A stretch of 64,000 bases of DNA from NCBI RefSeq assembly GCF_030433675.1, contig NZ_JAROCB010000002.1, positions 744,001 to 808,000 of the forward strand, in the 5' to 3' direction. Of the stretch, positions 1-64,000 are shown one piece after another. The stretch comes from Leifsonia virtsii. GTDB lineage: Bacteria > Actinomycetota > Actinomycetes > Actinomycetales > Microbacteriaceae. The position numbers and the translations under genes were made by a program. The first letter of the stretch is position 1. Each line of letters starts with the position of its first letter. The notes beneath the pieces are model-generated. The model ran no database searches and was not told the origin of the DNA. It saw only the letters and a program-made list of their open reading frames with translations.

Positions 1-537
1 GAGTACAGCGAGGCGGGCCAGATCCCGATCGACTCGATCTACTCGCCGGTCCTCAAGGTCACCTACCGCGTCGAGGCCACCCGTGCCGGCGAGCGCACCG
101 ACTTCGACCGTCTCGTGGTCGACGTCGAGACCAAGCCCGCCATCAGCCCGCGCGACGCGATCGCTTCGGCCGGCCGCACCCTGGTCGAGCTGTTCGGTCT
201 GGCCCGCGAGCTCAACAGCGCGGCCGAGGGCATCGAGATCGGCCCGGCGCCGGTCGACGCCGTCCTCAGCTCCGAGCTGTCGATGCCGATCGAGGACCTG
301 GACCTGTCGGTCCGCTCCTACAACTGCCTCAAGCGCGAGGGCATCAACACCGTGAGCGAGCTCGTCTCGCTGTCGGAGACGCAGCTCATGAACATCCGCA
401 ACTTCGGTCAGAAGTCGGTGGATGAGGTCAAGGACAAGCTGACGGAGATGGGCCTGTCGCTGAAGGACTCGGTCCCCGGGTTCGACGGCGCCCACTTCTA
501 CAGCGGCTACGACGAGGACGAGTCCACCACCATCTGA
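1..537 (+). CDS. rpoA: DNA-directed RNA polymerase subunit alpha, 3' part
   Basis: The open frame runs in from the left edge, so the N-terminus is missing. The first visible residues ([20 protein letters not shown]) are the end of the alpha N-terminal domain, which dimerises and seeds RNA polymerase assembly. The C-terminal domain ([20 protein letters not shown], then [17 protein letters not shown]) is the helix-hairpin-helix module that contacts UP elements and activators. The acidic end (YDEDESTTI) is usual for actinobacterial alpha. rplQ follows after 54 nt, the standard order of this operon. Confidence 0.97.
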
Positions 538-591
538 GGCACGTCCCCCGACTAAGCCATCAGACCTTTTCAACACTGGAGATAACCGATC

Positions 592-1161
592 ATGCCTAAG
601 CCCACCAAGGGCCCCCGCCTCGGGGGCGGCCCGGCGCACGAGCGCCTGCTGCTCGCCAACCTGGCCGCTGCGCTCTTCACGCACAAGAGCATCAAGACCA
701 CCGAGACCAAGGCCAAGCGCCTCCGTCCCGTGGCCGAGCGCCTGATCACGTTCGCGAAGCGCGGCGACCTGCACGCCCGCCGTCGCGTCCTGGCCGTGAT
801 CCAGGACAAGACCGTCGTGCACGAGCTGTTCACGCAGATCGCGCCGCTGGTCGCCGAGCGTGAGGGCGGCTACACCCGCATCACCAAGCTCGGCTACCGC
901 AAGGGTGACAACGCGCCGATGGCGCAGATCGAGCTCGTGCTCGAGCCGGTCGCCCCGAAGGTGAAGTCCTCGAAGTCGTCCGCCGCGCCGAAGGCCGCCG
1001 CCCCGGTCGAGGAGCCGGCCGCCGAGGAGACCACCGAGGCTCCGGCCGAGGAGACCTCGACCGAGACCGCCGCCGCCGAGGCGGAGGTCGTGGAGGACGC
1101 GACCGCCGACGCCGACGCCGCCGGCGAGACCGACGCAGAGGCCGAGGCCGAGAAGGCGTAA
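592..1161 (+). CDS. rplQ: 50S ribosomal protein L17 with acidic C-terminal tail
   Basis: L17 of the large ribosomal subunit. The conserved core ([20 protein letters not shown] at the start, [20 protein letters not shown] further on) fills about the first 120 residues. The remaining roughly 65 residues are almost only Ala, Glu, Thr, Val and Asp with repeated PAEE-like units and are expected to be disordered. The total of 189 aa is well above the 120-130 aa of L17 proteins without a tail; such tails are seen in other high-GC actinobacteria. A GGAG at 577-580 precedes the ATG. The gene is the last of the rpoA operon and is followed by a strong terminator. Confidence 0.97.
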
Positions 1162-1180
1162 CCTCCTTCGCCTGCACGTA

Positions 1181-1215
1181 CGAAGGCCCCGCATCCGAGC
1201 GATGCGGGGCCTTCG
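1181..1215 (+). terminator. Intrinsic terminator of the rpoA-rplQ operon
   Basis: Perfect 15-bp stem (1181-1195 with 1201-1215) and a 5-nt loop, starting 20 nt after the rplQ stop and followed by TCGTT. It lies just upstream of the next gene's promoter. Confidence 0.9.
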
Positions 1216-1233
1216 TCGTTCCCGCGGTTCTTC

Positions 1234-1246
1234 TATGGTGGGAGGC
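1234..1246 (+). promoter_or_regulatory. Leaderless promoter (-10 TATGGT)
   Basis: TATGGT at 1234-1239 is separated by 7 nt from ATG 1247, so transcription would begin at or next to the start codon. This supports 1247 over the ATG at 1202, which lies inside the terminator. Confidence 0.6.
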
Positions 1247-2281
1247 ATGACCTCGACCGACGACACCGTCCTCGTCCCGCTCCGCGAGCGGGTGGCGGCT
1301 CCGCCGACGCACCGACCGTCGCATCCCGAGATCGTGGAGTGGCGCCCGGTGACCCTCGCCGATCTGGATGCGGTGCTGGAGGTGGTCCGCGCGATCGACG
1401 CCGCCGACCACCCGAACTACCTGACCACCAGGGAAGAGCTCGAGGAGGAGCTCGGCTACAGCTTCATCGACCTGGAGGCGGACTCTCTGCTCGCCCTCAC
1501 CGCGGAGGGCCGGGTGGCCGCCGTCGGCATCGTCATGGAGCCGCCCCGGCAGGAGACGCTCGTGCGCGAGTTCATGAACGGCGGCGTCCATCCCGAGTTC
1601 CGCGGCCGCGGGATCGGCCGGGAGCTGCTCGCCTGGCAGCGGGCGCGCGGGGAGCAGAAGCTGGCCGCCTCGGACAAGACCCTGCCCGGCTGGCTGGTCG
1701 GGTACGCCGACGCGCGCGCGTCCGACCGCAGGCGGCTGCTGGAGGCGAGCGGGTTCGAGGTGGTGCGGTACTTCCAGACGATGGAGCGCGACCTCTCCGA
1801 CCCCATCCCGGAGGTGACGCCGGTCGGTGACGTGCGGATCGAGCCGTACCGCCCGGAGCTGTCGGCCGTCGCGCACCGGGTGCGGAACGACGCGTTCCGC
1901 GACCACTGGGGCAGCCAGCCGCTGACGGACGAGCAGTTCGCCGGGCTGGTCTCGGGCTCCTTCGTCGCCGACCTGTCGTTCGTGGCATTCGTCGGGGACG
2001 AGCCGGCCGGCGTGCTGCTCACCGATGTCGCGGAGGGCGACTGGCCGGGGCAAGGGTTCTCCAGCTCGTACGTGTCGACGGTCGCGGTGATCCGGCCCTT
2101 CCGCGGGCGCCGCATCGCGCCGACCCTGTTGCGCCACGTGCTGCTCGCGTCAGCGGCGCGCGGCCTCGACAAGGTGGTGCTCGACGTCGACGCGGAGAAC
2201 CCGACCGGCGCCCTCGGGCTCTACACCGGGATGGGCTTCGCGACGACGCAGCAGGAGCTGGGGCTCGTCCGTGCTTACTGA
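1247..2281 (+). CDS. Tandem-GNAT N-acetyltransferase
   Basis: A 344-residue protein with two GCN5-related acetyltransferase domains. The first (about residues 30-180) carries the acetyl-CoA motif VHPEFRGRGIGRELL. The second (about 190-344) has VAVIRPFRGRRIAPTLLRHV and the typical end AENPTGALGLYTGMGFA. Tandem GNATs include mycothiol synthase and small-molecule resistance enzymes, but nothing here fixes the substrate. The start at 1247 is set by the leaderless promoter; longer in-frame starts fall in the upstream terminator. The gene overlaps truA by 11 nt, so the two are probably co-transcribed. Confidence 0.85.
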   Translation: MTSTDDTVLVPLRERVAAPPTHRPSHPEIVEWRPVTLADLDAVLEVVRAIDAADHPNYLTTREELEEELGYSFIDLEADSLLALTAEGRVAAVGIVMEPPRQETLVREFMNGGVHPEFRGRGIGRELLAWQRARGEQKLAASDKTLPGWLVGYADARASDRRRLLEASGFEVVRYFQTMERDLSDPIPEVTPVGDVRIEPYRPELSAVAHRVRNDAFRDHWGSQPLTDEQFAGLVSGSFVADLSFVAFVGDEPAGVLLTDVAEGDWPGQGFSSSYVSTVAVIRPFRGRRIAPTLLRHVLLASAARGLDKVVLDVDAENPTGALGLYTGMGFATTQQELGLVRAY

Positions 2282-3179
2282 GAGCGAGGGGTCCGTTGAG
2301 ACCGACGGGCCTGGCGGGGCGGAGACCAGGCGCTACCGGCTCGACGTCGCCTACCAGGGCACCGACTTCAACGGCTGGGGTCGCCAGCCCGGCCTGCGGA
2401 CCGTGCAGGGGACGCTGGAGGACTCACTCGCGACGATCTTCCGTCGTGCGGGCCGACCGCCGTTGCTGACGGTGGCGGGCCGTACCGATGCGGGCGTCCA
2501 CGCGGTCGGGCAGGTCGCCCACGTCGACCTGACGGCGGCGCAGGAGGCCGTGCTGCGCAAGCCGCACGGCAAGCGGCCGCCCCTGTCGGCGGAGGAGGCG
2601 CTCGGCCGGCGGCTCAACGGCGTGCTCGGCCCGGTGTCCGACGTGGTCGTCCTCGCGGCGACCGTCGCGCCTGCCGGGTTCGACGCCCGCTTCTCGGCAC
2701 TGTGGCGGAGGTACGAGTACCGCGTCGCCGACCGCCTGGCCCTGCGCGACCCGCTGCAGCGGCACCGCACCGCGTGGGTGTCGTCCGACCTCGACGCCGA
2801 CGCGATGGACATCGCCTCCCACGGACTCCTGGGGCTGCACGACTTCGCCAGCTACTGCAAGGCGCGGGAGGGCGCGACGACCATCCGCACCCTGCAGGCC
2901 TTCGCCTGGCGCCGCGACCCGGACGGCGTGCTCGTGGCAGACCTCACGGCCGACGCGTTCTGCCACAGCATGGTGCGTGCGCTGGTCGGCGCGTGCGTCG
3001 AGGTGGGGGAGGGCAAGCTGGCACCCGGCGACCTCGTAAGCCTGCGCGACGAGAGGCGCCGCACGAGCGCCTTCAAGGTGATGCCCGCCCGCGGACTCAC
3101 GCTCATGGAGGTCGGGTACCCGGAGGGGGCGGAGCTGGCCCTGCGGGCCGAGCGCACGCGGGCGATGCGCGAGCTGTAA
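2271..3179 (+). CDS. truA: tRNA pseudouridine synthase A
   Basis: TruA converts uridines 38-40 of the tRNA anticodon arm to pseudouridine. The motif AGRTDAGVHAVGQVAH holds the catalytic aspartate (D73), and YQGTDFNGWGRQPGLRTVQG near the N-terminus is family-typical. The length of 302 aa is normal allowing for some 20 extra N-terminal residues. The GTG start overlaps the end of the GNAT gene and has GGAG about 12 nt upstream. truA after rplQ is a conserved arrangement; here the GNAT gene has been inserted between them. Confidence 0.95.
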   Translation: MLTESEGSVETDGPGGAETRRYRLDVAYQGTDFNGWGRQPGLRTVQGTLEDSLATIFRRAGRPPLLTVAGRTDAGVHAVGQVAHVDLTAAQEAVLRKPHGKRPPLSAEEALGRRLNGVLGPVSDVVVLAATVAPAGFDARFSALWRRYEYRVADRLALRDPLQRHRTAWVSSDLDADAMDIASHGLLGLHDFASYCKAREGATTIRTLQAFAWRRDPDGVLVADLTADAFCHSMVRALVGACVEVGEGKLAPGDLVSLRDERRRTSAFKVMPARGLTLMEVGYPEGAELALRAERTRAMREL

Positions 3180-3187
3180 CCCGCCGC

Positions 3188-4027
3188 TCAGCTCAGGGTC
3201 TGCGCGCCGATGACCGACAGCAGCCGCAGCTTGTCGGCGGACTCGCTGCCCGGAACCGCCGTGTAGACGAGCAGCGAGTGGGCGTGTCCCGGATCGACGA
3301 GCTGCTGGCAGTGCAACTCGGGCTCTCCCACCTCCGGATGCACGAAGTGCTTCACCTCCGTCGGTCGGAGCCCGACCTCATGCGCGGCCCAGAGCCGGCG
3401 GAACTCGTCGCTGCGCGCGCTCAGGTACTCCGCCAGGGCGGCCGCCCGGGAACCCGGTCCGCGCGTCGTGGCGATCTCGCGCAGACCCGATGCGAACATC
3501 CGGCTGAGGAACTCGTGGTCGCGTGCGGCGTACAGGCGGCGCGCGTCCGGATCGGTGAACCAGCGCACGCCCAGGCTGCGCTCCGGTCCGCGCAGGGACG
3601 CGGTGTCGCCGGTGAGGGCGACGCCCATCCTGCTCTGCCGCAGCGTCTCGCCGAGCTCGGTGACGATCTCCGCCGGGGTGTCGTCGAGCCGGTCGAGCAC
3701 CCGGAGCAGGCCGGGGCTCACATGCTCGCTCTCCGAGCCGTGGGCGGGAGGGGTGTGCCCGGCGAGCCGGAACAGGTGATCGCGTTCGGCGTGGGAGAGG
3801 TGCAGTCCTTGCGCGATCGACGCGAGCATCTGCTCCGACGGCTGCGGGCCGCGCTCGCGCTCCAGCCGCGCGTAGTAGTCGACCGACATGTGGGACAGCG
3901 CGGCCACCTCCTCGCGGCGCAGCCCGGAGGTGCGGCGACGGCTGCCGCGGGGGAGCCCGACATCCTCCGGCTGCAGCAGCTCGCGTCGCGTGCGGAGGAA
4001 CTCGGCGAGCCCGATGCGATCGATCAC
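3188..4027 (-). CDS. XRE-family regulator with MmyB-like ligand-binding domain
   Basis: A 279-residue transcription factor. The helix-turn-helix occupies about residues 8-75 (SGLRREEVAALSHMSVDYYA, then LERERGPQPS). The rest matches the MmyB/MLTR-type sensory domain (RWFTDPDARRLYA, the final LLVYTAVPGSESADKLRLL), thought to bind small hydrophobic ligands. Members commonly sit divergently from a short-chain dehydrogenase gene, as here (4135). Start is GTG 4027, 6 nt after a TAGACA box, so probably leaderless. It converges on truA with 8 nt between stops. The likely role is ligand-relieved control of the neighbouring SDR and of itself. Confidence 0.88.
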   Translation of the reverse strand: MIDRIGLAEFLRTRRELLQPEDVGLPRGSRRRTSGLRREEVAALSHMSVDYYARLERERGPQPSEQMLASIAQGLHLSHAERDHLFRLAGHTPPAHGSESEHVSPGLLRVLDRLDDTPAEIVTELGETLRQSRMGVALTGDTASLRGPERSLGVRWFTDPDARRLYAARDHEFLSRMFASGLREIATTRGPGSRAAALAEYLSARSDEFRRLWAAHEVGLRPTEVKHFVHPEVGEPELHCQQLVDPGHAHSLLVYTAVPGSESADKLRLLSVIGAQTLS

Positions 4028-4033
4028 CCCTCA

Positions 4034-4039
4034 TGTCTA
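4034..4039 (-). promoter_or_regulatory. -10 box of the MmyB-type regulator
   Basis: TAGACA on the minus strand, 6 nt before GTG 4027. Nearly the same box and spacer precede the XRE genes at 8068 and 8459. Confidence 0.5.
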
Positions 4040-4053
4040 CCGCCCCGCGTGTC

Positions 4054-4086
4054 CCGTAGCCACGGATCGTCGGGCCGTGGCTACGG
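4054..4086. promoter_or_regulatory. Candidate operator: perfect 12-bp inverted repeat
   Basis: CCGTAGCCACGG (4054-4065) and its exact complement CCGTGGCTACGG (4075-4086) are separated by 9 bp. The repeat sits between the divergent regulator and SDR genes, over the -35 region of the regulator. A symmetric site in a 107-bp divergent intergenic region is the expected place for the MmyB-type regulator to bind. Confidence 0.55.
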
Positions 4087-4134
4087 CACGGCCGCACGGT
4101 TCAGGGTGGAACCACCGAGAGAAGGAGAACCAGG

Positions 4135-5082
4135 ATGGCACGGAGCATCGACATCGACATCCCGCCGCTGAGGGGACGCCGTGCGGTCGTCACCGGGGCG
4201 AGCGACGGCATGGGGGTCGTAATCGCGGAACGACTGGCCGGCGCGGGCGCGGAGGTCGTCCTGCCCGTCCGTGACCGGGCGAAGGGCGAGGCGGCCGTGC
4301 AGCGCATCCGTTCGAGGGTGCCCGACGCGGCGCTCGTGCTGCGCGACCTCGACCTGGCCTCGCTCGAGTCCGTCGCGGCCTTCGGCGACCGGATGCGCGC
4401 CGACGGCGACCCCGTCCACGTGCTCGTCAACAACGCGGGGCTGATGACCCCTCCCGAGCGCCGCACCACCGCGGACGGCTTCGAGCTGCAGTGGGGCACC
4501 AACCATCTGGGCCACGTCGCGCTCGTCGGCGCCCTGTTCCCGCTGCTGCAGGAGGGGAGGGCGCGGGTGACCTCGCAGGTGAGCGTCGCGGCGAGGAGCG
4601 GCTCCATCGACTGGGACGACCTCGGGAGCGAGCGCAGCTACCGTGCGCAGCGCGCCTACAGCGCCTCGAAGATCGCGCTCGGCCTGTTCGGGCTCGAGCT
4701 CGACCGCCGCAGCACGGCGAACGCGTGGGGCATCGTCAGCAACCTCTCGCATCCCGGTGTCGCCCCCACCAACCTGCTCGCCGCGCAGCCCGGCTACGGT
4801 CGCTCGTCGGACACGGGGGCGGTGCGCGTCATCCGCTGGCTCTCGGCGCGGGGAGTGCTCCTCGGGACTCCGGAAACCGCCGCCCTTCCCGCGCTGCTCG
4901 CGGCCACCGCGCCGGACTCGGCCGGAGGCCGCATGTACGGACCGAGCGGGCCCGGCCACCTGGGCGGCGCGCCCGCGGAGCAGGCCCTCTACGCGCCGCT
5001 GCGCGACGCCGCGGAGGCTGCTCGGGTCTGGGAGGTGTCGGAGCAGCAGACCGGGATCGCCCTCCCCGCGGCGCAGCGCTGA
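4135..5082 (+). CDS. Short-chain dehydrogenase/reductase (SDR)
   Basis: NAD(P)-dependent oxidoreductase of 315 aa. It has the nucleotide motif TGASDGMG (20-27), the NNAG motif (99-102), Ser150 and the catalytic YSASK (Y175, K179). The N-terminal layout and length resemble the retinol dehydrogenase/protochlorophyllide-reductase-like SDRs that pair with MmyB-type regulators. The substrate is unknown. A strong ribosome site (GAGAAGGAGA) precedes the ATG. It is divergent from the regulator across a palindromic operator, so it is probably the regulated target. Confidence 0.87.
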   Translation: MARSIDIDIPPLRGRRAVVTGASDGMGVVIAERLAGAGAEVVLPVRDRAKGEAAVQRIRSRVPDAALVLRDLDLASLESVAAFGDRMRADGDPVHVLVNNAGLMTPPERRTTADGFELQWGTNHLGHVALVGALFPLLQEGRARVTSQVSVAARSGSIDWDDLGSERSYRAQRAYSASKIALGLFGLELDRRSTANAWGIVSNLSHPGVAPTNLLAAQPGYGRSSDTGAVRVIRWLSARGVLLGTPETAALPALLAATAPDSAGGRMYGPSGPGHLGGAPAEQALYAPLRDAAEAARVWEVSEQQTGIALPAAQR

Positions 5083-5107
5083 CCGAGGAGCAGAGGTTCC
5101 ACCCGGT

Positions 5108-5137
5108 TTGACCGCGTACACTGCCCTCCCGTACTAT
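5108..5137 (+). promoter_or_regulatory. Promoter of rplM-rpsI
   Basis: TTGACC (5108-5113) and TACTAT (5132-5137) with an 18-bp spacer, a good housekeeping sigma promoter. Start of transcription is expected near 5144, giving a leader of about 138 nt. The leader begins with a hairpin (GTGTC at 5147-5151 pairs with GACAC at 5169-5173), which could serve ribosomal protein autoregulation. Confidence 0.7.
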
Positions 5138-5281
5138 TGATCTTTGGTGTCCGCGCCTCCTGCGGCGTGACACACGAACGTGAGCCCTCCACCGGCATCG
5201 GTTCCCTCTTCCCAAGAGACGAACCCCCATCGGAGCGGGATTCACGAACACCTCCGTTCGAGACAGAAAGCAGCCACTACT

Positions 5282-5728
5282 GTGACGCGCACCTATTCCC
5301 CGAAGGCAGACGAGATCCAGCGCGACTGGGTCGTCATCGACGCGACCGATGTCGTGCTCGGCCGTCTCGCCAGCCACACCGCCGCCCTCCTCCGCGGCAA
5401 GCACAAGCCGACCTTCGCTCCGCACATGGACTCCGGCGACTTCGTCATCATCGTCAACGCCGACAAGGTCGCGCTGACCGGCCAGAAGGCTGCGCAGAAG
5501 AAGGCGTACCGCCACTCCGGCTACCCGGGCGGCCTCAAGGCCACCACGTACTCGGAGCTGCTCGAGAAGAACCCCGTGCGCGCCGTCGAGAAGGCCGTCC
5601 GCGGAATGCTGCCGAAGAACTCCATCGGCCGCGCCCAGCTCCGCAAGCTGAAGGTCTACACCGGAAGCGAGCACCCGCACGCCGCCCAGCAGCCGAAGCA
5701 GTACACGCTCGGCCAGGTCGCGCAGTAA
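5282..5728 (+). CDS. rplM: 50S ribosomal protein L13
   Basis: L13 is an early assembly protein of the large subunit. Recognisable segments are [40 protein letters not shown] and the RHSGYPGG and GMLPKN motifs. GTG 5282 gives 148 aa, the family's normal length; the longer frame upstream to 5180 would add 34 untypical residues. The ribosome site is weak (AGAAAG). It is co-transcribed with rpsI after 47 nt, the universal L13-S9 pairing. Confidence 0.96.
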
Positions 5729-5775
5729 CGCGCGTAGACGACTTTCAGACTTAGAGACAAAGGATTATCACCACC

Positions 5776-6273
5776 GTGGCGAAGATCGCAGACAGCATCG
5801 ACACTGCCCAGGTCGAGAACGTCGAGTCCTACTCGACCGAGACCCCGGCCTCCGAGGCCCCGGCCGCCCCGCGCGCCGTCCTCTCCGTCCCCGGCGCGGC
5901 CGTCGGCCGCCGCAAGGAGGCCATCGCGCGCGTGCGCCTGGTCCCGGGTTCCGGCACCATCACGGTCAACGGCCGTGAGTTCGCGGACTACTTCCCGAAC
6001 AAGCTCCACCAGCAGCTCATCAACGACCCGTTCAAGGTGCTCGACCTCATCGGCTCCTACGACGTGGTCGCCCGCATCACCGGCGGCGGCCCCTCGGGCC
6101 AGGCGGGCGCGCTGCGCCTCGCCATCGCGCGTGCGCTCAACGAGATCGACCGCGAGAACAACCGCCCGACGCTGAAGAAGGCCGGCTTCCTCACCCGTGA
6201 CGCCCGAGTCACCGAGCGCAAGAAGGCCGGTCTCAAGAAGGCCCGTAAGGCGTCGCAGTTCTCCAAGCGTTGA
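5776..6273 (+). CDS. rpsI: 30S ribosomal protein S9
   Basis: S9 of the small subunit. The C-terminal part carries [40 protein letters not shown] and the basic end [12 protein letters not shown] whose last residues reach the P-site tRNA. The first 40 or so residues are a variable acidic/Ala-rich extension common in actinobacterial S9. Start is GTG 5776 with AAAGGA about 13 nt upstream. It is the second gene of the rplM operon. Confidence 0.96.
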
Positions 6274-6287
6274 CGCTCGCGAGCGTC

Positions 6288-6300
6288 TAGGCTTCGGTCC
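6288..6300 (+). promoter_or_regulatory. Leaderless promoter of glmM (-10 TAGGCT)
   Basis: TAGGCT at 6288-6293 lies 7 nt before ATG 6301, and no Shine-Dalgarno sequence is present. Confidence 0.65.
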
Positions 6301-7662
6301 ATGCCCCGCCTTTTCGGAACCGACGGCGTTCGCGGCCTCGCGAACGGCAGTCTCACCGCCGACCTGGCGCTCGGCCTTGCGCAGTCAGCAGCAGCTGTAC
6401 TGACGCAAGGCCGAAGCGCCGAGGCGCGCCGCGCAGCCGGCAAGCGCCCGACGGCGATCGTCGCCCGCGACCCCCGCGTCTCGGGCGAGTTCCTCTCCGC
6501 GGCCGTCGCCGCCGGGCTCGCCAGCTCCGGCATCGACGTGTACGACGCGGGAGTCATCCCCACGCCGGCCACGGCCTTCCTCATCTCCGACTTCGACGCC
6601 GACTTCGGGGTGATGGTGTCGGCCTCGCACAACCCGGCGCCCGACAACGGGATCAAGATCTTCGCCCGCGGCGGCACCAAGCTGCCCGACATCGTCGAGG
6701 ACCGGATCGAGCAGCACCTCGACCTCGACAAGCTGACCCCGACCGGCGCCGACGTCGGCCGCATCCGCCGTTTCGCGGACGCGGAGGACCGGTACGTGCT
6801 CCACCTGCTGGCGAGCCTGCCCCATCGGCTCGACGGCATCCACGTGGTGCTCGACTGCGCCCACGGGGCCGCCGCCGGCATCTCGCCCGAGGTCTTCACC
6901 GACGCCGGCGCACGCGTCACTGTCATCGGCGACGCCCCCGACGGCATCAACATCAACGACGGGGTCGGCTCGACCCACCTCGACAACCTGGCGAAGGCCG
7001 TCCTGGCTGCCGGCGCAGACGTCGGCATCGCCCACGACGGCGACGCGGACCGCTGCCTCGCGATCGACGCCGAGGGCAACATCGTCGACGGCGACCAGAT
7101 CATGGCGATCCTCGCGGTCGGGATGAAGGAGCGCGGCAAGCTCCGCGACGACACCCTCGTCGCGACCGTGATGAGCAACCTCGGCCTGAAGCTCGCCATG
7201 CGCGACAACGGGATCCGGGTGGTCGAGACCGCGGTCGGCGACCGCTACGTGCTCGAGGAGATGAACGAGAACGACTACTCGCTCGGCGGCGAGCAGTCGG
7301 GACACGTCATCATGCGCGAGTTCGCGACCACCGGCGACGGCATCCTCACCGGGCTGCACCTCCTCTCGGAGATGGCCAGGAAGGGCAAGACGCTCGCGGA
7401 GCTCGCCAAGGTCATGACCGTCTACCCGCAGGTCATGGTCAACGTGAAGGGCGTGGATCACCACGCCGTGCACACCGACGAGGGCCTGCGCGCGGCCGTG
7501 CAGACGGCGGAGAGCGCGCTCGGTGACACCGGCCGCGTGCTGCTGCGCCCCTCCGGCACGGAGCCGCTGGTCCGCGTGATGGTGGAGGCCTCCGACCAGG
7601 TCACCGCGGAGCGGCTCGCGAACGAGCTCGCCGACGTGGTGCGGGAGCGCCTGGCGCTCTAG
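6301..7662 (+). CDS. glmM: Phosphoglucosamine mutase
   Basis: Interconverts glucosamine-6-phosphate and glucosamine-1-phosphate on the way to UDP-GlcNAc and peptidoglycan. The active-site loop [15 protein letters not shown] carries the phosphoserine (S109). DGDADRC is the metal-binding loop, GGEQSGH the sugar-binding loop and [11 protein letters not shown] the phosphate-binding loop. The length of 453 aa is normal. It works with GlmS encoded at 9544. The start is set by a leaderless promoter. A 66-bp palindromic repeat lies just after the stop. Confidence 0.97.
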
Positions 7663-7682
7663 CCGCGTCCGGTCGCCCGCGC

Positions 7683-7748
7683 GTCTGCGCCCGTCCGGAA
7701 CGAGTGCGCCTGCGCGGGCAGCCGCAGACGTTCCGGACGGGCGCAGTC
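7683..7748. repeat. 66-bp palindromic element, copy A
   Basis: Between the convergent glmM and XRE genes. The outer arms are perfect: 7685-7702 pairs with 7729-7746 (18 bp). The inner core of exactly 38 bp runs from GGAACG (7697) to CGTTCC (ending 7734), and the ends read GTCTGCG and CGCAGTC. The same layout occurs at 26648, 50171 and 58261. It could act as a bidirectional terminator. Confidence 0.85.
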
Positions 7749-7759
7749 GCGGCGTGCGG

Positions 7760-8068
7760 TCAGCGGCCCTCTTCGGCCCGGCGGGCCGCGATGAAGTCGG
7801 CGACCGAGTAGGCGCGGGCGTTCCGCGGCAGCATCCCGTCGCCGTAGAGACCGGCCATCAGCTCCGCGGGGTCGGTGTCGAGCGCCGTGGCGATGCGGAC
7901 GATCGTGTGGAGTTCGGAGTTGGCCTCGCCGCGCTCGACCCGGCCGTAGTTGGTGACGTGCATGTCGGCGAGGTTGGCGATCTCCTCCTGGCTCATCCCG
8001 AGAGCGACGCGGGTGGACCGGACGCGCTGGCCGAAGAGTTCGGCGGCGCGGGAGCGAGGGGTCGGCAT
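7760..8068 (-). CDS. Small XRE-family DNA-binding protein (copy 1)
   Basis: A 102-residue protein that is mainly one helix-turn-helix (about residues 12-66: LGMSQEEIANLADMHVTNYG, then RVERGEANSELHTIVRIATAL), followed by a short tail (YSVADFIAARR). It has no ligand or catalytic domain. It is about 80% identical by eye to the protein encoded at 8154-8459, so the two are a tandem duplication. The start is ATG 8068, 6 nt after TAGGCA. Its target is unknown; autoregulation is plausible. Confidence 0.82.
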   Translation of the reverse strand: MPTPRSRAAELFGQRVRSTRVALGMSQEEIANLADMHVTNYGRVERGEANSELHTIVRIATALDTDPAELMAGLYGDGMLPRNARAYSVADFIAARRAEEGR

Positions 8069-8088
8069 GCTTCATGCCTACCGAATGC

Positions 8089-8099
8089 CTGCATTGCAG
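8089..8099. promoter_or_regulatory. Candidate operator of XRE copy 1
   Basis: CTGCATTGCAG is a perfect 5-1-5 palindrome placed just upstream of the -10 box (TAGGCA, 8075-8080 minus strand) of the XRE gene, in the promoter spacer. No matching site precedes copy 2. Confidence 0.35.
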
Positions 8100-8153
8100 A
8101 CCAGAGCGTCTAGGTCCGTGGCTCACAGTGCTGAGGTGTAAGAGCCCTGCTTT

Positions 8154-8459
8154 TCACTGCTCGTGCGCACGCTTCGCAGCGATAAAGTCGGCGACGGAGT
8201 ACGCGCGCGAGCGGTCCGGCAGCATCGCGGTGCCGTGCAGCCCGGCCATCAGGATCGCCGGGTCGACATCCAGAGCCGTCGCGATGCGGACGATGGTGTG
8301 CAGCTCGGAGTTGGCTTCGCCGCGCTCGATCCGGCCGTAGTTGGTGACGTGCATGTCGGCCAGGTTCGCGATGTCCTCCTGGCTCATGGCGAGCGCGATG
8401 CGCGCCTCGCGCACGCGTCGGCCGAAGACGTCGGCGGCCCGGGATCGCGGTGCTGGCAT
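8154..8459 (-). CDS. Small XRE-family DNA-binding protein (copy 2)
   Basis: 101 residues, the tandem paralogue of the 7760-8068 protein. The recognition-helix region (ANLADMHVTNYGR) is identical in both copies, so they probably bind the same or very similar sites. Most changes are conservative or lie in the C-terminal third. Start ATG 8459 follows TAGACA by 6 nt, and the first residues (MPxPRSRAA) also match, so the duplication covers the promoter and start. Confidence 0.82.
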   Translation of the reverse strand: MPAPRSRAADVFGRRVREARIALAMSQEDIANLADMHVTNYGRIERGEANSELHTIVRIATALDVDPAILMAGLHGTAMLPDRSRAYSVADFIAAKRAHEQ

Positions 8460-8465
8460 ACCTCA

Positions 8466-8471
8466 TGTCTA
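8466..8471 (-). promoter_or_regulatory. -10 box of XRE copy 2
   Basis: TAGACA (minus strand) 6 nt before ATG 8459. The stretch from the box to the start is almost the same as at the MmyB-type regulator (4027). Confidence 0.45.
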
Positions 8472-8538
8472 TGGCATCGTCACCTGGACGGCCAGAGCGC
8501 CACGACCTCCCGCGTCCGTGCCCCAGGTGGCAGGGGAG

Positions 8539-9477
8539 TCAGAGCTTCCGGAGCAGGACAGAGCTCACGGCGTGCTCCGAATCCTTGCGGAGGACGAGCT
8601 TCGCGCGCGACCGCGTCGGCCGGATGTTCTGCACCAGGTTCGGCTCGTTGATGCTCGTCCAGATGCTCGCGGCACGGGCGCGCGCCTCGTCCTCGGTCAG
8701 TTCCGCGTAGCGGTGGAAGTACGACTTGGGGTTCGCGAACGCCCCGCGCTGCAGCTTCAGGAAGCGCTCCTCGTACCAGTGCGCGATGTCCCGCTGCCGG
8801 GCGTCGACGTACAGGGAGAAGTCGAACAGGTCACTCACGGCGAGCCGGTTGCCGCCGCCGGCGGGCTGCAGCACGTTGAGGCCCTCGACGATCAGCACGT
8901 CCGGACGGCGCACGACGATCTCCGCGTCCGGGACGATGTCGTAACTGAGGTGCGAGTAGAACGGCGCGCGCACCTCCGGCGCCCCGCTCTTCACCGCGGT
9001 GACGAAGCGGAGCAGCGCCTTGCGGTCGTACGACTCGGGGAAGCCCTTGCGCTCCATCAGGCCGCGGCGCTGCAGCTCGGCGTTCGGGAGCAGGAACCCG
9101 TCGGTGGTGACCAGTTCGACCCGGGGAGTGTCGTCCCAGCGCGAGAGCAGTTCGCGCAGCAGGCGCGCGATGGTCGACTTGCCGACCGCGACCGACCCGG
9201 CGACGCCGATGACGAACGGCGTGCTCGCCGCGCGCTCTCCCAGGAAGTCGCTGGTCGCCCGGTGCAGCTGCTTCGTGCCGGCGACGTAGAGGTTGAGCAG
9301 GCGACTCAGCGGGAGGTAGACCTCCTCGACCTCGCGCATGTCGAGGGGGTCGCCGAGACCGCGCAACTGCACGATCTCCGTCTCCTGCAGCGGGAGGCGG
9401 GTGTTCTGCGCCAGTTCCGCCCAGTCGGCCCTGCCGAGCTCGACGAACGGGGTGGAGGAGTCGCCGTGGGGGAGCAT
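8539..9477 (-). CDS. coaA: Type I pantothenate kinase
   Basis: Phosphorylates pantothenate, the first step of coenzyme A synthesis, in the cytoplasm. The P-loop [12 protein letters not shown] is at residues 91-102. [30 protein letters not shown] and [11 protein letters not shown] are typical of the bacterial CoaA fold, and the length of 312 aa is right. A TAGACT box (9487-9492, minus strand) lies 9 nt before ATG 9477, so the leader is only a few nucleotides. It is divergent from glmS. Confidence 0.95.
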
Positions 9478-9486
9478 AGGGCACCC

Positions 9487-9543
9487 AGTCTAGGGGTGCG
9501 CTCCCAGCAGGTCCGGACCTTCACCCACGGTAGACTCGGACCT
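9487..9543. promoter_or_regulatory. Divergent coaA/glmS promoters
   Basis: Both genes use the same -10 hexamer TAGACT: minus strand 9487-9492 for coaA and plus strand 9531-9536 for glmS. The glmS box is 7 nt before ATG 9544 (leaderless); the coaA box is 9 nt before its start. Confidence 0.6.
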
Positions 9544-11394
9544 ATGTGTGGAATCGTGGGGTACGTCGGTACCGACAAGAGCCTCGAGGTGCTCCTTGGC
9601 GGCCTGAAGCGCCTGGAGTACCGCGGATACGACTCGGCCGGCATCGCCGTGATCGGGCCGGACGGGGCCCTCGGCACCGCGAAGAAGGCCGGGAAGCTCT
9701 CGGTGCTGACCGAGGACCTGCAGGAGCACCCCATCCCGAACGGCCAGACCGGCATCGGGCACACCCGTTGGGCCACCCACGGCGGACCGACCGACGTGAA
9801 CGCCCACCCGCACCTGGGCGACGACGGCCGCCTCGCCGTCATCCACAACGGCATCATCGAGAACTTCGCGACGCTGAAGGACGAGCTGCTCGCCGACGGC
9901 TTCGCCTTCGAGTCGGAGACCGACACCGAGGTCGCCGCCGTGCTGCTCGGCCGCGAGTACCGCCGCACCGGCGACCTGCCGCAGGCGTTCCAGAGCGTCG
10001 TCTCGCGGCTGGAGGGCGCCTTCACGCTGCTGGCGATGCACCAGGACCAGCCGCACGTCGTCGTCGGCGCCCGCCGCAACTCGCCGCTCGTGATCGGGCT
10101 CGGGGAGGGCGAGAACTTCCTCGGCTCCGATGTCGCCGCCTTCGTCGAGCACACCCGCCGGGCGATGGCGATCGGCCAGGACCAGATCGTGACGATCACG
10201 CCCGACAGCGTGACGGTCACCGACTTCGCGGGCGCTCCCGTCGAGGTGGAGCCGTTCGAGGTCGCCTGGGACGCGTCGGCCGCCGAGAAGGGCGGCTGGT
10301 CCTCCTTCATGGCGAAGGAGATCGCCGAGGAGCCCGACGCGGTCGCGAACACGCTGCGCGGCCGGATCGCGGGCGAGGCCGTGCACATCCCGGAGCTCGA
10401 CGCGCTCGGCGACGACTACTTCGCCGGGATCGACCGCATCACGATCATCGCCTGCGGCACCGCCGCCTACGCCGGTGTCGTCGGCAGCTACGCGATCGAG
10501 AAGTGGGCGCGCGTCCCCGTGACGGTCGAGCTCAGCCACGAGTTCCGCTACCGCGAGCCGGTGCTCACCGACGGAACGCTGGTCGTCTCCATCAGCCAGT
10601 CGGGCGAGACGATGGACACGCTGATGGCCGTCAAGTACGCCCGCGAGGCCGGCGCCAAGGCCATCTCGGTGTGCAACACGCAGGGCGCGACCATCCCGCG
10701 CGAGTCGGACGCCGCGCTCTACACGCACGCGGGCCCGGAGGTCGCGGTCGCCTCGACGAAGGCGTTCGTCGCCCAGATCACCGCGCTCTACCTCTTCGGT
10801 CTGCACCTCGCCCGCATCCGCGGGACCCTGACGGCCGCGCAGCAGCGCGACGCCATCGACGAACTGCAGCAGATCCCGGAGAAGATCGCGACCGTGCTCG
10901 AGTCGCACGCCGAGATCGCCCAGCTCGCCAAGTGGATGTCGGACACGCGCTCCGTGCTCTTCCTCGGCCGTCACGTCGGCTACCCGATCGCGCTGGAGGG
11001 TGCGCTCAAGCTCAAGGAACTGGCCTACATCCACGCCGAGGGCTTCGCCGCTGGCGAGCTGAAGCACGGCCCGATCGCGCTGATCGAGCCGGGTCAGCCC
11101 GTGTTCGTGGTCGTTCCGAGCCCGCGCTGGTCGGACGAGCTGCACAAGAAGGTCGTCTCGAACATCCAGGAGATCCGCGCCCGCGGCGCCCGCGTCATCG
11201 CGATCGCCGAGGCCGGTGACGCGGCCGTGCTGCCGTTCGCCGACGAGGTCATCCGCATCCCGCTGGCCGCTCCGCTGTTCGAGCCGCTGCTCGCGGTCAT
11301 CCCGCTGCAGGTCTTCGCGATGGAGCTCTCCGCCGCGAAGGGCCTCGACGTCGACCAGCCGCGCAACCTGGCCAAGTCCGTCACCGTGGAGTGA
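9544..11394 (+). CDS. glmS: Glutamine-fructose-6-phosphate aminotransferase (isomerizing)
   Basis: Makes glucosamine-6-phosphate from fructose-6-phosphate and glutamine, the entry to amino-sugar and cell-wall synthesis. MCGIVGYVG exposes Cys2 as the glutaminase nucleophile, and GHTRWATHGGPTDVNAHPH belongs to the same domain. Two SIS sugar-isomerase domains fill residues of about 290-600 (SISQSGETMDTL; AEGFAAGELKHGP; DQPRNLAKSVTVE at the end). The 616 aa start at ATG 9544; the frame is open much further upstream but the leaderless promoter and Cys2 fix the start. acpS follows after 4 nt. Confidence 0.97.
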   Translation: MCGIVGYVGTDKSLEVLLGGLKRLEYRGYDSAGIAVIGPDGALGTAKKAGKLSVLTEDLQEHPIPNGQTGIGHTRWATHGGPTDVNAHPHLGDDGRLAVIHNGIIENFATLKDELLADGFAFESETDTEVAAVLLGREYRRTGDLPQAFQSVVSRLEGAFTLLAMHQDQPHVVVGARRNSPLVIGLGEGENFLGSDVAAFVEHTRRAMAIGQDQIVTITPDSVTVTDFAGAPVEVEPFEVAWDASAAEKGGWSSFMAKEIAEEPDAVANTLRGRIAGEAVHIPELDALGDDYFAGIDRITIIACGTAAYAGVVGSYAIEKWARVPVTVELSHEFRYREPVLTDGTLVVSISQSGETMDTLMAVKYAREAGAKAISVCNTQGATIPRESDAALYTHAGPEVAVASTKAFVAQITALYLFGLHLARIRGTLTAAQQRDAIDELQQIPEKIATVLESHAEIAQLAKWMSDTRSVLFLGRHVGYPIALEGALKLKELAYIHAEGFAAGELKHGPIALIEPGQPVFVVVPSPRWSDELHKKVVSNIQEIRARGARVIAIAEAGDAAVLPFADEVIRIPLAAPLFEPLLAVIPLQVFAMELSAAKGLDVDQPRNLAKSVTVE

Positions 11395-11398
11395 CCCC

Positions 11399-11755
11399 GT
11401 GATCGCCGGCATCGGGGTCGACGTGGTCGACCTCGCCCGCTTCGAGCGGTCGATCGAGCGCACCCCGAAGCTGCGCGAGCGGCTGTTCACGGAGGCCGAG
11501 CGTCCGCTGCCGGTGCACTCGCTCGCCGCTCGGTTCGCCGCGAAGGAGGCGCTGATCAAGGCGCTCGGCGGCTCGGAGGGCGTGCGCTGGCACGACATGG
11601 AGATCGTCCCGGACGAGGAGAGGAACCCCGGTTTCGTGCTGCACAACGTGGTCGAGGCGCAGGTGCGCGAGCGCGGCATCGTGCGGATCCATGTCTCGAT
11701 GTCGCACGACGCCGGGATCGCGACCGCGTTCGTCGTGACGGAGTCGGCGCCGTGA
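11399..11755 (+). CDS. acpS: Holo-[acyl-carrier-protein] synthase
   Basis: Transfers phosphopantetheine from CoA to acyl carrier protein. It has the family start IAGIGVDVVDLARFE with the metal-binding Asp, and RFAAKEALIKALG with the second metal ligand. At 118 aa it has normal AcpS length. Start GTG 11399 lies 4 nt after the glmS stop, and the stop overlaps the alr start by 4 nt (GTGA), so glmS-acpS-alr-tsaE is one operon. CoA synthesis (coaA) is just upstream. Confidence 0.94.
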   Translation: MIAGIGVDVVDLARFERSIERTPKLRERLFTEAERPLPVHSLAARFAAKEALIKALGGSEGVRWHDMEIVPDEERNPGFVLHNVVEAQVRERGIVRIHVSMSHDAGIATAFVVTESAP

Positions 11756-12873
11756 CGCCCGCGTTCCGGGAGCGCGTCGTCGACCTGGACGCGGTGGCCG
11801 CCAATGTGCGGCGCCTGCGCGAGCTGGTGCCGACCCCGCACGCGATGGTGGTCGTGAAGGCCGACGCCTACGGGCACGGCGCGGTCGAGTGCGCGCGGGC
11901 GGCGCTCGCCGGCGGCGCGGACTGGCTCGGGGTCGCCGAGATCGCCGAGGGTCTCGCCCTGCGCGAGGCCGGCATCGCCGCCCCCGTGCTGGCCTGGCTG
12001 CACGATCCGGACGAGGACTTCGTGCTGGCGGTCCGCGCCGACATCGACCTCGGTCTGTCGTCGCTCGCCCAGCTGGAGACGGCCGCGGCCGCCGGTGACG
12101 GCGAGTCCCCGGTCGCGGTGCAGCTGAAGGTGGAGACCGGCCTCAGCCGCAACGGCGTCGCCGAGCAGGACTGGGACGCCGTCTTCGCCCGGGCGCTCGA
12201 GCTCGAGGACGCGGGGCGGATCGTGGTGCGCGGCATCTTCTCGCATCTCTCCAACGCCTCGCCGGAGGACGACCTCGCCGCGGTCGCTGTGTACGAGCGG
12301 GCGCTCGCGCGCGCCGGGGCCGCGGGCCTGCGGCCGGAGCTGCGGCACCTCGCCGCCAGCGCCGCGGCGCTCACCCTGCCGGAGGCCCGGTACGACCTGG
12401 TCCGGTTCGGCATCGCCGCCTACGGTCTGTCGCCGTTCGGCGGCCGGCGCGGCGCCGAACTCGGCCTGCGCCCGGCGATGACCGTGCGCGGCCGCGTGGC
12501 CGCCGTCCGGCGGGTGCCGGCCGGCAAGGGCGTCTCGTACGACTACACGTACCGCACCACCGAGGAGACCACGCTGGTGCTGGTGCCGCTCGGGTACGCC
12601 GAGGGCGTCCCGCGGCACGCGTCGAACCGCGCGCCGGTATCCATCGGCGGCCGCACCTTCCGGATCAGCGGCCGGGTCGCGATGGACCAGTTCATCGTCG
12701 ACGTGGGCGACCTGGAGGTGCAGGTCGGCGACGAGGTCGTGCTGTTCGGTGACCCGACGACCGGCGTGCCGAGCGCGGACGACTGGGCCGAGGCGGCGGA
12801 CACGATCAACTGGGAGATCGTCACGCGGCTGGGCGGCCGCCTGTCGCGCACCTTCGTCGGAGGCGCGGAGTGA
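11752..12873 (+). CDS. alr: Alanine racemase
   Basis: PLP enzyme that makes D-alanine for peptidoglycan. The PLP lysine is K36 in MVVVKADAYGHGA, and the second catalytic base is the tyrosine of GKGVSYDYTY (Y263). The N-terminal TIM barrel is followed by a C-terminal beta domain ending in NWEIVTRLGGRLSRTF. At 373 aa the length is normal. It is translationally coupled to acpS and tsaE by 4-nt overlaps. Confidence 0.96.
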   Translation: MTPAFRERVVDLDAVAANVRRLRELVPTPHAMVVVKADAYGHGAVECARAALAGGADWLGVAEIAEGLALREAGIAAPVLAWLHDPDEDFVLAVRADIDLGLSSLAQLETAAAAGDGESPVAVQLKVETGLSRNGVAEQDWDAVFARALELEDAGRIVVRGIFSHLSNASPEDDLAAVAVYERALARAGAAGLRPELRHLAASAAALTLPEARYDLVRFGIAAYGLSPFGGRRGAELGLRPAMTVRGRVAAVRRVPAGKGVSYDYTYRTTEETTLVLVPLGYAEGVPRHASNRAPVSIGGRTFRISGRVAMDQFIVDVGDLEVQVGDEVVLFGDPTTGVPSADDWAEAADTINWEIVTRLGGRLSRTFVGGAE

Positions 12874-13397
12874 CGACGCGCCGGATCGCCACGGCCGAGG
12901 AGATGCACGCCTTCGGCCGGGAGCTCGCGTGCGCGCTGCGCGCCGGCGACCTGGTCGTGCTGTCCGGGCCGCTCGGCGCGGGCAAGACCACCCTCACCCG
13001 CGGCATCGGGGAGGGCCTGGGGGTGCGGGGCCCGGTGACCAGCCCCACGTTCGTGCTCGCCCGCACGCACCCGAGCCTCGCCGGCGGCACGCCGCTCGTG
13101 CACGTCGACGCGTATCGGCTCTCCAGCGCCCTCGAGCTCGACGACCTCGACATCGACTTCGCCCGCTCCGTCGTCGTGGTGGAGTGGGGCGCCGGGATGC
13201 TGGACGGCGTCGCTGAGTCGTGGCTGGAGGTCGCGATCGAGCGACCGACCGGCGCCGACGAGCGGCAGGATGCGGGAGACCCGTCCGAGGCGGAGGAGCC
13301 GGGAGAGATCGGCGAGGCCGACGAGCCGCGCACGGTGACGGTCACGGGCTACGGCCCGCGCTGGGCGGGCACGCCGGCTGTCGGCGATCCCGCTTAA
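12870..13397 (+). CDS. tsaE: tRNA t6A biosynthesis ATPase TsaE
   Basis: ATPase partner in N6-threonylcarbamoyladenosine modification of tRNA. The Walker A motif is GPLGAGKTT (about residues 33-41) and SPTFVLARTH and HVDAYRLSS are family motifs. About residues 128-155 form an acidic Glu/Asp/Pro-rich insertion before the end, making the protein 175 aa against roughly 150-160 for many relatives. GTG start overlaps the alr stop by 4 nt. TsaB and TsaD are encoded just downstream. Confidence 0.93.
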   Translation: MTTRRIATAEEMHAFGRELACALRAGDLVVLSGPLGAGKTTLTRGIGEGLGVRGPVTSPTFVLARTHPSLAGGTPLVHVDAYRLSSALELDDLDIDFARSVVVVEWGAGMLDGVAESWLEVAIERPTGADERQDAGDPSEAEEPGEIGEADEPRTVTVTGYGPRWAGTPAVGDPA

Positions 13398-13406
13398 GCT
13401 GGAGGC
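13395..13406 (+). promoter_or_regulatory. Leaderless promoter of tsaB (-10 TAAGCT)
   Basis: TAAGCT (13395-13400) overlaps the tsaE stop codon and lies 6 nt before ATG 13407. GGAGGC in the gap is too close to the ATG to act as a normal ribosome site. Confidence 0.55.
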
Positions 13407-14027
13407 ATGCTCCTCGCCATCGACACGTCCGCCGGCACCAGCGTGGCAGTGGTGGACCGCGACGGCGGCGTGCTGTCGGAGGTCATCGAGACCGACACCA
13501 TGCGCCACGCCGAGGTCATCGGAACGCTCATCGACGAGGCCCTGACCGCCTCGGGTGTCGAGGTGCGCGCGCTCTCGGGCGTCGTCGCCGGAATGGGGCC
13601 GGGTCCGTTCACCGGGTTGCGCGTCGGCATCGCCGCCGCCAAGGCCTTCGCGATCGGTGCGGGCAAGCCGCTCGTCCCGGTGGTCAGCCACGACGCCGTG
13701 GCCTACGACTGGTACGCCGAGGGCAACAGCGGTCCCGTGGTCGTCGTGACCGACGCCCGGCGCCGCGAGCGGTACTGGACCGCGTATTCGGGCGCCGACG
13801 GCTTCGGCCTGCCGGTGCGCCTCGACGGGCCCGGGCTGGCGAAGCCGGACGAGCTGCCGCATCCCGACCTGCCCCGGCTCGACGCGCAGATCGTGCCGGC
13901 CGGCCGGCTCGGCATGCTCGCCGAGCTGCGCTACGCGAACGGCCTGCCGATGGACGCCGACGAGGCGCTGTACCTCCGGTCGCCCGACGTGACGCTCTCC
14001 GCCGGACCGAAGCGGGTGACGGCGTGA
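13407..14027 (+). CDS. tsaB: tRNA t6A biosynthesis protein TsaB
   Basis: Non-catalytic ASKHA-fold partner of TsaD. It has the phosphate-loop-like start [16 protein letters not shown] and [20 protein letters not shown], both hallmarks of TsaB/YeaZ. The length of 206 aa is usual. It starts 9 nt after tsaE and overlaps rimI by 4 nt, giving the conserved tsaE-tsaB-rimI-tsaD set. Confidence 0.94.
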
Positions 14028-14509
14028 CCGCCTACCAGCTGCGCCGGGCGCAGGCGGAGGACGTGACGGCGATCATGGAGCTGGAACGATCGATCTTCGT
14101 GAACGACGCCTGGTCGGAGCGGTCGATGCTCTCCGAGGTGACGGGCGAGCACGGCTACTACCTGGTCGCGTTCGATCTGGAGACGCCCGACCGCATCGAC
14201 GGGTATGCCGGGCTGCTGGCGCCGCGGGGCGGGGCGGAGGGCGACATCCAGACCATCGCCGTGGCGCCGCACGCCCGCCGCCGCGGCCTCGGGCGTACGC
14301 TCATGCTCGCCCTCATCGCCGAGACCCGTCGCCGGGGAGCGCGCGAGCTGTTCCTGGAGGTGCGGGCGGACAACCCCGGCGCCCAGGCGCTGTACCGCGA
14401 GCTCGGCTTCGAGGAGATCGGCGTGCGCCCGCGCTACTACCAGCCGGACGGTGTGGACGCGATCGTGATGCGTCTCGCCGTCCCGAACCCGGAGACCACC
14501 CTGGCATGA
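14024..14509 (+). CDS. rimI: Ribosomal-protein-alanine N-acetyltransferase
   Basis: GNAT-fold enzyme of 161 aa that acetylates protein N-termini (S18 in E. coli). The acetyl-CoA motif is [19 protein letters not shown] and the C-terminal signature [20 protein letters not shown] matches RimI. GTG start 14024 lies inside the tsaB stop (GTGA) and the stop overlaps the tsaD ATG, so translation of tsaB-rimI-tsaD is coupled. The frame is open far upstream of the start in the shadow of tsaB. Confidence 0.92.
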
Positions 14510-15591
14510 CCCACCCCGACGCCTCTGCGGCCGCCCCTCTGGTGCTCGGCATCGAGACCTCCTGCGACGAGACCGGCGTCGGCATCGTCCGCGGCACTAC
14601 CCTGCTCTCCAACACGATCGCCTCGTCGATGGAGGAGCACGCCCGCTACGGCGGTGTCGTGCCGGAGGTGGCGGCGCGCGCCCACCTGGAGGCGCTGGAG
14701 CCGACGCTCCGGACCGCCGTCGAGGACGCGGGCATCCGGCTGGCCGACGTGGATGCGATCGCCGTCACCAGTGGACCGGGCCTCTCCGGGGCCCTCATGG
14801 TCGGGGTCGGCGCGGCCAAGGCGCTCGCCGTATCCCTCGGCAAGCCGCTCTACGCCGTCAACCACCTCGTCGGGCACGTCGGGGCGGACCTTCTCGACGC
14901 CGCGGGCGGACCGGGTCACCCGGTCGAGCTTCCCACGATCGCGCTGCTGGTCTCCGGAGGCCACACGTCGCTGCTGCTGGTGCGCGACCTCGTCTCCGAC
15001 GTGCGGCTGCTCGGCGAGACGATCGACGACGCGGCGGGGGAGGCGTTCGACAAGGTCGCGCGCGTGCTCGGGCTGCCGTACCCCGGCGGGCCCCAGATCG
15101 ACCGGGTCGCCGCCGACGGCGACCCGAAGGCGATCCGCTTCCCGCGCGGGCTCACCAAGCCCAAGGATCTGGAGCAGCACCGCTACGACTTCTCGTTCTC
15201 GGGTCTCAAGACCGCGGTCGCCCGCTGGGTCGAGCAGCGCCAGGACGCCGGCGAGGAGGTGCCGGTGGCCGACGTCGCCGCCTCCTTCCGCGAGGCGGTC
15301 GCCGACGTGCTCATCACCAAGGCGCTGGCGGCCTGCCGCGACTTCGACGTCCCGCGCCTGCTGCTCGGCGGCGGCGTCGTCGCGAATGCGCGGGTGCGCC
15401 AGCTGGCGATCGCGCGGGCGGCGGAGGCGGGCGTCGCCCTGCGCATCCCGGCGCTCTCGCTGTGCACCGACAACGGGGCGATGATCGCCGCGCTCGGCGC
15501 ACAGCTGATCATGGCGGGGCACGGGCCGAGCGAGTTGACGTTCTCGGCCGACTCGACCCTGCCGGTGACGGACATTCAGGTCACCCGCTGA
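14506..15591 (+). CDS. tsaD: tRNA t6A threonylcarbamoyltransferase TsaD
   Basis: Transfers threonylcarbamoyl to A37 of ANN-decoding tRNAs. Metal ligands H120 and H124 are in [13 protein letters not shown], and the C-terminal [14 protein letters not shown] supplies the aspartate. The start region [14 protein letters not shown] and [13 protein letters not shown] are signatures of the Kae1/TsaD family. At 361 aa the length is normal. It is the last gene of the t6A cluster. Confidence 0.96.
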
Positions 15592-15599
15592 GAGGTGCG

Positions 15600-15628
15600 T
15601 TGACACCCCCGCGCGGGCCCTGCCACCA
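15600..15628 (+). promoter_or_regulatory. Possible promoter of the DUF4190-type gene
   Basis: TTGACA (15600-15605) is a perfect -35. The best -10 at 17-bp spacing is CACCAT (15623-15628), which is poor, so this promoter is uncertain. No clearer one is seen between tsaD and 15714. Confidence 0.35.
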
Positions 15629-15713
15629 TGGAAGCGATACAGCGTTCTCTCAGGATCTTCCCTTCCCGTGAGGCGCCGACCGCACGCTTCCAGCACTGAA
15701 GGAGATGGGTCCC

Positions 15714-16331
15714 ATGACCGATCCGAACGCTCCCGCCGACCCGGCGGACCCGAACGCCCAGAACGGCTCCGTCCCGCCGGCCGCCCCGACCCCGCCGACG
15801 CCTCCCGCGGCACCGGTTCCGCCCGCGCCGCCCGCCGGTGACACCGGCGCGGTGCCACCGCCTCCCGCCCCGGGCTACGGCCAGCAGCCGCCGGCCCAGC
15901 CGTACGGCCAGCAGCCTCCTGCTCAGCCCTACGGCCAGCAGCCTCCCTCGCCGGGTTACGCGCAGCCGGGCCAGCCGTACGGCCAGCCGGGTCAGCAGCC
16001 CTACGGCCAGCCCGCCTACGGGCAGCCGGCGCCGGGTTACACCCAGCCGTACGCGCAGCCGGCCGCCAAGTCGCCGATCCTGAGCATCCTCTCGCTCGTC
16101 GGCGGCATCCTCGGCATCGTGCTCAACATCGCCTGGGGCATCGGCTTCCTGTTCGGCATCGCGGCGATCGTGCTCGGCTTCATCGGCCGCAATAAGGAGC
16201 CGCAGGCCCGCGGATTCTGGCTGACCGGAATCATCCTCGGCTTCGTCAGCCTGGCGATCGCGATCATCTACTGGATCTTCCTCGCGATCATCTTCGCGAG
16301 CATCGCGAACAGCTACCCGAGCACCTACTGA
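15714..16331 (+). CDS. Pro/Gln/Tyr-rich membrane protein (DUF4190-like)
   Basis: 205 aa in two parts. Residues 1-118 are disordered, with a Pro/Ala segment and then tandem YGQQPPAQP-type units. The C-terminal part has two hydrophobic segments (about 121-155 and 165-198) joined by IGRNKEPQARGFWLTGIILG, the arrangement of DUF4190 proteins. The function is unknown; in related proteins the repeats face the cytoplasm. ATG 15714 is preferred over 15705 because GGAG at 15701-15704 is 9 nt away. It converges on the methyltransferase gene. Confidence 0.8.
   Translation: MTDPNAPADPADPNAQNGSVPPAAPTPPTPPAAPVPPAPPAGDTGAVPPPPAPGYGQQPPAQPYGQQPPAQPYGQQPPSPGYAQPGQPYGQPGQQPYGQPAYGQPAPGYTQPYAQPAAKSPILSILSLVGGILGIVLNIAWGIGFLFGIAAIVLGFIGRNKEPQARGFWLTGIILGFVSLAIAIIYWIFLAIIFASIANSYPSTY
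15873..16061 (+). repeat. Coding repeat: YGQQPPAQP-type units
   Basis: Codons 54-116 of the preceding gene encode degenerate PYGQ/QPP units, three near-perfect at the start (YGQQPPAQP, YGQQPPAQP, YGQQPPSP) and looser copies after. Copy number may vary between strains. Confidence 0.7.
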
Positions 16332-16349
16332 GGTGCCCCGCCGGGCGGC

Positions 16350-17537
16350 TCACAGCCGCTCGGCGAGCAGTGCCGTGTGCCGCCCGGCGACCCTGGTCAG
16401 GACCAGGGTCGCCGGGCGGTCGCCGTTGAGGGACAGGCGGCGACGCAGGGCCGCGGGGTCCACATCCACACCGCGCTTCTTGATCTCGAGCGTGCCGATG
16501 CCGCGCTGGCGCAGCGCCTTCTTGAGGTCCTTCTCGGCGTAGGGCAGCGTCTCCAGGATGCGGAACCCGGCGGCGAAGGGCGTCGCGGCGGGCGCGTCGG
16601 CCGTGATGTAGGCGATCTGCTCGGACAGCATCCGCCCGTCGATGCTGCGCGCGAGGTCGCCGATGAGGCGGGCGCGGATCACGGCGCCGTCCGGCTCGTA
16701 GAGGTACTCTCCGAGCGGGCCCGCCTCGACGTCCTCGCTGTCGGCGTCGGCCGTCAGCTCGTCGGCCGCGTCGCCGCGCAGCACGAGTGCGGCCCGGTGG
16801 ATGCCGGGCCGGGCCAGCGCGCCGAACCACAGCCCCAGCTCCACGACCTGGCCGTCGACCGAGATCCACTGCGCCTCGGCGGTGGACGGGATGAGGTCGC
16901 GGTCGAAACCCGGGCCGAGCTTGAGCCCGACCGATCGCCCGGTGGCGAGCTCGTACGCGAAACCGAGCGACGGCGTGTAGTCGTCGGGATCGGTCAGGCG
17001 CTCGGTCTGGGTGTGCCCGGCGGTGCGGCGGGCAGGGTCGAGGAAGACTCCGTCGATCCCGCGCAGGTCCACGTCCTCCGCGCGCTTCTGCTCCACGACG
17101 GCGCTGGGGAACGGCGCCAGGTTGAAGGACGCGATGGCCGCGGTCACCTCGTCGGCGTCGACGGCGGTCACATCCAGCTCCAGGGCGGCGAGAGCGAGCG
17201 CATCGCCGCCGATCCCGCAGCCCAGGTCGGCGACCGAGCGCAGGCCCGCTGCGCGGAACCGGCCCGCGTGCCGCGCGGCGACCGGGAGGCGCGTGGCCTG
17301 CTCCAGGCCGGCCTCCGTGAAGAGCATCTGGGAGGCGAAGTCGCCGAACTTCGCCTGCGCCTTCCTGCGCAGCTTCGACTGGGTCAGCACGGCGGCGACC
17401 AGCGCGGGGGAGTGGCCCTGCTTGCGCAGCTCGCTCACCAGCTGCAGCACGTCCCGCTCGCTCCGATACGGGGGGAGGGAGTCGAGCAGCCGAAGCCCCT
17501 CGGGGCTCAGCAGCGCGACCAGCTCGGACCGTTCCAT
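16350..17537 (-). CDS. Class I SAM-dependent methyltransferase with THUMP-like C-terminal domain
   Basis: 395 aa. The Rossmann motif I VADLGCGIGGDALALAAL is followed by VTAVDADEV (motif II) and GVFLDPARRTAG, the acidic catalytic-type loop. The C-terminal part (about 310-395, EIKKRGVDVDPAALRRRL) matches THUMP-like methyltransferases assumed to act on RNA, though the substrate is not known. ATG 17537 is chosen because TAGCGT lies 7 nt upstream; a GTG at 17564 would add 9 residues. Its 3' end contains a perfect palindrome (16380-16419). It lies between a t6A cluster and groES. Confidence 0.8.
   Translation of the reverse strand: MERSELVALLSPEGLRLLDSLPPYRSERDVLQLVSELRKQGHSPALVAAVLTQSKLRRKAQAKFGDFASQMLFTEAGLEQATRLPVAARHAGRFRAAGLRSVADLGCGIGGDALALAALELDVTAVDADEVTAAIASFNLAPFPSAVVEQKRAEDVDLRGIDGVFLDPARRTAGHTQTERLTDPDDYTPSLGFAYELATGRSVGLKLGPGFDRDLIPSTAEAQWISVDGQVVELGLWFGALARPGIHRAALVLRGDAADELTADADSEDVEAGPLGEYLYEPDGAVIRARLIGDLARSIDGRMLSEQIAYITADAPAATPFAAGFRILETLPYAEKDLKKALRQRGIGTLEIKKRGVDVDPAALRRRLSLNGDRPATLVLTRVAGRHTALLAERL
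16380..16419. terminator. Perfect 19-bp hairpin inside the methyltransferase 3' end
   Basis: 16380-16398 is exactly complementary to 16401-16419, with only two bases between. It starts 49 nt past the stop of the convergent 15714 gene but lies inside the last codons of the methyltransferase, so it could terminate the plus-strand transcript. A coding sequence that keeps a perfect 19-bp palindrome suggests selection on the DNA or RNA structure. Confidence 0.65.
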
Positions 17538-17544
17538 GGTGTCA

Positions 17545-17550
17545 ACGCTA
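17545..17550 (-). promoter_or_regulatory. Leaderless promoter of the methyltransferase (-10 TAGCGT)
   Basis: TAGCGT on the minus strand, 7 nt before ATG 17537. Confidence 0.5.
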
Positions 17551-17565
17551 CCCTTGGCACTCACG

Positions 17566-17595
17566 TTGCGTGACTGCTAACGCACCCCCTAGACT
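17566..17595 (+). promoter_or_regulatory. Promoter of groES
   Basis: TTGCGT (17566-17571) and TAGACT (17590-17595) with an 18-bp spacer, a housekeeping-type promoter with the CIRCE-like site just after it. Transcription should start near 17602, within the operator. Confidence 0.65.
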
Positions 17596-17599
17596 CGTG

Positions 17600-17626
17600 T
17601 TAGCACTCTCACCACGAGTTTGCTAA
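17600..17626. promoter_or_regulatory. CIRCE-like operator (HrcA site)
   Basis: Left half TTAGCACTC (17600-17608) is the exact CIRCE half-site. After the standard 9-bp spacer the right half is GTTTGCTAA (17618-17626), 7 of 9 matches to GAGTGCTAA. Position at the expected transcription start supports repression of groES by HrcA, relieved by heat. Confidence 0.85.
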
Positions 17627-17662
17627 TCAGTCTTCGTCTAGCTCCACAGGAAAGGGGTCAAC

Positions 17663-17959
17663 GTGTCGGTCTCCATCAAGCCGCTCGAGGATCGCATCGT
17701 CATCAAGCAGGTCGAGGCTGAGCAGACCACTGCTTCCGGTCTGGTCATCCCCGACACCGCCAAGGAGAAGCCGCAGGAGGGCGAGGTCGTCGCCGTGGGC
17801 CCGGGCCGCATCGACGACAACGGCAATCGCATCCCGCTCGACGTCGCCGTCGGCGACAAGGTGATCTACTCCAAGTACGGCGGCACCGAGGTCAAGTTCG
17901 GCGGCGAGGACTACCTCGTCCTGTCGGCTCGCGACGTGCTCGCGGTCGTCGTGCGCTGA
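17663..17959 (+). CDS. groES: Co-chaperonin GroES
   Basis: Heptameric lid of the GroEL folding chamber. [20 protein letters not shown], the mobile loop [17 protein letters not shown] and [14 protein letters not shown] are typical, and the length of 98 aa is right. Start GTG 17663 follows GGAAAGGGG. A terminator comes directly after, and the next gene is rarD. There is no groEL here, unlike the groES-groEL1 pair of many actinobacteria, so its partner must be encoded elsewhere. Confidence 0.97.
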
Positions 17960-17975
17960 CGCGACAACCCTCTTC

Positions 17976-18010
17976 CGACGGCCCGGCTGCCCTGTGCAGC
18001 CGGGCCGTCG
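17976..18010 (+). terminator. Intrinsic terminator of groES
   Basis: Perfect 15-bp GC-rich stem (17976-17990 with 17996-18010), a 5-nt loop and a following TCGTTT, 16 nt after the groES stop. Confidence 0.88.
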
Positions 18011-18051
18011 TCGTTTGCCCCGGCACGACTGTGCGTGTCGGTGCGCGGAGG

Positions 18052-18064
18052 TAGAGTCGGGTGA
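18052..18064 (+). promoter_or_regulatory. Leaderless promoter of rarD (-10 TAGAGT)
   Basis: TAGAGT (18052-18057) is 7 nt before GTG 18065. This favours that GTG over the out-of-frame GTG at 18061. Confidence 0.6.
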
Positions 18065-19009
18065 GTGGCAGCACCCTCCGACGACCTCACCTCGCACCGC
18101 ACCTCCGGCCTCGTGTACGCGGTCTCCGCGTACGTGCTCTGGGGCATCCTCCCCATCTACTTCCTGGCTCTTGCGCCCTCCAGCGCCTGGGAGATCGTCG
18201 CCTGGCGGATCGTCTTCTCGCTCGGGTTCTGCGCCATCGCCCTGACCGTCACGCGCACCTGGAAGACGTTCGGCCGCCTGCTCACCGACCGGCGCGTGCT
18301 CTTCACGATGGGTCTCGCCGGCGTCCTCATCTACGTCAACTGGCAGACCTACGTGCTCGCGACCGTGAGCGGGCACGTCGTGGAGGCCGCGCTCGGCTAC
18401 TTCATCAACCCGATCGTCACCGTCTTCCTCGGCGTCCTCGTGCAGCGGGAGCGCCTGCGCGTGGCGCAGTGGGTGGCGGTCGGCGTGAGCATCGTCGCGG
18501 TGATCGTCCTGGCGGTCGGCTACGGCTCGATGCCGTGGATCGCCCTCATCCTCGCGTTCTCGTTCGGCCTCTACGGCCTGATCAAGAAGCGCGTCGGCAA
18601 CCGGGTGGATGCGCTCTCCGGCCTCACGCTCGAGACGATGTGGCTGACCCCGGTGGCGGTCATCCAGCTCATCGTCGTCGGCGTGACGGCCGGGCTCACC
18701 ATCGGCACCGCCGGCGTCTGGCACACCGTGCTGCTGGTCGGGGCCGGAGTCATCACCGCCGTCCCGCTGCTGTTCTTCGCGGCGGCGTCGCGCCGGCTCC
18801 CGCTGGTCTACATGGGCTTCATCCAGTACTTCGCGCCCTTCATCCAGTTCATCGTGGGCGTGGCCGTGCTGCACGAGGCGATGCCGCCCGAGCGCTGGCT
18901 CGGCTTCGCCATCGTGTGGCTGGCGCTCGTCATCCTGAGCGTCGACATGATCGTCGCCGCCCGGCAGGGGAAGCGCGCGGCGGAGCTCGACCTGGCGACC
19001 GTCGACTAG
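18065..19009 (+). CDS. rarD: RarD-type EamA-family transporter
   Basis: 314-residue inner-membrane protein with about ten hydrophobic helices arranged as two EamA/DMT repeats. SAYVLWGILPIYFLALAPSS and INWQTYVLATVSGHVVEAALGYFINP-like segments (here VNWQTYVLAT, VEAALGYFINPI) are strong RarD marks, as is YMGFIQYFAPFIQF. The E. coli relative was first linked to chloramphenicol sensitivity; the natural substrate is unknown. It lies between groES and guaB, both with terminators or promoters of their own. Confidence 0.88.
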   Translation: MAAPSDDLTSHRTSGLVYAVSAYVLWGILPIYFLALAPSSAWEIVAWRIVFSLGFCAIALTVTRTWKTFGRLLTDRRVLFTMGLAGVLIYVNWQTYVLATVSGHVVEAALGYFINPIVTVFLGVLVQRERLRVAQWVAVGVSIVAVIVLAVGYGSMPWIALILAFSFGLYGLIKKRVGNRVDALSGLTLETMWLTPVAVIQLIVVGVTAGLTIGTAGVWHTVLLVGAGVITAVPLLFFAAASRRLPLVYMGFIQYFAPFIQFIVGVAVLHEAMPPERWLGFAIVWLALVILSVDMIVAARQGKRAAELDLATVD

Positions 19010-19047
19010 CCACAGGATGCGCGGAATACCCGTCCAGGTTCTGCCGT

Positions 19048-19053
19048 TACCAT
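19048..19053 (+). promoter_or_regulatory. Possible -10 box of guaB
   Basis: TACCAT 40 nt before the guaB start would give a leader of about 33 nt carrying the ribosome site. No -35 match was found. Confidence 0.35.
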
Positions 19054-19056
19054 TGA

Positions 19057-20595
<1,539 letters not shown>

Positions 20596-20610
20596 GCCGC
20601 GAACCTCACT

Positions 20611-20648
20611 CGAAACCGCCGCCCGCCTTTCCGCGGGCGGCGGTTTCG
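20611..20648 (+). terminator. Intrinsic terminator of guaB
   Basis: Perfect 16-bp stem (20611-20626 with 20633-20648) and 6-nt loop, 15 nt after the guaB stop. The -10 box of the next gene follows at once. Confidence 0.9.
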
Positions 20649-20650
20649 TC

Positions 20651-20656
20651 TAATCT
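20651..20656 (+). promoter_or_regulatory. -10 box of the ABC-F gene
   Basis: TAATCT directly after the guaB terminator; the expected leader is about 30 nt. Confidence 0.45.
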
Positions 20657-20692
20657 GGAAGGCTTTGCCCGCCACCAGATCAGGATCCCCGC

Positions 20693-22381
20693 ATGTCTCA
20701 CATCGACGTCTCCGGCGTCTCGTACACGCTCGCCGACGGCCGTCCACTGCTCGACGAGGTCTCCTTCCGCGTCGGGGACGGGCGGGTGGCCGCGCTGATC
20801 GGCGCGAACGGCGCGGGCAAGTCAACGCTGCTGCGGATCATCCGCGGCGAGGTGCGGCCCGACTCCGGCAACGTGGCCATCGACGGCGGACTCGGGGTGA
20901 TGGACCAGTTCGTCGGCCACGTCCGTGACGAGCGCAGGGTGCACGACCTGCTCGTGAGCGTGGCGCCTGCGGCCGTGCGCGCCGCAGCCGAGGCGCTGGA
21001 GGCCGCCGAAAACGCGATCATCGAGCGCGACGAGACGGACACGCAGCTGCGCTACGCCACCGCGCTCTCCGAGTACGCCGACGCCGGCGGGTACGACCAG
21101 GAGGTCGTCTGGGACCAGTGCACGGTCGCCGCCCTCGGCATCCCGTTCGAGCGTGCACGCTACCGCGCGGTGCGGACGCTGTCGGGCGGTGAGCAGAAGC
21201 GACTGGTGCTCGAGGCGCTGCTGCGCGGGCCGGAGCAGGTGCTCCTCCTCGACGAGCCCGACAACTACCTCGACGTGCCCGCCAAGCGCTGGCTCGAGGA
21301 GCAGCTGCGCGCGACCCCGAAGACGGTGCTCGTCGTCTCGCACGACCGCGAGCTGCTCGCCAACGCCGCCGACCGCATCGTCACGCTGGAGCTCGGCGCG
21401 GCCGGGAACACCACCTGGACGCACGGCGGCGGCTTCGCCGGTTACCACGACGCGCGCCGCGAGCGGATGGAGCGGCTGGAGGAGCTGCGCCGGCGCTGGG
21501 ACGAGGAGCACGCGAAGCTGAAGGCCCTCGTGCTGCGCTTCAAGGAGAAGGCGAAGTACAACAGCGACCTCGCGAGCGCCTACCAAGCGGCGCAGACCCG
21601 GCTCGCCCGGTTCGAGACCGCCGGGCCGCCGCAGGCGGTGCCGCGGGAGCAGAACGTCCGGATGCGGCTGACCGGCGCCCGCACCGGCCGGCGCGTGCTC
21701 GAGTGCACCGATCTGGAGCTGACCGGGCTGATGCGTCCGTTCGACGCCGAGGTGTGGTTCGGCGAGCGGGTCGCCGTCCTCGGCTCCAACGGCTCCGGCA
21801 AGTCGCACTTCCTGCGGCTGCTCGCCGCAGGCGGCACCGACCCAGACCCGTCCGCGGGCCACCTGGCGTCGGCGGACGTGGCGGGTGCGCCCGTGCCGCA
21901 CACCGGGACCGCGAAGCTCGGCGCCCGCGTGGCACCGGGGCTGTTCGCCCAGGCGCACGAGCATCCCGAGCTCGTCGGGCGCACGCTGCTCGAGATCCTG
22001 CACCGCGGCGACGACCGGCGCGACGGGCTCCCGCGGGAGGCGGCGAGCCGCGTGCTCGACCGCTATGGGCTCGCGGGTGCGGCCGAGCAGGCGTTCGAGT
22101 CGCTCTCGGGCGGACAGCAGGCGCGCCTCCAGATCCTGCTGCTCGAGCTGTCCGGCGCGACGCTGCTGCTGCTCGACGAGCCGACTGACAACCTCGACCT
22201 CGTCTCCGCGGAGGCGCTGGAGGAGGGTCTCGCCGGCTTCGAGGGCACCGTGGTCGCGGTCACCCACGACCGCTGGTTCGCGCGCGGCTTCGACCGCTTC
22301 CTGGTGTTCGGCTCGGACGGCGCCGTCTACGAGACGGACGAGCCGGTCTGGGACGAGCGCCGGGTGGCGCGCTCCCGCTGA
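20693..22381 (+). CDS. ABC-F family ATPase
   Basis: 562-residue soluble protein with two ATPase domains and no membrane segment, the ABC-F type that acts on ribosomes in translation or antibiotic protection. Domain 1: Walker A GANGAGKST, signature LSGGEQKRL, Walker B LLLDEPDNYLD. Domain 2: Walker A GSNGSGKS, signature LSGGQQARL, Walker B LLLLDEPTDNLD. The linker is charged and helical (ERMERLEELRRRWDEEH). Both catalytic glutamates are present. Which subfamily, and whether it gives resistance, cannot be told from sequence reading alone. Confidence 0.9.
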   Translation: MSHIDVSGVSYTLADGRPLLDEVSFRVGDGRVAALIGANGAGKSTLLRIIRGEVRPDSGNVAIDGGLGVMDQFVGHVRDERRVHDLLVSVAPAAVRAAAEALEAAENAIIERDETDTQLRYATALSEYADAGGYDQEVVWDQCTVAALGIPFERARYRAVRTLSGGEQKRLVLEALLRGPEQVLLLDEPDNYLDVPAKRWLEEQLRATPKTVLVVSHDRELLANAADRIVTLELGAAGNTTWTHGGGFAGYHDARRERMERLEELRRRWDEEHAKLKALVLRFKEKAKYNSDLASAYQAAQTRLARFETAGPPQAVPREQNVRMRLTGARTGRRVLECTDLELTGLMRPFDAEVWFGERVAVLGSNGSGKSHFLRLLAAGGTDPDPSAGHLASADVAGAPVPHTGTAKLGARVAPGLFAQAHEHPELVGRTLLEILHRGDDRRDGLPREAASRVLDRYGLAGAAEQAFESLSGGQQARLQILLLELSGATLLLLDEPTDNLDLVSAEALEEGLAGFEGTVVAVTHDRWFARGFDRFLVFGSDGAVYETDEPVWDERRVARSR

Positions 22382-22389
22382 CCGGACCC

Positions 22390-22442
22390 AGTTGCACGTC
22401 GTGGCGGCTATTCCCGCCGATTAGCCGCCACGACGCGCAACT
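22390..22442. terminator. Bidirectional terminator between convergent genes
   Basis: 21-bp arms (22390-22410 and 22422-22442) matching at 20 of 21 positions with an 11-nt loop, between the stops of the ABC-F gene and the convergent aminotransferase gene. Its sequence is unrelated to the 66-bp repeat family. Confidence 0.75.
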
Positions 22443-22456
22443 CGGCGGCACTCCGG

Positions 22457-23614
22457 TCAGCGGCGGGTGAGCTCCGCGATGCGGTCGATCGCCTCGGTCA
22501 GCACCTCGGGGGAGCAGGCCAGGTTGAGGCGAACGAACCCCGCGCCCTGCGTGCCGAAGTCCGCGCCCGGGTTGAGGGCCACGCGCGCCTCCTCCAGGAT
22601 GCGCGCCGCGGGGTCGTCGCCCCAGCCGAGCTCCCGGAAGTCGAGCCAGGCGAGGTAGCCGGCATGCGGCTCGCGATAGCCGACGCGCGGCAGCCGGTCG
22701 GTGAGCAGCACGGACAGCAGGGCGCGGTTCGTCTCGATCGCGCGCAGCGCGCCGTCGAGCCACTCCTGGCCGTGACGGTAGGCCGCCTCCGTGGAGATGC
22801 GTCCGAACTGGCTGGTGCGGACCTCGACCTCGATCGGAAGGGCGTGGATGCGCTCCGCCAGCTCCGGGGAGCCCGCGACGAAGAGCGCGCACTTGAGGCC
22901 GGCGAGGTTCCAGGCCTTGCTGGCCGCATGCGCCGCGACGCCGACGCGCCGGGCGTCGTCGGACACCGACAGGAACGGCGTGAACGTGGCGTCGGAGTGC
23001 GTCAGCGGGGCGTGCACTTCGTCGCTGACCACGTGGACGCCGTGGCGCGCGGCCAGGGCGGCCACCGCCTCCAGCTCCTCCCGCGGGTGCACGAGGCCGA
23101 GCGGATTGTGCGGGTTGCACAGCAGGAACGCCCTGGCGCCGCCGGCGAAGGCGCGTTCGAGCCCGGCCAGGTCGAGCGCCCAGCCGCGCCCGTCCGTCCC
23201 GCCCTCCAGCAGGGGGACCTCCTCGACGACTCCGCCGGCCTCCGGGATCAGTTCGAAGAACGGCGGGTACACGGGAGGGGTGATGACGACGCGGTCGCCC
23301 GGCTCGATCAGCATGCGCAGCGCCTCGACGATCACGACGCTGACGTCCGTGGTGGTGCGGGTGTGCGCCGGGTCGACGCTCCAGCCCCAGCGGGCGCCGA
23401 CGTAGTCGGTGAACGCCCGCTGCGTGCGGTCGTCGGGGCCGATGTAGCCGGTGTCGCTGCGGTCGACGGCGGCGTGCAGCGCCTGCGCGATGGGAGGCGC
23501 GAGCGGGTAGTCCATCTCGGCGACGAACAGCGGGAGCACGTCGTCCGGGTAGGCGCGCCACTTCTCGCTCGTGCGCTGGCGAAGGCGGGGGAGGGATTCG
23601 GCTTCGACGATCAC
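22457..23614 (-). CDS. MalY/PatB-type PLP-dependent C-S lyase/aminotransferase
   Basis: 385-residue fold-type I PLP enzyme. The N-terminal KWRAYPDDVLPLFVAEMDYP is the MalY/PatB signature, NPHNPLG (167-173) and SDEVHAPL bind the cofactor, and the PLP lysine is K233 in AASKAWNLAGLK. Relatives are cystathionine beta-lyases or aminotransferases; the reaction is inferred, not shown. Start is GTG 23614. It diverges from GuaB3, whose promoter lies 28 nt away. Confidence 0.88.
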   Translation of the reverse strand: MIVEAESLPRLRQRTSEKWRAYPDDVLPLFVAEMDYPLAPPIAQALHAAVDRSDTGYIGPDDRTQRAFTDYVGARWGWSVDPAHTRTTTDVSVVIVEALRMLIEPGDRVVITPPVYPPFFELIPEAGGVVEEVPLLEGGTDGRGWALDLAGLERAFAGGARAFLLCNPHNPLGLVHPREELEAVAALAARHGVHVVSDEVHAPLTHSDATFTPFLSVSDDARRVGVAAHAASKAWNLAGLKCALFVAGSPELAERIHALPIEVEVRTSQFGRISTEAAYRHGQEWLDGALRAIETNRALLSVLLTDRLPRVGYREPHAGYLAWLDFRELGWGDDPAARILEEARVALNPGADFGTQGAGFVRLNLACSPEVLTEAIDRIAELTRR

Positions 23615-23641
23615 ACGACCACCCTCCCACAGGCCGCGGCC

Positions 23642-23654
23642 TAGACTGGATCAC
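23642..23654 (+). promoter_or_regulatory. Leaderless promoter of guaB3 (-10 TAGACT)
   Basis: TAGACT (23642-23647) is 7 nt before GTG 23655, fixing that start over the nearby ATG 23661. Confidence 0.6.
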
Positions 23655-24779
23655 GTGAGTATGGAGATCGAGATCGGGCGCGCCAAGCGCGCACGCCGCG
23701 TGTACGCCTTCGACGACATCGCGGTGGTTCCCAGCCGTCGCACCCGCGACCCCGAAGACGTCTCGGTGTCGTGGTCGATCGACGCCTACCAGTTCTCCAT
23801 CCCGTTCCTCGCCGCCCCGATGGACTCGGTGGTCTCGCCGACGACCGCGATCATGATGGGCCAGCTGGGTGGCCTCGGCGTGCTCGACCTCGAGGGCCTA
23901 TGGACGCGCTACGAGGACCCGGAGCCGCTGCTCGCCGAGATCCGCGAGCTGCCGGCCGAGCGCGCCACCAGCCGCATGCAGGAGATCTACGCCGAGCCGA
24001 TCAAGCCCGAGCTCGTCACCCGCCGCCTCGCCGAGATCCGCGAGGGAGGCGTGACGGTCGCCGGCGCCCTCTCGCCGCAGCGCACGCAGGAGCTGTACCA
24101 GACCGTCGTCGAGGCGGGCGTCGACCTGTTCGTCATCCGCGGCACCACCGTGTCCGCCGAGCACGTCTCGAAGAACGTCGAGCCGCTGAACCTCAAGAAG
24201 TTCATCTACGAGCTGGATGTGCCGGTCATCGTCGGCGGCGCCGCCACCTACACCGCGGCGCTGCACCTGATGCGCACCGGAGCGGCCGGCGTGCTCGTCG
24301 GCTTCGGCGGAGGGGCCGCGTCCACCACCCGGTCCACCCTCGGCATCCACGCGCCCATGGCGACCGCGGTCGCCGACGTCGCCGGCGCCCGCCGCGACTA
24401 CATGGACGAGTCGGGCGGCCGCTACGTGCACGTCATCGCAGACGGCGGCCTCGGCAGCTCCGGCGACATCGTCAAGGCCATCGCGTGCGGCGCCGACGCG
24501 GTCATGCTCGGCACGACCCTCGCCCGTGCGACGGACGCCCCCGGCGGCGGCTGGCACTGGGGCGCCGAGGCCCACCATTCGCAGCTGCCGCGCGGCAACC
24601 GGGTGGCGGTCGGCCAGGTGGCGCCGCTGGAGGAGATCCTCTACGGGCCTGCCCCGGTGGCCGAAGGCTCTGCGAATCTGGTGGGAGCATTGCGTCGGAG
24701 CATGGCGACGACGGGATACTCGGACCTGAAGGAGTTCCAGCGCGTCGAGGTGGTCGTCGCGCCCTACCGAACGCAGTAG
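23655..24779 (+). CDS. GuaB3-family IMP dehydrogenase-related protein lacking the catalytic Cys
   Basis: 374-residue IMPDH/GMP-reductase-fold barrel without CBS domains. The N-terminus (RAKRARRVYAFDDIAVVPSR) and end (GALRRSMATTGYSDLKEFQR) are typical of GuaB3. The loop that in IMPDH and GMP reductase reads GxxxCTTR is here GGGAASTTR, so the thioimidate-forming Cys is Ser223. IMPDH or GMP reductase chemistry by the usual route is therefore doubtful. glpD follows after 41 nt and may be co-transcribed. In mycobacteria guaB2 and guaB3 are close neighbours; here two genes separate them. Confidence 0.87.
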   Translation: MSMEIEIGRAKRARRVYAFDDIAVVPSRRTRDPEDVSVSWSIDAYQFSIPFLAAPMDSVVSPTTAIMMGQLGGLGVLDLEGLWTRYEDPEPLLAEIRELPAERATSRMQEIYAEPIKPELVTRRLAEIREGGVTVAGALSPQRTQELYQTVVEAGVDLFVIRGTTVSAEHVSKNVEPLNLKKFIYELDVPVIVGGAATYTAALHLMRTGAAGVLVGFGGGAASTTRSTLGIHAPMATAVADVAGARRDYMDESGGRYVHVIADGGLGSSGDIVKAIACGADAVMLGTTLARATDAPGGGWHWGAEAHHSQLPRGNRVAVGQVAPLEEILYGPAPVAEGSANLVGALRRSMATTGYSDLKEFQRVEVVVAPYRTQ

Positions 24780-24820
24780 GACCAGGTGCCGGCCGACGGC
24801 GGCCGGGGAGGGAGAGAACG

Positions 24821-26635
24821 ATGACCGTATCCCAATCGGCTCCGGGTGGGGACAGGCACGCCACCCCCGCGTCGAACCCGGCCGTGACGTACCCGTCGCG
24901 ACTCGGTCCGGCCGAGCGGGCCGCCGCGATCGCGGCGCTCAAGGACACCGAGCTCGACATCCTGGTGGTCGGCGGCGGAATCGTCGGCGCGGGGTCCGCG
25001 GTCGACGCGGCGACGCGCGGCCTGACGACGGGCCTGGTGGAGGCGCGCGACTTCGCCTCCGGCACCTCCAGCCGTTCGTCGAAGCTCGTGCACGGCGGCA
25101 TCCGCTACCTGGAGCAGCTCGACTTCCGGCTCGTGCGCGAAGCACTCATCGAGCGCGGGCTGCTGCTGCAGCGCATTGCGCCGCACCTGGTGAAGCCGGT
25201 GCGCTTCCTCTACCCGCTGCACAAGAGGGTCTGGGAGCGGTTCTACATCGGCGCCGGCATGCTGCTGTACGACATCTTCTCGTACACCGGAGGCCGTCCT
25301 CCGGGGGTCCCGCACCACCGCCACCTCAGCAAGCGGCAGGTGCTGAACGCGATCCCGTCGATGAACAAGGACGCCCTGGTCGGCGGCATCACCTACTACG
25401 ACGCGCAGGTGGACGATGCGCGGTACGTGGCCAACCTGGTCCGCACGGCGGCGCACTACGGCGCGCACGTCGCGTCCCGGGTCCGCGTCGAGGGCTTCAT
25501 CAAGGTGGGCGAGCGCGTCGTCGGCGTCCGTGCGCACGACCTCGAGACCGACGAGCGGTTCGAGATCCGTGCGAAGCAGGTGGTCAACGCGACCGGCGTG
25601 TGGACCGACGACACCCAGTCGATGGTAGGCGAGCGCGGACAGTTCAAGGTGCGTGCGTCCAAGGGCATCCACCTCGTCGTTCCGCGGGACCGCTTCCAGT
25701 CGAAGATGGGTCTGCTGCTGCGCACCGAGAAGAGCGTGCTCTTCGTCATCCCGTGGGGCAGGCACTGGCTGATCGGCACGACCGACACGGACTGGCACCT
25801 CGACAAAGCGCACCCTGCGGCGACCGCCGCCGACATCGACTACCTGCTGGCGCACGTCAACGAGGTGCTCAACGTGCCGCTGACCCGAGAGGACGTGGAG
25901 GGCGTCTACGCCGGGCTGCGGCCGCTGCTGGCGGGGGAGTCCGAGCAGACGTCGAAGCTGTCGCGCGAGCACCTGGTCGCGCACTCGGTGCCGGGTCTCG
26001 TCGTCATCGCGGGCGGCAAGTGGACCACCTACCGCGTGATGGCGAAGGACGCGGTGGATGCGGCCGTCAGCGCGATCGACGGCAAGATCCCCGAGTCGGC
26101 GACGATGGACATCGCCCTGGTCGGAGCGGAGGGGTACCGGGCCGCTTGGAACCGCCGCGGTCGCATCGCGAAGGAGACCGGCCTCCACGTCGCCAGGATC
26201 GAGCACCTGCTCAACCGGTACGGCACGATGGCGGAGGACATCCTGGCGCTCATCCGCGAGGATCCGTCGCTGGCCGACCCGCTGCCCGGCGCCGACGACT
26301 ACGTCGGTGCGGAGGTCGTCTACGCTGCCACGCATGAGGGAGCCCTGCACCTGGAGGACGTGCTCGCCCGCCGCACCCGCATCTCGATCGAGGCGTGGGA
26401 CCGCGGCGTGTCGGCCGCCCCCGTCGCCGCGGCGCTGATGGCGCGGGTGCACGGCTGGGACAAGGAGCGGGAGGAGCGCGAGGTGCGCACCTACCTGAAG
26501 CGGGTGGAGGCCGAGCGCGGCAGCCAGCTTCAGCCCGACGACGAGTCCGCCGAGCGCATCCGCCTGGAGGCGCCCGACATCGTCGAGGAGGACGCCGCCG
26601 CCGCGAAGCGCGCCAAGACGTCCGCCAAGGGCTGA
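24821..26635 (+). CDS. glpD: Glycerol-3-phosphate dehydrogenase/oxidase
   Basis: FAD enzyme that oxidises glycerol-3-phosphate to dihydroxyacetone phosphate at the membrane. The dinucleotide motif VVGGGIVGAGSAVDAATRG is at about 50-68 and FASGTSSRSSKLVHGGIRYL is the GlpD FAD signature. The C-terminal DAO_C helical domain fills about 430-560. The total of 604 aa includes an extra 40-residue N-terminus and a charged C-terminal tail. Start ATG 24821 follows GGGAGGGAGAG. The first part of the open frame overlaps guaB3 and is not coding. Confidence 0.94.
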   Translation: MTVSQSAPGGDRHATPASNPAVTYPSRLGPAERAAAIAALKDTELDILVVGGGIVGAGSAVDAATRGLTTGLVEARDFASGTSSRSSKLVHGGIRYLEQLDFRLVREALIERGLLLQRIAPHLVKPVRFLYPLHKRVWERFYIGAGMLLYDIFSYTGGRPPGVPHHRHLSKRQVLNAIPSMNKDALVGGITYYDAQVDDARYVANLVRTAAHYGAHVASRVRVEGFIKVGERVVGVRAHDLETDERFEIRAKQVVNATGVWTDDTQSMVGERGQFKVRASKGIHLVVPRDRFQSKMGLLLRTEKSVLFVIPWGRHWLIGTTDTDWHLDKAHPAATAADIDYLLAHVNEVLNVPLTREDVEGVYAGLRPLLAGESEQTSKLSREHLVAHSVPGLVVIAGGKWTTYRVMAKDAVDAAVSAIDGKIPESATMDIALVGAEGYRAAWNRRGRIAKETGLHVARIEHLLNRYGTMAEDILALIREDPSLADPLPGADDYVGAEVVYAATHEGALHLEDVLARRTRISIEAWDRGVSAAPVAAALMARVHGWDKEREEREVRTYLKRVEAERGSQLQPDDESAERIRLEAPDIVEEDAAAAKRAKTSAKG

Positions 26636-26647
26636 CCTCCCGACACC

Positions 26648-26713
26648 GACTGCGGCGTCCCGGAACGACCGCGCGCGGGCGAACCGCCGCGGACGTTCCA
26701 GGACGCCGCAGTC
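26648..26713. repeat. 66-bp palindromic element, copy B
   Basis: After glpD. Outer ends GACTGCG and CGCAGTC, inner 38-bp core from GGAACG (26662) to CGTTCC (ending 26699). The arms 26647-26667 and 26694-26714 match at 20 of 21 positions. It probably also terminates glpD. Confidence 0.85.
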
Positions 26714-26747
26714 GTGCCCGGCCAAATAGGGGCCGCCGCGCCTCCGG

Positions 26748-26753
26748 TAGACT
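26748..26753 (+). promoter_or_regulatory. -10 box of the khtT-khtU operon
   Basis: TAGACT about 50 nt before the start; a leader of about 43 nt carries GGAG at 26792-26795. No convincing -35 is seen. Confidence 0.45.
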
Positions 26754-26802
26754 GGAACCTCACCCCCCTTATGCCGGAGAACCCGGCGGATGGAGACGGC
26801 TG

Positions 26803-27333
26803 ATGGTTGACGTTCGACGGGTCAAGCTGCCCGGGGTCGGGGTGCTGCACACCTTCGTGACCGACGATGGCGGCAAAGTCGGCGTCATCGCGCATCGCTC
26901 GGGGCACAGCGACCTGATCACCTTCTCGGACCACGAGGACGGCACGGACGTGACCAAGGTGTCGCTCCGGCTGAACGAGGATGAGGCGCACACGCTCGCA
27001 GAACTCCTCGGCGGCACGCAGATCACCGAGACGCTCACCGCCCTCGACCAGATCCCGGGGCTGAGCATCGACTGGTTCACCGTCGACTACGACGACTACA
27101 TCGCCGGCCAGCAGCTCGGCGCCCCCGGCGACCGCGGCTTCGTCGGCCTCACGGTCGTCGCGGTCGTCCGCGGGGACTCCGCCAACCCGGCGCCCGCCCC
27201 CGACTTCAAGGTGTTCCCCGGCGACACGCTCGTCGTCGCAGGCACGCCGGAGAAGGTCGCGAAGGCGTTCTCCTTCTTCCGCACCGGCGAGGTCGCTGCA
27301 CGGGTCGCCGCCGACGCGCCGCCGGGGGGCTGA
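26803..27333 (+). CDS. khtT: Cation:proton antiporter regulatory subunit (KhtT-like)
   Basis: 176-residue cytoplasmic protein. The N-terminal half (VDVRRVKLPGVGVLHTFVTD) is the KhtT-type domain; the C-terminal half (about 85-165, GFVGLTVVAVVRGDS, FKVFPGDTLVVAGTPEKV) is an RCK_C/TrkA-C ligand-binding domain. KhtT gates the CPA2 antiporter KhtU, which is encoded 7 nt downstream. In Bacillus the pair exports K+ and responds to pH and c-di-AMP; the ligand here is unknown. The start has GGAG 7 nt upstream. Confidence 0.88.
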   Translation: MVDVRRVKLPGVGVLHTFVTDDGGKVGVIAHRSGHSDLITFSDHEDGTDVTKVSLRLNEDEAHTLAELLGGTQITETLTALDQIPGLSIDWFTVDYDDYIAGQQLGAPGDRGFVGLTVVAVVRGDSANPAPAPDFKVFPGDTLVVAGTPEKVAKAFSFFRTGEVAARVAADAPPGG

Positions 27334-27340
27334 TCCTCCG

Positions 27341-28708
27341 ATGCATCTCGGCGAAGACCTCATCGTTCTCGGCATCCTCCTGCTCGTCGCGTACGTGCTC
27401 GGGCGCCTCGGCAAGCTGGTGGGTCTCCCCGCGATCCCCGTCTACATGCTCGTGGGACTGCTGGCCAGCCCGCACACCGGCTGGTTCCCGCTCAACTTCG
27501 AGAGCCACTACATCGAGCTCATCGCGATCTTCGGGCTCATCCTGCTGCTGTTCAACCTGGGCCTGGAGTTCGACCAGGACGAGTTCTTCGGCAACTTCGG
27601 CAAGCTCATCGTCTCGGGCGGCTCGTACATCCTCATCAACATGGGGGTCGGGCTGGTGTTCGGCTTCATGGTCGGCTGGGGGACGCGCGAGGCGCTCATC
27701 ATCGCCGGTATGACGGCGACCTCGTCCTCCGCGATCGTGACGAAGCTGCTCATCGAGCTCCGCCGGCTGGCCAACACCGAGACGCCCATGATCCTCGGCG
27801 TCACCGTGGTCGAGGACATCTTCATCGCGATCTACCTGGCGATCGTCTCGGTGGTGCTGAGCGGCGAGACCGACTTCTGGCCGGTCGTGGGCAAGCTGGC
27901 GGTGGCGTTCGCGTTCCTCGTGGTCATGTTCACGATCGCCCGCTGGGGCGGCCGGTTCGTCTCGCGGCTGTTCCGCACCAAGGACGACGAGCTGTTCACG
28001 ATCCTGTTCTTCGGCTTCGCGGTGCTGTTCGCCGGTCTCGGCGAGATCATCGGCGTCACCGACGCGATCGGGGCGTTCCTCATCGGCCTCGTGCTCGGCG
28101 CGACGAAGTACCGCAACAAGATCGAGCACATCGCCATCCCGCTGCGGGATGTCTTCGCCGCGTTCTTCTTCCTGAACTTCGGCCTCGCCCTCGACCCGGC
28201 GAAATTCCCGTCGGTGCTCGTGCCGGTGCTGGTCGCCGTGCTGCTGACCATCGTGCTCAACATCGCCGCCGGCCAGTTCGTCGCGTGGATCAACGGCTTC
28301 GGTGTGCAGGCCGGCATCAACACCACGGTGATCCTGCAGAACCGCGGCGAGTTCGCGCTGATCCTCGCGACCCTGTCGCTCGCGGCCGGGCTCGACGAAC
28401 GCATCCAGCCGTTCGCCGGACTGTACGTGCTGATCATGGCGGTGCTGGGCCCGATCCTCGCAGCGAACTCCGAGAGGATCGGTGCGATGATCCTACGGAC
28501 CGGCCCGAAACGCCGGCGCGAACGGAAGAAGAAGACGCGCGATCCCATGCTCGACGAGGAGATCGCGCTCGTCGAGGCCGCGACCGCCGACCTCGACTCC
28601 GACGCGCGCCGCGAGGGGACGAGCGCGGACGAGACACGGCAGGCCGTGGACCGTATCGTCGAGCGGGCCATGCAGGACGACTTGAGCGGCGAACGGGAAC
28701 GGGACTGA
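27341..28708 (+). CDS. khtU: CPA2-family cation:proton antiporter (KhtU-like)
   Basis: 455-residue membrane protein with about twelve helices of the Na+/H+ exchanger fold (PF00999 type). Markers are ILLLFNLGLEFDQDEF and the transport-site region GMTATSSSAIVTKLL, then FLIGLVLGATKYRNKIEH. Residues from about 385 are a charged cytoplasmic tail (KRRRERKKKTRDPMLDEEIA). It lacks a TrkA-N domain, which fits control by the separate KhtT-like subunit upstream. Confidence 0.88.
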   Translation: MHLGEDLIVLGILLLVAYVLGRLGKLVGLPAIPVYMLVGLLASPHTGWFPLNFESHYIELIAIFGLILLLFNLGLEFDQDEFFGNFGKLIVSGGSYILINMGVGLVFGFMVGWGTREALIIAGMTATSSSAIVTKLLIELRRLANTETPMILGVTVVEDIFIAIYLAIVSVVLSGETDFWPVVGKLAVAFAFLVVMFTIARWGGRFVSRLFRTKDDELFTILFFGFAVLFAGLGEIIGVTDAIGAFLIGLVLGATKYRNKIEHIAIPLRDVFAAFFFLNFGLALDPAKFPSVLVPVLVAVLLTIVLNIAAGQFVAWINGFGVQAGINTTVILQNRGEFALILATLSLAAGLDERIQPFAGLYVLIMAVLGPILAANSERIGAMILRTGPKRRRERKKKTRDPMLDEEIALVEAATADLDSDARREGTSADETRQAVDRIVERAMQDDLSGERERD

Positions 28709-28764
28709 CCATCGACACGACCACGGGAGGCACACCGGCGACCGGCGAGACCACCCTCTTCCAG

Positions 28765-29562
28765 ATGATGCTGCGCCCGCGATGGATCGGCGCGCTGATC
28801 TTCGCGCTGCTCCTCGCCGCCGGGTTCGCCTGGCTCGGCCAGTGGCAGCTGGAGCGCGCCGTGGAGTCGGGCAAGGCCGTGGAGGCGCCGACGGAGACCG
28901 TCCTGCCGCTCGCGAAGGTGGCCGCGCCGTCGTCCCCTCTGCGGGACGCCACGGTCGGGCAGCTGGTCGAGTTCACCGGGGCGTTCGTGCCCGGCGACTA
29001 CCAGCTGCTGGAGGGCCGCCTCAACGACGGCCGCTCGGGCTGGTGGGTCGTCGGTCATCTGACCCTGCAGCGCGACGGGCAGCCTGTCGCGCTCGCCGTG
29101 GCCCGTGGCTGGGCACCGGATGAGGCGAGTGCGAAGGCCGCGATGGCCCGGCTGGCGAACGAGTCGGCCGATCCGCAGCGGGTCGTCGGCCGCATCCTGC
29201 CGGACGAGCAGCCGCAGGTGCCCGACAAGTCGGACCCGACGGCGATGAAGAGCCTCGGCGTCGGCCAGCTCTACAACCTCTGGACGGGCGTCGACGGCGT
29301 GGACGTCTACGCCGCGTACGTCGTCGAGCGCGGAGCCCCGGCCGGGCTCGTGCAGATCGACTCCCCGCCCCCGATCGCGCAGACCGAGCTGAACTGGCTG
29401 AACGTGTTCTACGCCGTCGAGTGGATCATCTTCGCCGGCTTCGCGGTCTTCCTCTGGTACCGGCTGGTACGGGACGCGAAAGAGCGCGAGGACGAGCTGC
29501 GGGAGCTCGAAGCGCAGGAGGCTCAGACCGCGGGGAACGTGCAGGCCGAGCGCCTAGAATAG
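28765..29562 (+). CDS. SURF1 family protein
   Basis: About 265 aa, assembly factor of heme-copper cytochrome oxidase in the membrane. It has one helix at each end (WIGALIFALLLAAGFAWLGQ at about 7-26; WIIFAGFAVFLWYRL near 220) and an external domain between, with WLGQWQLERAVES and the NWLNVFYAVEW segment typical of SURF1. The start is uncertain: ATG 28765 (or 28768) has no good ribosome site, and a CTG at 28705 overlapping the khtU stop is the only upstream candidate. Its stop overlaps the next gene's -10 box. Confidence 0.85.
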   Translation: MMLRPRWIGALIFALLLAAGFAWLGQWQLERAVESGKAVEAPTETVLPLAKVAAPSSPLRDATVGQLVEFTGAFVPGDYQLLEGRLNDGRSGWWVVGHLTLQRDGQPVALAVARGWAPDEASAKAAMARLANESADPQRVVGRILPDEQPQVPDKSDPTAMKSLGVGQLYNLWTGVDGVDVYAAYVVERGAPAGLVQIDSPPPIAQTELNWLNVFYAVEWIIFAGFAVFLWYRLVRDAKEREDELRELEAQEAQTAGNVQAERLE

Positions 29563-29566
29563 CCGC
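29555..29566 (+). promoter_or_regulatory. Leaderless promoter of the DUF3817 gene (-10 TAGAAT)
   Basis: TAGAAT (29555-29560) overlaps the SURF1 stop and is 6 nt before ATG 29567. Confidence 0.6.
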
Positions 29567-30016
29567 ATGCCCCTCGCTCCCAAGCTCGAAGACTTCCCGA
29601 AGATCCGCGGGGCGCTCCGGTTCTACCAGGTGTTCGCGTACGTCACGGGGATCATGCTTCTCCTGCTGTGCGCCGAGATGATCGTCAAGTACGGGCTCGG
29701 CTATCAGCTGTTCGCGTTCAGCAACTACGGCGTCCTCACCTTCGTCCCCGTGCAGACCGCGGTGGCGCCGACCGGCGTCGACCTGAGCACGGGCATCCTG
29801 ATCGCGCACGGCTGGCTGTACGTCGTGTACCTGATCTCCGACTTCCGCCTGTGGTCGCTCATGCGCTGGCCGTTCACGAAGTTCGTCACGATCGCCCTCG
29901 GCGGCGTCGTGCCGTTCCTGTCGTTCTTCGTGGAGGCGCGCATCAGCAAGCAGGTGAAGACCTACCTGGCCGGCCGCGAGGCCGAATCCGTGATACCCGT
30001 GGAGGCGACAAATTAG
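29567..30016 (+). CDS. DUF3817 domain membrane protein
   Basis: 149 aa with three to four predicted membrane helices (about 22-42, 77-95, 103-125). [20 protein letters not shown] and [17 protein letters not shown] match the DUF3817 family, whose function is unknown. It sits between SURF1 and guaA, an order I recognise from other actinobacteria. guaA starts 10 nt after its stop, so they may be co-transcribed. Confidence 0.82.
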
Positions 30017-30026
30017 CGGAGATTCC

Positions 30027-31640
30027 ATGAGTGCAGACGCTGCGTTCACCGACATGCTGGGCGGGGCAGACTCCGCCAACCCGTCCGGGCCCGTGCTCGT
30101 GGTCGACTTCGGTGCGCAGTACGCGCAGCTGATCGCCCGCCGCGTCCGCGAGGCGAACGTGTACTCGGAGATCGTGCCGCACACCGTGACGGCGTCCGAG
30201 ATCGCGGCGAAGCACCCGTCCGGCATCGTGCTGTCCGGCGGCCCGTCGTCGGTGTACGAGGAAGGCGCGCCGCGGCTCGACGAGGCGATCTTCGACCTCG
30301 GCGTCCCGGTGCTCGGCATCTGCTACGGCTTCCAGGTGATGGCGACGGCGCTCGGCGGCGAGGTCGCGAAGACCGGCCAGCGCGAGTACGGCTCCACCGC
30401 CGTCCGGATCTCCGACTCCGGCGTCCTCCTCGACGGTCAGCCGGCCGAGCAGACCGCATGGATGAGCCACGGCGACTCGGTCTCCCGCGCTCCCGAGGGC
30501 TTCGAGGTGCTGGCCTCGACCGACGGCACCCCGGTCGCCGCGTTCGCGAACGACGAGCGTCGCCTGTACGGCGTGCAGTGGCATCCCGAGGTGAAGCACT
30601 CCACCTACGGCCAGGCCGTGCTGGAGAACTTCCTGCACCGCGCCGCCGGCATCCCGGCCGACTGGAACAGCGGCAACGTGATCGCCGACCAGGTCGCCGC
30701 CATCCAGGCGCAGGTCGGCTCGGGCCGCGTCATCTGCGCGCTCTCGGGAGGCGTGGACTCCGCGGTCGCCGCCGCGCTCGTGCACAAGGCCGTCGGCGAC
30801 CAGCTGGTGTGCGTGTTCGTCGACCACGGCCTGCTCCGGAAGGACGAGGCGCGCCAGGTCGAGGAGGACTACGTCGCCGCCACGGGCGTGCGCCTGGTGA
30901 CCGTGAACGCGCAGGAGCAGTTCCTGAACGCGCTCGCCGGCGTCAGCGACCCGGAGACGAAGCGCAAGATCATCGGCCGCGAGTTCATCCGCGTGTTCGA
31001 GAAGGCGCAGGCCGACCTGATCGCGGAGGCCGCGAGCGAGGGCGACCCGATCCGCTTCCTCGTGCAGGGCACGCTCTATCCCGACGTGGTGGAGTCGGGC
31101 GGCGGCACGGGCACCGCGAACATCAAGAGCCACCACAACGTGGGCGGCCTGCCGGAGGATCTGCAGTTCGAGCTCGTCGAGCCGCTGCGCACCCTGTTCA
31201 AGGACGAGGTGCGCGCCATCGGCCGCGAGCTCGGGCTCCCCGAGGCGATCGTCTCGCGCCAGCCGTTCCCGGGTCCTGGCCTCGGCATCCGCATCGTCGG
31301 CGAGGTCACGCAGGAGCGCCTCGACCTGCTCCGCGACGCCGACGCCATCGTCCGGGCCGAGCTGACGGCCGCCGGCCTCGACCAGGAGATCTGGCAGTGC
31401 CCGGTCGTGCTGCTGGCCGACGTGCGCTCGGTGGGCGTGCAGGGCGACGGCCGCACCTACGGTCACCCGATCGTGCTGCGCCCGGTGTCCAGCGAGGACG
31501 CCATGACGGCCGACTGGACCCGCCTGCCGTACGACCTTCTGGCGAAGATCTCGAACCGCATCACCAACGAGGTGGACGGCGTCAACCGCGTCGTGCTCGA
31601 CGTCACGTCGAAGCCGCCGGGGACCATCGAGTGGGAGTGA
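30027..31640 (+). CDS. guaA: GMP synthase (glutamine-hydrolysing)
   Basis: Converts XMP to GMP. The N-terminal class I glutaminase has Cys99 in [11 protein letters not shown] and its His/Glu in [11 protein letters not shown]. The ATP pyrophosphatase domain has the PP-loop ALSGGVDS, and the C-terminal dimerisation domain ends in KPPGTIEWE. At 537 aa it is slightly longer than most because of an N-terminal extension of about 20 residues. It completes the guanine branch with guaB (19093). Confidence 0.97.
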
Positions 31641-31655
31641 CCCTCCCCTGACGCG

Positions 31656-31692
31656 AGAAGGCCCGGGATGCTGCGAGCATCCCGGGCCTTCT
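31656..31692. terminator. Bidirectional terminator of guaA and the Bax1 gene
   Basis: Perfect 17-bp stem (31656-31672 with 31676-31692) with a 3-nt loop, between convergent genes 16 nt after the guaA stop. Confidence 0.9.
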
Positions 31693-31711
31693 GCGTTACT
31701 GCGCGGCGTCG

Positions 31712-32503
31712 TCAGTCGCGCGAGATGGCGAGCATCCGCAGGATCTCGAGGTACAGCCAGATGACCGTGACCATGATGCCGAAGGCGCCGGACCAACCGT
31801 AGATGCGCGGGGCGCGGTTGGCAACGCCCTGCTTGATCGCGTCGAAGTCGAGGACCAGCGAGTAGGCGCCGAGCAGGACGACCAGGACGCCGATGATCAG
31901 GCCCAGCTTGATGCCGGTGTTACCGAGCTCGACGCTGTTGAGGCCGAACGCGCCGTTGGTGGCGCCGGTCCACATCAGGACGACGTTGACCAGCGAGTAG
32001 GCGAGGTAGCCGAACATCGCGATCAGGAAGATCTTGGTGGCCTTCGCGGACGCGCGGATCTTGCCGGAGGCGAACAGCGCCAGCGTCACTCCCACGACGG
32101 CGAAGGTCGCGATGACCGCCTGGATGACGATGCCCGACCACTGCGACTCGAAGAACATCGAGATCGCGCCGAGGAAGATGCCCTGTGCGGCCGAGTAGCC
32201 GAGCACGAGACCGGGGACAGGTCGCTTCTTGAAGATGTTGACGAGCGCGAGGACGAAACCGATGATCGCGGCCGGGATGGCGAGGACGGGGACGAACCAG
32301 CCGACGCCGGCGCCCGCGAGCAGGAGGACGAAGCAGATCGCCGTCTTGGTGATCGTGTCCTCGACCGTCATCCGGTCGGTGTCCACCGCCGTCGCGGACG
32401 GCGCCTGGTACATCTGCTCCAGGTTCTCGGCGGTCGCGGTCGCGGCCTGACCGTTGTTGGAGAACGCCGGGTTGGTGGAGAAGGCCGGGTTGGTGAGTGC
32501 CAT
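31712..32503 (-). CDS. Bax inhibitor-1/YccA family membrane protein
   Basis: 263 aa with a polar N-terminus of about 50 residues (repeated NPAFS units) followed by seven hydrophobic helices. The last segments (LVLDFDAIKQGVANRAPRIY, the acidic pair between helices 6 and 7) match the BI-1 family of pH-sensitive channel-like proteins. The function in bacteria is unclear. GAGGAG precedes the ATG. Confidence 0.87.
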   Translation of the reverse strand: MALTNPAFSTNPAFSNNGQAATATAENLEQMYQAPSATAVDTDRMTVEDTITKTAICFVLLLAGAGVGWFVPVLAIPAAIIGFVLALVNIFKKRPVPGLVLGYSAAQGIFLGAISMFFESQWSGIVIQAVIATFAVVGVTLALFASGKIRASAKATKIFLIAMFGYLAYSLVNVVLMWTGATNGAFGLNSVELGNTGIKLGLIIGVLVVLLGAYSLVLDFDAIKQGVANRAPRIYGWSGAFGIMVTVIWLYLEILRMLAISRD

Positions 32504-32540
32504 GAGCTCCTCGTTCTAAAGGGACCGGGTGTGGTCTTCT

Positions 32541-33092
32541 TCAGTCCAATCTACTGTTTTCTTTTCTGAGAGTTCTGACAGATTGCCATGAATCGAATCG
32601 GACGGCGATCCATCGGGCCAGCCAGGCGGCCGCGACGATGACCGCGGTGCTGGTCAGGATGGTGATCCACCCCTGCTGGTAGTCGTGCACGAACCGTGGG
32701 AGGGCGACGCTCCACAGGATCGGCAGCAGCAGGACCGCGAAGGAGGGGAGCGGGCGCAGCCGCACCAAAAGCCAGGCCGCCAGGGCGACGGCGTAGCACC
32801 ACGCGAAACCGGATCCGCCGAGCATGAGCCAGGTGAAACCGAGCACCGGGACGGGCACGGCGACCCTCCGGCCGATGGTGGACGGGAGGACGGCCCACCC
32901 CGCGGGCTGCATCAGCGACCCGACGAGGAGCAGCGGGAGGCTGTACGCGGTCGTGCCGAGCACGCAGGCGGTTCCGACGAACAGCATCGCCAGGCCGGCG
33001 ACCAGTCGTGGACGGTAGGCGCCCCAGCGCAGCGGGAGCCGGGAGGCGGGCTCCCTCCACCGTGACGGCGACGGGTTCGGGTCGGCGGACAC
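32541..33092 (-). CDS. Hypothetical multi-pass membrane protein
   Basis: 183 aa that I do not recognise. It has about five hydrophobic helices starting near residue 27 (LVAGLAMLFVGTACVLG) and a basic N- and C-terminus. It is co-directional with the Bax1-like gene 37 nt downstream, and a TAGATT box inside its 3' end (32548-32553, minus strand) could serve as that gene's own -10. It diverges from the phosphodiesterase gene. Confidence 0.65.
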   Translation of the reverse strand: MSADPNPSPSRWREPASRLPLRWGAYRPRLVAGLAMLFVGTACVLGTTAYSLPLLLVGSLMQPAGWAVLPSTIGRRVAVPVPVLGFTWLMLGGSGFAWCYAVALAAWLLVRLRPLPSFAVLLLPILWSVALPRFVHDYQQGWITILTSTAVIVAAAWLARWIAVRFDSWQSVRTLRKENSRLD

Positions 33093-33141
33093 GCGTCGAT
33101 TCTGGCACCCCGCGGCTCCCGGTGCGGGGACGCGCCGCCGC

Positions 33142-33153
33142 TAGGATCGGGCC
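33142..33153 (+). promoter_or_regulatory. Leaderless promoter of the phosphodiesterase (-10 TAGGAT)
   Basis: TAGGAT (33142-33147) is 6 nt before ATG 33154. Confidence 0.6.
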
Positions 33154-34221
33154 ATGCGCGCTCGAACGGCTCCCGTGGTGATCGGCCACCGTGGGGCGCC
33201 GGGCTACCGGCCGGAGCACACCAGGGCGTCGTACGAGCTGGCGTTCCGGCTCGGGGCCGACGCCGTCGAGCCGGACGTCGTGGCTACGAAGGACGGCGTC
33301 CTCGTGCTGCGGCACGAGAACGAGATATCAGGCACCACGGATGTCGCAGGTCACCCCGAGTTCGCCGATCGCCGCACGACCAAGGAGGTCGACGGGTCGC
33401 CGCTCACCGGGTGGTTCACCGAGGACTTCACCTGGGACGAGTTGTCGACGCTGAGGGCGCGGGAGCGCATCCCGGGCCTGCGCCAGCCGAGCTCGACGTT
33501 CGACGACCACTACCCGCTGCTGCGGCTGCGCGACCTCCTCGACCTGATCGACCGGACGGGCGACGCCGGTCCGCAGGCGCCAGGGCTCGTGGCCGAGCTG
33601 AAGCACGCCACCTACTTCGACGCGGCGGGCTACCCGCTGGACGAGCTGTTCCTCGCCGAGCTCGCCGACGCCGGCTGGACGGACCGCGCCGGTGTCGTGG
33701 TGGAGAGCTTCGAGCACACGGTGCTCACCCGCCTGCACGAGCGTGGCTTCCGCGGTCGCCGGGTCTACCTGCTGGAGGACTCCGGCGCTCCCGCAGACCG
33801 CGTCGCCGCGCTCGGCTCTGCGGCTCCCGGCTACGAGACCGACCTCAGTCTCCGCGGGCTGTACGCCCTCGGTTCCGCCGCGCGGTCGGCGGCGGAACGC
33901 GTGGACGGCATCAGCGTGGAGACCGCGCAGGTGCTGTCCTCGGGCTCGGTGTCCGTCGCCCTGTTCGGCGAGGAGGACGCCGCCGATGTCGGCGCGGTCA
34001 CCTCCGACCTCGTCGACCTCGCGCACTCGGCGGGCCTCGCGGTCTTCTGCTGGACGCTTCGCCCGGAGAACGGCATGCTTCCGGAGGAGTTCCGGACTCC
34101 CGGCGCGGACTCCGACTGGGGCGACTGGCGACGCTTCTTCTCGATCCTCCTCCACTCCGGGGTGGACGGCGTGTTCGCCGATCATCCCGACCTCGCGGTC
34201 GCCGTCCGCGACGGCCGCTGA
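33154..34221 (+). CDS. Glycerophosphodiester phosphodiesterase
   Basis: 355 aa TIM-barrel enzyme that splits glycerophosphodiesters to glycerol-3-phosphate and an alcohol. VIGHRGAPGYRPEHT holds H12, VEPDVVATKDG the metal ligands E39 and D41, and VLRHE the second catalytic His (H54). The end DGVFADHPDLAV is usual. No signal peptide is visible, so it should act in the cytoplasm. The glycerol-3-phosphate released could feed GlpD (24821). Confidence 0.93.
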   Translation: MRARTAPVVIGHRGAPGYRPEHTRASYELAFRLGADAVEPDVVATKDGVLVLRHENEISGTTDVAGHPEFADRRTTKEVDGSPLTGWFTEDFTWDELSTLRARERIPGLRQPSSTFDDHYPLLRLRDLLDLIDRTGDAGPQAPGLVAELKHATYFDAAGYPLDELFLAELADAGWTDRAGVVVESFEHTVLTRLHERGFRGRRVYLLEDSGAPADRVAALGSAAPGYETDLSLRGLYALGSAARSAAERVDGISVETAQVLSSGSVSVALFGEEDAADVGAVTSDLVDLAHSAGLAVFCWTLRPENGMLPEEFRTPGADSDWGDWRRFFSILLHSGVDGVFADHPDLAVAVRDGR

Positions 34222-34263
34222 GGCCGATCGCCCCGCTCCCGGCCGAATGACGGTGGCAGCGAC

Positions 34264-34269
34264 TAAAAT
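34264..34269 (+). promoter_or_regulatory. -10 box of pcrA
   Basis: TAAAAT, close to the consensus TATAAT, lies 10 nt before ATG 34280, so the leader would be only a few nucleotides. Confidence 0.6.
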
Positions 34270-34279
34270 CGTCTTCAGC

Positions 34280-36814
34280 ATGACGAGCCTCCCCGACGCC
34301 CCGCAGACCACCCCTTCCTCCGTACCGATCATCCTGGACGGATGGCAGGGCGACGGTGGCGACGGCTCCGCGCGCGCCGGCTCGGCGGCGGGCGGTGACG
34401 GCGGCTCGGGGGGACGCTGGCGCGGCCCGAGCGAGCGCCTCTTCGAGGGGCTCAACCCGCAGCAGCGGGAGGCGGCCGAGTATCGCGGGCAGGCCCTGCT
34501 CATCGTGGCCGGCGCCGGTTCCGGTAAGACCAGCGTGCTCACCCGGCGCATCGCGGGTCTCATCGAGAGCCGTGAGGCGTGGCCGAGCGAGATCCTTGCC
34601 ATCACCTTCACGAACAAGGCCGCGAACGAGATGCGCGAGCGCGTCGAGCAGCTGCTCGGCGGCAAGGCGCAGGGCATGTGGATCTCGACGTTCCACTCCG
34701 CCTGCGTCCGCATCCTCCGCCGCGAGGCGGAGACCATCGGCAAGACCGCCAGCTTCACGATCTACGACTCCGGTGATACCCGCGCCCTCCTCAAGCGGAT
34801 CATCAAGGAGCTCGACGCCGACACGCTGGGCTTCACGGTGGGCGGTGCGGCGAACCGCATCTCCAAACTCAAGAACGAGCTGACCGACCTGGAGACGTTC
34901 GCGCGGTCCGCCAACCTGAGCGATCCGCAGGAGGTGATGTTCCTCGAGATCTTCCGGCAGTACACGCGGGAGCTCCGGCGGGCCAACGCCTTCGACTTCG
35001 ACGACCTCATCGCCGAGACGGTGTTCCTGTTCCGTGCCTTCCCGCGGGTGGCGGCGCTCTATCAGAGCCGGTTCCGTCACATCCTGGTCGACGAGTACCA
35101 GGACACCAACCACGCCCAGTACTCGCTCATCCGCGAGCTGACGATGCCGGTCGCCCCCGACATCGTCGACGACCTGGAGTCGCACGGCCGCAACGTCCGT
35201 CCGCTCCGCGACGCGGCGGGCGTCATCCCGAGCGCGTCGCTGACCGTCGTCGGCGACTCCGACCAGTCGATCTACGCCTTCCGAGGCGCCGACATCCGCA
35301 ACATCGTGGAGTTCGAGCGCGACTTCCCGGGTGCGAAGGTCGTGCTGCTCGAGCAGAACTACCGGTCGACGCAGAACATCCTGAGCGCCGCCAACGCCGT
35401 CATCGCCAACAACTTCGACCGCAAGGACAAGAAGCTGTGGACCGCCGTCGGCGATGGCGAGAAGATCATCGGCTATACCGGGTACTCGGGCCACGACGAG
35501 GCGCAGTTCGTTGCGGACGAGATCGAGAAGCTGCACGGCGCGGGCATGGCCTACAAGGACATCGCGGTGTTCTACCGCACCAACGCCCAGACCCGTGCAC
35601 TGGAGGAGATCTTCATCCGCTCGGCGCTGCCCTACAAGGTCATGGGCGGCACCAAGTTCTACGAACGCGCCGAGATCAAGGACTCCATGGCGTACCTGAT
35701 CACGGTCGCCAACCCGGACGACATGCTCGCGCTCCGCCGCATCCTGAACACGCCGAAGCGCGGGATCGGCCCGGCGACGGAGACGCAGCTGGCGAGCTAC
35801 GCGGAGGACAACGGGCTCACGTTCCGCGCCGCCATGCGCGACGCCGCCTCCCTGGGTCTCGGCCCGAAGGTGACGAACGCGATCCTTCAGCTGTCGGGCC
35901 TGCTCGACGAGGCGGCGGCCAAGATCGACCCGTCGAACCCGGCCGGGGTCTCCCCGGTCGCGGATGTGCTGACCTTCCTGCTCGACGGAAGCGGCTACAT
36001 CGAGACGCTGCGCAACAGCCGCGACCCGCAGGACGAGGCGCGTGCGGAGAACGTGGACGAACTCGTGGCGGTGACGCGCGAGTTCGCGCGCAACAACCCT
36101 GACGGCACTCTGGTCGACTTCCTCACCGAGGTGTCGCTCGTCGCCGCCGCGGACGAGATCGATGACTCCAGCGGCGCGGTCTCGCTGATGACCCTGCACA
36201 CCGCGAAGGGCCTCGAGTACGACGCCGTGTTCCTCACCGGGATCGAGGAGGACCTGCTCCCGCACCGCATGTCGGCGAACGAGCCGGGAGGGCCGGCCGA
36301 GGAGCGTCGGCTGTTCTATGTCGGCATCACGCGGGCGAAGAAGCGCCTGTTCCTGTCGCTGGCGATGACGCGGGCGCAGTTCGGCGAGACCGCGGTCGCG
36401 ATGCCCAGTCGGTACCTTCAAGAGATCCCCGCCGATCTGATCGAGTGGCGGCAGTCTCCGGGGTCTGCGAACGGCCGCGGTGGCACCCAGTCGCGTGCTC
36501 TGAACGCCCGCCGCCCCGGTCTGGGTGCCGGCTCCGGCGGCTCGGGAGGCTCCGGCTGGAACGACAGCCTCGCCGCCGCGCCGTTCCGCCAGGAGCGGCC
36601 GAAGGCGGAGTGGCCCAACCGTGTCACGGGCAAGGTGCGTGACAACGGCGACCTCGAGCTGGCGCCGGGAGACCGCATCCGGCACGCCGACTTCGGCGAC
36701 GGCCGCGTCACACAGGTCACGGGACAGGGCGCCAAGCGCGTCGCGCACGTGCAGTTCGAGAAGGTGGGCGCGAAGAAGCTCCTCATCAAGATCGCCCCGA
36801 TCGACAAGCTGTGA
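34280..36814 (+). CDS. pcrA: UvrD/PcrA-type ATP-dependent DNA helicase
   Basis: 844-residue superfamily 1A 3'-5' helicase for repair and removal of blocks to replication. After a Gly/Ser-rich N-terminus of about 50 residues come LNPQQREAAEYRGQALLIVA (Q motif), AGAGSGKT (Walker A, 77-84), HILVDEYQDTNHAQY (motif II), VGDSDQSIYAFRGA (III), VVLLEQNYRST (IV) and VSLMTLHTAKGLEYDAVF (V). The C-terminal 45 residues (RIRHADFGDGRVTQVTGQG) form the PcrA/UvrD Tudor-like domain. The start is ATG 34280, although the frame is open further upstream. Confidence 0.95.
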   Translation: MTSLPDAPQTTPSSVPIILDGWQGDGGDGSARAGSAAGGDGGSGGRWRGPSERLFEGLNPQQREAAEYRGQALLIVAGAGSGKTSVLTRRIAGLIESREAWPSEILAITFTNKAANEMRERVEQLLGGKAQGMWISTFHSACVRILRREAETIGKTASFTIYDSGDTRALLKRIIKELDADTLGFTVGGAANRISKLKNELTDLETFARSANLSDPQEVMFLEIFRQYTRELRRANAFDFDDLIAETVFLFRAFPRVAALYQSRFRHILVDEYQDTNHAQYSLIRELTMPVAPDIVDDLESHGRNVRPLRDAAGVIPSASLTVVGDSDQSIYAFRGADIRNIVEFERDFPGAKVVLLEQNYRSTQNILSAANAVIANNFDRKDKKLWTAVGDGEKIIGYTGYSGHDEAQFVADEIEKLHGAGMAYKDIAVFYRTNAQTRALEEIFIRSALPYKVMGGTKFYERAEIKDSMAYLITVANPDDMLALRRILNTPKRGIGPATETQLASYAEDNGLTFRAAMRDAASLGLGPKVTNAILQLSGLLDEAAAKIDPSNPAGVSPVADVLTFLLDGSGYIETLRNSRDPQDEARAENVDELVAVTREFARNNPDGTLVDFLTEVSLVAAADEIDDSSGAVSLMTLHTAKGLEYDAVFLTGIEEDLLPHRMSANEPGGPAEERRLFYVGITRAKKRLFLSLAMTRAQFGETAVAMPSRYLQEIPADLIEWRQSPGSANGRGGTQSRALNARRPGLGAGSGGSGGSGWNDSLAAAPFRQERPKAEWPNRVTGKVRDNGDLELAPGDRIRHADFGDGRVTQVTGQGAKRVAHVQFEKVGAKKLLIKIAPIDKL

Positions 36815-37857
36815 GGGCGGACGCCTCCGCGCCGCGCAACCTCGAGGTCGGGCTCCGTGCCGCCCTCGCCGTCGCGGTTCCGCTGTTCACCCTGTTCGCG
36901 CTGGGCCGGCTCGACCTGACCGCGTATGCCACCTTCGGCGCGTTCACCGCGCTGTACGGCCGGAACGAGCCGTACCGGCTGCGCATCCGCACGCTGACCG
37001 TCGCGGCGATCGCCCTGCTGCTCAGCATCGCCGCAGGAACGGGGCTCGCGGTGCTGGGCGAGCCTCTGCCCCTGGTCGCGCTCGCGCTCGTGATCGTCGT
37101 CGGCGGCGGGACGCTCTTCGTGACGGTCTTCCAGATGATGCCGCCGCAGGCGCTGTTCTTCGTCTTCGCGCTGCTGGTGTGCGCGGCGGTGCCCACCCCG
37201 GCCGCGGAGGCGCTTCCCCGGCTCGGGATCGCCGCGGCCGCCGCCGCATTCGCGTGGCTGCTCACGATGTCGGGGTGGGCGATCCGGCGGATCCCCGGGA
37301 TCGAGCGCGGCGTGCTGGCCCGCTGGCGGCTGGTCACCGAGCTCCGCCGCCGCCCGGCGCTCGACATCGCGGCGCTGCGCGATCCGCGCGTCTGGCTCAC
37401 GGTCGGGCAGAACGTCCTCGGCGTCGTCATCGCGGGCGGAATCGCCCTGCTGTTCGGCTTCGGCCATGCCTACTGGGCCGTCGTCAGCGTCGTCGCGGTG
37501 ATCCCTCCGGCCCGCGCCGCGCACTCGATCTCGCGCTCGCTGCACCGCATCGTCGGGACCATCGTCGGCGTCGCGGTGACGGCCGTGCTTCTCGTCTGGT
37601 CGCCGCCGGCATTCGCCGTGATCTGCATCATCGTGATCTGCCAGTTCTTCGCGGAGATCCTGGTCGCCCGGCACTACGGGGCGGCGCTGGTGTTCATCAC
37701 CCCGCTCGCGCTCTCCGTCTCGCACCTCGCGAGTCCCACACCGCTTCCCGTGCTCGTGGTCGACCGTGTGCTCGAGACGGTGCTGGGCGCGGCGGTCGGC
37801 ATCCTGCTGGTGCTGCTCGCCCGGCTGGTCGAGCGTAGGCGCGGCCTCCCGGCCTAA
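36811..37857 (+). CDS. FUSC-family aromatic acid exporter-like membrane protein
   Basis: 348 aa with two sets of hydrophobic helices, the layout of the FUSC (fusaric acid resistance-like) family. FGAFTALYGRNEPYRLRIRT and ISRSLHRIVGTIVGVAVTAVL are the repeated family segments. The substrate is unknown. GTG 36811 overlaps the pcrA stop (GTGA), so it is translationally coupled to the helicase. Its stop overlaps that of the convergent DUF2236 gene, so no room exists for a terminator between them. Confidence 0.83.
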   Translation: MRADASAPRNLEVGLRAALAVAVPLFTLFALGRLDLTAYATFGAFTALYGRNEPYRLRIRTLTVAAIALLLSIAAGTGLAVLGEPLPLVALALVIVVGGGTLFVTVFQMMPPQALFFVFALLVCAAVPTPAAEALPRLGIAAAAAAFAWLLTMSGWAIRRIPGIERGVLARWRLVTELRRRPALDIAALRDPRVWLTVGQNVLGVVIAGGIALLFGFGHAYWAVVSVVAVIPPARAAHSISRSLHRIVGTIVGVAVTAVLLVWSPPAFAVICIIVICQFFAEILVARHYGAALVFITPLALSVSHLASPTPLPVLVVDRVLETVLGAAVGILLVLLARLVERRRGLPA

Positions 37858-38693
37858 CCGTCGGCGAGCCGGGCCTTCGTCGTCGCAGGAGCCGAGCTCA
37901 CCAGCCTGCGGAGCTTCGCGAGGTAGCGATCCCGGAGGAGGCGCCGGAGCCGCACCGGCAGTCGCGTGTAGATGCGGGCAGTCCAGCGCATCGCTCGGTC
38001 GAAGCGCCGCTGCCTGGCCGCGTCCCACTCCAGCCGGAACTGCGCGCGCACGGCCGGAGGCAGCAGTCCGGCGGTGACAAGACGCAGCAGCGGAAGACCC
38101 GGCCGCATCCACCACGACACCCCGGACGGGTACAGGATCTGGCGCGATACCGCGAGGACGTCGGCATCGACCCGGAGGGACCCGACCATCCCCTCCCAAT
38201 AGCGGTCGAACGCAGCGCGGTCGGCAGGCCACTGTTCGTGCGAGAGCTGGAGGTTGGACAGCGCCCGCGAGAGCTCCCGGTAGGCAAGCCCGGCCTGGGG
38301 CGGCGAGAGCGGCCCGAAGACCCGCCCGTGCAGGTCCATCATCGTCTGGTAGAGGGTGGCCGCCACCCACAACTGCAGTTCCGGATCGAAAGCGTTGTAG
38401 GTCGTTCCACTCGCGGGGTCGACGCCCCTCACCGGAGCGTGCGCCCGGTTCACCAGTCGGCGCATCGCCGCCTGCTCCTCCGGTGTTCCGTACATGGTCG
38501 CTGTGAGGTAGAGCACCGTGCCCTCGAACCGGTCCATCAACCGCGAGGCGAAGTCGCTGTGGTCGACCACTCCACGGCCCACCCCCGGATGCGCGATCTG
38601 AAGCAGCAGCGCACGCGGGCCGCCGGCGAGCGTCAAGGCCTCCGCCGCGATGTCCTCCACCGCGACCGGCCGGAAGCCTCTGCCGTTCCCCAT
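37854..38693 (-). CDS. DUF2236/MpaB-type oxygenase family protein
   Basis: 279 aa of the DUF2236 family (MpaB/latex-clearing-protein-like), which binds heme in studied members. Visible family marks are ALTLAGGPRALLLQIAHPGV, HAPVRGVDP and WVAATLYQTMMDLHGRVFGP. The reaction and substrate are unknown. Start ATG 38693. Its stop codon TAG overlaps the FUSC stop TAA. Confidence 0.85.
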   Translation of the reverse strand: MGNGRGFRPVAVEDIAAEALTLAGGPRALLLQIAHPGVGRGVVDHSDFASRLMDRFEGTVLYLTATMYGTPEEQAAMRRLVNRAHAPVRGVDPASGTTYNAFDPELQLWVAATLYQTMMDLHGRVFGPLSPPQAGLAYRELSRALSNLQLSHEQWPADRAAFDRYWEGMVGSLRVDADVLAVSRQILYPSGVSWWMRPGLPLLRLVTAGLLPPAVRAQFRLEWDAARQRRFDRAMRWTARIYTRLPVRLRRLLRDRYLAKLRRLVSSAPATTKARLADG

Positions 38694-38750
38694 CGCTCCA
38701 TCGTGCCGCCCGTGCCTGCGAAGGCGCGGAGAGGGTCGCCATCGCGCGGT

Positions 38751-40376
38751 TCATCGTCCGAACCAGGTCGAGCGCGGGCGCCGCGGCCCGACGAGCCGGC
38801 CGGCGACGAGCCGAGGGGAGCGGGTGGGGCGCGTCACCTCGCGCACGTGGCGGGCGCGGCGGGGTCCCGCAGGCGGGCCTTCCTGCTCCACGCGGACCTG
38901 CCTGCCAGCCGGGGACCCGCCGCCGGGCGACCGGGACGCCCGGCGCCCGCGGAGGCGTGCCACCGTCAGCATGGTCGCCCCGGCGAGGCCGGCGCCGGTC
39001 CCGCAGAGCGCCGGCACGACCGAGTCCGCGGCGCCGGTCGCGGCGAGCTCCGCCTGGCCGACGACCGCCGCTGCCGGAGTGGTCACCCGGGTCGTCTCGC
39101 TCGCGATGCCGAAGGACGACTGCCAGGGCTTGATCCGCTCGCCTCCCTCACCCGGATCGGTGCGTTCCGGGTCGATCCGCTCCGTCCAGACGTAGTAGCC
39201 GTCCGCAGGCAGCGTGCAGGTGGGCGTCGTGTACCGGCCCGTCCCCTCCACGACCGTCTCGACCGTGCAGACCACCGGGGCACCGGCCGGTGGCTCCTGG
39301 GCCGGGGCGATCGGTTGGTCGAAGGGGCCGTGGAGTGTGCTCTGCACGACGGCCGTGACCGGGGAGAAGCCGTCATCGGTCTGGCGGACGCCCCAGCTGG
39401 GGAGAAGCCCGTCTCCCGTGTCGACCGAGACGACGAGCGTGTCCGAGATCTCCGCACCGGGCCGCGCCTCGGGCGTCGAGGTCTGCGTCTCGACGCGCGG
39501 CTGGAACGGCAGCGGGGATGGACCGGTGACATCGGCAGACGCGCTCGCCGTCGCGGAGGACGGCTGGGCGATCAGGACCGCCTGAGCGTCGACCGCGGGA
39601 AGCGCGACCGTGATCCGATTGCCGTAGGGGAGGTCTCCCGTGGTCGCGGTGGCACTGACGGCGACGCTCGACTCGGTGCCCGTCGGAACGAACTCGACGT
39701 CTGTCCCTGTCGGCAGGGAGGATGCCGTCGATGCGTCGGCGAAGGTCGCTCCGGAGAGCGTGGTCTGCACGCGGTGCGCCCCGGGTGGCAGCACCTCGGG
39801 TCCGGAGAGGCGGTCGACCGTCAGCTCGACGCGGACCCGGCCCGGCCCGGTCTCGGCGAGCTCCACTACGACGGCCGCACGCACCCCGGTGGACGCCCGG
39901 GCCGCGGCCTCCTCCAGCATGCTGTTCGCGCGGGCGAACACCGCGTCGGCGTCGCCGCCCGCCCGGTCCGCCCTGGCGCGTGCCTGATCCGCGGGGAGAC
40001 CGGCGTACATCCAGGTGGCGAGCTGGCCCGCCGCGGCGGTGACGCGGTCGCCCGTTCCCGCCCAGGTGCGGGCGATGTAGGCGAACACGGCCGACTGCTC
40101 CGGCGTCCACCAACCGGTCGAAGCGGCGTCGGCATAGCTGTACGGCAGGCCCGTGGGCGCCGTCTTGCCGGGATGGAGGCAGAAGCCGAGAGTGCCGTCG
40201 TCGAGGTGGTACGAGCCGAGCCACCAGCCGTCTGCCGACAGGTAACCGGGGCCGTGGCCGTCGCCGGTCAGCGCACGTGCGGGTGCTGACACCAGGAGGC
40301 TGTGCAGGATTCCGAGGAAGACGGCGAGCCCCGCGAGGCTCACCGCCGTGATCAAGGTCAAAGGTCGTTGGGTCAT
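38751..40376 (-). CDS. Surface protein with thioester-like N-terminal domain and LAATG sorting-type signal
   Basis: 541 aa. Residues 5-35 are a signal peptide. The first domain (about 40-130) has Cys66 in [10 protein letters not shown] and Gln118 in [10 protein letters not shown], a spacing like that of Gram-positive thioester (TED/TQXA) domains; this is inference. The middle is Thr/Ser/Pro-rich beta sequence. LAATG (444-448) fits the LAXTG signal of class E sortases and precedes a hydrophobic segment. About 65 Arg/Pro-rich residues follow, far longer than usual after such an anchor, so a lost stop codon is possible. No sortase gene is in the window. It diverges from sucC. Confidence 0.68.
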
Positions 40377-40608
40377 GCATCCACCGTCGCGGGGGCGGCG
40401 GGCGCGTGGTCCGGATCCGGCGGATCTGTGGAGAGGAGCCCCGATCCTTCGCCTGTGTGCACCTTGGCGGATTCGGGGCGTTCAGGCGGACGCGCTAAAG
40501 TTCTTCCTGGCGAATTTATCTCGGCGTCGAGCTATTCTCGCGTCGGGCCGCCTCGAGGAATCAGCCGGCAGCCACGAGCGCACCGGGCAATCAGCGGATT
40601 GGATAACC

Positions 40609-41772
40609 GTGGATCTATACGAGTACCAGGCCAGAGACCTGTTCGAGAAGTACGGGGTCCCGGTCCTTCCGGGCATCGTCGCCGACACCCCTGAGGAGGT
40701 GCGCGCCGCGGCCGAGAAGCTGGGCGGTGTCACCGTCGTCAAGGCGCAGGTCAAGACCGGCGGCCGCGGCAAGGCCGGCGGCGTCAAGGTGGCCAAGAAC
40801 CCGGACGAGGCGGAGGAGGCCGCGAAGGCGATCCTCGGGCTCGACATCAAGGGCCACGTCGTCCGCCGCGTGATGGTCGCCGGCGGCGCCCGGATCGCCC
40901 GCGAGTTCTACTTCTCGGTGCTCCTGGACCGGGCCAACCGCTCCTACCTCTCGCTGACCAGCGTCGAGGGCGGCATGGAGATCGAGCAGCTCGCCGTGGA
41001 GAAGCCGGAGGCGCTCGCCCGCGTCGAGGTCGACCCCCGCGGCGGCATCGACCACGCGAAGGCCGTCGAGATCGCGAAAGCCGCCGGCTTCCCGGAGGAC
41101 CTCGTCGAGAAGGTCGCCGACGTCTTCGTGAAGCTGTACGAGGTCTACACCGGCGAGGACGCGACCCTCGTCGAGGTCAACCCGCTCGTCCTCACCGAGG
41201 AGGGCGACATCATCGCCCTCGACGGCAAGGTCTCGCTCGACGAGAACGCCGACTTCCGCCACCCCGACCACGAGGAGCTCGAGGACAAGGCCGCGGCCGA
41301 CCCGCTGGAGGCCAAGGCCAAGGCCGCGAACCTCAACTACGTCAAGCTCGACGGCCAGGTCGGCATCATCGGCAACGGCGCGGGCCTCGTCATGTCGACC
41401 CTGGATGTCGTCTCCTACGCCGGCGAGAAGCACGGCGGCGTCAAGCCCGCGAACTTCCTCGACATCGGCGGCGGCGCGTCCGCCGAGGTGATGGCGAATG
41501 GTCTGGACGTCATCCTCAACGACCCGCAGGTCAAGAGCGTCTTCGTCAACGTGTTCGGCGGCATCACGGCGTGCGACGCGGTCGCGAACGGCATCGTGAA
41601 GGCCCTGGAGATCCTCGGCGGCGAGGCCAACAAGCCGCTCGTGGTGCGCCTGGACGGCAACAAGGTCGACGAGGGCCGCCGCATCCTCACCGAGGCGAAC
41701 CACCCGCTGGTGACCCTCGCGCTCACCATGGACGAGGGCGCCGACAAGGCCGCCGAGCTGGCCGCGAAGTAA
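40609..41772 (+). CDS. sucC: Succinate-CoA ligase, ADP-forming, subunit beta
   Basis: TCA-cycle enzyme subunit. The start [20 protein letters not shown], the ATP-grasp segment [18 protein letters not shown] and [17 protein letters not shown] are classic. GTG 40609 gives 387 aa, the normal length; the frame is open back to 40348 but those residues are not SucC-like. The 232 bp upstream (40377-40608) contain a 10-bp palindrome CCGGATCCGG (40411-40420) and an AT-richer patch near 40496-40540, with no promoter I can defend. sucD starts 17 nt after the stop. Confidence 0.96.
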
Positions 41773-41789
41773 GCGAAGGACGAACGAAC

Positions 41790-42677
41790 ATGTCTATCTT
41801 CCTCAACAAGGACTCCAAGGTCATCGTCCAGGGCATCACCGGCGGCGAGGGCACCAAGCACACGGCGCTGATGCTGAAGGCCGGCACCCAGGTCGTCGGC
41901 GGCGTGAACGCCCGCAAGGCCGGCACCACGGTCACGCACGGCGACGTCGAGCTGCCCGTGTTCGGCACCGTCGTCGAGGCGATCGAGAAGACCGGCGCCG
42001 ACGTGTCGATCATCTTCGTGCCCCCGGCGTTCGCGAAGGACGCGATGGTGGAGGCGATCGACGCCGAGATCCCGCTGCTCGTCGTCATCACCGAGGGCAT
42101 CCCGGTGCAGGACTCGGCCGAGGCCTGGGCCTACGCCAAGGAGAAGGGCAACAAGACCCGGATCATTGGCCCGAACTGCCCCGGCATCATCACCCCCGGT
42201 GAGTCGCTCGTCGGCATCACCCCGGCCACGATCACCGGCAAGGGCCCGATCGGGCTCGTGTCGAAGTCCGGCACGCTGACCTACCAGATGATGTACGAAC
42301 TGCGCGACCTGGGCTTCTCCACCGCGATCGGCATCGGCGGCGACCCGGTCATCGGCACCACCCACATCGACGCGCTCGCCGCGTTCGAGGCCGACCCGGA
42401 GACCAAGGCGATCGTGATGATCGGCGAGATCGGCGGCGACGCCGAGGAGCGCGCGGCCGAATTCATCAAGGCCAACGTCACCAAGCCGGTCGTCGGCTAC
42501 GTCGCCGGCTTCACGGCCCCCGAGGGCAAGACCATGGGCCACGCCGGCGCCATCGTCTCCGGCTCTGCGGGCACCGCGCAGGCGAAGAAGGAGGCCCTCG
42601 AGGCCGCCGGCGTGAAGGTCGGCAAGACGCCGTCCGAGACCGCCGCCCTGCTGCGCGAGGTGTACGCCGCGCTGTAA
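41790..42677 (+). CDS. sucD: Succinate-CoA ligase, ADP-forming, subunit alpha
   Basis: 295 aa CoA-binding subunit. [20 protein letters not shown] binds Co[11 protein letters not shown] is a family segment, and the phosphorylated histidine is in [11 protein letters not shown]. The length is normal. It forms one operon with sucC and ends at a strong terminator. Confidence 0.97.
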
Positions 42678-42696
42678 CGGCAGCACGCACTAAGCG

Positions 42697-42728
42697 CGAG
42701 GCCGGGATCCGTCAGGGTCCCGGCCTCG
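42697..42728 (+). terminator. Intrinsic terminator of sucCD
   Basis: 14-bp arms (42697-42710 and 42715-42728) with one mismatch and a 4-nt loop, 20 nt after the sucD stop and followed by TGTCGTCT. Confidence 0.82.
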
Positions 42729-42777
42729 TGTCGTCTGCGCCGAAACTGCTCTCTGCCCGAGCCTCGACCCCGCGCGT

Positions 42778-42783
42778 TACAGT
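42778..42783 (+). promoter_or_regulatory. Possible -10 box of the 42815 gene
   Basis: TACAGT 32 nt before the start; no -35 recognised. Confidence 0.35.
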
Positions 42784-42814
42784 GTCGCCACCTGGACGCC
42801 GGAAGGGGAGGCCG

Positions 42815-44200
42815 ATGGCGCGTCTCACGAACGCCGAGCTCCTGCAGCGCATCGCAGCGCTGGAGGAGGAGAACACCGCCCTCCGGCAGCAGGCCGAAGC
42901 CGACCCGGACGCGACGCGGCCGCTCCCGCCGCCGGCCGAACCGGTGAAGCACCGCCGCAGCTGGGCCTGGACGCTGCTCGCGGTCGTGCTGATCGTGCTC
43001 GGCGCGATCCTGGCGCCGGTCGCTGTCGTGGCGTCGTGGGCGAAGATCCAGCTGACCGACACCGACTCGTTCGTCGCGACCTATGCGCCGCTCGCGAAGG
43101 ACCCGGGCGTGCAGGCGTTCATCACCGATCAGGCGGTGAAGGCCGTGCAGGACCACGTCGACATCCCGCAGGTCACCTCGCAGGTGATCGACGGCATCAC
43201 CGAGCTCGGGACGGGTCCGGTGGCGACGAAGGCCCTGAACGCCCTCAAGGGGCCGCTGGCGCAGGGCATCGTGTCGCTGATGACCTCCACCGTGCAGAGG
43301 TTCGTCGCCTCGGATGCGTTCGCCCAGGTCTGGGAGCAGGCTCTGCGCACCAGCCACGACCAGCTCGTCGCGACGATGCAGAACGATCCGAAGGCGGCGG
43401 TCACGGTCGGGGCGGACGGCTCGATCGGCATCCAGCTCGGCCCCATCATCGACCGGGTGAAACAGCTGCTGGTGGATCAGGGGCTCACCTTCGCCTCGCA
43501 GATCCCGTCCGTGGACCGCACGGTGACGGTGGCGCAGAACTCCTCCATCCCGACACTGCAGCTGTTCTACGGACTGGCGATCGCCGCGGGCGCGTGGCTG
43601 CCGTGGGTGGCCATCGGCCTGCTCGCGCTCGGCGTGATCGTGGCGCGGCGGCGCGCGCTCGCCCTCGTCTGGGCGTCGGTCGCGCTCGCTCTGGCGATGG
43701 GCCTGACCCTCGCGGCGCTCGCCGTCGGTCGGATCGTCTTCGTCGCGTCCGCCTCGCCGTCGCTGGTCCCGTCGAAGCTGGCGCAGACGCTGTATTCGAC
43801 CGTGACGGATGCGATGATCGCCACCGCGGTCGCGGTGCTGGTCCTCGCGCTGGCCGTCGCGCTCGTCGGCTGGTACGCCGGCCCCTTCGCGGTGCCCCGC
43901 CGCCTGCGCGGGTTCTTCCAGTCCGGCGTCGCGTCGGCGCGGGCCGCGGCGGAACGCCACGGCATCACGACGGGCAGGGTCGGCGAGTGGCTGTACGCGC
44001 AGCGCGCCCTCCTCCGCGCCGCCGTCGCCGTGATCGCGGCCGCCGTCGTGCTGTTCGTGCGGCCCATCACACCGGCCCTCGTCATCTGGACGCTGGTGCT
44101 CTCCGCGCTCGCCGTCGCCCTCCTGGAGCTGCTGCAGCGTCCCGTGATCACGGTCCCGGAGGAGGTGGACGACGACACCCCCGTGATGACGGTCTCCTGA
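42815..44200 (+). CDS. Hypothetical membrane protein with extracytoplasmic domain
   Basis: 461 aa that I do not recognise by name. Residues 6-27 look like a short coiled coil (LLQRIAALEEENTALRQQ). One helix at about 45-70 leads to a soluble domain of about 175 residues (VASWAKIQLTDTDSFVATYA, KDPGVQAFITDQAV), then four or more helices to the end. The pattern resembles actinobacterial integral membrane proteins of unknown function. GGAAGGGGAG is a strong ribosome site for ATG 42815. It lies between sucD and perM. Confidence 0.75.
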   Translation: MARLTNAELLQRIAALEEENTALRQQAEADPDATRPLPPPAEPVKHRRSWAWTLLAVVLIVLGAILAPVAVVASWAKIQLTDTDSFVATYAPLAKDPGVQAFITDQAVKAVQDHVDIPQVTSQVIDGITELGTGPVATKALNALKGPLAQGIVSLMTSTVQRFVASDAFAQVWEQALRTSHDQLVATMQNDPKAAVTVGADGSIGIQLGPIIDRVKQLLVDQGLTFASQIPSVDRTVTVAQNSSIPTLQLFYGLAIAAGAWLPWVAIGLLALGVIVARRRALALVWASVALALAMGLTLAALAVGRIVFVASASPSLVPSKLAQTLYSTVTDAMIATAVAVLVLALAVALVGWYAGPFAVPRRLRGFFQSGVASARAAAERHGITTGRVGEWLYAQRALLRAAVAVIAAAVVLFVRPITPALVIWTLVLSALAVALLELLQRPVITVPEEVDDDTPVMTVS

Positions 44201-44239
44201 GCGTCGAAGTGTCGGCGGCTCGGGCCGCGGCGCCGCCGG

Positions 44240-44245
44240 TAGGCT
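44240..44245 (+). promoter_or_regulatory. -10 box of the perM-type gene
   Basis: TAGGCT 10 nt before ATG 44256, implying a leader of only a few nucleotides. Confidence 0.5.
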
Positions 44246-44255
44246 CCGTTCGGTC

Positions 44256-45566
44256 ATGAGTCGCACAACCGTCGCCCTGCTCGCCGCGCTGGAGGCGCTC
44301 ATCGTCGCCGCCATCGGCCTCGGCATCTGCCTTGTCCCCATCGCGATCCTGTGGGCGGCGCAGTACCAGCTGGGCGCCGACTTCACCGTGGTGTGGCGGT
44401 CGGCCGCGGACATCTGGCTGGTCGGTCACGGCGTCAACCTGACCGTCTCGCTCGACCCGCAGACCGTCGCGCAGCTGGGGCTTCCCGCCGCAGGGACGCC
44501 GTTCCAGCTGACCATCGCCCTGCTGGGCTTGGCGGTCCTCACCGCAGGTCTCGGCGTCCGGACCGGGATGCGCGCCGCCGAGACCGGTCAGCGTCTCGTC
44601 GGCGCGGCGAGTGCTCTGCTGACGTTCGCCGTGATCGCGACGCTCGTCGTGCTGACCGCCGGGGCGCCGATGGTGCAGCCGTCGATCTGGCAGGGGATCG
44701 TGCTGCCCCCGTTCGTCTACGGGATCGGCATCGCCGCCGGCCTCGGGTTCGCGGCTCTGCGCGGCACGACCGACGAGGAGGCGGCGCTGCGCTCGGTCGA
44801 GGGTCGCGGCGGCGAGGCGGGCGTCGGTCGCGCGGAAGACGGCGGGGGAGCCGTGCTCTCCCTTCTCCGCACCCGGACCCGCGTGATCCCGGAGGCACTC
44901 GCCGACGGCGCCGTCGCCGCCCTGCGCGCCGGCTCGGCCGCGACCGCCATCGTGATCGGCCTCGCGGCACTCGTGCTCGCGCTCCTCATCTTCGGCAACT
45001 ACGGCGCCATCATCGGCCTCTACGAGCAGCTGCAGACCGGCGTCGCGGGTGGCGTCGCCCTGACCGTCGGCCAGCTCGCGATCCTCCCGAATCTGGTGGT
45101 GTGGATGGCGTCCTGGCTGATCGGCCCCGGCTTCGCGATCGGCACGGGCTCCGCCGTCAGCCCGCTCGGGACGGCGCTCGGGCCGCTGCCCGGGCTGCCG
45201 CTGTTCGGGGTCATCCCGCCGGGCGGTTACGCCTTCGGGCTCGTCGGCGTCGTGGTCCCGATCCTCGCCGGCTTCGTCTGCGGAGTGCTGCTGCGCGCGC
45301 GCCCAGGCGCCCACCGGATCGACGGCGTGCGCTCGATCGCCCTGACGGCCCTCGGGATGGGCGCCGTCGCCGGCATCGAGCTCGGCCTGCTCGCCTGGTG
45401 GTCCTCCGGGGCGCTCGGCCCGGGCCGGCTGCACGACGTCGGTCCGAACCCGTGGCTGGTCGGCGCGCTCGCGGCCGCCGAGGTCGCGGTCGCCGCGGCC
45501 ATCGGCCTCGCGGTCTCCGGCCGGGGAGCCTTCGGCCGGGTCGCCTCGGGCCGCGGCCGGCGGTGA
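44256..45566 (+). CDS. perM: PerM-like membrane protein (DUF6350)
   Basis: 436 aa with about nine to ten hydrophobic helices and an alanine/glycine-rich composition; the long cytoplasmic loop (about 170-205) is charged. It matches DUF6350, the family of mycobacterial PerM, an integral membrane protein linked to cell division under stress. The identification leans on the conserved position: in Mycobacterium perM also lies between sucCD and purN-purH. No catalytic motif is expected. Confidence 0.78.
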   Translation: MSRTTVALLAALEALIVAAIGLGICLVPIAILWAAQYQLGADFTVVWRSAADIWLVGHGVNLTVSLDPQTVAQLGLPAAGTPFQLTIALLGLAVLTAGLGVRTGMRAAETGQRLVGAASALLTFAVIATLVVLTAGAPMVQPSIWQGIVLPPFVYGIGIAAGLGFAALRGTTDEEAALRSVEGRGGEAGVGRAEDGGGAVLSLLRTRTRVIPEALADGAVAALRAGSAATAIVIGLAALVLALLIFGNYGAIIGLYEQLQTGVAGGVALTVGQLAILPNLVVWMASWLIGPGFAIGTGSAVSPLGTALGPLPGLPLFGVIPPGGYAFGLVGVVVPILAGFVCGVLLRARPGAHRIDGVRSIALTALGMGAVAGIELGLLAWWSSGALGPGRLHDVGPNPWLVGALAAAEVAVAAAIGLAVSGRGAFGRVASGRGRR

Positions 45567-45586
45567 TCGGGGCCGTCGCTCGCCGC

Positions 45587-45598
45587 TAGGCTGGTGGG
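45587..45598 (+). promoter_or_regulatory. Leaderless promoter of purN (-10 TAGGCT)
   Basis: TAGGCT (45587-45592) is 6 nt before GTG 45599. Confidence 0.6.
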
Positions 45599-46192
45599 GT
45601 GCTCTCGATTGTGGTGCTGATCTCCGGCGGTGGCTCCAACCTGCGCGCTCTGCTGGAGGCGTCGGAGGACGCCGAGTTCCCGGCGCGCGTCGTCGCCGTC
45701 GGTGCTGACCGCGAGGCGGACGGGTTCGAGCATGCCGAGCGGTTCGGCATCCCGACATTCACCGTGCCGTTCACGTCGTACGCGAGCCGGGAGGAGTGGG
45801 GCGACGCCCTGCTGGAGCAGATCCGGCAGTGGGAGCCCGACCTCACCATTCTGTCCGGGTTCATGCGACTGGTGCCCCCGCGTGTCGTCGAGGCGCTCTC
45901 CCCGAACCTCATCAACACGCACCCCGCCTACCTGCCGGAGTTCCCCGGGGCCCACGCGGTGCGGGATGCGATCGCGGCGGGCGTGACCCAGACCGGCGCG
46001 AGCCTCATCGTCGTCGACAACGGAGTGGACGCGGGCCCGATCATCAGCCAGGAGCGCGTGGAGGTGCTGCCCGGCGACACCGAGGCCGCCCTGCACGAGC
46101 GCATTAAACCCGTGGAGCGACGGCTGCTCATCGACGCCGTGCTCGACATCGCCAACGGACACATCGACCTCGAGGAGCTTGCCAGAGCATGA
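45599..46192 (+). CDS. purN: Phosphoribosylglycinamide formyltransferase
   Basis: Third step of purine synthesis, using 10-formyltetrahydrofolate. The start [18 protein letters not shown] binds the substrate phosphate; the catalytic Asn106 and His108 are in [18 protein letters not shown] and Asp144 in [11 protein letters not shown]. At 197 aa the length is normal. The stop overlaps the purH start (ATGA), so the two are translationally coupled and supply IMP to guaB. Confidence 0.95.
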
Positions 46193-47769
46193 GCGGACCC
46201 CGCCACGACGCCAGCCTGTACCGCGAACGGGACCTCGTTCCCGTCCGCCGCGCCCTGATCTCGGTCAGCGACAAGACCGGGCTGCTCGACCTGGCCGCTG
46301 CTCTCGCAGCCGCCGGCGTCGAGATGGTCTCGACCGGCTCGACCGCGCAGACGATCCGGGATGCGGGCCACGAGGTGACCGACGTCGCCAGCGTGACCGG
46401 GTTCCCGGAGTCGCTCGACGGCCGCGTCAAGACGCTGCACCCGGCCATCCACTCCGGTCTCCTCGCCGACCTGCGGCTCGCCTCGCACGAGGAGCAGCTG
46501 AAGGATCTGGGCATCGATCCGTTCGAGCTCGTGGTCGTGAACCTGTACCCGTTCGTCGAGACCGTCGCCTCCGGTGCGGTCGGCAACGACGTCGTCGAGC
46601 AGATCGACATCGGCGGCCCGGCGATGGTCCGCGCGTCGGCGAAGAACCACGCGAACGTCGCGATCGTGGTCTCGCCCGACGACTACTCCGCCGTGATCGA
46701 GGCCGTCGCCGCGGGCGGCACGACCTTCGACCAGCGGCGCGAGCTCGCCTCCAAGGCCTTCGCGCACACCGCCGCCTACGACGGCGCTGTGGCGGCCTGG
46801 TTCGCGGGGCAGGCGCCCTCGACCGACGATTTCCCTGAGCGCTGGGAGGCCCGCGCCGAGCTCAAGCAGACGCTGCGCTACGGCGAGAACTCGCACCAGG
46901 CCGCGGCCCTCTACGCCGACCCGGCCGGACGCGGCATCGCCCAGGCGACCCAGCTCGGCGGCAAGGAGATGTCGTACAACAACTACGTCGACGCCGACGC
47001 GGCGCTGCGCAGCGCGTACGACTTCGACCAGCCGGCCGTCGCCATCATCAAGCACGCCAACCCGTGCGGCATCGCGGTCGCAAACGACATCGCCGAGGCT
47101 CACCGCAAGGCGCACGAGTGCGACCCGGTCTCGGCGTACGGCGGCGTCATCGCGGCCAACCGCACGGTGACCCTCGCCATGGCCGAGACGGTCAAGGGCA
47201 TCTTCACCGAGGTGCTCATCGCTCCGGCGTACGAGCCCGAGGCGCTGGAGCTTCTGCAGACCAAGAAGAACCTGCGCATCCTGCAGCTGCCGGAGGACTA
47301 CGCGCGTGCGCTCACCGAGTTCCGGCAGATCTCCGGTGGCGTGCTCGTGCAGGACAGCGACCGGTTCGACGGCTTCACCTCCGCCGGATGGACGCTCGTC
47401 GCCGGCGAGGAGGCCGACGCGGCGACCCGCGCCGACCTCGAGTTCGCCTGGAAGGCGTGCCGCGCGGTCAAGTCGAACGCCATCCTGCTCGCCCACGACG
47501 GCGCCTCCGTCGGCGTCGGCATGGGCCAGGTCAACCGCGTCGACTCCTGCAACCTGGCGGTCAGCCGGGCGGGCGACCGTGCCCGCGGGTCGGTGGCGGC
47601 CTCCGACGCGTTCTTCCCCTTCGCGGACGGCCCGCAGATCCTGATCGACGCCGGCGTGCGGGCGATCGTGCAGCCGGGCGGCAGCATCCGCGACGAGGAG
47701 GTCGTCGAGGCGGCCAAGGCGGCCGGTGTGACGATGTACTTCACGGGGGAGCGGCACTTCTTCCACTGA
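46189..47769 (+). CDS. purH: Bifunctional AICAR transformylase/IMP cyclohydrolase
   Basis: Last two steps to IMP. The N-terminal MGS-like cyclohydrolase domain has [17 protein letters not shown] and [13 protein letters not shown]. The C-terminal transformylase domain has [13 protein letters not shown], the catalytic KHANPCGIA and [10 protein letters not shown]. It ends in [10 protein letters not shown], the usual PurH end. The length of 526 aa is normal. Confidence 0.97.
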
Positions 47770-47783
47770 GGCCGCGTCGCACG

Positions 47784-47812
47784 TTGCTTCGGTGTCGCGG
47801 GCGCGGGAGAAT
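47784..47812 (+). promoter_or_regulatory. Possible promoter of the amino-acid dehydrogenase gene
   Basis: TTGCTT (47784-47789) and GAGAAT (47807-47812) with a 17-bp spacer. Transcription would start near 47819, inside the inverted repeat at 47817-47835. Confidence 0.45.
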
Positions 47813-47816
47813 GGAC

Positions 47817-47835
47817 GGCGGTCCACAAGACCGCC
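47817..47835. terminator. Hairpin between purH and the dehydrogenase gene
   Basis: Perfect 7-bp stem GGCGGTC/GACCGCC with a 5-nt loop, followed by a TTTT at 47841-47844. It may end the purNH transcript, or, since it overlaps a possible transcription start, act as an operator. Confidence 0.5.
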
Positions 47836-47870
47836 ACACCTTTTCACCGCGATCCCACGAGGAGACACCG

Positions 47871-48926
47871 ATGTCCGTCCTGCCTGCCGACCTGCCGCAC
47901 GAAACACTGCACGTGGTGAAGGGGAGGCGGAGCGGCCTCACCATCAGCATCGCGGTCCACTCCACCGTCCTCGGTCCCGCCCTCGGCGGCTGCCGGGTCT
48001 GGACGTACGACTCCTGGCAGGAGGCCGTGGCCGACTCGCTGCGCCTGGCCGAGGGCATGACGATGAAGAACGCGGCCGCGGGGCTCAACCGCGGCGGCGG
48101 CAAGGCGGTCGTCTACGTGCCGCGCGGCACGACCCTGACCCCGACCGAACGCTACGAGGCCATGCTCGACCTCGGCGACGCCGTCGAGACGCTCGGGGGC
48201 AGCTACATGACCGCCGAAGACGTGGGCACGAGCGCCGAGGACATGTCGGTCGTCGCCACGCGGACCGCGCACGTGTGCGGGCTCCCGCCGTCGGAGGGCG
48301 GCGTGGGCGAGCCGAGCGACGCGACCGCGGCCGGCGTCTACGCGGGGCTGCAGTCGACCCTCGAGCGGGTCTTCGGCAGCCGCTCCGTGGCCGGCCGGCA
48401 CGTGATCGTGCTGGGGCTCGGGCACGTCGGCTCGCTGATCGCGATGCGGCTGGCGAGCGAGGGCGCCGTGCTGACGGTCACCGACGTGAACCCCGCGAAG
48501 CGCGCGCTCGCCGAGGCGATCGGCGCCACCTGGGTCGAGCCCGAGGTGGCGCACCGGGTCGAGGGCGACGTGTTCGTCCCGGCCGGCGTCGGGGGCGTGC
48601 TCACCGAGCGCGTCATCGACGAGCTGCGCGTGCGCGCGGTCGTCGGGCCGGCCAACAACCAGCTGGCGGAGCGCCCGGGGGCGGAGCGGCTGGCCGCCCG
48701 TGGCATCCTGTGGGCTCCGGACTTCGTGGTCAACGCAGGCGGGGTCATCTTCCTCTCGATGGCCGGGGAGCCCGGGGTGACCGCCGAGGCGACGCAGGAG
48801 CGGGTCGAGCGCATCGGCGACACGGTGTCAGAGATCTTCCGGGTCGCGGCCGAGCGCGGCGTCACGACGCTGGAGGCAGCGGAGGAGCTGGCGCTCGGCC
48901 GGCTGCGGGAGCCAGCGAACGCATAG
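47871..48926 (+). CDS. Glu/Leu/Phe/Val dehydrogenase family amino-acid dehydrogenase
   Basis: 351 aa NAD(P)-dependent oxidative deaminase. GMTMKNAAAGLNRGGGKAVV carries the substrate and catalytic lysines (K66, K78), and VIVLGLGHVGSLIAMRLASEG is the Rossmann motif. Length and the first domain fit leucine/valine dehydrogenases rather than hexameric glutamate dehydrogenase; the exact amino acid is not certain. Start ATG 47871 has CGAGGAGA upstream. The upstream open frame overlaps purH and is not coding. Confidence 0.85.
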   Translation: MSVLPADLPHETLHVVKGRRSGLTISIAVHSTVLGPALGGCRVWTYDSWQEAVADSLRLAEGMTMKNAAAGLNRGGGKAVVYVPRGTTLTPTERYEAMLDLGDAVETLGGSYMTAEDVGTSAEDMSVVATRTAHVCGLPPSEGGVGEPSDATAAGVYAGLQSTLERVFGSRSVAGRHVIVLGLGHVGSLIAMRLASEGAVLTVTDVNPAKRALAEAIGATWVEPEVAHRVEGDVFVPAGVGGVLTERVIDELRVRAVVGPANNQLAERPGAERLAARGILWAPDFVVNAGGVIFLSMAGEPGVTAEATQERVERIGDTVSEIFRVAAERGVTTLEAAEELALGRLREPANA

Positions 48927-48937
48927 CAGCGCTCCGC

Positions 48938-48950
48938 TAGGTTGGATGCC
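48938..48950 (+). promoter_or_regulatory. Leaderless promoter of the dimethylargininase fusion (-10 TAGGTT)
   Basis: TAGGTT (48938-48943) is 7 nt before ATG 48951. Confidence 0.6.
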
Positions 48951-50150
48951 ATGACGTCTTCCTGGGGCCGTAGGCTCGCCGCATCCATCTCCGCCGCTGT
49001 CGCCGTCGCCGCGATCGCGTTCGTCGCCTCGACGTTCGTGATCCTGGTGGCGAGCCAGCTGAACTCGGCGGCGCTCGCCACCACGACGCCGTACGTGGGA
49101 TGGAACACACTCGTCGCGCTGGTGCTCGGCTTCGGCGCGGGTCTCCTCGGTGGCTTCGAGCGGCGCTGGATCGCCGTGGTCACCGGCATCGTGCTCGCCC
49201 TGGTGAGCACGCTGCTCGGCACGCTGATCCTGTTCACGGTGCTCAAGGTCAACCTCTCCGGCGAGGCGTGGGGCCAGCTGTTCCAGTCGTTCGTCGGCAT
49301 CAACCTGCCGTTCTGGCTGGCGGTCGCGATCGCGTTCCCGACCGCCGGCTACGCGGTGTTCCGCGCGATCGAGGGCGGGGAGCGCACCGAGCGCCGCATC
49401 GCGCTCGTGCGCATCCCCGCCGCCAACCTCGCCGAGGGCCTCGTCACCCACATCGACCGCGAGCCGGTGGATGCGGAGCTCGCCGACAAGCAGTGGGACG
49501 CCTACGTCGCCGCGCTGTCCGAGGCCGGCTGGCAGACCGTCGAGGTGGCGAGCGCCGACCGCATGGCCGACTCCGTGTTCGTCGAGGACACGGCCGTGGT
49601 CCTCGGCGACGTCGCCGTCGTCACCCGTCCGGGCGCCGAGTCGCGGCAGAACGAGCCGGAGGGAACCGAGGCCGCGCTGCGCGCGCAGGGCCTGCACCTG
49701 GAGCGGATCGTCGCGCCGGGCACGCTCGAGGGCGGCGACGTCCTCAAGGTCGGCTCGACCGTGTACGTCGGCCGCGGAGGCCGGACGAACGCCGAGGGGA
49801 TCCGCCAGCTGCGCGCCATCGCCGGCCCGCTCGGCTACTCGGTCGTCGCCGTGCCGGTGACCAAGGCGCTGCACCTGAAGACCGCCGTGACCGCCCTGCC
49901 CGACGGCACCGTCATCGGGTACGAGCCCATCGTGGACGACCCGCGCATCTTCGAGCGCTTCCTCCCGGTGCCCGAGGCGCACGGCACCGCAGTCGTGGTG
50001 CTCTCCGAGGACACCGTGCTGATGTCGTCCTCCGCGCCGCAGTCGGTCGCCCTGGTCGAGGACCTCGGCTACACGGTCGTCCAGGTCGACATCTCGGAGT
50101 TCGAGAAGCTCGAGGGCTGCGTGACCTGCCTCTCCATCCGCATCCGCTGA
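48951..50150 (+). CDS. Membrane-anchored dimethylargininase (DDAH) fusion
   Basis: 399 aa in two parts. Residues 1-140 hold about four hydrophobic helices (about 9-35, 51-68, 73-98, 118-138). Residues about 148-399 are a complete DDAH-type guanidino hydrolase of the pentein fold, which turns dimethylarginine into citrulline and dimethylamine. Visible catalytic elements are SVFVEDTAVV, His308 in ALHLKTAVTA and Cys393 in EGCVTCLSIRIR. Most DDAHs are soluble and about 250-280 aa, so the membrane part is unusual. A soluble arginine deiminase-like role on another guanidino compound is possible. A 66-bp repeat follows the stop. Confidence 0.85.
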   Translation: MTSSWGRRLAASISAAVAVAAIAFVASTFVILVASQLNSAALATTTPYVGWNTLVALVLGFGAGLLGGFERRWIAVVTGIVLALVSTLLGTLILFTVLKVNLSGEAWGQLFQSFVGINLPFWLAVAIAFPTAGYAVFRAIEGGERTERRIALVRIPAANLAEGLVTHIDREPVDAELADKQWDAYVAALSEAGWQTVEVASADRMADSVFVEDTAVVLGDVAVVTRPGAESRQNEPEGTEAALRAQGLHLERIVAPGTLEGGDVLKVGSTVYVGRGGRTNAEGIRQLRAIAGPLGYSVVAVPVTKALHLKTAVTALPDGTVIGYEPIVDDPRIFERFLPVPEAHGTAVVVLSEDTVLMSSSAPQSVALVEDLGYTVVQVDISEFEKLEGCVTCLSIRIR

Positions 50151-50170
50151 CGCGGGCGGGCCGCCGCCGC

Positions 50171-50236
50171 GACTGCGTGCGTGCGGAACCACTGCGACGG
50201 GTCGACCCGCCGCAGTCGTTCCAGACGACCGCATTC
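50171..50236. repeat. 66-bp palindromic element, copy C
   Basis: Same 14-38-14 layout as the other copies: ends GACTGCG and CGCATTC, core from GGAAC (50185) to GTTCC (ending 50222). Outer arms are more diverged here, but the inner part contains a self-complementary ACTGCG...CGCAGT around GGGTCGACCC. It ends 10 bp before the exporter's -35 box. Confidence 0.8.
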
Positions 50237-50249
50237 AAGAAAACTCTTG
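50236..50249. promoter_or_regulatory. Small inverted repeat over the exporter -35 region
   Basis: CAAGA-AAAC-TCTTG; its right half overlaps the -35 TTGCTA. Short, so a regulator site is only possible. Confidence 0.3.
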
Positions 50250-50276
50250 CTAACTCCCTCAGCCTGGCAATATGCT
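50247..50276 (+). promoter_or_regulatory. Promoter of the ABC exporter operon
   Basis: TTGCTA (50247-50252) and TATGCT (50271-50276) with an 18-bp spacer. Transcription should begin near 50283, which leaves a leader of about 280 nt before the first exporter gene. Confidence 0.72.
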
Positions 50277-50282
50277 GTAGGG

Positions 50283-50561
50283 CTGCCTTGTCGCGGCACT
50301 GAGGACGCATACATCGAGGCTGGGAGGACGCCATGACGACGATCGAGACCGCACGAAAGACCACCGTGCCCGGGTCCGTCGCCGCCCTTGTGGCCGGCGC
50401 CCGACCGTACGGGCGGTAGGTCACCCGCCCCGCGCGCCGTTCCCGCGCGCACCCGCACCCTCTCTCACAGGGTCTGCCACCGCCGGCAGGCCTTCGGCGA
50501 CTCCTCCGCGCGGTCGCCGCCGACCCACGACGTCGGACCACTCACAGAAAACGGAATCTCC
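50283..50561 (+). promoter_or_regulatory. Leader with possible attenuator hairpins upstream of the ABC exporter
   Basis: This stretch lacks a long gene. It holds a 28-codon ORF (50333-50419) and then a run of hairpins. H1 pairs GGGCGG (50411-50416) with CCGCCC (50425-50430) and spans the ORF's stop. H2 pairs 50431-50436 with 50444-50449. H3 is ACCCT/AGGGT (50457-50461, 50469-50473). H4 CTGCC/GGCAG (50474-50478, 50485-50489) competes with H5 CGCCG/CGGCG (50481-50485, 50495-50499). H6 is CCGAC/GTCGG (50520-50524, 50532-50536). Alternative stems behind a short ORF suggest attenuation. Confidence 0.5.
50333..50419 (+). CDS. 28-aa leader peptide upstream of ABC exporter
   Basis: ATG 50333 has a strong ribosome site (GGGAGGA at 50322-50328, 4 nt gap), better than that of the exporter gene itself. 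The peptide starts [10 protein letters not shown] and ends GARPYGR before TAG. It has no domain or signal. Its size, strong initiation site, Arg/Pro-rich end and the hairpin over its stop codon fit a regulatory leader peptide whose translation controls the exporter genes. It is too short for routine gene callers. Confidence 0.6.
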
Positions 50562-52394
50562 ATGTCTGTCGCCACGGCACAGAAGAACACCACGAAGAAG
50601 CGGTCGAGCACCGTCCGCACCCTGCTGCGCATCCTGCCGTTCGCCAAGTCCGCCGCGCCCCGTATCGTGCTCGGGATGGTCGCCGCGCTGCTCGCCAGCC
50701 TGGTCGCCCTGAGCATCCCGCAGGTGCTGCGCTGGCTGGTCGACGGCCCGCTCTCGACCGGTGACCCCAGCGCCGTCTGGCCGGCCGCCCTGCTCGTCGT
50801 CGGGCTGGGCGCGGCGGAGGCCGTGTTCATCTCGCTTCGGCGCTGGTTCGTGCTCACCCCGGGCACCCACGTCGAGGCGCGGATGCGCAACGCGCTCTAC
50901 GCGCAACTGCAGGACCTGCCCGTCGCCTTCCACGACCGCTGGCCGAGCGGCCAGCTGCTGTCGCGCGCCGTCAGCGACCTCAGCCTGATCCGCCGCTGGC
51001 TGTCCTTCGGCATCGTGCTGCTGGTGGTCAATGTGGTCACGATCGTGGTCGGCTTCGCCATCCTGATCGGCTGGAACTGGATCCTCGGGCTCATCTTCCT
51101 GGTGTGCTCGGTGCCGCTGTGGATCTACGGCTTCGTCTTCGAGAACAAATACTCGGTCGTCGCCCGTCGCAGCCAGGACCAGGCGGGCGACCTCGCCACG
51201 GCCGTGGAGGAGTCGGTGCACGGCATCCGCGTGCTCAAGGCGTTCGGCCGCGGCAAGCACGCCCTGAAGAGCTTCGAGTCGCAGGCGGAGCAGCTCCGCG
51301 GCACCGAGATCGAGAAGGCCAAGGCGATCGCGGGCATCTGGCTGTGGCTGCTGCTGGTGCCGGACATCGCGTTCGCGATCTCCCTCGTCGTCGGCGTCTG
51401 GCTCTCGTCGCAGGGTCAGCTGTCGGTGGGCGAGCTGGTCGCGTTCTTCGCGACGGCCACCGTTCTGCGGTTCCCGATCGAGTCGATCGGCTTCCTGCTC
51501 TCGATGACGTTCGACACCCGCACCGCGGCCGACCGCTTCTTCGAGGTGATGGACGAGACCAACGCGATCACCGATCCCGCCGACCCGAAGACGATCGAGG
51601 AGCCTCGCGGCGAGCTCGTCTTCGACGACGTGCACTTCCGCTACCAGGACTCGCCGGAGCGCTTCCCCGACCTGCTCGACGGCGTGCGCCTGACGGTGAA
51701 GCCGGGGGAGACGATGGCCCTGGTGGGCCTGACCGGCTCCGGCAAGTCGACCCTGACCGCCCTCACCACGCGTCTGTACGACGTGACCGGAGGCGCGGTG
51801 AAGGTCGACGGCGTCGACGTGCGCGACCTCACGCGCTACGACCTGCGCAAGGCGATCGCCATGGCGTTCGAGGACGCGACCCTGTTCTCGGCGTCCGTGC
51901 GCGACAACGTCCTGCTCGGCCGCGACGGTCTCGACCCGGTGTCGGCGGAGGCGGAGCGAGTGCTCACCGAGGCGCTCGAAATCGCCCAGGCGGGCTTCGT
52001 CTACGACCTGCCCGAGGGCGTCGAGACGAAGGTCGGCGAGGAGGGGCTCAGCCTCTCCGGCGGCCAGCGGCAGCGCCTCGCGCTGGCGCGGGCGGTGGCG
52101 GCGAACCCGAGCATCCTGGTGCTCGACGACCCGCTGTCGGCGCTCGACGTGGACACGGAGGCGCTGGTCGAGGCCGCCCTCCGTCGGGTGCTCGCCTCCA
52201 CCACCGCGCTGATCGTCGCGCACCGGCCGTCCACGGTCATGCTCGCCGACCGGGTCGCGCTGCTGGAGGACGGCCGCATCACCGCGGTCGGCACCCACAG
52301 CGAGCTGCTCGCCACCAGCGAGCACTACCGCTTCGTCATCTCCAGCCTGGAGGACGAACAGAACGAGGAGATCCTGGAGGAGGTGAACCTGTGA
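50562..52394 (+). CDS. ABC exporter half-transporter, degenerate-site subunit
   Basis: 610 aa: six-helix membrane domain (about 25-330) and an ATPase domain (about 355-600). Walker A is GLTGSGKST (389-397) and the signature LSGGQRQR is intact (498-505). The Walker B reads [11 protein letters not shown], so the catalytic Glu is Asp523, and the Q-loop Gln is Glu437 ([10 protein letters not shown]). Such losses mark the non-consensus half of heterodimeric exporters of the LmrCD/BmrCD type. The partner overlaps by 4 nt. The substrate is not known; drug or lipid export is the usual role. Start ATG 50562 has no strong ribosome site. Confidence 0.9.
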
Positions 52395-54205
52395 GCACGA
52401 CGACAGTGCTGGGCGTCGAAGGCGAGGAGCGCAACGACCTCAGCAAGGAGGAGAGCAGGCAGATCCGCACGCGTTCGCTGCGGCTGCTCGGTTCGCTGCT
52501 GCACCCGCTGCGGTCGCGGCTGCTGCTGACCGCGGTGGTGGTCGTGGTGAGCACGGCCGCCCAGGTGGCCGGACCCGCGATCATCGCCTTCGGCATCGAC
52601 AACGGGCTGCCGGCCCTGCTGAAGCAGAACTGGTTCCCGCTGGCCGCCGCGGGCGTCGCGTACCTGGTCACCGGCGTCATCGGCGCCGGCCTGATCGCCT
52701 GGTACACCGTGCTGAGCGCACGGATCAGCCAGGCCATCCTGATCGACCTGCGCAAGCGCGTGTTCCTGCACACGCAGAAGCTCTCGCTGGAGTTCCACGA
52801 GTCGTACACGTCCGGCCGCATCATCTCGCGCCAGACCAGCGACCTCGACTCCATCCGCGAGCTGCTCGACTCGGGCATCAACCAGCTGGTGCAGGGCGTG
52901 CTGTACATGCTGTTCATCGCGATCGCGCTGTTCTCGATCGACTGGGCGAGCGGTGTGGTGCTGGTGTGCTCGCTGGTGCCGCTGTACCTGTTGACCCGCT
53001 GGTTCCAGAAGCGCTCGCAGAGGCTGTTCCGCATCTCGCGGGTGGCGTCGGCGAAGCTGATCGTGCACTTCGTGGAGACCATGACCGGCATCCGCGCGGT
53101 CAAGGCGTTCCGCAAGGAGAAGCGCAACGAGAAGGAGTTCGGCGGACTGGTCGAGGACTACCGGGATGTGAACGCCCGCGTCATCCAGCTGTTCGGGATC
53201 TTCGACCCCGGCCTGGTGATGATCGGCAACGTCGCGGTCGGCGTCGTGCTGCTCGTCGGCGGCTTCCGGGTCGCCGACGGCCAGCTCGCGATCGGCGTGC
53301 TGCTGGCGGTGCTGCTGTACACCCGCCGCTTCTTCGACCCGATCGAGGAGATGGCGATGTTCTACAACTCCTACCAGTCGGCCGCGGCCGCCCTGGAGAA
53401 GATCTCCGGAGTGCTGGAGGAGGAGCCGAGCGTCCCCGACCCGGTGAAGCCGGTCGACCTGTGGGAGGCGCAGGGCCACGTCCACTTCGACGGGGTCACC
53501 TTCGCGTACAAGCAGGATCGCGTGATCCTGCCGGAGTTCACGCTCGACATCCCGGCGGGACAGACCGTCGCGCTGGTGGGCTCCACGGGTGCGGGCAAGT
53601 CGACCCTGGCCAAGCTGATCTCGCGGTTCTACGACCCCAGCGAGGGCTCGGTGACGCTGGACGGCGTGGATCTGCGCGATCTGCACCCGAAGGACCTGCG
53701 CCGAGCGATCGTCATGGTGACGCAGGAGGCGTACCTGTTCAGCGGCTCGGTCGCCGACAACATCGCGCTCGGCAAGCCGGACGCGACGCGCGAGGAGATC
53801 GTGCGGGCGGCCGAGGCGGTGGGCGCCCACGAGTTCATCGAGGGCCTCCCCAACGGCTACGACACCGACGTCAACAAGCGCGGCGGCCGGGTCTCGGCGG
53901 GTCAGCGGCAGCTGATCTCGTTCGCCCGGGCGTTCCTCGCCGACCCGTCGGTGCTCATCCTGGACGAGGCCACCAGCTCGCTCGACATCCCGAGCGAGCG
54001 CCTGGTGCAGGAGGCGCTGCAGACGCTGCTCGCCGACCGCACCGCCGTCATCATCGCGCACCGCCTGTCGACCGTCGCCATCGCGGACCGCGTGCTGGTG
54101 ATGGAGCACGGCCGCGTGGTGGAGGACGGCACGCCGGACGACCTGATCGCCGGCACCGGCCGCTTCGCCCAGCTGCACGCGGCCTGGCGCGACTCGCTCG
54201 TATAG
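52391..54205 (+). CDS. ABC exporter half-transporter, consensus-site subunit
   Basis: 604 aa: six-helix membrane domain (about 30-330) and ATPase domain. Walker [10 protein letters not shown] (397-405), Walker [13 protein letters not shown] with the catalytic Glu526, Q-loop [12 protein letters not shown] and H-loop AHRLST are all canonical. The signature is changed to VSAGQRQ (501-507) instead of LSGGQ. In a heterodimer this altered signature would face the partner's degenerate Walker B, leaving one full ATP site. GTG 52391 overlaps the upstream stop, so the two subunits are made together. Confidence 0.9.
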
Positions 54206-54225
54206 AGCGCGGCGAGGCAGGGCTC

Positions 54226-54265
54226 CGGCGGGGGCCGCGGGACGAGCGTCCCGTGGCCCCCGCCG
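54226..54265. terminator. Bidirectional terminator after the ABC exporter operon
   Basis: 19-bp arms (54226-54244 and 54247-54265) with a single G-T wobble, between the convergent exporter and PLP-barrel genes. Confidence 0.85.
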
Positions 54266-54292
54266 CCTGTCACCGGGCGGCGAGGGGTCGAG

Positions 54293-55246
54293 TCAGCCGG
54301 CCGGCGACCAGGTGGTCCGCGCACGCGCCGGGCGGCGCTGGGCGCGGGAGGGTGTGCGGGTGCGGGCGCGGACGATGACGACCTCGGCTCCCGCATCGAT
54401 GTAGCCGCTCGCGGTGGCGGGGTCGGCGTACCGTTCGTCCGCTCCGCTGACGATGGTGATGCAGTCAGCGACGACCGCGCGGCCGAGCGACGCGGTGACG
54501 ACCGTGCCGAAGGTCGCGGGGGCGACGAGCGAGCGGACACTGCGGGCGAGCTCGGCGACCTCGGCCGGGCGCACGGACGCGCGCGTCGCCAGGATCTCAC
54601 CGAGGTCGAGCATCCCGGGCCGGGACCCCGTCGCCGCGGCGATCGCGGTGTACGCGGCGCCGGCCTCGCGCAGGTCGGCGGCGATCCGCGCGGCCGGGGC
54701 ACCCGCGGGCAGGCGGAGGGAGAGGCCTGCCACGCGGATGCCGAGGATCTGGGCGTGACGCGCGGCCGCGACCGCGTGCTCCGGGGGGAGCCGGAGCAGC
54801 ACGGCGGTCCCGGCCGGCGCGCCGACGAAGACATCGAGCGCGTGGACGTCGTCCACGACGAAGAGGCGAACGCCGGCGTCCCAGGCGCGGCGGCGCTCCT
54901 GCCACGGCGCACCGGTCGCGGCGTGCAGCACGCGGCGCGGGTCGGCGTCGACGCGGCGGAGCGCCTCCAGCCCGGCGTCGCTCGCCACGCTGAAGCCGGA
55001 ACCGTCCGCTGCGAAGCCGGCCAGCAGACGGGGGTGCGCGAGGGCCGTCACCTCGTACCGCGCGTCCACCCACGGCAGCGCCTCGCGCAGCTCGCGGAAC
55101 CGGCGGGCGGCGCGGTCGAGGTCGATCACGACCACGGGAGAGGGCGCTCCGCCCGCGGCCGCCCTCGGCACCGGGCCGGTCCGGACGGCCGTGCCGTCGG
55201 GGTCGGCGGCGCCGGTCGGGTCGGCGGCTCGCGTGGCGGTGGACAT
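54293..55246 (-). CDS. Decarboxylase/racemase-like PLP-barrel protein without the PLP lysine
   Basis: 317 aa. The region from VVVIDLDRAARRFRELREAL on follows the N-terminal barrel of type III PLP enzymes (diaminopimelate/ornithine decarboxylase, alanine racemase). The motif that normally reads YAVKAN is YEVTALAHP here, so the PLP lysine is Thr67. GSGFSVASDAGLEAL and LRLPPEHAV-like barrel strands remain. The C-terminal beta domain is cut short and ends in an Arg-rich tail; the usual CDSxD catalytic Cys is absent. It is probably not an ordinary decarboxylase and may be a binding or regulatory protein. ATG 55246 follows GAGGAG. Confidence 0.65.
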   Translation of the reverse strand: MSTATRAADPTGAADPDGTAVRTGPVPRAAAGGAPSPVVVIDLDRAARRFRELREALPWVDARYEVTALAHPRLLAGFAADGSGFSVASDAGLEALRRVDADPRRVLHAATGAPWQERRRAWDAGVRLFVVDDVHALDVFVGAPAGTAVLLRLPPEHAVAAARHAQILGIRVAGLSLRLPAGAPAARIAADLREAGAAYTAIAAATGSRPGMLDLGEILATRASVRPAEVAELARSVRSLVAPATFGTVVTASLGRAVVADCITIVSGADERYADPATASGYIDAGAEVVIVRARTRTPSRAQRRPARARTTWSPAG

Positions 55247-55306
55247 CGCCCTCTCCTCGGTCGTGCGTCCCGCCGCGGAGGGCGGGAACCCCGCCGTTCG
55301 GGTCGG

Positions 55307-55319
55307 TGAGGTTGCCTCA
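55307..55319. promoter_or_regulatory. Small palindrome in a divergent intergenic region
   Basis: TGAGG-TTG-CCTCA lies between the divergent PLP-barrel and response-regulator genes (55247-55423). Possible operator; no clear promoter hexamers were found in this region. Confidence 0.3.
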
Positions 55320-55423
55320 TATCGTGGCGTGGGCCCGATCTGACCCACATCCGGGGGGTCACGACATTCCGAATGCGTGGAGGCACGGATGAACGGCGGG
55401 TTCCGTGCGGAGATGATGGGCAC

Positions 55424-55771
55424 ATGTCCCTCCGTGTTGTGATCGTCGACGACCACGAACGGTTCCGCGAACAGGCCGCGGAACTGCTCCGCCTGGAGCG
55501 GTTCACGGTCGTGGGCGACACCGACACGGCAGCCAGGGGCGTCGAATTGAGCAGACGGCTGACCCCTGACGTCGTCCTGCTCGACATCGGTCTGCCGGAC
55601 GCCAGCGGCTTCGACGTGGTGCCCGCGATGCGGGCCTTCGGGGCGGCCGTGGTGCTCACCTCGAGCCGATCCGCGACGGACTACGGCAGACGCGTCGCCG
55701 ACAGCGGGGCAGAGGGCTTCATCAGCAAAGAAGAACTGACCGGTGAGGCGATCCGCAGCCTGCTAAGGTAA
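55424..55771 (+). CDS. Receiver-only response regulator
   Basis: 115 aa, one CheY-like receiver domain and nothing else. The acid pocket is VVIVDDHERF, the phosphorylation site Asp54 in VVLLDIGLPDASG, the Thr/Ser switch in VVLTSS and the lysine in FISKEEL. It has no DNA-binding output, so it should act by protein contact or as a phosphate sink. Start ATG 55424; a longer frame to 55373 lacks support. The regulator and kinase genes follow directly. Confidence 0.85.
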   Translation: MSLRVVIVDDHERFREQAAELLRLERFTVVGDTDTAARGVELSRRLTPDVVLLDIGLPDASGFDVVPAMRAFGAAVVLTSSRSATDYGRRVADSGAEGFISKEELTGEAIRSLLR

Positions 55772-55775
55772 GCGC
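55764..55775 (+). promoter_or_regulatory. Leaderless promoter of the LuxR-type regulator (-10 TAAGGT)
   Basis: TAAGGT (55764-55769) overlaps the upstream stop codon and is 6 nt before GTG 55776. Confidence 0.5.
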
Positions 55776-56459
55776 GTGAGCGGGGGACAGACAGATGGTT
55801 CCCGCGCGCTCCGGGTGGCCGTCGCCGACGATGCAGTGCTGCTGCGTGAAGGGATCGGTCAGATCCTGCGTGCGGGCGGCATGGAGGTCGTCGCGTCCGT
55901 CGACACCGCCGAGGAACTCCTCGGGACGGTGGCGGACGACGACGGCATCGACGCCATCGTGCTCGACATCAAGATGCCGCCGACGCACACCGACGAGGGC
56001 CTCCGGGCGCTGGAGCGGCTGCGGGCCGGCGGCAACCGCTCCGGAGTGCTGCTGCTCTCCATGTACACGACCGCGTCGTACGCGATCCGCGCGATGAGCG
56101 CGGGCAGCGGCACCGGCTACCTCCTGAAGGACCGGGTGGCCGACGCCGACACGCTGGTCAGCGCCGTGCGCACGGTCGCCCGCGGCGGTTCCGTCGTCGA
56201 CCCGGAGGTGGTGCAGCTGCTCGTGAGCGCCCGCTCCTCGGAGGCCGCGGTCGAGTCGCTGTCCGCCCGCGAACGCGACGTGCTGCGGCTCATGGCCGAG
56301 GGCAAGTCGAACGTCGGCATCGCCGGCGACCTGCACCTCAGCCTCCGCACGGTGGAGTCGCACATCGGCCACATCATGGCCAAGCTCGGCGTGGAGGACT
56401 CCGCCGAGGGCCATCGCAGGGTGCTCGCCGTGCTGCGGTTCCTCGGCCGGGACGCCTGA
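55776..56459 (+). CDS. NarL/LuxR-family response regulator
   Basis: 227 aa DNA-binding response regulator. The receiver domain has VAVADDAVLL and the phosphorylated Asp64 in IVLDIKMPPT; Lys of YLLKDRV completes the site. The C-terminal HTH (about 160-215) reads LSARERDVLRLMAEGKSN and HLSLRTVESHIGHIMAKLGV. It is the likely partner of the kinase encoded 4 nt downstream. Targets are unknown. Confidence 0.93.
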   Translation: MSGGQTDGSRALRVAVADDAVLLREGIGQILRAGGMEVVASVDTAEELLGTVADDDGIDAIVLDIKMPPTHTDEGLRALERLRAGGNRSGVLLLSMYTTASYAIRAMSAGSGTGYLLKDRVADADTLVSAVRTVARGGSVVDPEVVQLLVSARSSEAAVESLSARERDVLRLMAEGKSNVGIAGDLHLSLRTVESHIGHIMAKLGVEDSAEGHRRVLAVLRFLGRDA

Positions 56460-56463
56460 GCCG

Positions 56464-58245
56464 ATGGACGCCGGACGACCGGCCTTCGCGCGCATCGCCC
56501 TCCGCGCGCTCGCCGTGGCGGTGGCCACCGCCTCCAACGTGATCGCGCAGGTGATCAGCGCGATGACCGGCGACTACGGCCCGCGCCCGGCGGGCCTCGG
56601 CTGGGCCCTCGTCTTCATCTCCGTCGCCATGGTCTACATCGTGTGCGCGGTGATCGCCTGGCGCATCGTGCGCAGCCCCGTCCCGGGCTGGCTGATGGTC
56701 GGCGCGGCGCTGTTCTGGTCGGCCGGCGCCTGGTACCCGCTGGTGCGCCAGTGGGGCTGGGTCTGGCCGTGGCTGGAGGGCGTCACCGACCTGTGGGCCG
56801 TGCTGGTCGGCATCCTGGTGCTCTGCTATCCGACCGGGCGGCTGACCGCACGCTTCGATCGTGTGGTGGTGCTGGCGGTGACCGTCGTGTTCGCCGTCCG
56901 GCTCGGCGGCATCCTGCTGTTCTCCTCCCCGACACCGACCGAGTGCGGATGCGCGACCAACCCGTACGCGGTGCTGCCGAGCGACACCGCCGACTTCTGG
57001 ATGGGCATCGGCTGGCGCGCGGTCGGCCTCGCCCTGATGCTGACGGTCGCCGCACGCCTGATCGCCCGCTGGTTCACGAGCTCCCTCCCGGCCCGGCGCG
57101 TGGCGTTCGTGATGCCGCTGGCCATCCTGCTCTGGTGCTACGGCACGGTCCAGGAATCGCTGAGCTTCGCCCTGGGGTGGGACGGCGGATGGCTGCAATT
57201 CATCCCGCCTGTCGCGATCGCACTCATCCCTCCCGCGTTCGTCGGGGGAGTCATGTACGCCCGCGGTCTCCGCTCCCGCGTCGCCGACCTGGTGATCGTG
57301 GCGCGAGACAAGGTCGACCGGGAGCTGTGGGAGTCGAGCCTCGCCCGCACGCTGCACGACCCGTCGCTGCGGGTGTTCTGGTGGGACGAACCGCTGCAGA
57401 CGTACCAGACCAGCGACGGGAAGCCTGTCCCCGACGCCGGCCCCACCGACCGGCCGGGCCGGTCGACGCTCGCCATCGACTCCGATCAGGGTCCGATCGC
57501 CCTCATCGAGCACGACGTGGCCCTCGCCCAGGACGACCGGCTGCTCGACGCCGTCTCGTCCGCCCTGTTGCTCTCCGTCGACAACGACCGGCTGCGGGAG
57601 CGCCTGCAGCGCACCATCCAGGAGCTGCGGGAGTCGCGCCTGCGCATCGTCGAGGAGGGCTACCTCGCCCGCCGCAGGCTCGAACGCGACCTGCACGACG
57701 GCAGCCAGCAGCAGCTGGTCTCGCTCGCGATCAGCCTGCGGATCGCCACCGCGAAGGCCGAGGCGCACGGCGACGAGGATCTGGCAGGCGACCTCCAGCG
57801 CGCCTCCGGGCAGCTCGCCGACGCGCTGCGCGAACTGCGCGAGCTCGCCCGCGGCATCCACCCGACCGTGCTCACCGACGGCGACCTGCGCTCGGCCATC
57901 GAGGAGCTCGGGATGCGCAGCCACCTGCCCGTCGAGGTGCACGTCGACATGCCGGGGCGGCTGCCGGAGGTCGTCGAGGAGACCATCTACTACTGCGTCT
58001 CCGAGTGCCTCGCGAACGCCGCGAAGCACGCGCGCGCCCGCACCTGCTCGGTCGTGGTCTCGGCCGTCGACTCCACCGTCAGCGTGGTCGTGAAGGACGA
58101 CGGTCAGGGCGGAGCCCGCATCGAGCCCGGCGGCGGCCTCGAGGGGCTGCGCGACCGCGTCGAGGCGGTGTCCGGTCGTGCCGACGTGCGCTCGGTCGAG
58201 GGGCTCGGCACGATCGTGGAGCTGACCATCCCGATCGGCGCCTGA
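56464..58245 (+). CDS. Membrane sensor histidine kinase (HisKA_3 type)
   Basis: 593 aa. The first 280 residues have about eight hydrophobic helices and little external sequence, which suggests sensing within or near the membrane. A linker of about 120 residues follows. The phospho-acceptor His411 is in RRLERDLHDGSQQQLVSLAI, and the ATPase domain has YYCVSECLANAAKHARA and VVKDDGQGGA. This is the NarL-partner kinase class. It completes a three-gene signalling unit with the two response regulators. Confidence 0.92.
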   Translation: MDAGRPAFARIALRALAVAVATASNVIAQVISAMTGDYGPRPAGLGWALVFISVAMVYIVCAVIAWRIVRSPVPGWLMVGAALFWSAGAWYPLVRQWGWVWPWLEGVTDLWAVLVGILVLCYPTGRLTARFDRVVVLAVTVVFAVRLGGILLFSSPTPTECGCATNPYAVLPSDTADFWMGIGWRAVGLALMLTVAARLIARWFTSSLPARRVAFVMPLAILLWCYGTVQESLSFALGWDGGWLQFIPPVAIALIPPAFVGGVMYARGLRSRVADLVIVARDKVDRELWESSLARTLHDPSLRVFWWDEPLQTYQTSDGKPVPDAGPTDRPGRSTLAIDSDQGPIALIEHDVALAQDDRLLDAVSSALLLSVDNDRLRERLQRTIQELRESRLRIVEEGYLARRRLERDLHDGSQQQLVSLAISLRIATAKAEAHGDEDLAGDLQRASGQLADALRELRELARGIHPTVLTDGDLRSAIEELGMRSHLPVEVHVDMPGRLPEVVEETIYYCVSECLANAAKHARARTCSVVVSAVDSTVSVVVKDDGQGGARIEPGGGLEGLRDRVEAVSGRADVRSVEGLGTIVELTIPIGA

Positions 58246-58260
58246 CCCGGCGCCCGCGGC

Positions 58261-58326
58261 GAGTGCTGTGGTTCGGAACGAGTGCGGCCGCTCGAGCGTG
58301 CGCAGACGTTCCGCAGGGCCGCAGTC
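58261..58326. repeat. 66-bp palindromic element, copy D
   Basis: Between the convergent kinase and lipoprotein genes. Ends GAGTGCT and CGCAGTC, core of 38 bp from GGAACG (58275) to CGTTCC (ending 58312). The flanks GGAACGAGTGCG and CGCAGACGTTCC are identical to copy A, while the outer left arm is diverged. Confidence 0.82.
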
Positions 58327-58336
58327 GCGCGGGACC

Positions 58337-58759
58337 CTACTTCGTGGCGGCCTTCGCGGCCCAGACCTGCGCGCCGATGGCGAAGGCGGACCATCCGCCG
58401 GGGCAGCCGAAGGCCTCGGCCGGCAGCCCGTCGACCGGCCACCAACTGTCCTGGATCGCCGGCTTCGGCACCGGGACCTTGTCCTTGCACACCCCGGGCT
58501 TGAGCAGCGTCGGCGACGTGTACGTCATGATGGCCGAGCCGTTCTGGCGGTCGTAGTCGACCCGGATGATCGTGGCGTCGTCCGGCACGAAACCGGGCGA
58601 GCCGAACGCGGAGGTGCCCGCCGCCTTCATGTCCTTCGCCGTGTCGAAGATCTCCGCCTCGACGTGCGGCTCGAACGCGCTCACCACCGAGCATCCGGAG
58701 AGGGTCAGAGCGAGCAGGGAGATCGTCGCGATGACTCCGGCGGTTCGGATGCGGGGCAC
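58337..58759 (-). CDS. Hypothetical lipoprotein
   Basis: 140 aa. The N-terminus is a lipoprotein signal (GVIATISLLALTLSGC) with the lipobox LSGC, so Cys23 should be lipid-modified and the protein held on the outer face of the membrane. The mature part has two further Cys (near 92 and 118) that could form a disulfide. I do not recognise the family. Start GTG 58759 has GGAG 7 nt upstream. It converges on the kinase gene across a 66-bp repeat. Confidence 0.78.
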   Translation of the reverse strand: MPRIRTAGVIATISLLALTLSGCSVVSAFEPHVEAEIFDTAKDMKAAGTSAFGSPGFVPDDATIIRVDYDRQNGSAIMTYTSPTLLKPGVCKDKVPVPKPAIQDSWWPVDGLPAEAFGCPGGWSAFAIGAQVWAAKAATK

Positions 58760-58822
58760 GGGCAGCTCCAGGGAAAGCGGACAGGGTCTGTTAACGCAGT
58801 GAACACTACGTGGCTGAGCGAA

Positions 58823-59209
58823 TCATCGGCCGGAGGGATGATTCCCCCCACCCTCATCCCACGGTACAGCCCCGTCGAGCCGCGCGGCGCGCAGGTCGAC
58901 GCGGTACGGCGCGTCCCCGCCGCCGAGCAGCGGTGTGCCCTCCGCCCGGTAGTGCTGCAGGGCGAGGTGCTCGTGGTTCGCGGGAGGGTGGCCGCTCGCC
59001 CGCACCACGCGCCACCACGGCACGTCGCCGCCGTAGTACGCCATGACCTGGCCGACCATGCGGGCCGCCCGGGAGCCGAGCGTCGCGGCGACGTCGCCGT
59101 AGGTCATCACGCGGCCCGGCGGGATGGCGTCGACCACCTCCAGGACGCGCTCGACGAAGGAACCGGGCCCGTCGTCCGTGCCCGCCCGGTCGTCAGAGAT
59201 CGAGGGCAC
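58823..59209 (-). CDS. Alkyltransferase-like protein (ATL)
   Basis: 128 aa with the MGMT/Ada DNA-binding domain: VVDAIPPGRVMTYGDVAATLGS is its helix-turn-helix, and VGQVMAYYGGDVPWWRVVRASGH the active-site region. The methyl-accepting PCHRV is PWWRV, so Trp65 replaces Cys. ATLs bind O6-alkylguanine and flag it for nucleotide excision repair instead of repairing it directly. GTG 59209 overlaps the end of the upstream GNAT gene by 17 nt, so the two are co-transcribed. Confidence 0.9.
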   Translation of the reverse strand: MPSISDDRAGTDDGPGSFVERVLEVVDAIPPGRVMTYGDVAATLGSRAARMVGQVMAYYGGDVPWWRVVRASGHPPANHEHLALQHYRAEGTPLLGGGDAPYRVDLRAARLDGAVPWDEGGGNHPSGR

Positions 59210-59645
59210 CGATCGTCTCGCCGTACTGCGTCTCGCCGATCGGCTGGAAGCCGCTGCGGAGGAAGAACTGCTCGGGGCCGAGCTCGCCGGACTCCCAGAT
59301 GACGTAGAGGCGCTCGTGGCCGCGGGCGCGGGCCTCGTCGGCCAGGGCGCGCACGGCGAAGGTGCCGATGCCGCGGCCCTGGTCGTCCGCGTCCACGTTG
59401 ATGCGCCAGAGGATGGCCTTGAACTCCTCGTGCTCGGCGTTGGGGTCGAAGCTGCCCATGACGAACGCGACGACCTCGTCGCCGTCGAGCACGACGCGCT
59501 GCCACGAGGTGGTCGGGTCGGGGATGGCCGCAGCGGCCGAGTAGGAGACCGGAGCCACGAACTGCTCCTGGCCGGGCTTCAGTGTGAGCGCGTTCGCCGC
59601 CACCACGTTCCGTGCGCTCAACTCTTCCAGTCTCAACTCAGCCAT
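59193..59645 (-). CDS. GNAT family N-acetyltransferase
   Basis: 150 aa single-domain acetyltransferase. The acetyl-CoA binding segment is INVDADDQGRGIGTFAVRAL and the C-terminal part HERLYVIWESGELGPEQFFL ends in a typical GFQPIGE. It resembles diamine/spermine-type GNATs, but the substrate is not established. ATG 59645 is preferred over 59693 because TACCCT lies 6 nt upstream. Confidence 0.83.
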   Translation of the reverse strand: MAELRLEELSARNVVAANALTLKPGQEQFVAPVSYSAAAAIPDPTTSWQRVVLDGDEVVAFVMGSFDPNAEHEEFKAILWRINVDADDQGRGIGTFAVRALADEARARGHERLYVIWESGELGPEQFFLRSGFQPIGETQYGETIGALDL

Positions 59646-59651
59646 GACGAA

Positions 59652-59657
59652 AGGGTA
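59652..59657 (-). promoter_or_regulatory. Leaderless promoter of the GNAT-ATL pair (-10 TACCCT)
   Basis: TACCCT on the minus strand, 6 nt before ATG 59645. Confidence 0.5.
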
Positions 59658-59749
59658 ACGTGCGCGGGCGACCGCGGCATAGCTCGGCCGCAACCCGACG
59701 GTTCGCCGGGAGAAAGTGTCTCGATGTCAAGATAGTTGCCGCGAGCGGG

Positions 59750-59755
59750 TAAGCT
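59750..59755 (+). promoter_or_regulatory. -10 box of icd
   Basis: TAAGCT 36 nt before the icd ribosome site and start region; expected leader about 30 nt with CAGGAGAA. No -35 recognised. Confidence 0.45.
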
Positions 59756-59791
59756 GTCGTCGGCTGAAACGGCAGACACCCCAGGAGAACC

Positions 59792-61006
59792 ATGGACAAG
59801 ATCAAGGTTGACGGAACGGTCGTCGAACTCGACGGCGACGAGATGACTCGCATCATCTGGAAGGCCATCAAAGACTCCCTCATCCACCCGTACCTCGACG
59901 TGAACCTCGAGTACTACGACCTCGGCATCCAGAAGCGCGACGAGACCGACGACCAGATCACCATCGACGCGGCGCACGCCATCCAGAAGCACGGCGTCGG
60001 CGTGAAGTGCGCGACGATCACGCCCGACGAGGCGCGCGTCGAGGAGTTCGGCCTGAAGAAGATGTGGCGGAGCCCGAACGGCACGATCCGCAACATCCTC
60101 GGCGGCGTCGTGTTCCGCGAGCCGATCATCATCTCGAACATCCCGCGGCTGGTCCCGGGCTGGAACAAGCCGATCGTCATCGGCCGTCACGCCTTCGGCG
60201 ACCAGTACCGTGCGACGGACTTCGTCTTCGACGGCCCCGGGACGCTGACCATGAGCTTCCAGCCGGCCGACGGCGGCGAGGCGCAGTCGTTCGAGATCTA
60301 CCAGGCGCCCGGCGCCGGCGTCGCGATGGGCATGTACAACCAGGACGCGTCCATCCGCGACTTCGCCCGCGCCTCCTTCAACTACGGCCTCGACCGTCAG
60401 TACCCGGTGTACCTCTCCACCAAGAACACGATCCTGAAGGCCTACGACGGCCGCTTCAAGGACCTGTTCCAGGAGGTCTTCGACACCGAGTACAAGGAGA
60501 AGTTCGACGCCGCCGGCCTCACCTACGAGCACCGCCTGATCGACGACATGGTCGCCTCCAGCCTCAAGTGGGAGGGCGGCTACGTCTGGGCCTGCAAGAA
60601 CTACGACGGCGACGTCCAGTCCGACACGGTCGCGCAGGGCTTCGGCTCGCTCGGCCTGATGACCTCGGTGCTGACCACCCCGGACGGCTCCGTCGTCGAG
60701 GCGGAGGCCGCGCACGGCACGGTGACCCGCCACTACCGCCAGTACCAGCAGGGCAAGCCCACCTCCACCAACCCGATCGCCTCGATCTTCGCCTGGACGC
60801 GCGGCCTCGCGCACCGCGGGAAGCTCGACGGCAACCAGGAGCTGATCGACTTCACCCACACCCTCGAGGACGTCGTGGTGAAGACGGTCGAGGAGGGCAA
60901 GATGACCAAGGACCTCGCGCTCCTGGTCGGCCCGGACCAGAAGTACCTCACGACGGAGGAGTTCCTGGACGCGATCGCCGAGAACCTGAAGGCCCGCCTC
61001 TCCTGA
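59792..61006 (+). CDS. icd: NADP-dependent isocitrate dehydrogenase (homodimeric type)
   Basis: TCA-cycle enzyme converting isocitrate to 2-oxoglutarate. [13 protein letters not shown] is the start of the eukaryote-like (type II) family, [14 protein letters not shown] binds isocitrate, [20 protein letters not shown] carries metal ligands and [15 protein letters not shown] contacts NADP. At 404 aa it is the dimeric rather than the 740-aa monomeric enzyme found in several other actinobacteria. The ATG follows GGAGAA. Confidence 0.95.
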
Positions 61007-61020
61007 CCCTCGCCCGCCAC

Positions 61021-61073
61021 ATTCGTGCCGAATGTGCGCAATCCCTCACGGATAGCGCACATTCGGCACGAAT
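61021..61073. terminator. Bidirectional terminator between icd and the convergent SDR gene
   Basis: Perfect 19-bp stem (61021-61039 with 61055-61073) with a 15-nt loop, 14 nt after the icd stop. Confidence 0.85.
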
Positions 61074-61083
61074 CGTTAACGGG

Positions 61084-61872
61084 TCAGCGGGCGGTCCAGC
61101 CGCCGTCGATGGGGACGGTCACCCCGGTGATGAGCGACGCGGAGGGGGAGGCCAGGAACGCGACGGCGCCTGACACCTCGCGCGGCTGACCGATGCGGTG
61201 CAGCGCGGCGATGCGGTCGACCGTGTCGGCCCGGAACGCGTCGTCCGAAAGCGCGGCGGCGGTGCCGTCGGTCTCGACGAAGGTCGGTGCCACCGCGTTC
61301 ACCCGGATGCCGTACTGCCCCCACTCCACGGCGAGGCAGCGGGTGAGGTGCACGACCGCGGCCTTCGCGCTGCAGTACGACGACTCGCCGGGGAGGGCGA
61401 CGAGCCCGGCCTGCGAGGCGATGTTCACGATCGCGCCGCCGCCGTGTCCGCGCATGTGCTTCGCCAGATGCTGCGAGAGGAAGAACGTCGACCGCGTGTT
61501 GAGCTGCCAGACGCGCTCGAAGTCCTCCTCGGTGACCTCGAGCGCCGGGGCGTCGATGCCGCCGCCCGCGTTGTTGATCAGGATGTCGATCGGTCCATGC
61601 TCGGCGATCGCGCCGTCGATCGCGGAGCGGCAGGCGGCGAGGTCGAGCACGTCCATGCGGATCGCCGAGGCCTGGACGCCGAACGCGCGCAGCTCCCCGA
61701 CGAGCCCGGCGGCCCCATCGGGGTCGCGGACGCCGAGGACGACGTCGGCGCCCTGGCCGGCGAGTTCGAGCGCGATCTCCCGCCCGAGGCCTCGGCTGGC
61801 GGCGGTGACGAGGGCGCGGGAGCCGGTGAGCGAGAAGAGCGTGCGGGTGGCGGCGGGTGTGGAGTCGGTCAT
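61084..61872 (-). CDS. SDR-family oxidoreductase, sugar-dehydrogenase-like
   Basis: 262 aa classical SDR. The cofactor motif is TAASRGLG (23-30), NNAGGG (100-105), Ser153, and the catalytic SYCSAK (Y166, K170). It ends in ITGVTVPIDGGWTAR, as in gluconate or sugar dehydrogenases. The position behind a DeoR regulator and opposite a sugar-type binding protein suggests a role in carbohydrate breakdown; substrate unknown. TACGCT 6 nt before ATG 61872 gives it its own leaderless promoter. Confidence 0.87.
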   Translation of the reverse strand: MTDSTPAATRTLFSLTGSRALVTAASRGLGREIALELAGQGADVVLGVRDPDGAAGLVGELRAFGVQASAIRMDVLDLAACRSAIDGAIAEHGPIDILINNAGGGIDAPALEVTEEDFERVWQLNTRSTFFLSQHLAKHMRGHGGGAIVNIASQAGLVALPGESSYCSAKAAVVHLTRCLAVEWGQYGIRVNAVAPTFVETDGTAAALSDDAFRADTVDRIAALHRIGQPREVSGAVAFLASPSASLITGVTVPIDGGWTAR

Positions 61873-61878
61873 GCCAGG

Positions 61879-61884
61879 AGCGTA
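61879..61884 (-). promoter_or_regulatory. Leaderless promoter of the SDR gene (-10 TACGCT)
   Basis: TACGCT on the minus strand, 6 nt before ATG 61872 and inside the 25-bp gap after the DeoR gene. Confidence 0.45.
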
Positions 61885-61897
61885 GCCCCGCGCCGGG

Positions 61898-62743
61898 TCA
61901 TAGCCCGATCAGCCGACGCTCGGAGGCGGTCTCCTCGCCGGCGACGAGCACCTCGACGCCGGCGCGCTCGAGTGCCTCGGCGAGCTCGGCTGGCGGCTCC
62001 GCATCCGTGACGAGGTAGTCGGCCCGGTCGAGCTCCGCGATCTGCGCGAACAGCGGCTCGGTGAACTTCGAGGAGTCGGCGAGGATGGCGACGCGTCCCG
62101 AGCGCTCCATCATCTCGCCCATCATCACGGCCTCCGACAGGTTGCTCGTCGTGTAGCCGCCGGGAGCGGAGACGGCGCCGACCGAGATGAGCGCGAGGTC
62201 GCAGCGCAGCTGGAGGTCGCGGCCGCCCTGCAGCTGGAGGCTGACCGGCCCGACGGTGGCCTGGCCGGTGAGGCGGACCGTGCCGCCGAAGAAGTAGAGG
62301 TCGCGCACGATCTTCGGCGAGATCTCGCTGGGGATCCGGAGGTTGTTCGTCGCGATGGTGAGGTCGCGGAGCTCGCCGAGGTGGCGGACCGCCGCGAGCG
62401 TCGTGGTGCCGGCGTTGATCATGAGCACGGAGTTGCTGCTCACCAGGGTGGCCGCCAGGGCGCCGATCCTGTCCTTCTCGTCGGTGTGCATCTGCAGCCG
62501 GACGTCGAGCTTCTTCTCCACGCCGGCGACCGCGTCGACGCTCACCGCGCCGCCGTGCGTGCGCACGACCAGGCCCTCCTGGTGGAGCTGCTGCAGGTCG
62601 CGGCGCACGGTGTCGGGGGAGACGTCGAATCGTTCGGCGAGCTCCGAGACGGTGACCTGCTCCGCCTGCGAGACGTACGCCACCAGTTCGGCCTTCCGGC
62701 CGGCCGGGAGGCGCCCTGATGCGGATGACATTCGTTTGACCAC
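61898..62743 (-). CDS. DeoR/GlpR-family transcriptional regulator
   Basis: 281 aa sugar-responsive regulator. The N-terminal winged HTH has VSELAERFDVSPDTVRRDLQ, then LHQEGLVVRTHGGAV, the DeoR signature. The C-terminal domain (about 85-240, LMINAGTTTLAAVRHL, ILADSSKF) binds sugar phosphates in the family. Start GTG 62743, with an ATG 12 nt downstream as alternative. It is divergent from the ABC binding-protein gene and probably controls it from the intervening region. Confidence 0.9.
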   Translation of the reverse strand: MVKRMSSASGRLPAGRKAELVAYVSQAEQVTVSELAERFDVSPDTVRRDLQQLHQEGLVVRTHGGAVSVDAVAGVEKKLDVRLQMHTDEKDRIGALAATLVSSNSVLMINAGTTTLAAVRHLGELRDLTIATNNLRIPSEISPKIVRDLYFFGGTVRLTGQATVGPVSLQLQGGRDLQLRCDLALISVGAVSAPGGYTTSNLSEAVMMGEMMERSGRVAILADSSKFTEPLFAQIAELDRADYLVTDAEPPAELAEALERAGVEVLVAGEETASERRLIGL

Positions 62744-62816
62744 GCATCATTCTTAACAGGATTTGCGGGTTTGTGCCAGCTTTTCGTCGGTTTTCGCCGA
62801 TTTGGCGGATTTGCTC

Positions 62817-62846
62817 TTGCAGTATCCGCAGAGCCGTGCGTAAAAT
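62817..62846 (+). promoter_or_regulatory. Promoter of the sugar ABC transporter operon
   Basis: TTGCAG (62817-62822) and TAAAAT (62841-62846) with an 18-bp spacer, in an AT-rich divergent region. Transcription should start near 62853. Confidence 0.68.
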
Positions 62847-62872
62847 CGCATCAGTCCGCACAAATCGGTAAT

Positions 62873-62901
62873 TTCAAGCATATTCAAGCAGAATCTTGAA
62901 T
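62873..62901. promoter_or_regulatory. Candidate DeoR operator
   Basis: TTCAAGCA occurs twice 10 bp apart (62873-62880, 62883-62890), and the second copy forms a perfect inverted repeat ATTCAAG-N6-CTTGAAT (62882-62901). It lies downstream of the expected transcription start and before the ribosome site, a position that blocks elongation. Confidence 0.55.
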
Positions 62902-62920
62902 GCCCTCGGATAGGAGAACG

Positions 62921-64000
62921 ATGAGCAACGACGCTCGGGGCCGGTCCCGCCGGCTCACCCGCACCACGACCGTCGCCGCAGTGGCGACCGCCGCGCTGCT
63001 CGCCATGGCGGGCTGCGCAGGCACGTCCGGTGGCGGCGACTCGAACGGGAAGGTCCAGCTGACCTTCTCGCAGTGGTGGGCTCCGGAGATGCCCTCCGGT
63101 GCGCTGCAGGGCCTGATCGACGACTTCGAGAAGGAGAACCCCAAGATCTCGGTGAAGCTGATCAGCGCGCCGTTCCAGTCGCTGCAGACCCAGACCATCT
63201 CGCAGGCCGCCTCCGGCACGCTCCCGGACGTCGTCGGCCTCGACGGGGCTTGGGTGAACCCGCTCTACAAGCAGGGAGCTCTGCTGAACCTCAGCGACGC
63301 GATGAAGAAGGCGAAGTACGACCCGTCGGAGCTCGCCAGCCAGGTCGGCTACTCGGGCTCGACGTACATGATCCCGGTCGTCAACTTCGTGTACCCGCTC
63401 TTCACCAACGACGCCATCCTGCAGAAGGCCGGGATCTCGACGCCGCCGTCGAACTGGTCGGAGTTCGAGGACGACGCCAAGAAGATCTCGGCCGCGGGCG
63501 ACGCGAAGGGCTGGGTCGTCCCGCTCGGCACGACCAACCCCAACGGCGTGCAGAACGACATCCTCTCCTGGGCGTGGGCCTCCGGCGGATCGATGCTGAA
63601 GGACGGCAAGCCCGACCTGACGAACAACTCCGACGTCTCGGGCGCGGTCGACATGGTCAAGAGCCTCATCCAGGCCAACGCGGTGCTCCCCGGCGCGAAC
63701 GCGCTGCAGGAGACCGACAAGGTCGAGAACTTCATCAACGGCCGCGTCGGGATGATGGTCGACTCCCTCGCCCACATCACCACCATCACCAAGGGCAACC
63801 CCAACCTGAAGTTCACGGTCTCGGCGCAGCCGGCGAAGGACGGCTACTCGGGCGAGCGCGGCATCCTCACCGCCTCGTGGGGCATCGGCGTCTCGGCCAA
63901 GTCCGCCCACCCCGCGGAGGCGTGGAAGCTCGTGCAGTACCTGATGAGCGAGAAGGCGAACGCGAAGCTGTCGACCCTCGCCAACGGGTTCCCCGGCAAC
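62921..64000 (+). CDS. Sugar ABC transporter substrate-binding lipoprotein, 5' part
   Basis: The gene is cut by the right edge; 360 codons are present and no stop is reached. A lipoprotein signal (TVAAVATAALLAMAGC, lipobox MAGC) is followed by a family 1 extracellular solute-binding protein: VQLTFSQWWAPEMPSGALQG, TISQAASGTLPDVVGLDGAW and FINGRVGMMVDS fit carbohydrate-binding proteins. It should deliver a sugar to permeases encoded beyond the window. AGGAGA precedes ATG 62921. Control by the divergent DeoR regulator is likely. Confidence 0.92.
   Translation, partial: MSNDARGRSRRLTRTTTVAAVATAALLAMAGCAGTSGGGDSNGKVQLTFSQWWAPEMPSGALQGLIDDFEKENPKISVKLISAPFQSLQTQTISQAASGTLPDVVGLDGAWVNPLYKQGALLNLSDAMKKAKYDPSELASQVGYSGSTYMIPVVNFVYPLFTNDAILQKAGISTPPSNWSEFEDDAKKISAAGDAKGWVVPLGTTNPNGVQNDILSWAWASGGSMLKDGKPDLTNNSDVSGAVDMVKSLIQANAVLPGANALQETDKVENFINGRVGMMVDSLAHITTITKGNPNLKFTVSAQPAKDGYSGERGILTASWGIGVSAKSAHPAEAWKLVQYLMSEKANAKLSTLANGFPGN

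Follow-up and report, generated by a model that had tools for sequence, protein, structure and literature searches.

What governs the two-gene ABC exporter of Leifsonia virtsii, and what part, if any, does the short open reading frame ahead of it play? An earlier note on this DNA, made from the letters alone, had described a promoter, a leader ORF with a strong ribosome site and several hairpins upstream of the exporter, and had proposed that ribosomes stalling near the RPYGR end of the leader peptide alter the folding downstream and thereby turn the exporter on. We followed this proposal by comparative and folding analyses centered on the window, that is, the whole 64,000-nt stretch of contig NZ_JAROCB010000002.1 (positions 744,001 to 808,000 of the forward strand); all positions given here and in Table 1 count from its first letter.

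The two exporter genes form an operon and encode ABC half-transporters of the permease-plus-ATPase type. Heterodimeric ABC exporters commonly combine one degenerate with one standard ATP site. Because the two subunits display one site of each kind and their genes overlap by 4 nt, we infer that they assemble into a heterodimer. The models that score against them include MsbA, SmdA/SmdB and Tet(46)-type exporters, none of the best 25 models per subunit reaching its curated cut-off, and subunit 1 resembles the solved exporters Sav1866 and TM_0288. The host genome comprises 4.2 Mb, and the nearest named relative of the exporter is found in Leifsonia sp. C5G2 (99% identity). In four related loci (L146, L177, L183, L230) the gene next upstream of the exporter shares its C-terminal ending with the window ORF at 46189-47769, which in the window is separated from the exporter by two extra ORFs (about 48000-50150); the neighborhood has thus been rearranged.

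Table 1. Features of the exporter locus in the window.
Feature	Position	Strand	Details
402-aa ORF	48942-50150		upstream neighbor of the leader
Promoter	50247..50285	+	TTGCTA 50247-50252, 18-nt spacer, TATGCT 50271-50276
Conserved block	50271-50285	+	TATGCTGTAGGGCTG, extending beyond the -10; family conservation
Leader-ORF Shine-Dalgarno	50322..50328	+	GGGAGGA; GGAGGA the same in all 27 aligned genus leaders
Leader ORF	50333..50419	+	28 codons; conserved among relatives
Thr-rich segment	50336..50368	+	residues 2-12; sole peptide feature kept family-wide
Stop-codon hairpin	50411..50430	+	GGGCGG/CCGCCC; varied stems, common TAG loop within the genus
C-rich untranslated spacer	50420..50561	+	C 47.9%, G 25.4%; separates leader ORF from exporter
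H4, extended	50471..50492	+	GGTCTGCC/GGCAGGCC, 8 bp; 66/72 cells paired
H5	50481..50499	+	alternative to H4 and H6; 52/54 cells paired; predicted probability 0.00
H6	50495..50519	+	stem CGGCGA/TCGCCG, CTCCTCC (50501-50507) in loop; invariant
ABC exporter subunit 1	50562..52394	+	610 aa; ATG at 50562; Walker B with Asp instead of Glu
ABC exporter subunit 2	52391..54205	+	604 aa; GTG start; Walker B; 4-nt overlap with subunit 1

For the comparison, 190 regions upstream of orthologous exporters were collected (80 named loci, two further sets of 29 and 80, and the window), of which 165 were kept after removal of 25 identical or short ones; this sample represents part of the matches in the full family. 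The promoter was present as the earlier note had described it, and its conservation across Microbacteriaceae places it beyond chance; a strict sigma-70 consensus scan did not list it. Its core TANNYTGNARGGYTG occurs in 99 of the 165 upstream regions versus none of the 165 reverse strands, and the genome of the window contains a single match. In 80 genomes of the family there are 62 matches, 41 of them at most 700 nt upstream of the exporter and on its strand. Because the 21 matches elsewhere are about as numerous as those of a backward control pattern (20), the promoter block, judged by these counts, is specific to the exporter gene. Just past the -10, within 50271-50285, the segment GTAGGGCTG equals the -10 in its family-wide constancy; we found no pairing partner or regulator that would account for it.

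The leader ORF stands out from chance just as clearly. An ATG-initiated ORF of 12-70 codons behind a Shine-Dalgarno (SD) sequence is found in 138 of the 165 upstream regions; the reverse strands yield 52, and shuffled regions 45.6 on average. For ORFs with a stronger SD the corresponding numbers are 107, 17 and 13.1. All 75 strict-motif leaders of at least 190 nt contain such an ORF (6.2 expected from shuffles), in each case starting no more than 130 nt after the motif ends, and none of the 28 strict-motif leaders of at most 151 nt does. These counts bear out the leader ORF of the earlier note, which is present with its strong ribosome site, selectively kept and part of the exporter's regulatory region; as far as conservation can tell, the leader ORF is real and kept across much of Microbacteriaceae, and it is probably translated. 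When 96 exporters (79 rows with the ORF, 16 short, one with neither) are placed on a quickly built maximum-likelihood tree, the ORF label requires 6 changes versus 15.0 in shuffles, and at least four of these changes are forced by well-supported branches. Because the ORF state switches at least four times, leader ORF and long spacer are, on this phylogeny, a removable module that is retained or lost jointly; having been lost several times, the ORF is dispensable. Examples of short leaders are three Herbiconiux rows as well as Cryobacterium/Terrimesophilobacter-like rows.

Within the window's genus, all 28 genomes carry the exporter, and 27 of them the motif together with an ORF of 27-31 codons, the exception being L218, which was excluded from alignment A2 on account of its broken exporter. 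L218 and L219 are small genomes (2.6-2.7 Mb), both with a broken exporter; L219 retains promoter motif and leader ORF, and L218 has neither. Of 50 exporters matched in other families, 20 were looked at, and these carry neither the promoter motif nor a similar ORF; five of the 20 (L237, L238, L239, L241, L246) have some SD-ATG ORF with an unrelated peptide, two of which are Lys/Ser-rich stretches resembling gene ends. L002, an 82% match elsewhere in the genome that might have been another leader copy, sits in a sugar-type ABC permease region and was dismissed as a chance match.

If ribosomes sense something on this ORF, the question is where along it they do so. Apart from the window, the RPYGR ending is confined to L003/L195, a near-identical relative represented by one shared ORF sequence: The sister species end in RPSGR, most other members of the genus in SPEPAPAW or similar, and other genera in unrelated residues. 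Conserved C-terminal residues, the criterion for a nascent-chain arrest peptide, are absent among the leader ORFs compared, and pN/pS amounts to 1.74 (9 ORFs), 1.68 (5) and 0.43 (4) in three clades of the Leifsonia group, small samples throughout. The divergence of the C-termini across genera, together with these values, led us to reject RPYGR as an arrest motif, and the stalling at a conserved RPYGR end that the earlier note had suggested is not supported.

What is kept is the beginning of the peptide. In 80 clustered ORFs (from 120, after 18 had been dropped as upstream-gene tails or antisense), threonine makes up 26.9% of residues 2-12; its share is 10.7% in 62 gene N-termini and 6.0% over the remainder of the ORFs. 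Of the 80 peptides, 42 have Thr at position 2 and 44 have it at position 4; serine is not enriched in this segment, and 35 of the 80 peptides have two or fewer Thr there. All four Thr codons are used, ACA reaching 24% versus 8% in 56 gene N-termini; likewise, GCA accounts for 33% of the Ala codons versus 9% in gene N-termini, and the start of the ORF contains 25.4% A versus 18.4% in genes. According to the accessible part of one account, chloramphenicol and linezolid arrest ribosomes best with a penultimate Ala and less well with Ser or Thr (PMC8987054), for which reason an Ala/Thr-rich start would suit an early-arrest sensor. Equally, these Thr and A-ending codons might do no more than prevent structure at the start and so favor strong initiation.

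We then have to ask what a ribosome on the ORF might change in the RNA. The hairpin across the stop codon reported in the earlier note exists and is a feature of the genus, where stems of differing sequence (GGGCGG/CCGCCC, GCCTGG/CCAGGC, CCGGG/CCCGG) surround the stop; it does not exceed chance in the GC-rich window, where 28% of shuffles equal or beat it, and it does not extend to the family, in which 44 of 130 ORFs show such a hairpin versus 34-41 of 130 at shifted positions (8 ORFs dropped as upstream-gene tails or antisense). We discarded it as a family feature; because the stretch is GC-rich, single hairpins say little in general. Furthermore, RNAalifold paired the 5' block GGGCTGCC with GGTAGGTC of the stop region in 27 genus leaders, a pairing that proves nothing since both sides are almost invariant; GGGCTGCC is also conserved in genera whose stop regions differ. 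The SD of the leader ORF is predicted to be mostly paired in the 27 genus leaders (mean unpaired 0.20 versus 0.40 overall), with its best predicted partner 102-120 nt beyond the ORF in 12 of them. Across the family, pairing between SD and spacer is no better than in shuffles (mean z -0.01; window z +1.84), and it was abandoned as a family feature, leaving a hint within the genus.

Further downstream, H4 contains two pairs with compensatory changes in nine close relatives (among the alignments of genus leaders, A3 comprises nine and A4 14), both separating the same four rows. As 115 of 200 column-permuted controls also yield at least one compensated pair in some helix, this covariation supports H4 modestly. 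H5 shows no covariation in the nine relatives; H6 is paired in 54 of 54 cells in them, and its stem, being invariant, provides no covariation evidence. The alignment of relatives that the earlier note had recommended thus gave a divided answer: The ORF is kept and H4 has its two compensated pairs, but the C-terminal codons diverge and H5 lacks covariation. In part of the genus, another hairpin lies between stop codon and H6, whose arms vary yet remain complementary (CCCGGGC/GCCCGGG, CAGGGC/GCCCTG, CGGGGC/GTCCCG). No RNA structure conserved family-wide was found. The leader has no Rfam match at gathering score; the CTCCTCC in the loop of H6 resembles an anti-Shine-Dalgarno sequence, and a match to the CCUCCUCCC-motif sRNA CcsR1, far below threshold, covers this stretch.

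Ribosomes were then placed on the leader in silico, which gives equilibrium predictions that ignore co-transcriptional folding. In all nine relatives and all four ribosome states, H4 has a predicted probability of 0.76-1.00 and H5 of 0.00: The mutual exclusion of the two hairpins claimed in the earlier note holds in so far as they overlap and their complementarity is kept, but switching between them is not predicted, as H4 wins in every state. With a modelled ribosome at codon 4, at codon 8 or at the stop, the exporter's ribosome site and the local hairpins stay nearly unchanged in 21 of 23 genus leaders, local pairing shifting in the other two (L209, L211). H6 of the window is predicted at 1.0 in all states, and the predicted folding of the window is ribosome-independent; in L084, L198, L199 and L201, H6 rises from 0.02-0.14 with the ribosome at the stop to 0.62-0.98 with it at codon 4. 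The ribosome site of the exporter is predicted to be fairly open (0.35-0.69 unpaired in the 23 genus leaders, similarly in all modelled states).

Taken as a whole, the spacers of 78 leaders fold more stably than their shuffles (mean z -1.02, sem 0.17), with a genus mean of -1.5 (28 leaders) and a value of -1.92 for the window, calculated from 20 nt before the end of the ORF to 15 nt before the exporter. C exceeds G more than 1.5-fold in 58 of 78 spacers and in 7 of 24 short leaders (those of the 28 that are 60 nt or longer); the first part of the exporter gene shows the same excess in 46 of 78 cases, and C-richness is thus not specific to the spacer. The longest T run is at most 4 in 76 of 78 spacers, a strict scan detected no intrinsic terminator on the + strand of 50100-50700, and a search of the spacers for conserved k-mers returned nothing strong outside Leifsonia-like genera. 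Because a U-tract terminator is missing and the exporter's ribosome site appears open, Rho-dependent termination in the spacer is, by elimination, the best fit; it is possible and, frankly, a guess, and it meets the difficulty that an early-stalled ribosome would not obviously shield the spacer.

On balance, we consider with moderate confidence that a cis-acting, translation-sensing leader module tunes the two-subunit multidrug-type ABC exporter. A dedicated SigA-type promoter would produce an RNA with about 280 nt ahead of the exporter, on which the short ORF would be translated from its strong ribosome site. The progress of the ribosome, most likely across the first dozen Thr- and Ala-rich codons, would reflect how well translation is going; ribosomes that slow down or stall would alter events in the C-rich structured spacer, conceivably Rho-dependent termination as the output step, and hampered translation, for instance by an antibiotic, would let more transcripts reach the exporter. 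Translation of the ORF, its sensing and the direction of the response are what we infer here. More specifically, and only tentatively, the leader may be a sequence-tolerant sensor of translation stress used throughout the family, in which residues 2-12 form a Thr/Ala-rich window of rare codons and the remaining peptide drifts: Drugs acting on the peptidyl transferase or a scarcity of charged tRNA would slow the ribosome within this window, and bacteria without WhiB7 would thereby link translation stress directly to the exporter, with no intrinsic terminator involved.

Several other explanations compete with a translation-sensing module. The ORF might not sense anything and instead load ribosomes at the 5' end, thus protecting or stabilizing the mRNA for constitutive expression, as its strong SD, its A-enriched start and a peptide free of purifying selection in two of the three clades would allow; we regard this as unlikely, because ORF and long spacer persist or disappear as a pair (75/75, 0/28), Thr is enriched far beyond other A-rich codons while Ser is not, and the spacers are more structured than shuffles. 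Control at the leader's own SD, in which the distal CTCCTCC/CCTCTC would pair with the SD and a ribosome on the first codons would free H6 or local stems, agrees with the mostly paired SD and its distal partner in 12 of 27 genus leaders as well as with the ribosome-dependent H6 of the four relatives; the constant H6 of the window and the chance-level SD pairing across the family nevertheless render it quite improbable. The classical attenuator, in which stalling at the RPYGR end toggles H4 and H5 and hence termination and read-through, can invoke two mutually exclusive hairpins whose complementarities are kept in nine close relatives and the compensated pairs of H4. It is very unlikely in view of the unconserved ending, the missing U-tract terminator, the predicted dominance of H4 in every modelled state and the different hairpins that other clades of the genus carry at the position of H4 and H5. 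The earlier note had accordingly found the right object and a hairpin pair whose complementarity persists in close relatives, but it named the wrong trigger, and the pair is not predicted to switch.

A Thr-tRNA attenuator would have low levels of charged tRNA-Thr stall the ribosome in the Thr-rich start, to which the Thr content of residues 2-12 (27%) would be suited, and amino-acid starvation, too, is said to act on the whiB7 leader (PMC12121999, in its accessible part). We attach very little probability to it, as the target is an exporter and not Thr metabolism and many of the peptides (35/80) are poor in Thr at the decisive positions. Scarcely any weight can be given to transcriptional activation of the WhiB7/WblC type with the ORF being incidental: A PF02467 search of the window genome alone found two Wbl proteins (L220, L221), neither of them with the RGRP AT-hook, which we take to be the mark of WhiB7, and WhiB7 control is unlikely in this genome. 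What speaks for such activation is that 88 clustered promoters are enriched in A at 5-9 nt upstream of the -35 TTG and that the window has, 2 nt before TTGCTA, a GAAAAC that resembles the GAAAWY box described at 3 nt in the accessible part of PMC7157823.

How, then, does a translation-sensing leader of this kind relate to known systems? Chloramphenicol-responsive cat/cmlA leaders sense within their first codons, carry Thr/Ser near the start and act by translational attenuation of a masked ribosome site. The present leader, a candidate known from its letters, would share with them early sensing and the Thr-containing start, but not the masked site.

The closest layout is that of bmrB-bmrCD in B. 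subtilis, where, as far as the accessible text tells, drug-induced read-through requires that a 53-codon leader ORF, in which the terminator lies, be translated (PMC4191407). In both systems, a short ORF with a ribosome site and rare codons precedes a two-gene multidrug ABC exporter, here assigned by sequence similarity; bmrB, however, has its intrinsic terminator within the coding region of 53 codons (PMC4191407, accessible part), whereas the present leader ORF has 28 codons followed by about 140 nt of C-rich spacer with no U-tract terminator. Since the search for an intrinsic terminator failed, we do not file the leader as a bmrB-type member. The actinobacterial whiB7/wblC leader likewise contains a uORF thought to sense translation stress broadly, but uses a Rho-independent terminator and controls a regulator, not the exporter directly (accessible parts of PMC10727445 and PMC12121999). 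For toiL-topAI of Escherichia coli, the accessible part of PMC12121999 describes a uORF that may sense several inhibitors and a link to Rho; toiL, in contrast, occludes the downstream ribosome site by pairing with it, which here is predicted to be open (0.35-0.69 unpaired), and masking of the exporter's site was not predicted in any modelled ribosome state. A search judged by titles, with subscription papers outside its scope, found no published account of an exporter leader ORF in Microbacteriaceae.

If the translation-sensing reading is true, the Microbacteriaceae, bacteria of soil, plants and water, would share an undescribed control of a core exporter that reads ribosome performance, and a drifting peptide with a conserved Thr-rich start would represent a testable case of leader sensing via composition instead of an arrest motif. 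Nature has removed ORF and spacer several times while leaving the promoter in place, which offers ready-made comparisons. Three of the short leaders without an ORF (L058, L064, L145) share a block of their own, GGGGGAATCAGCGCGC...GTGTCACGAGCAC, which is perhaps a different regulatory element.
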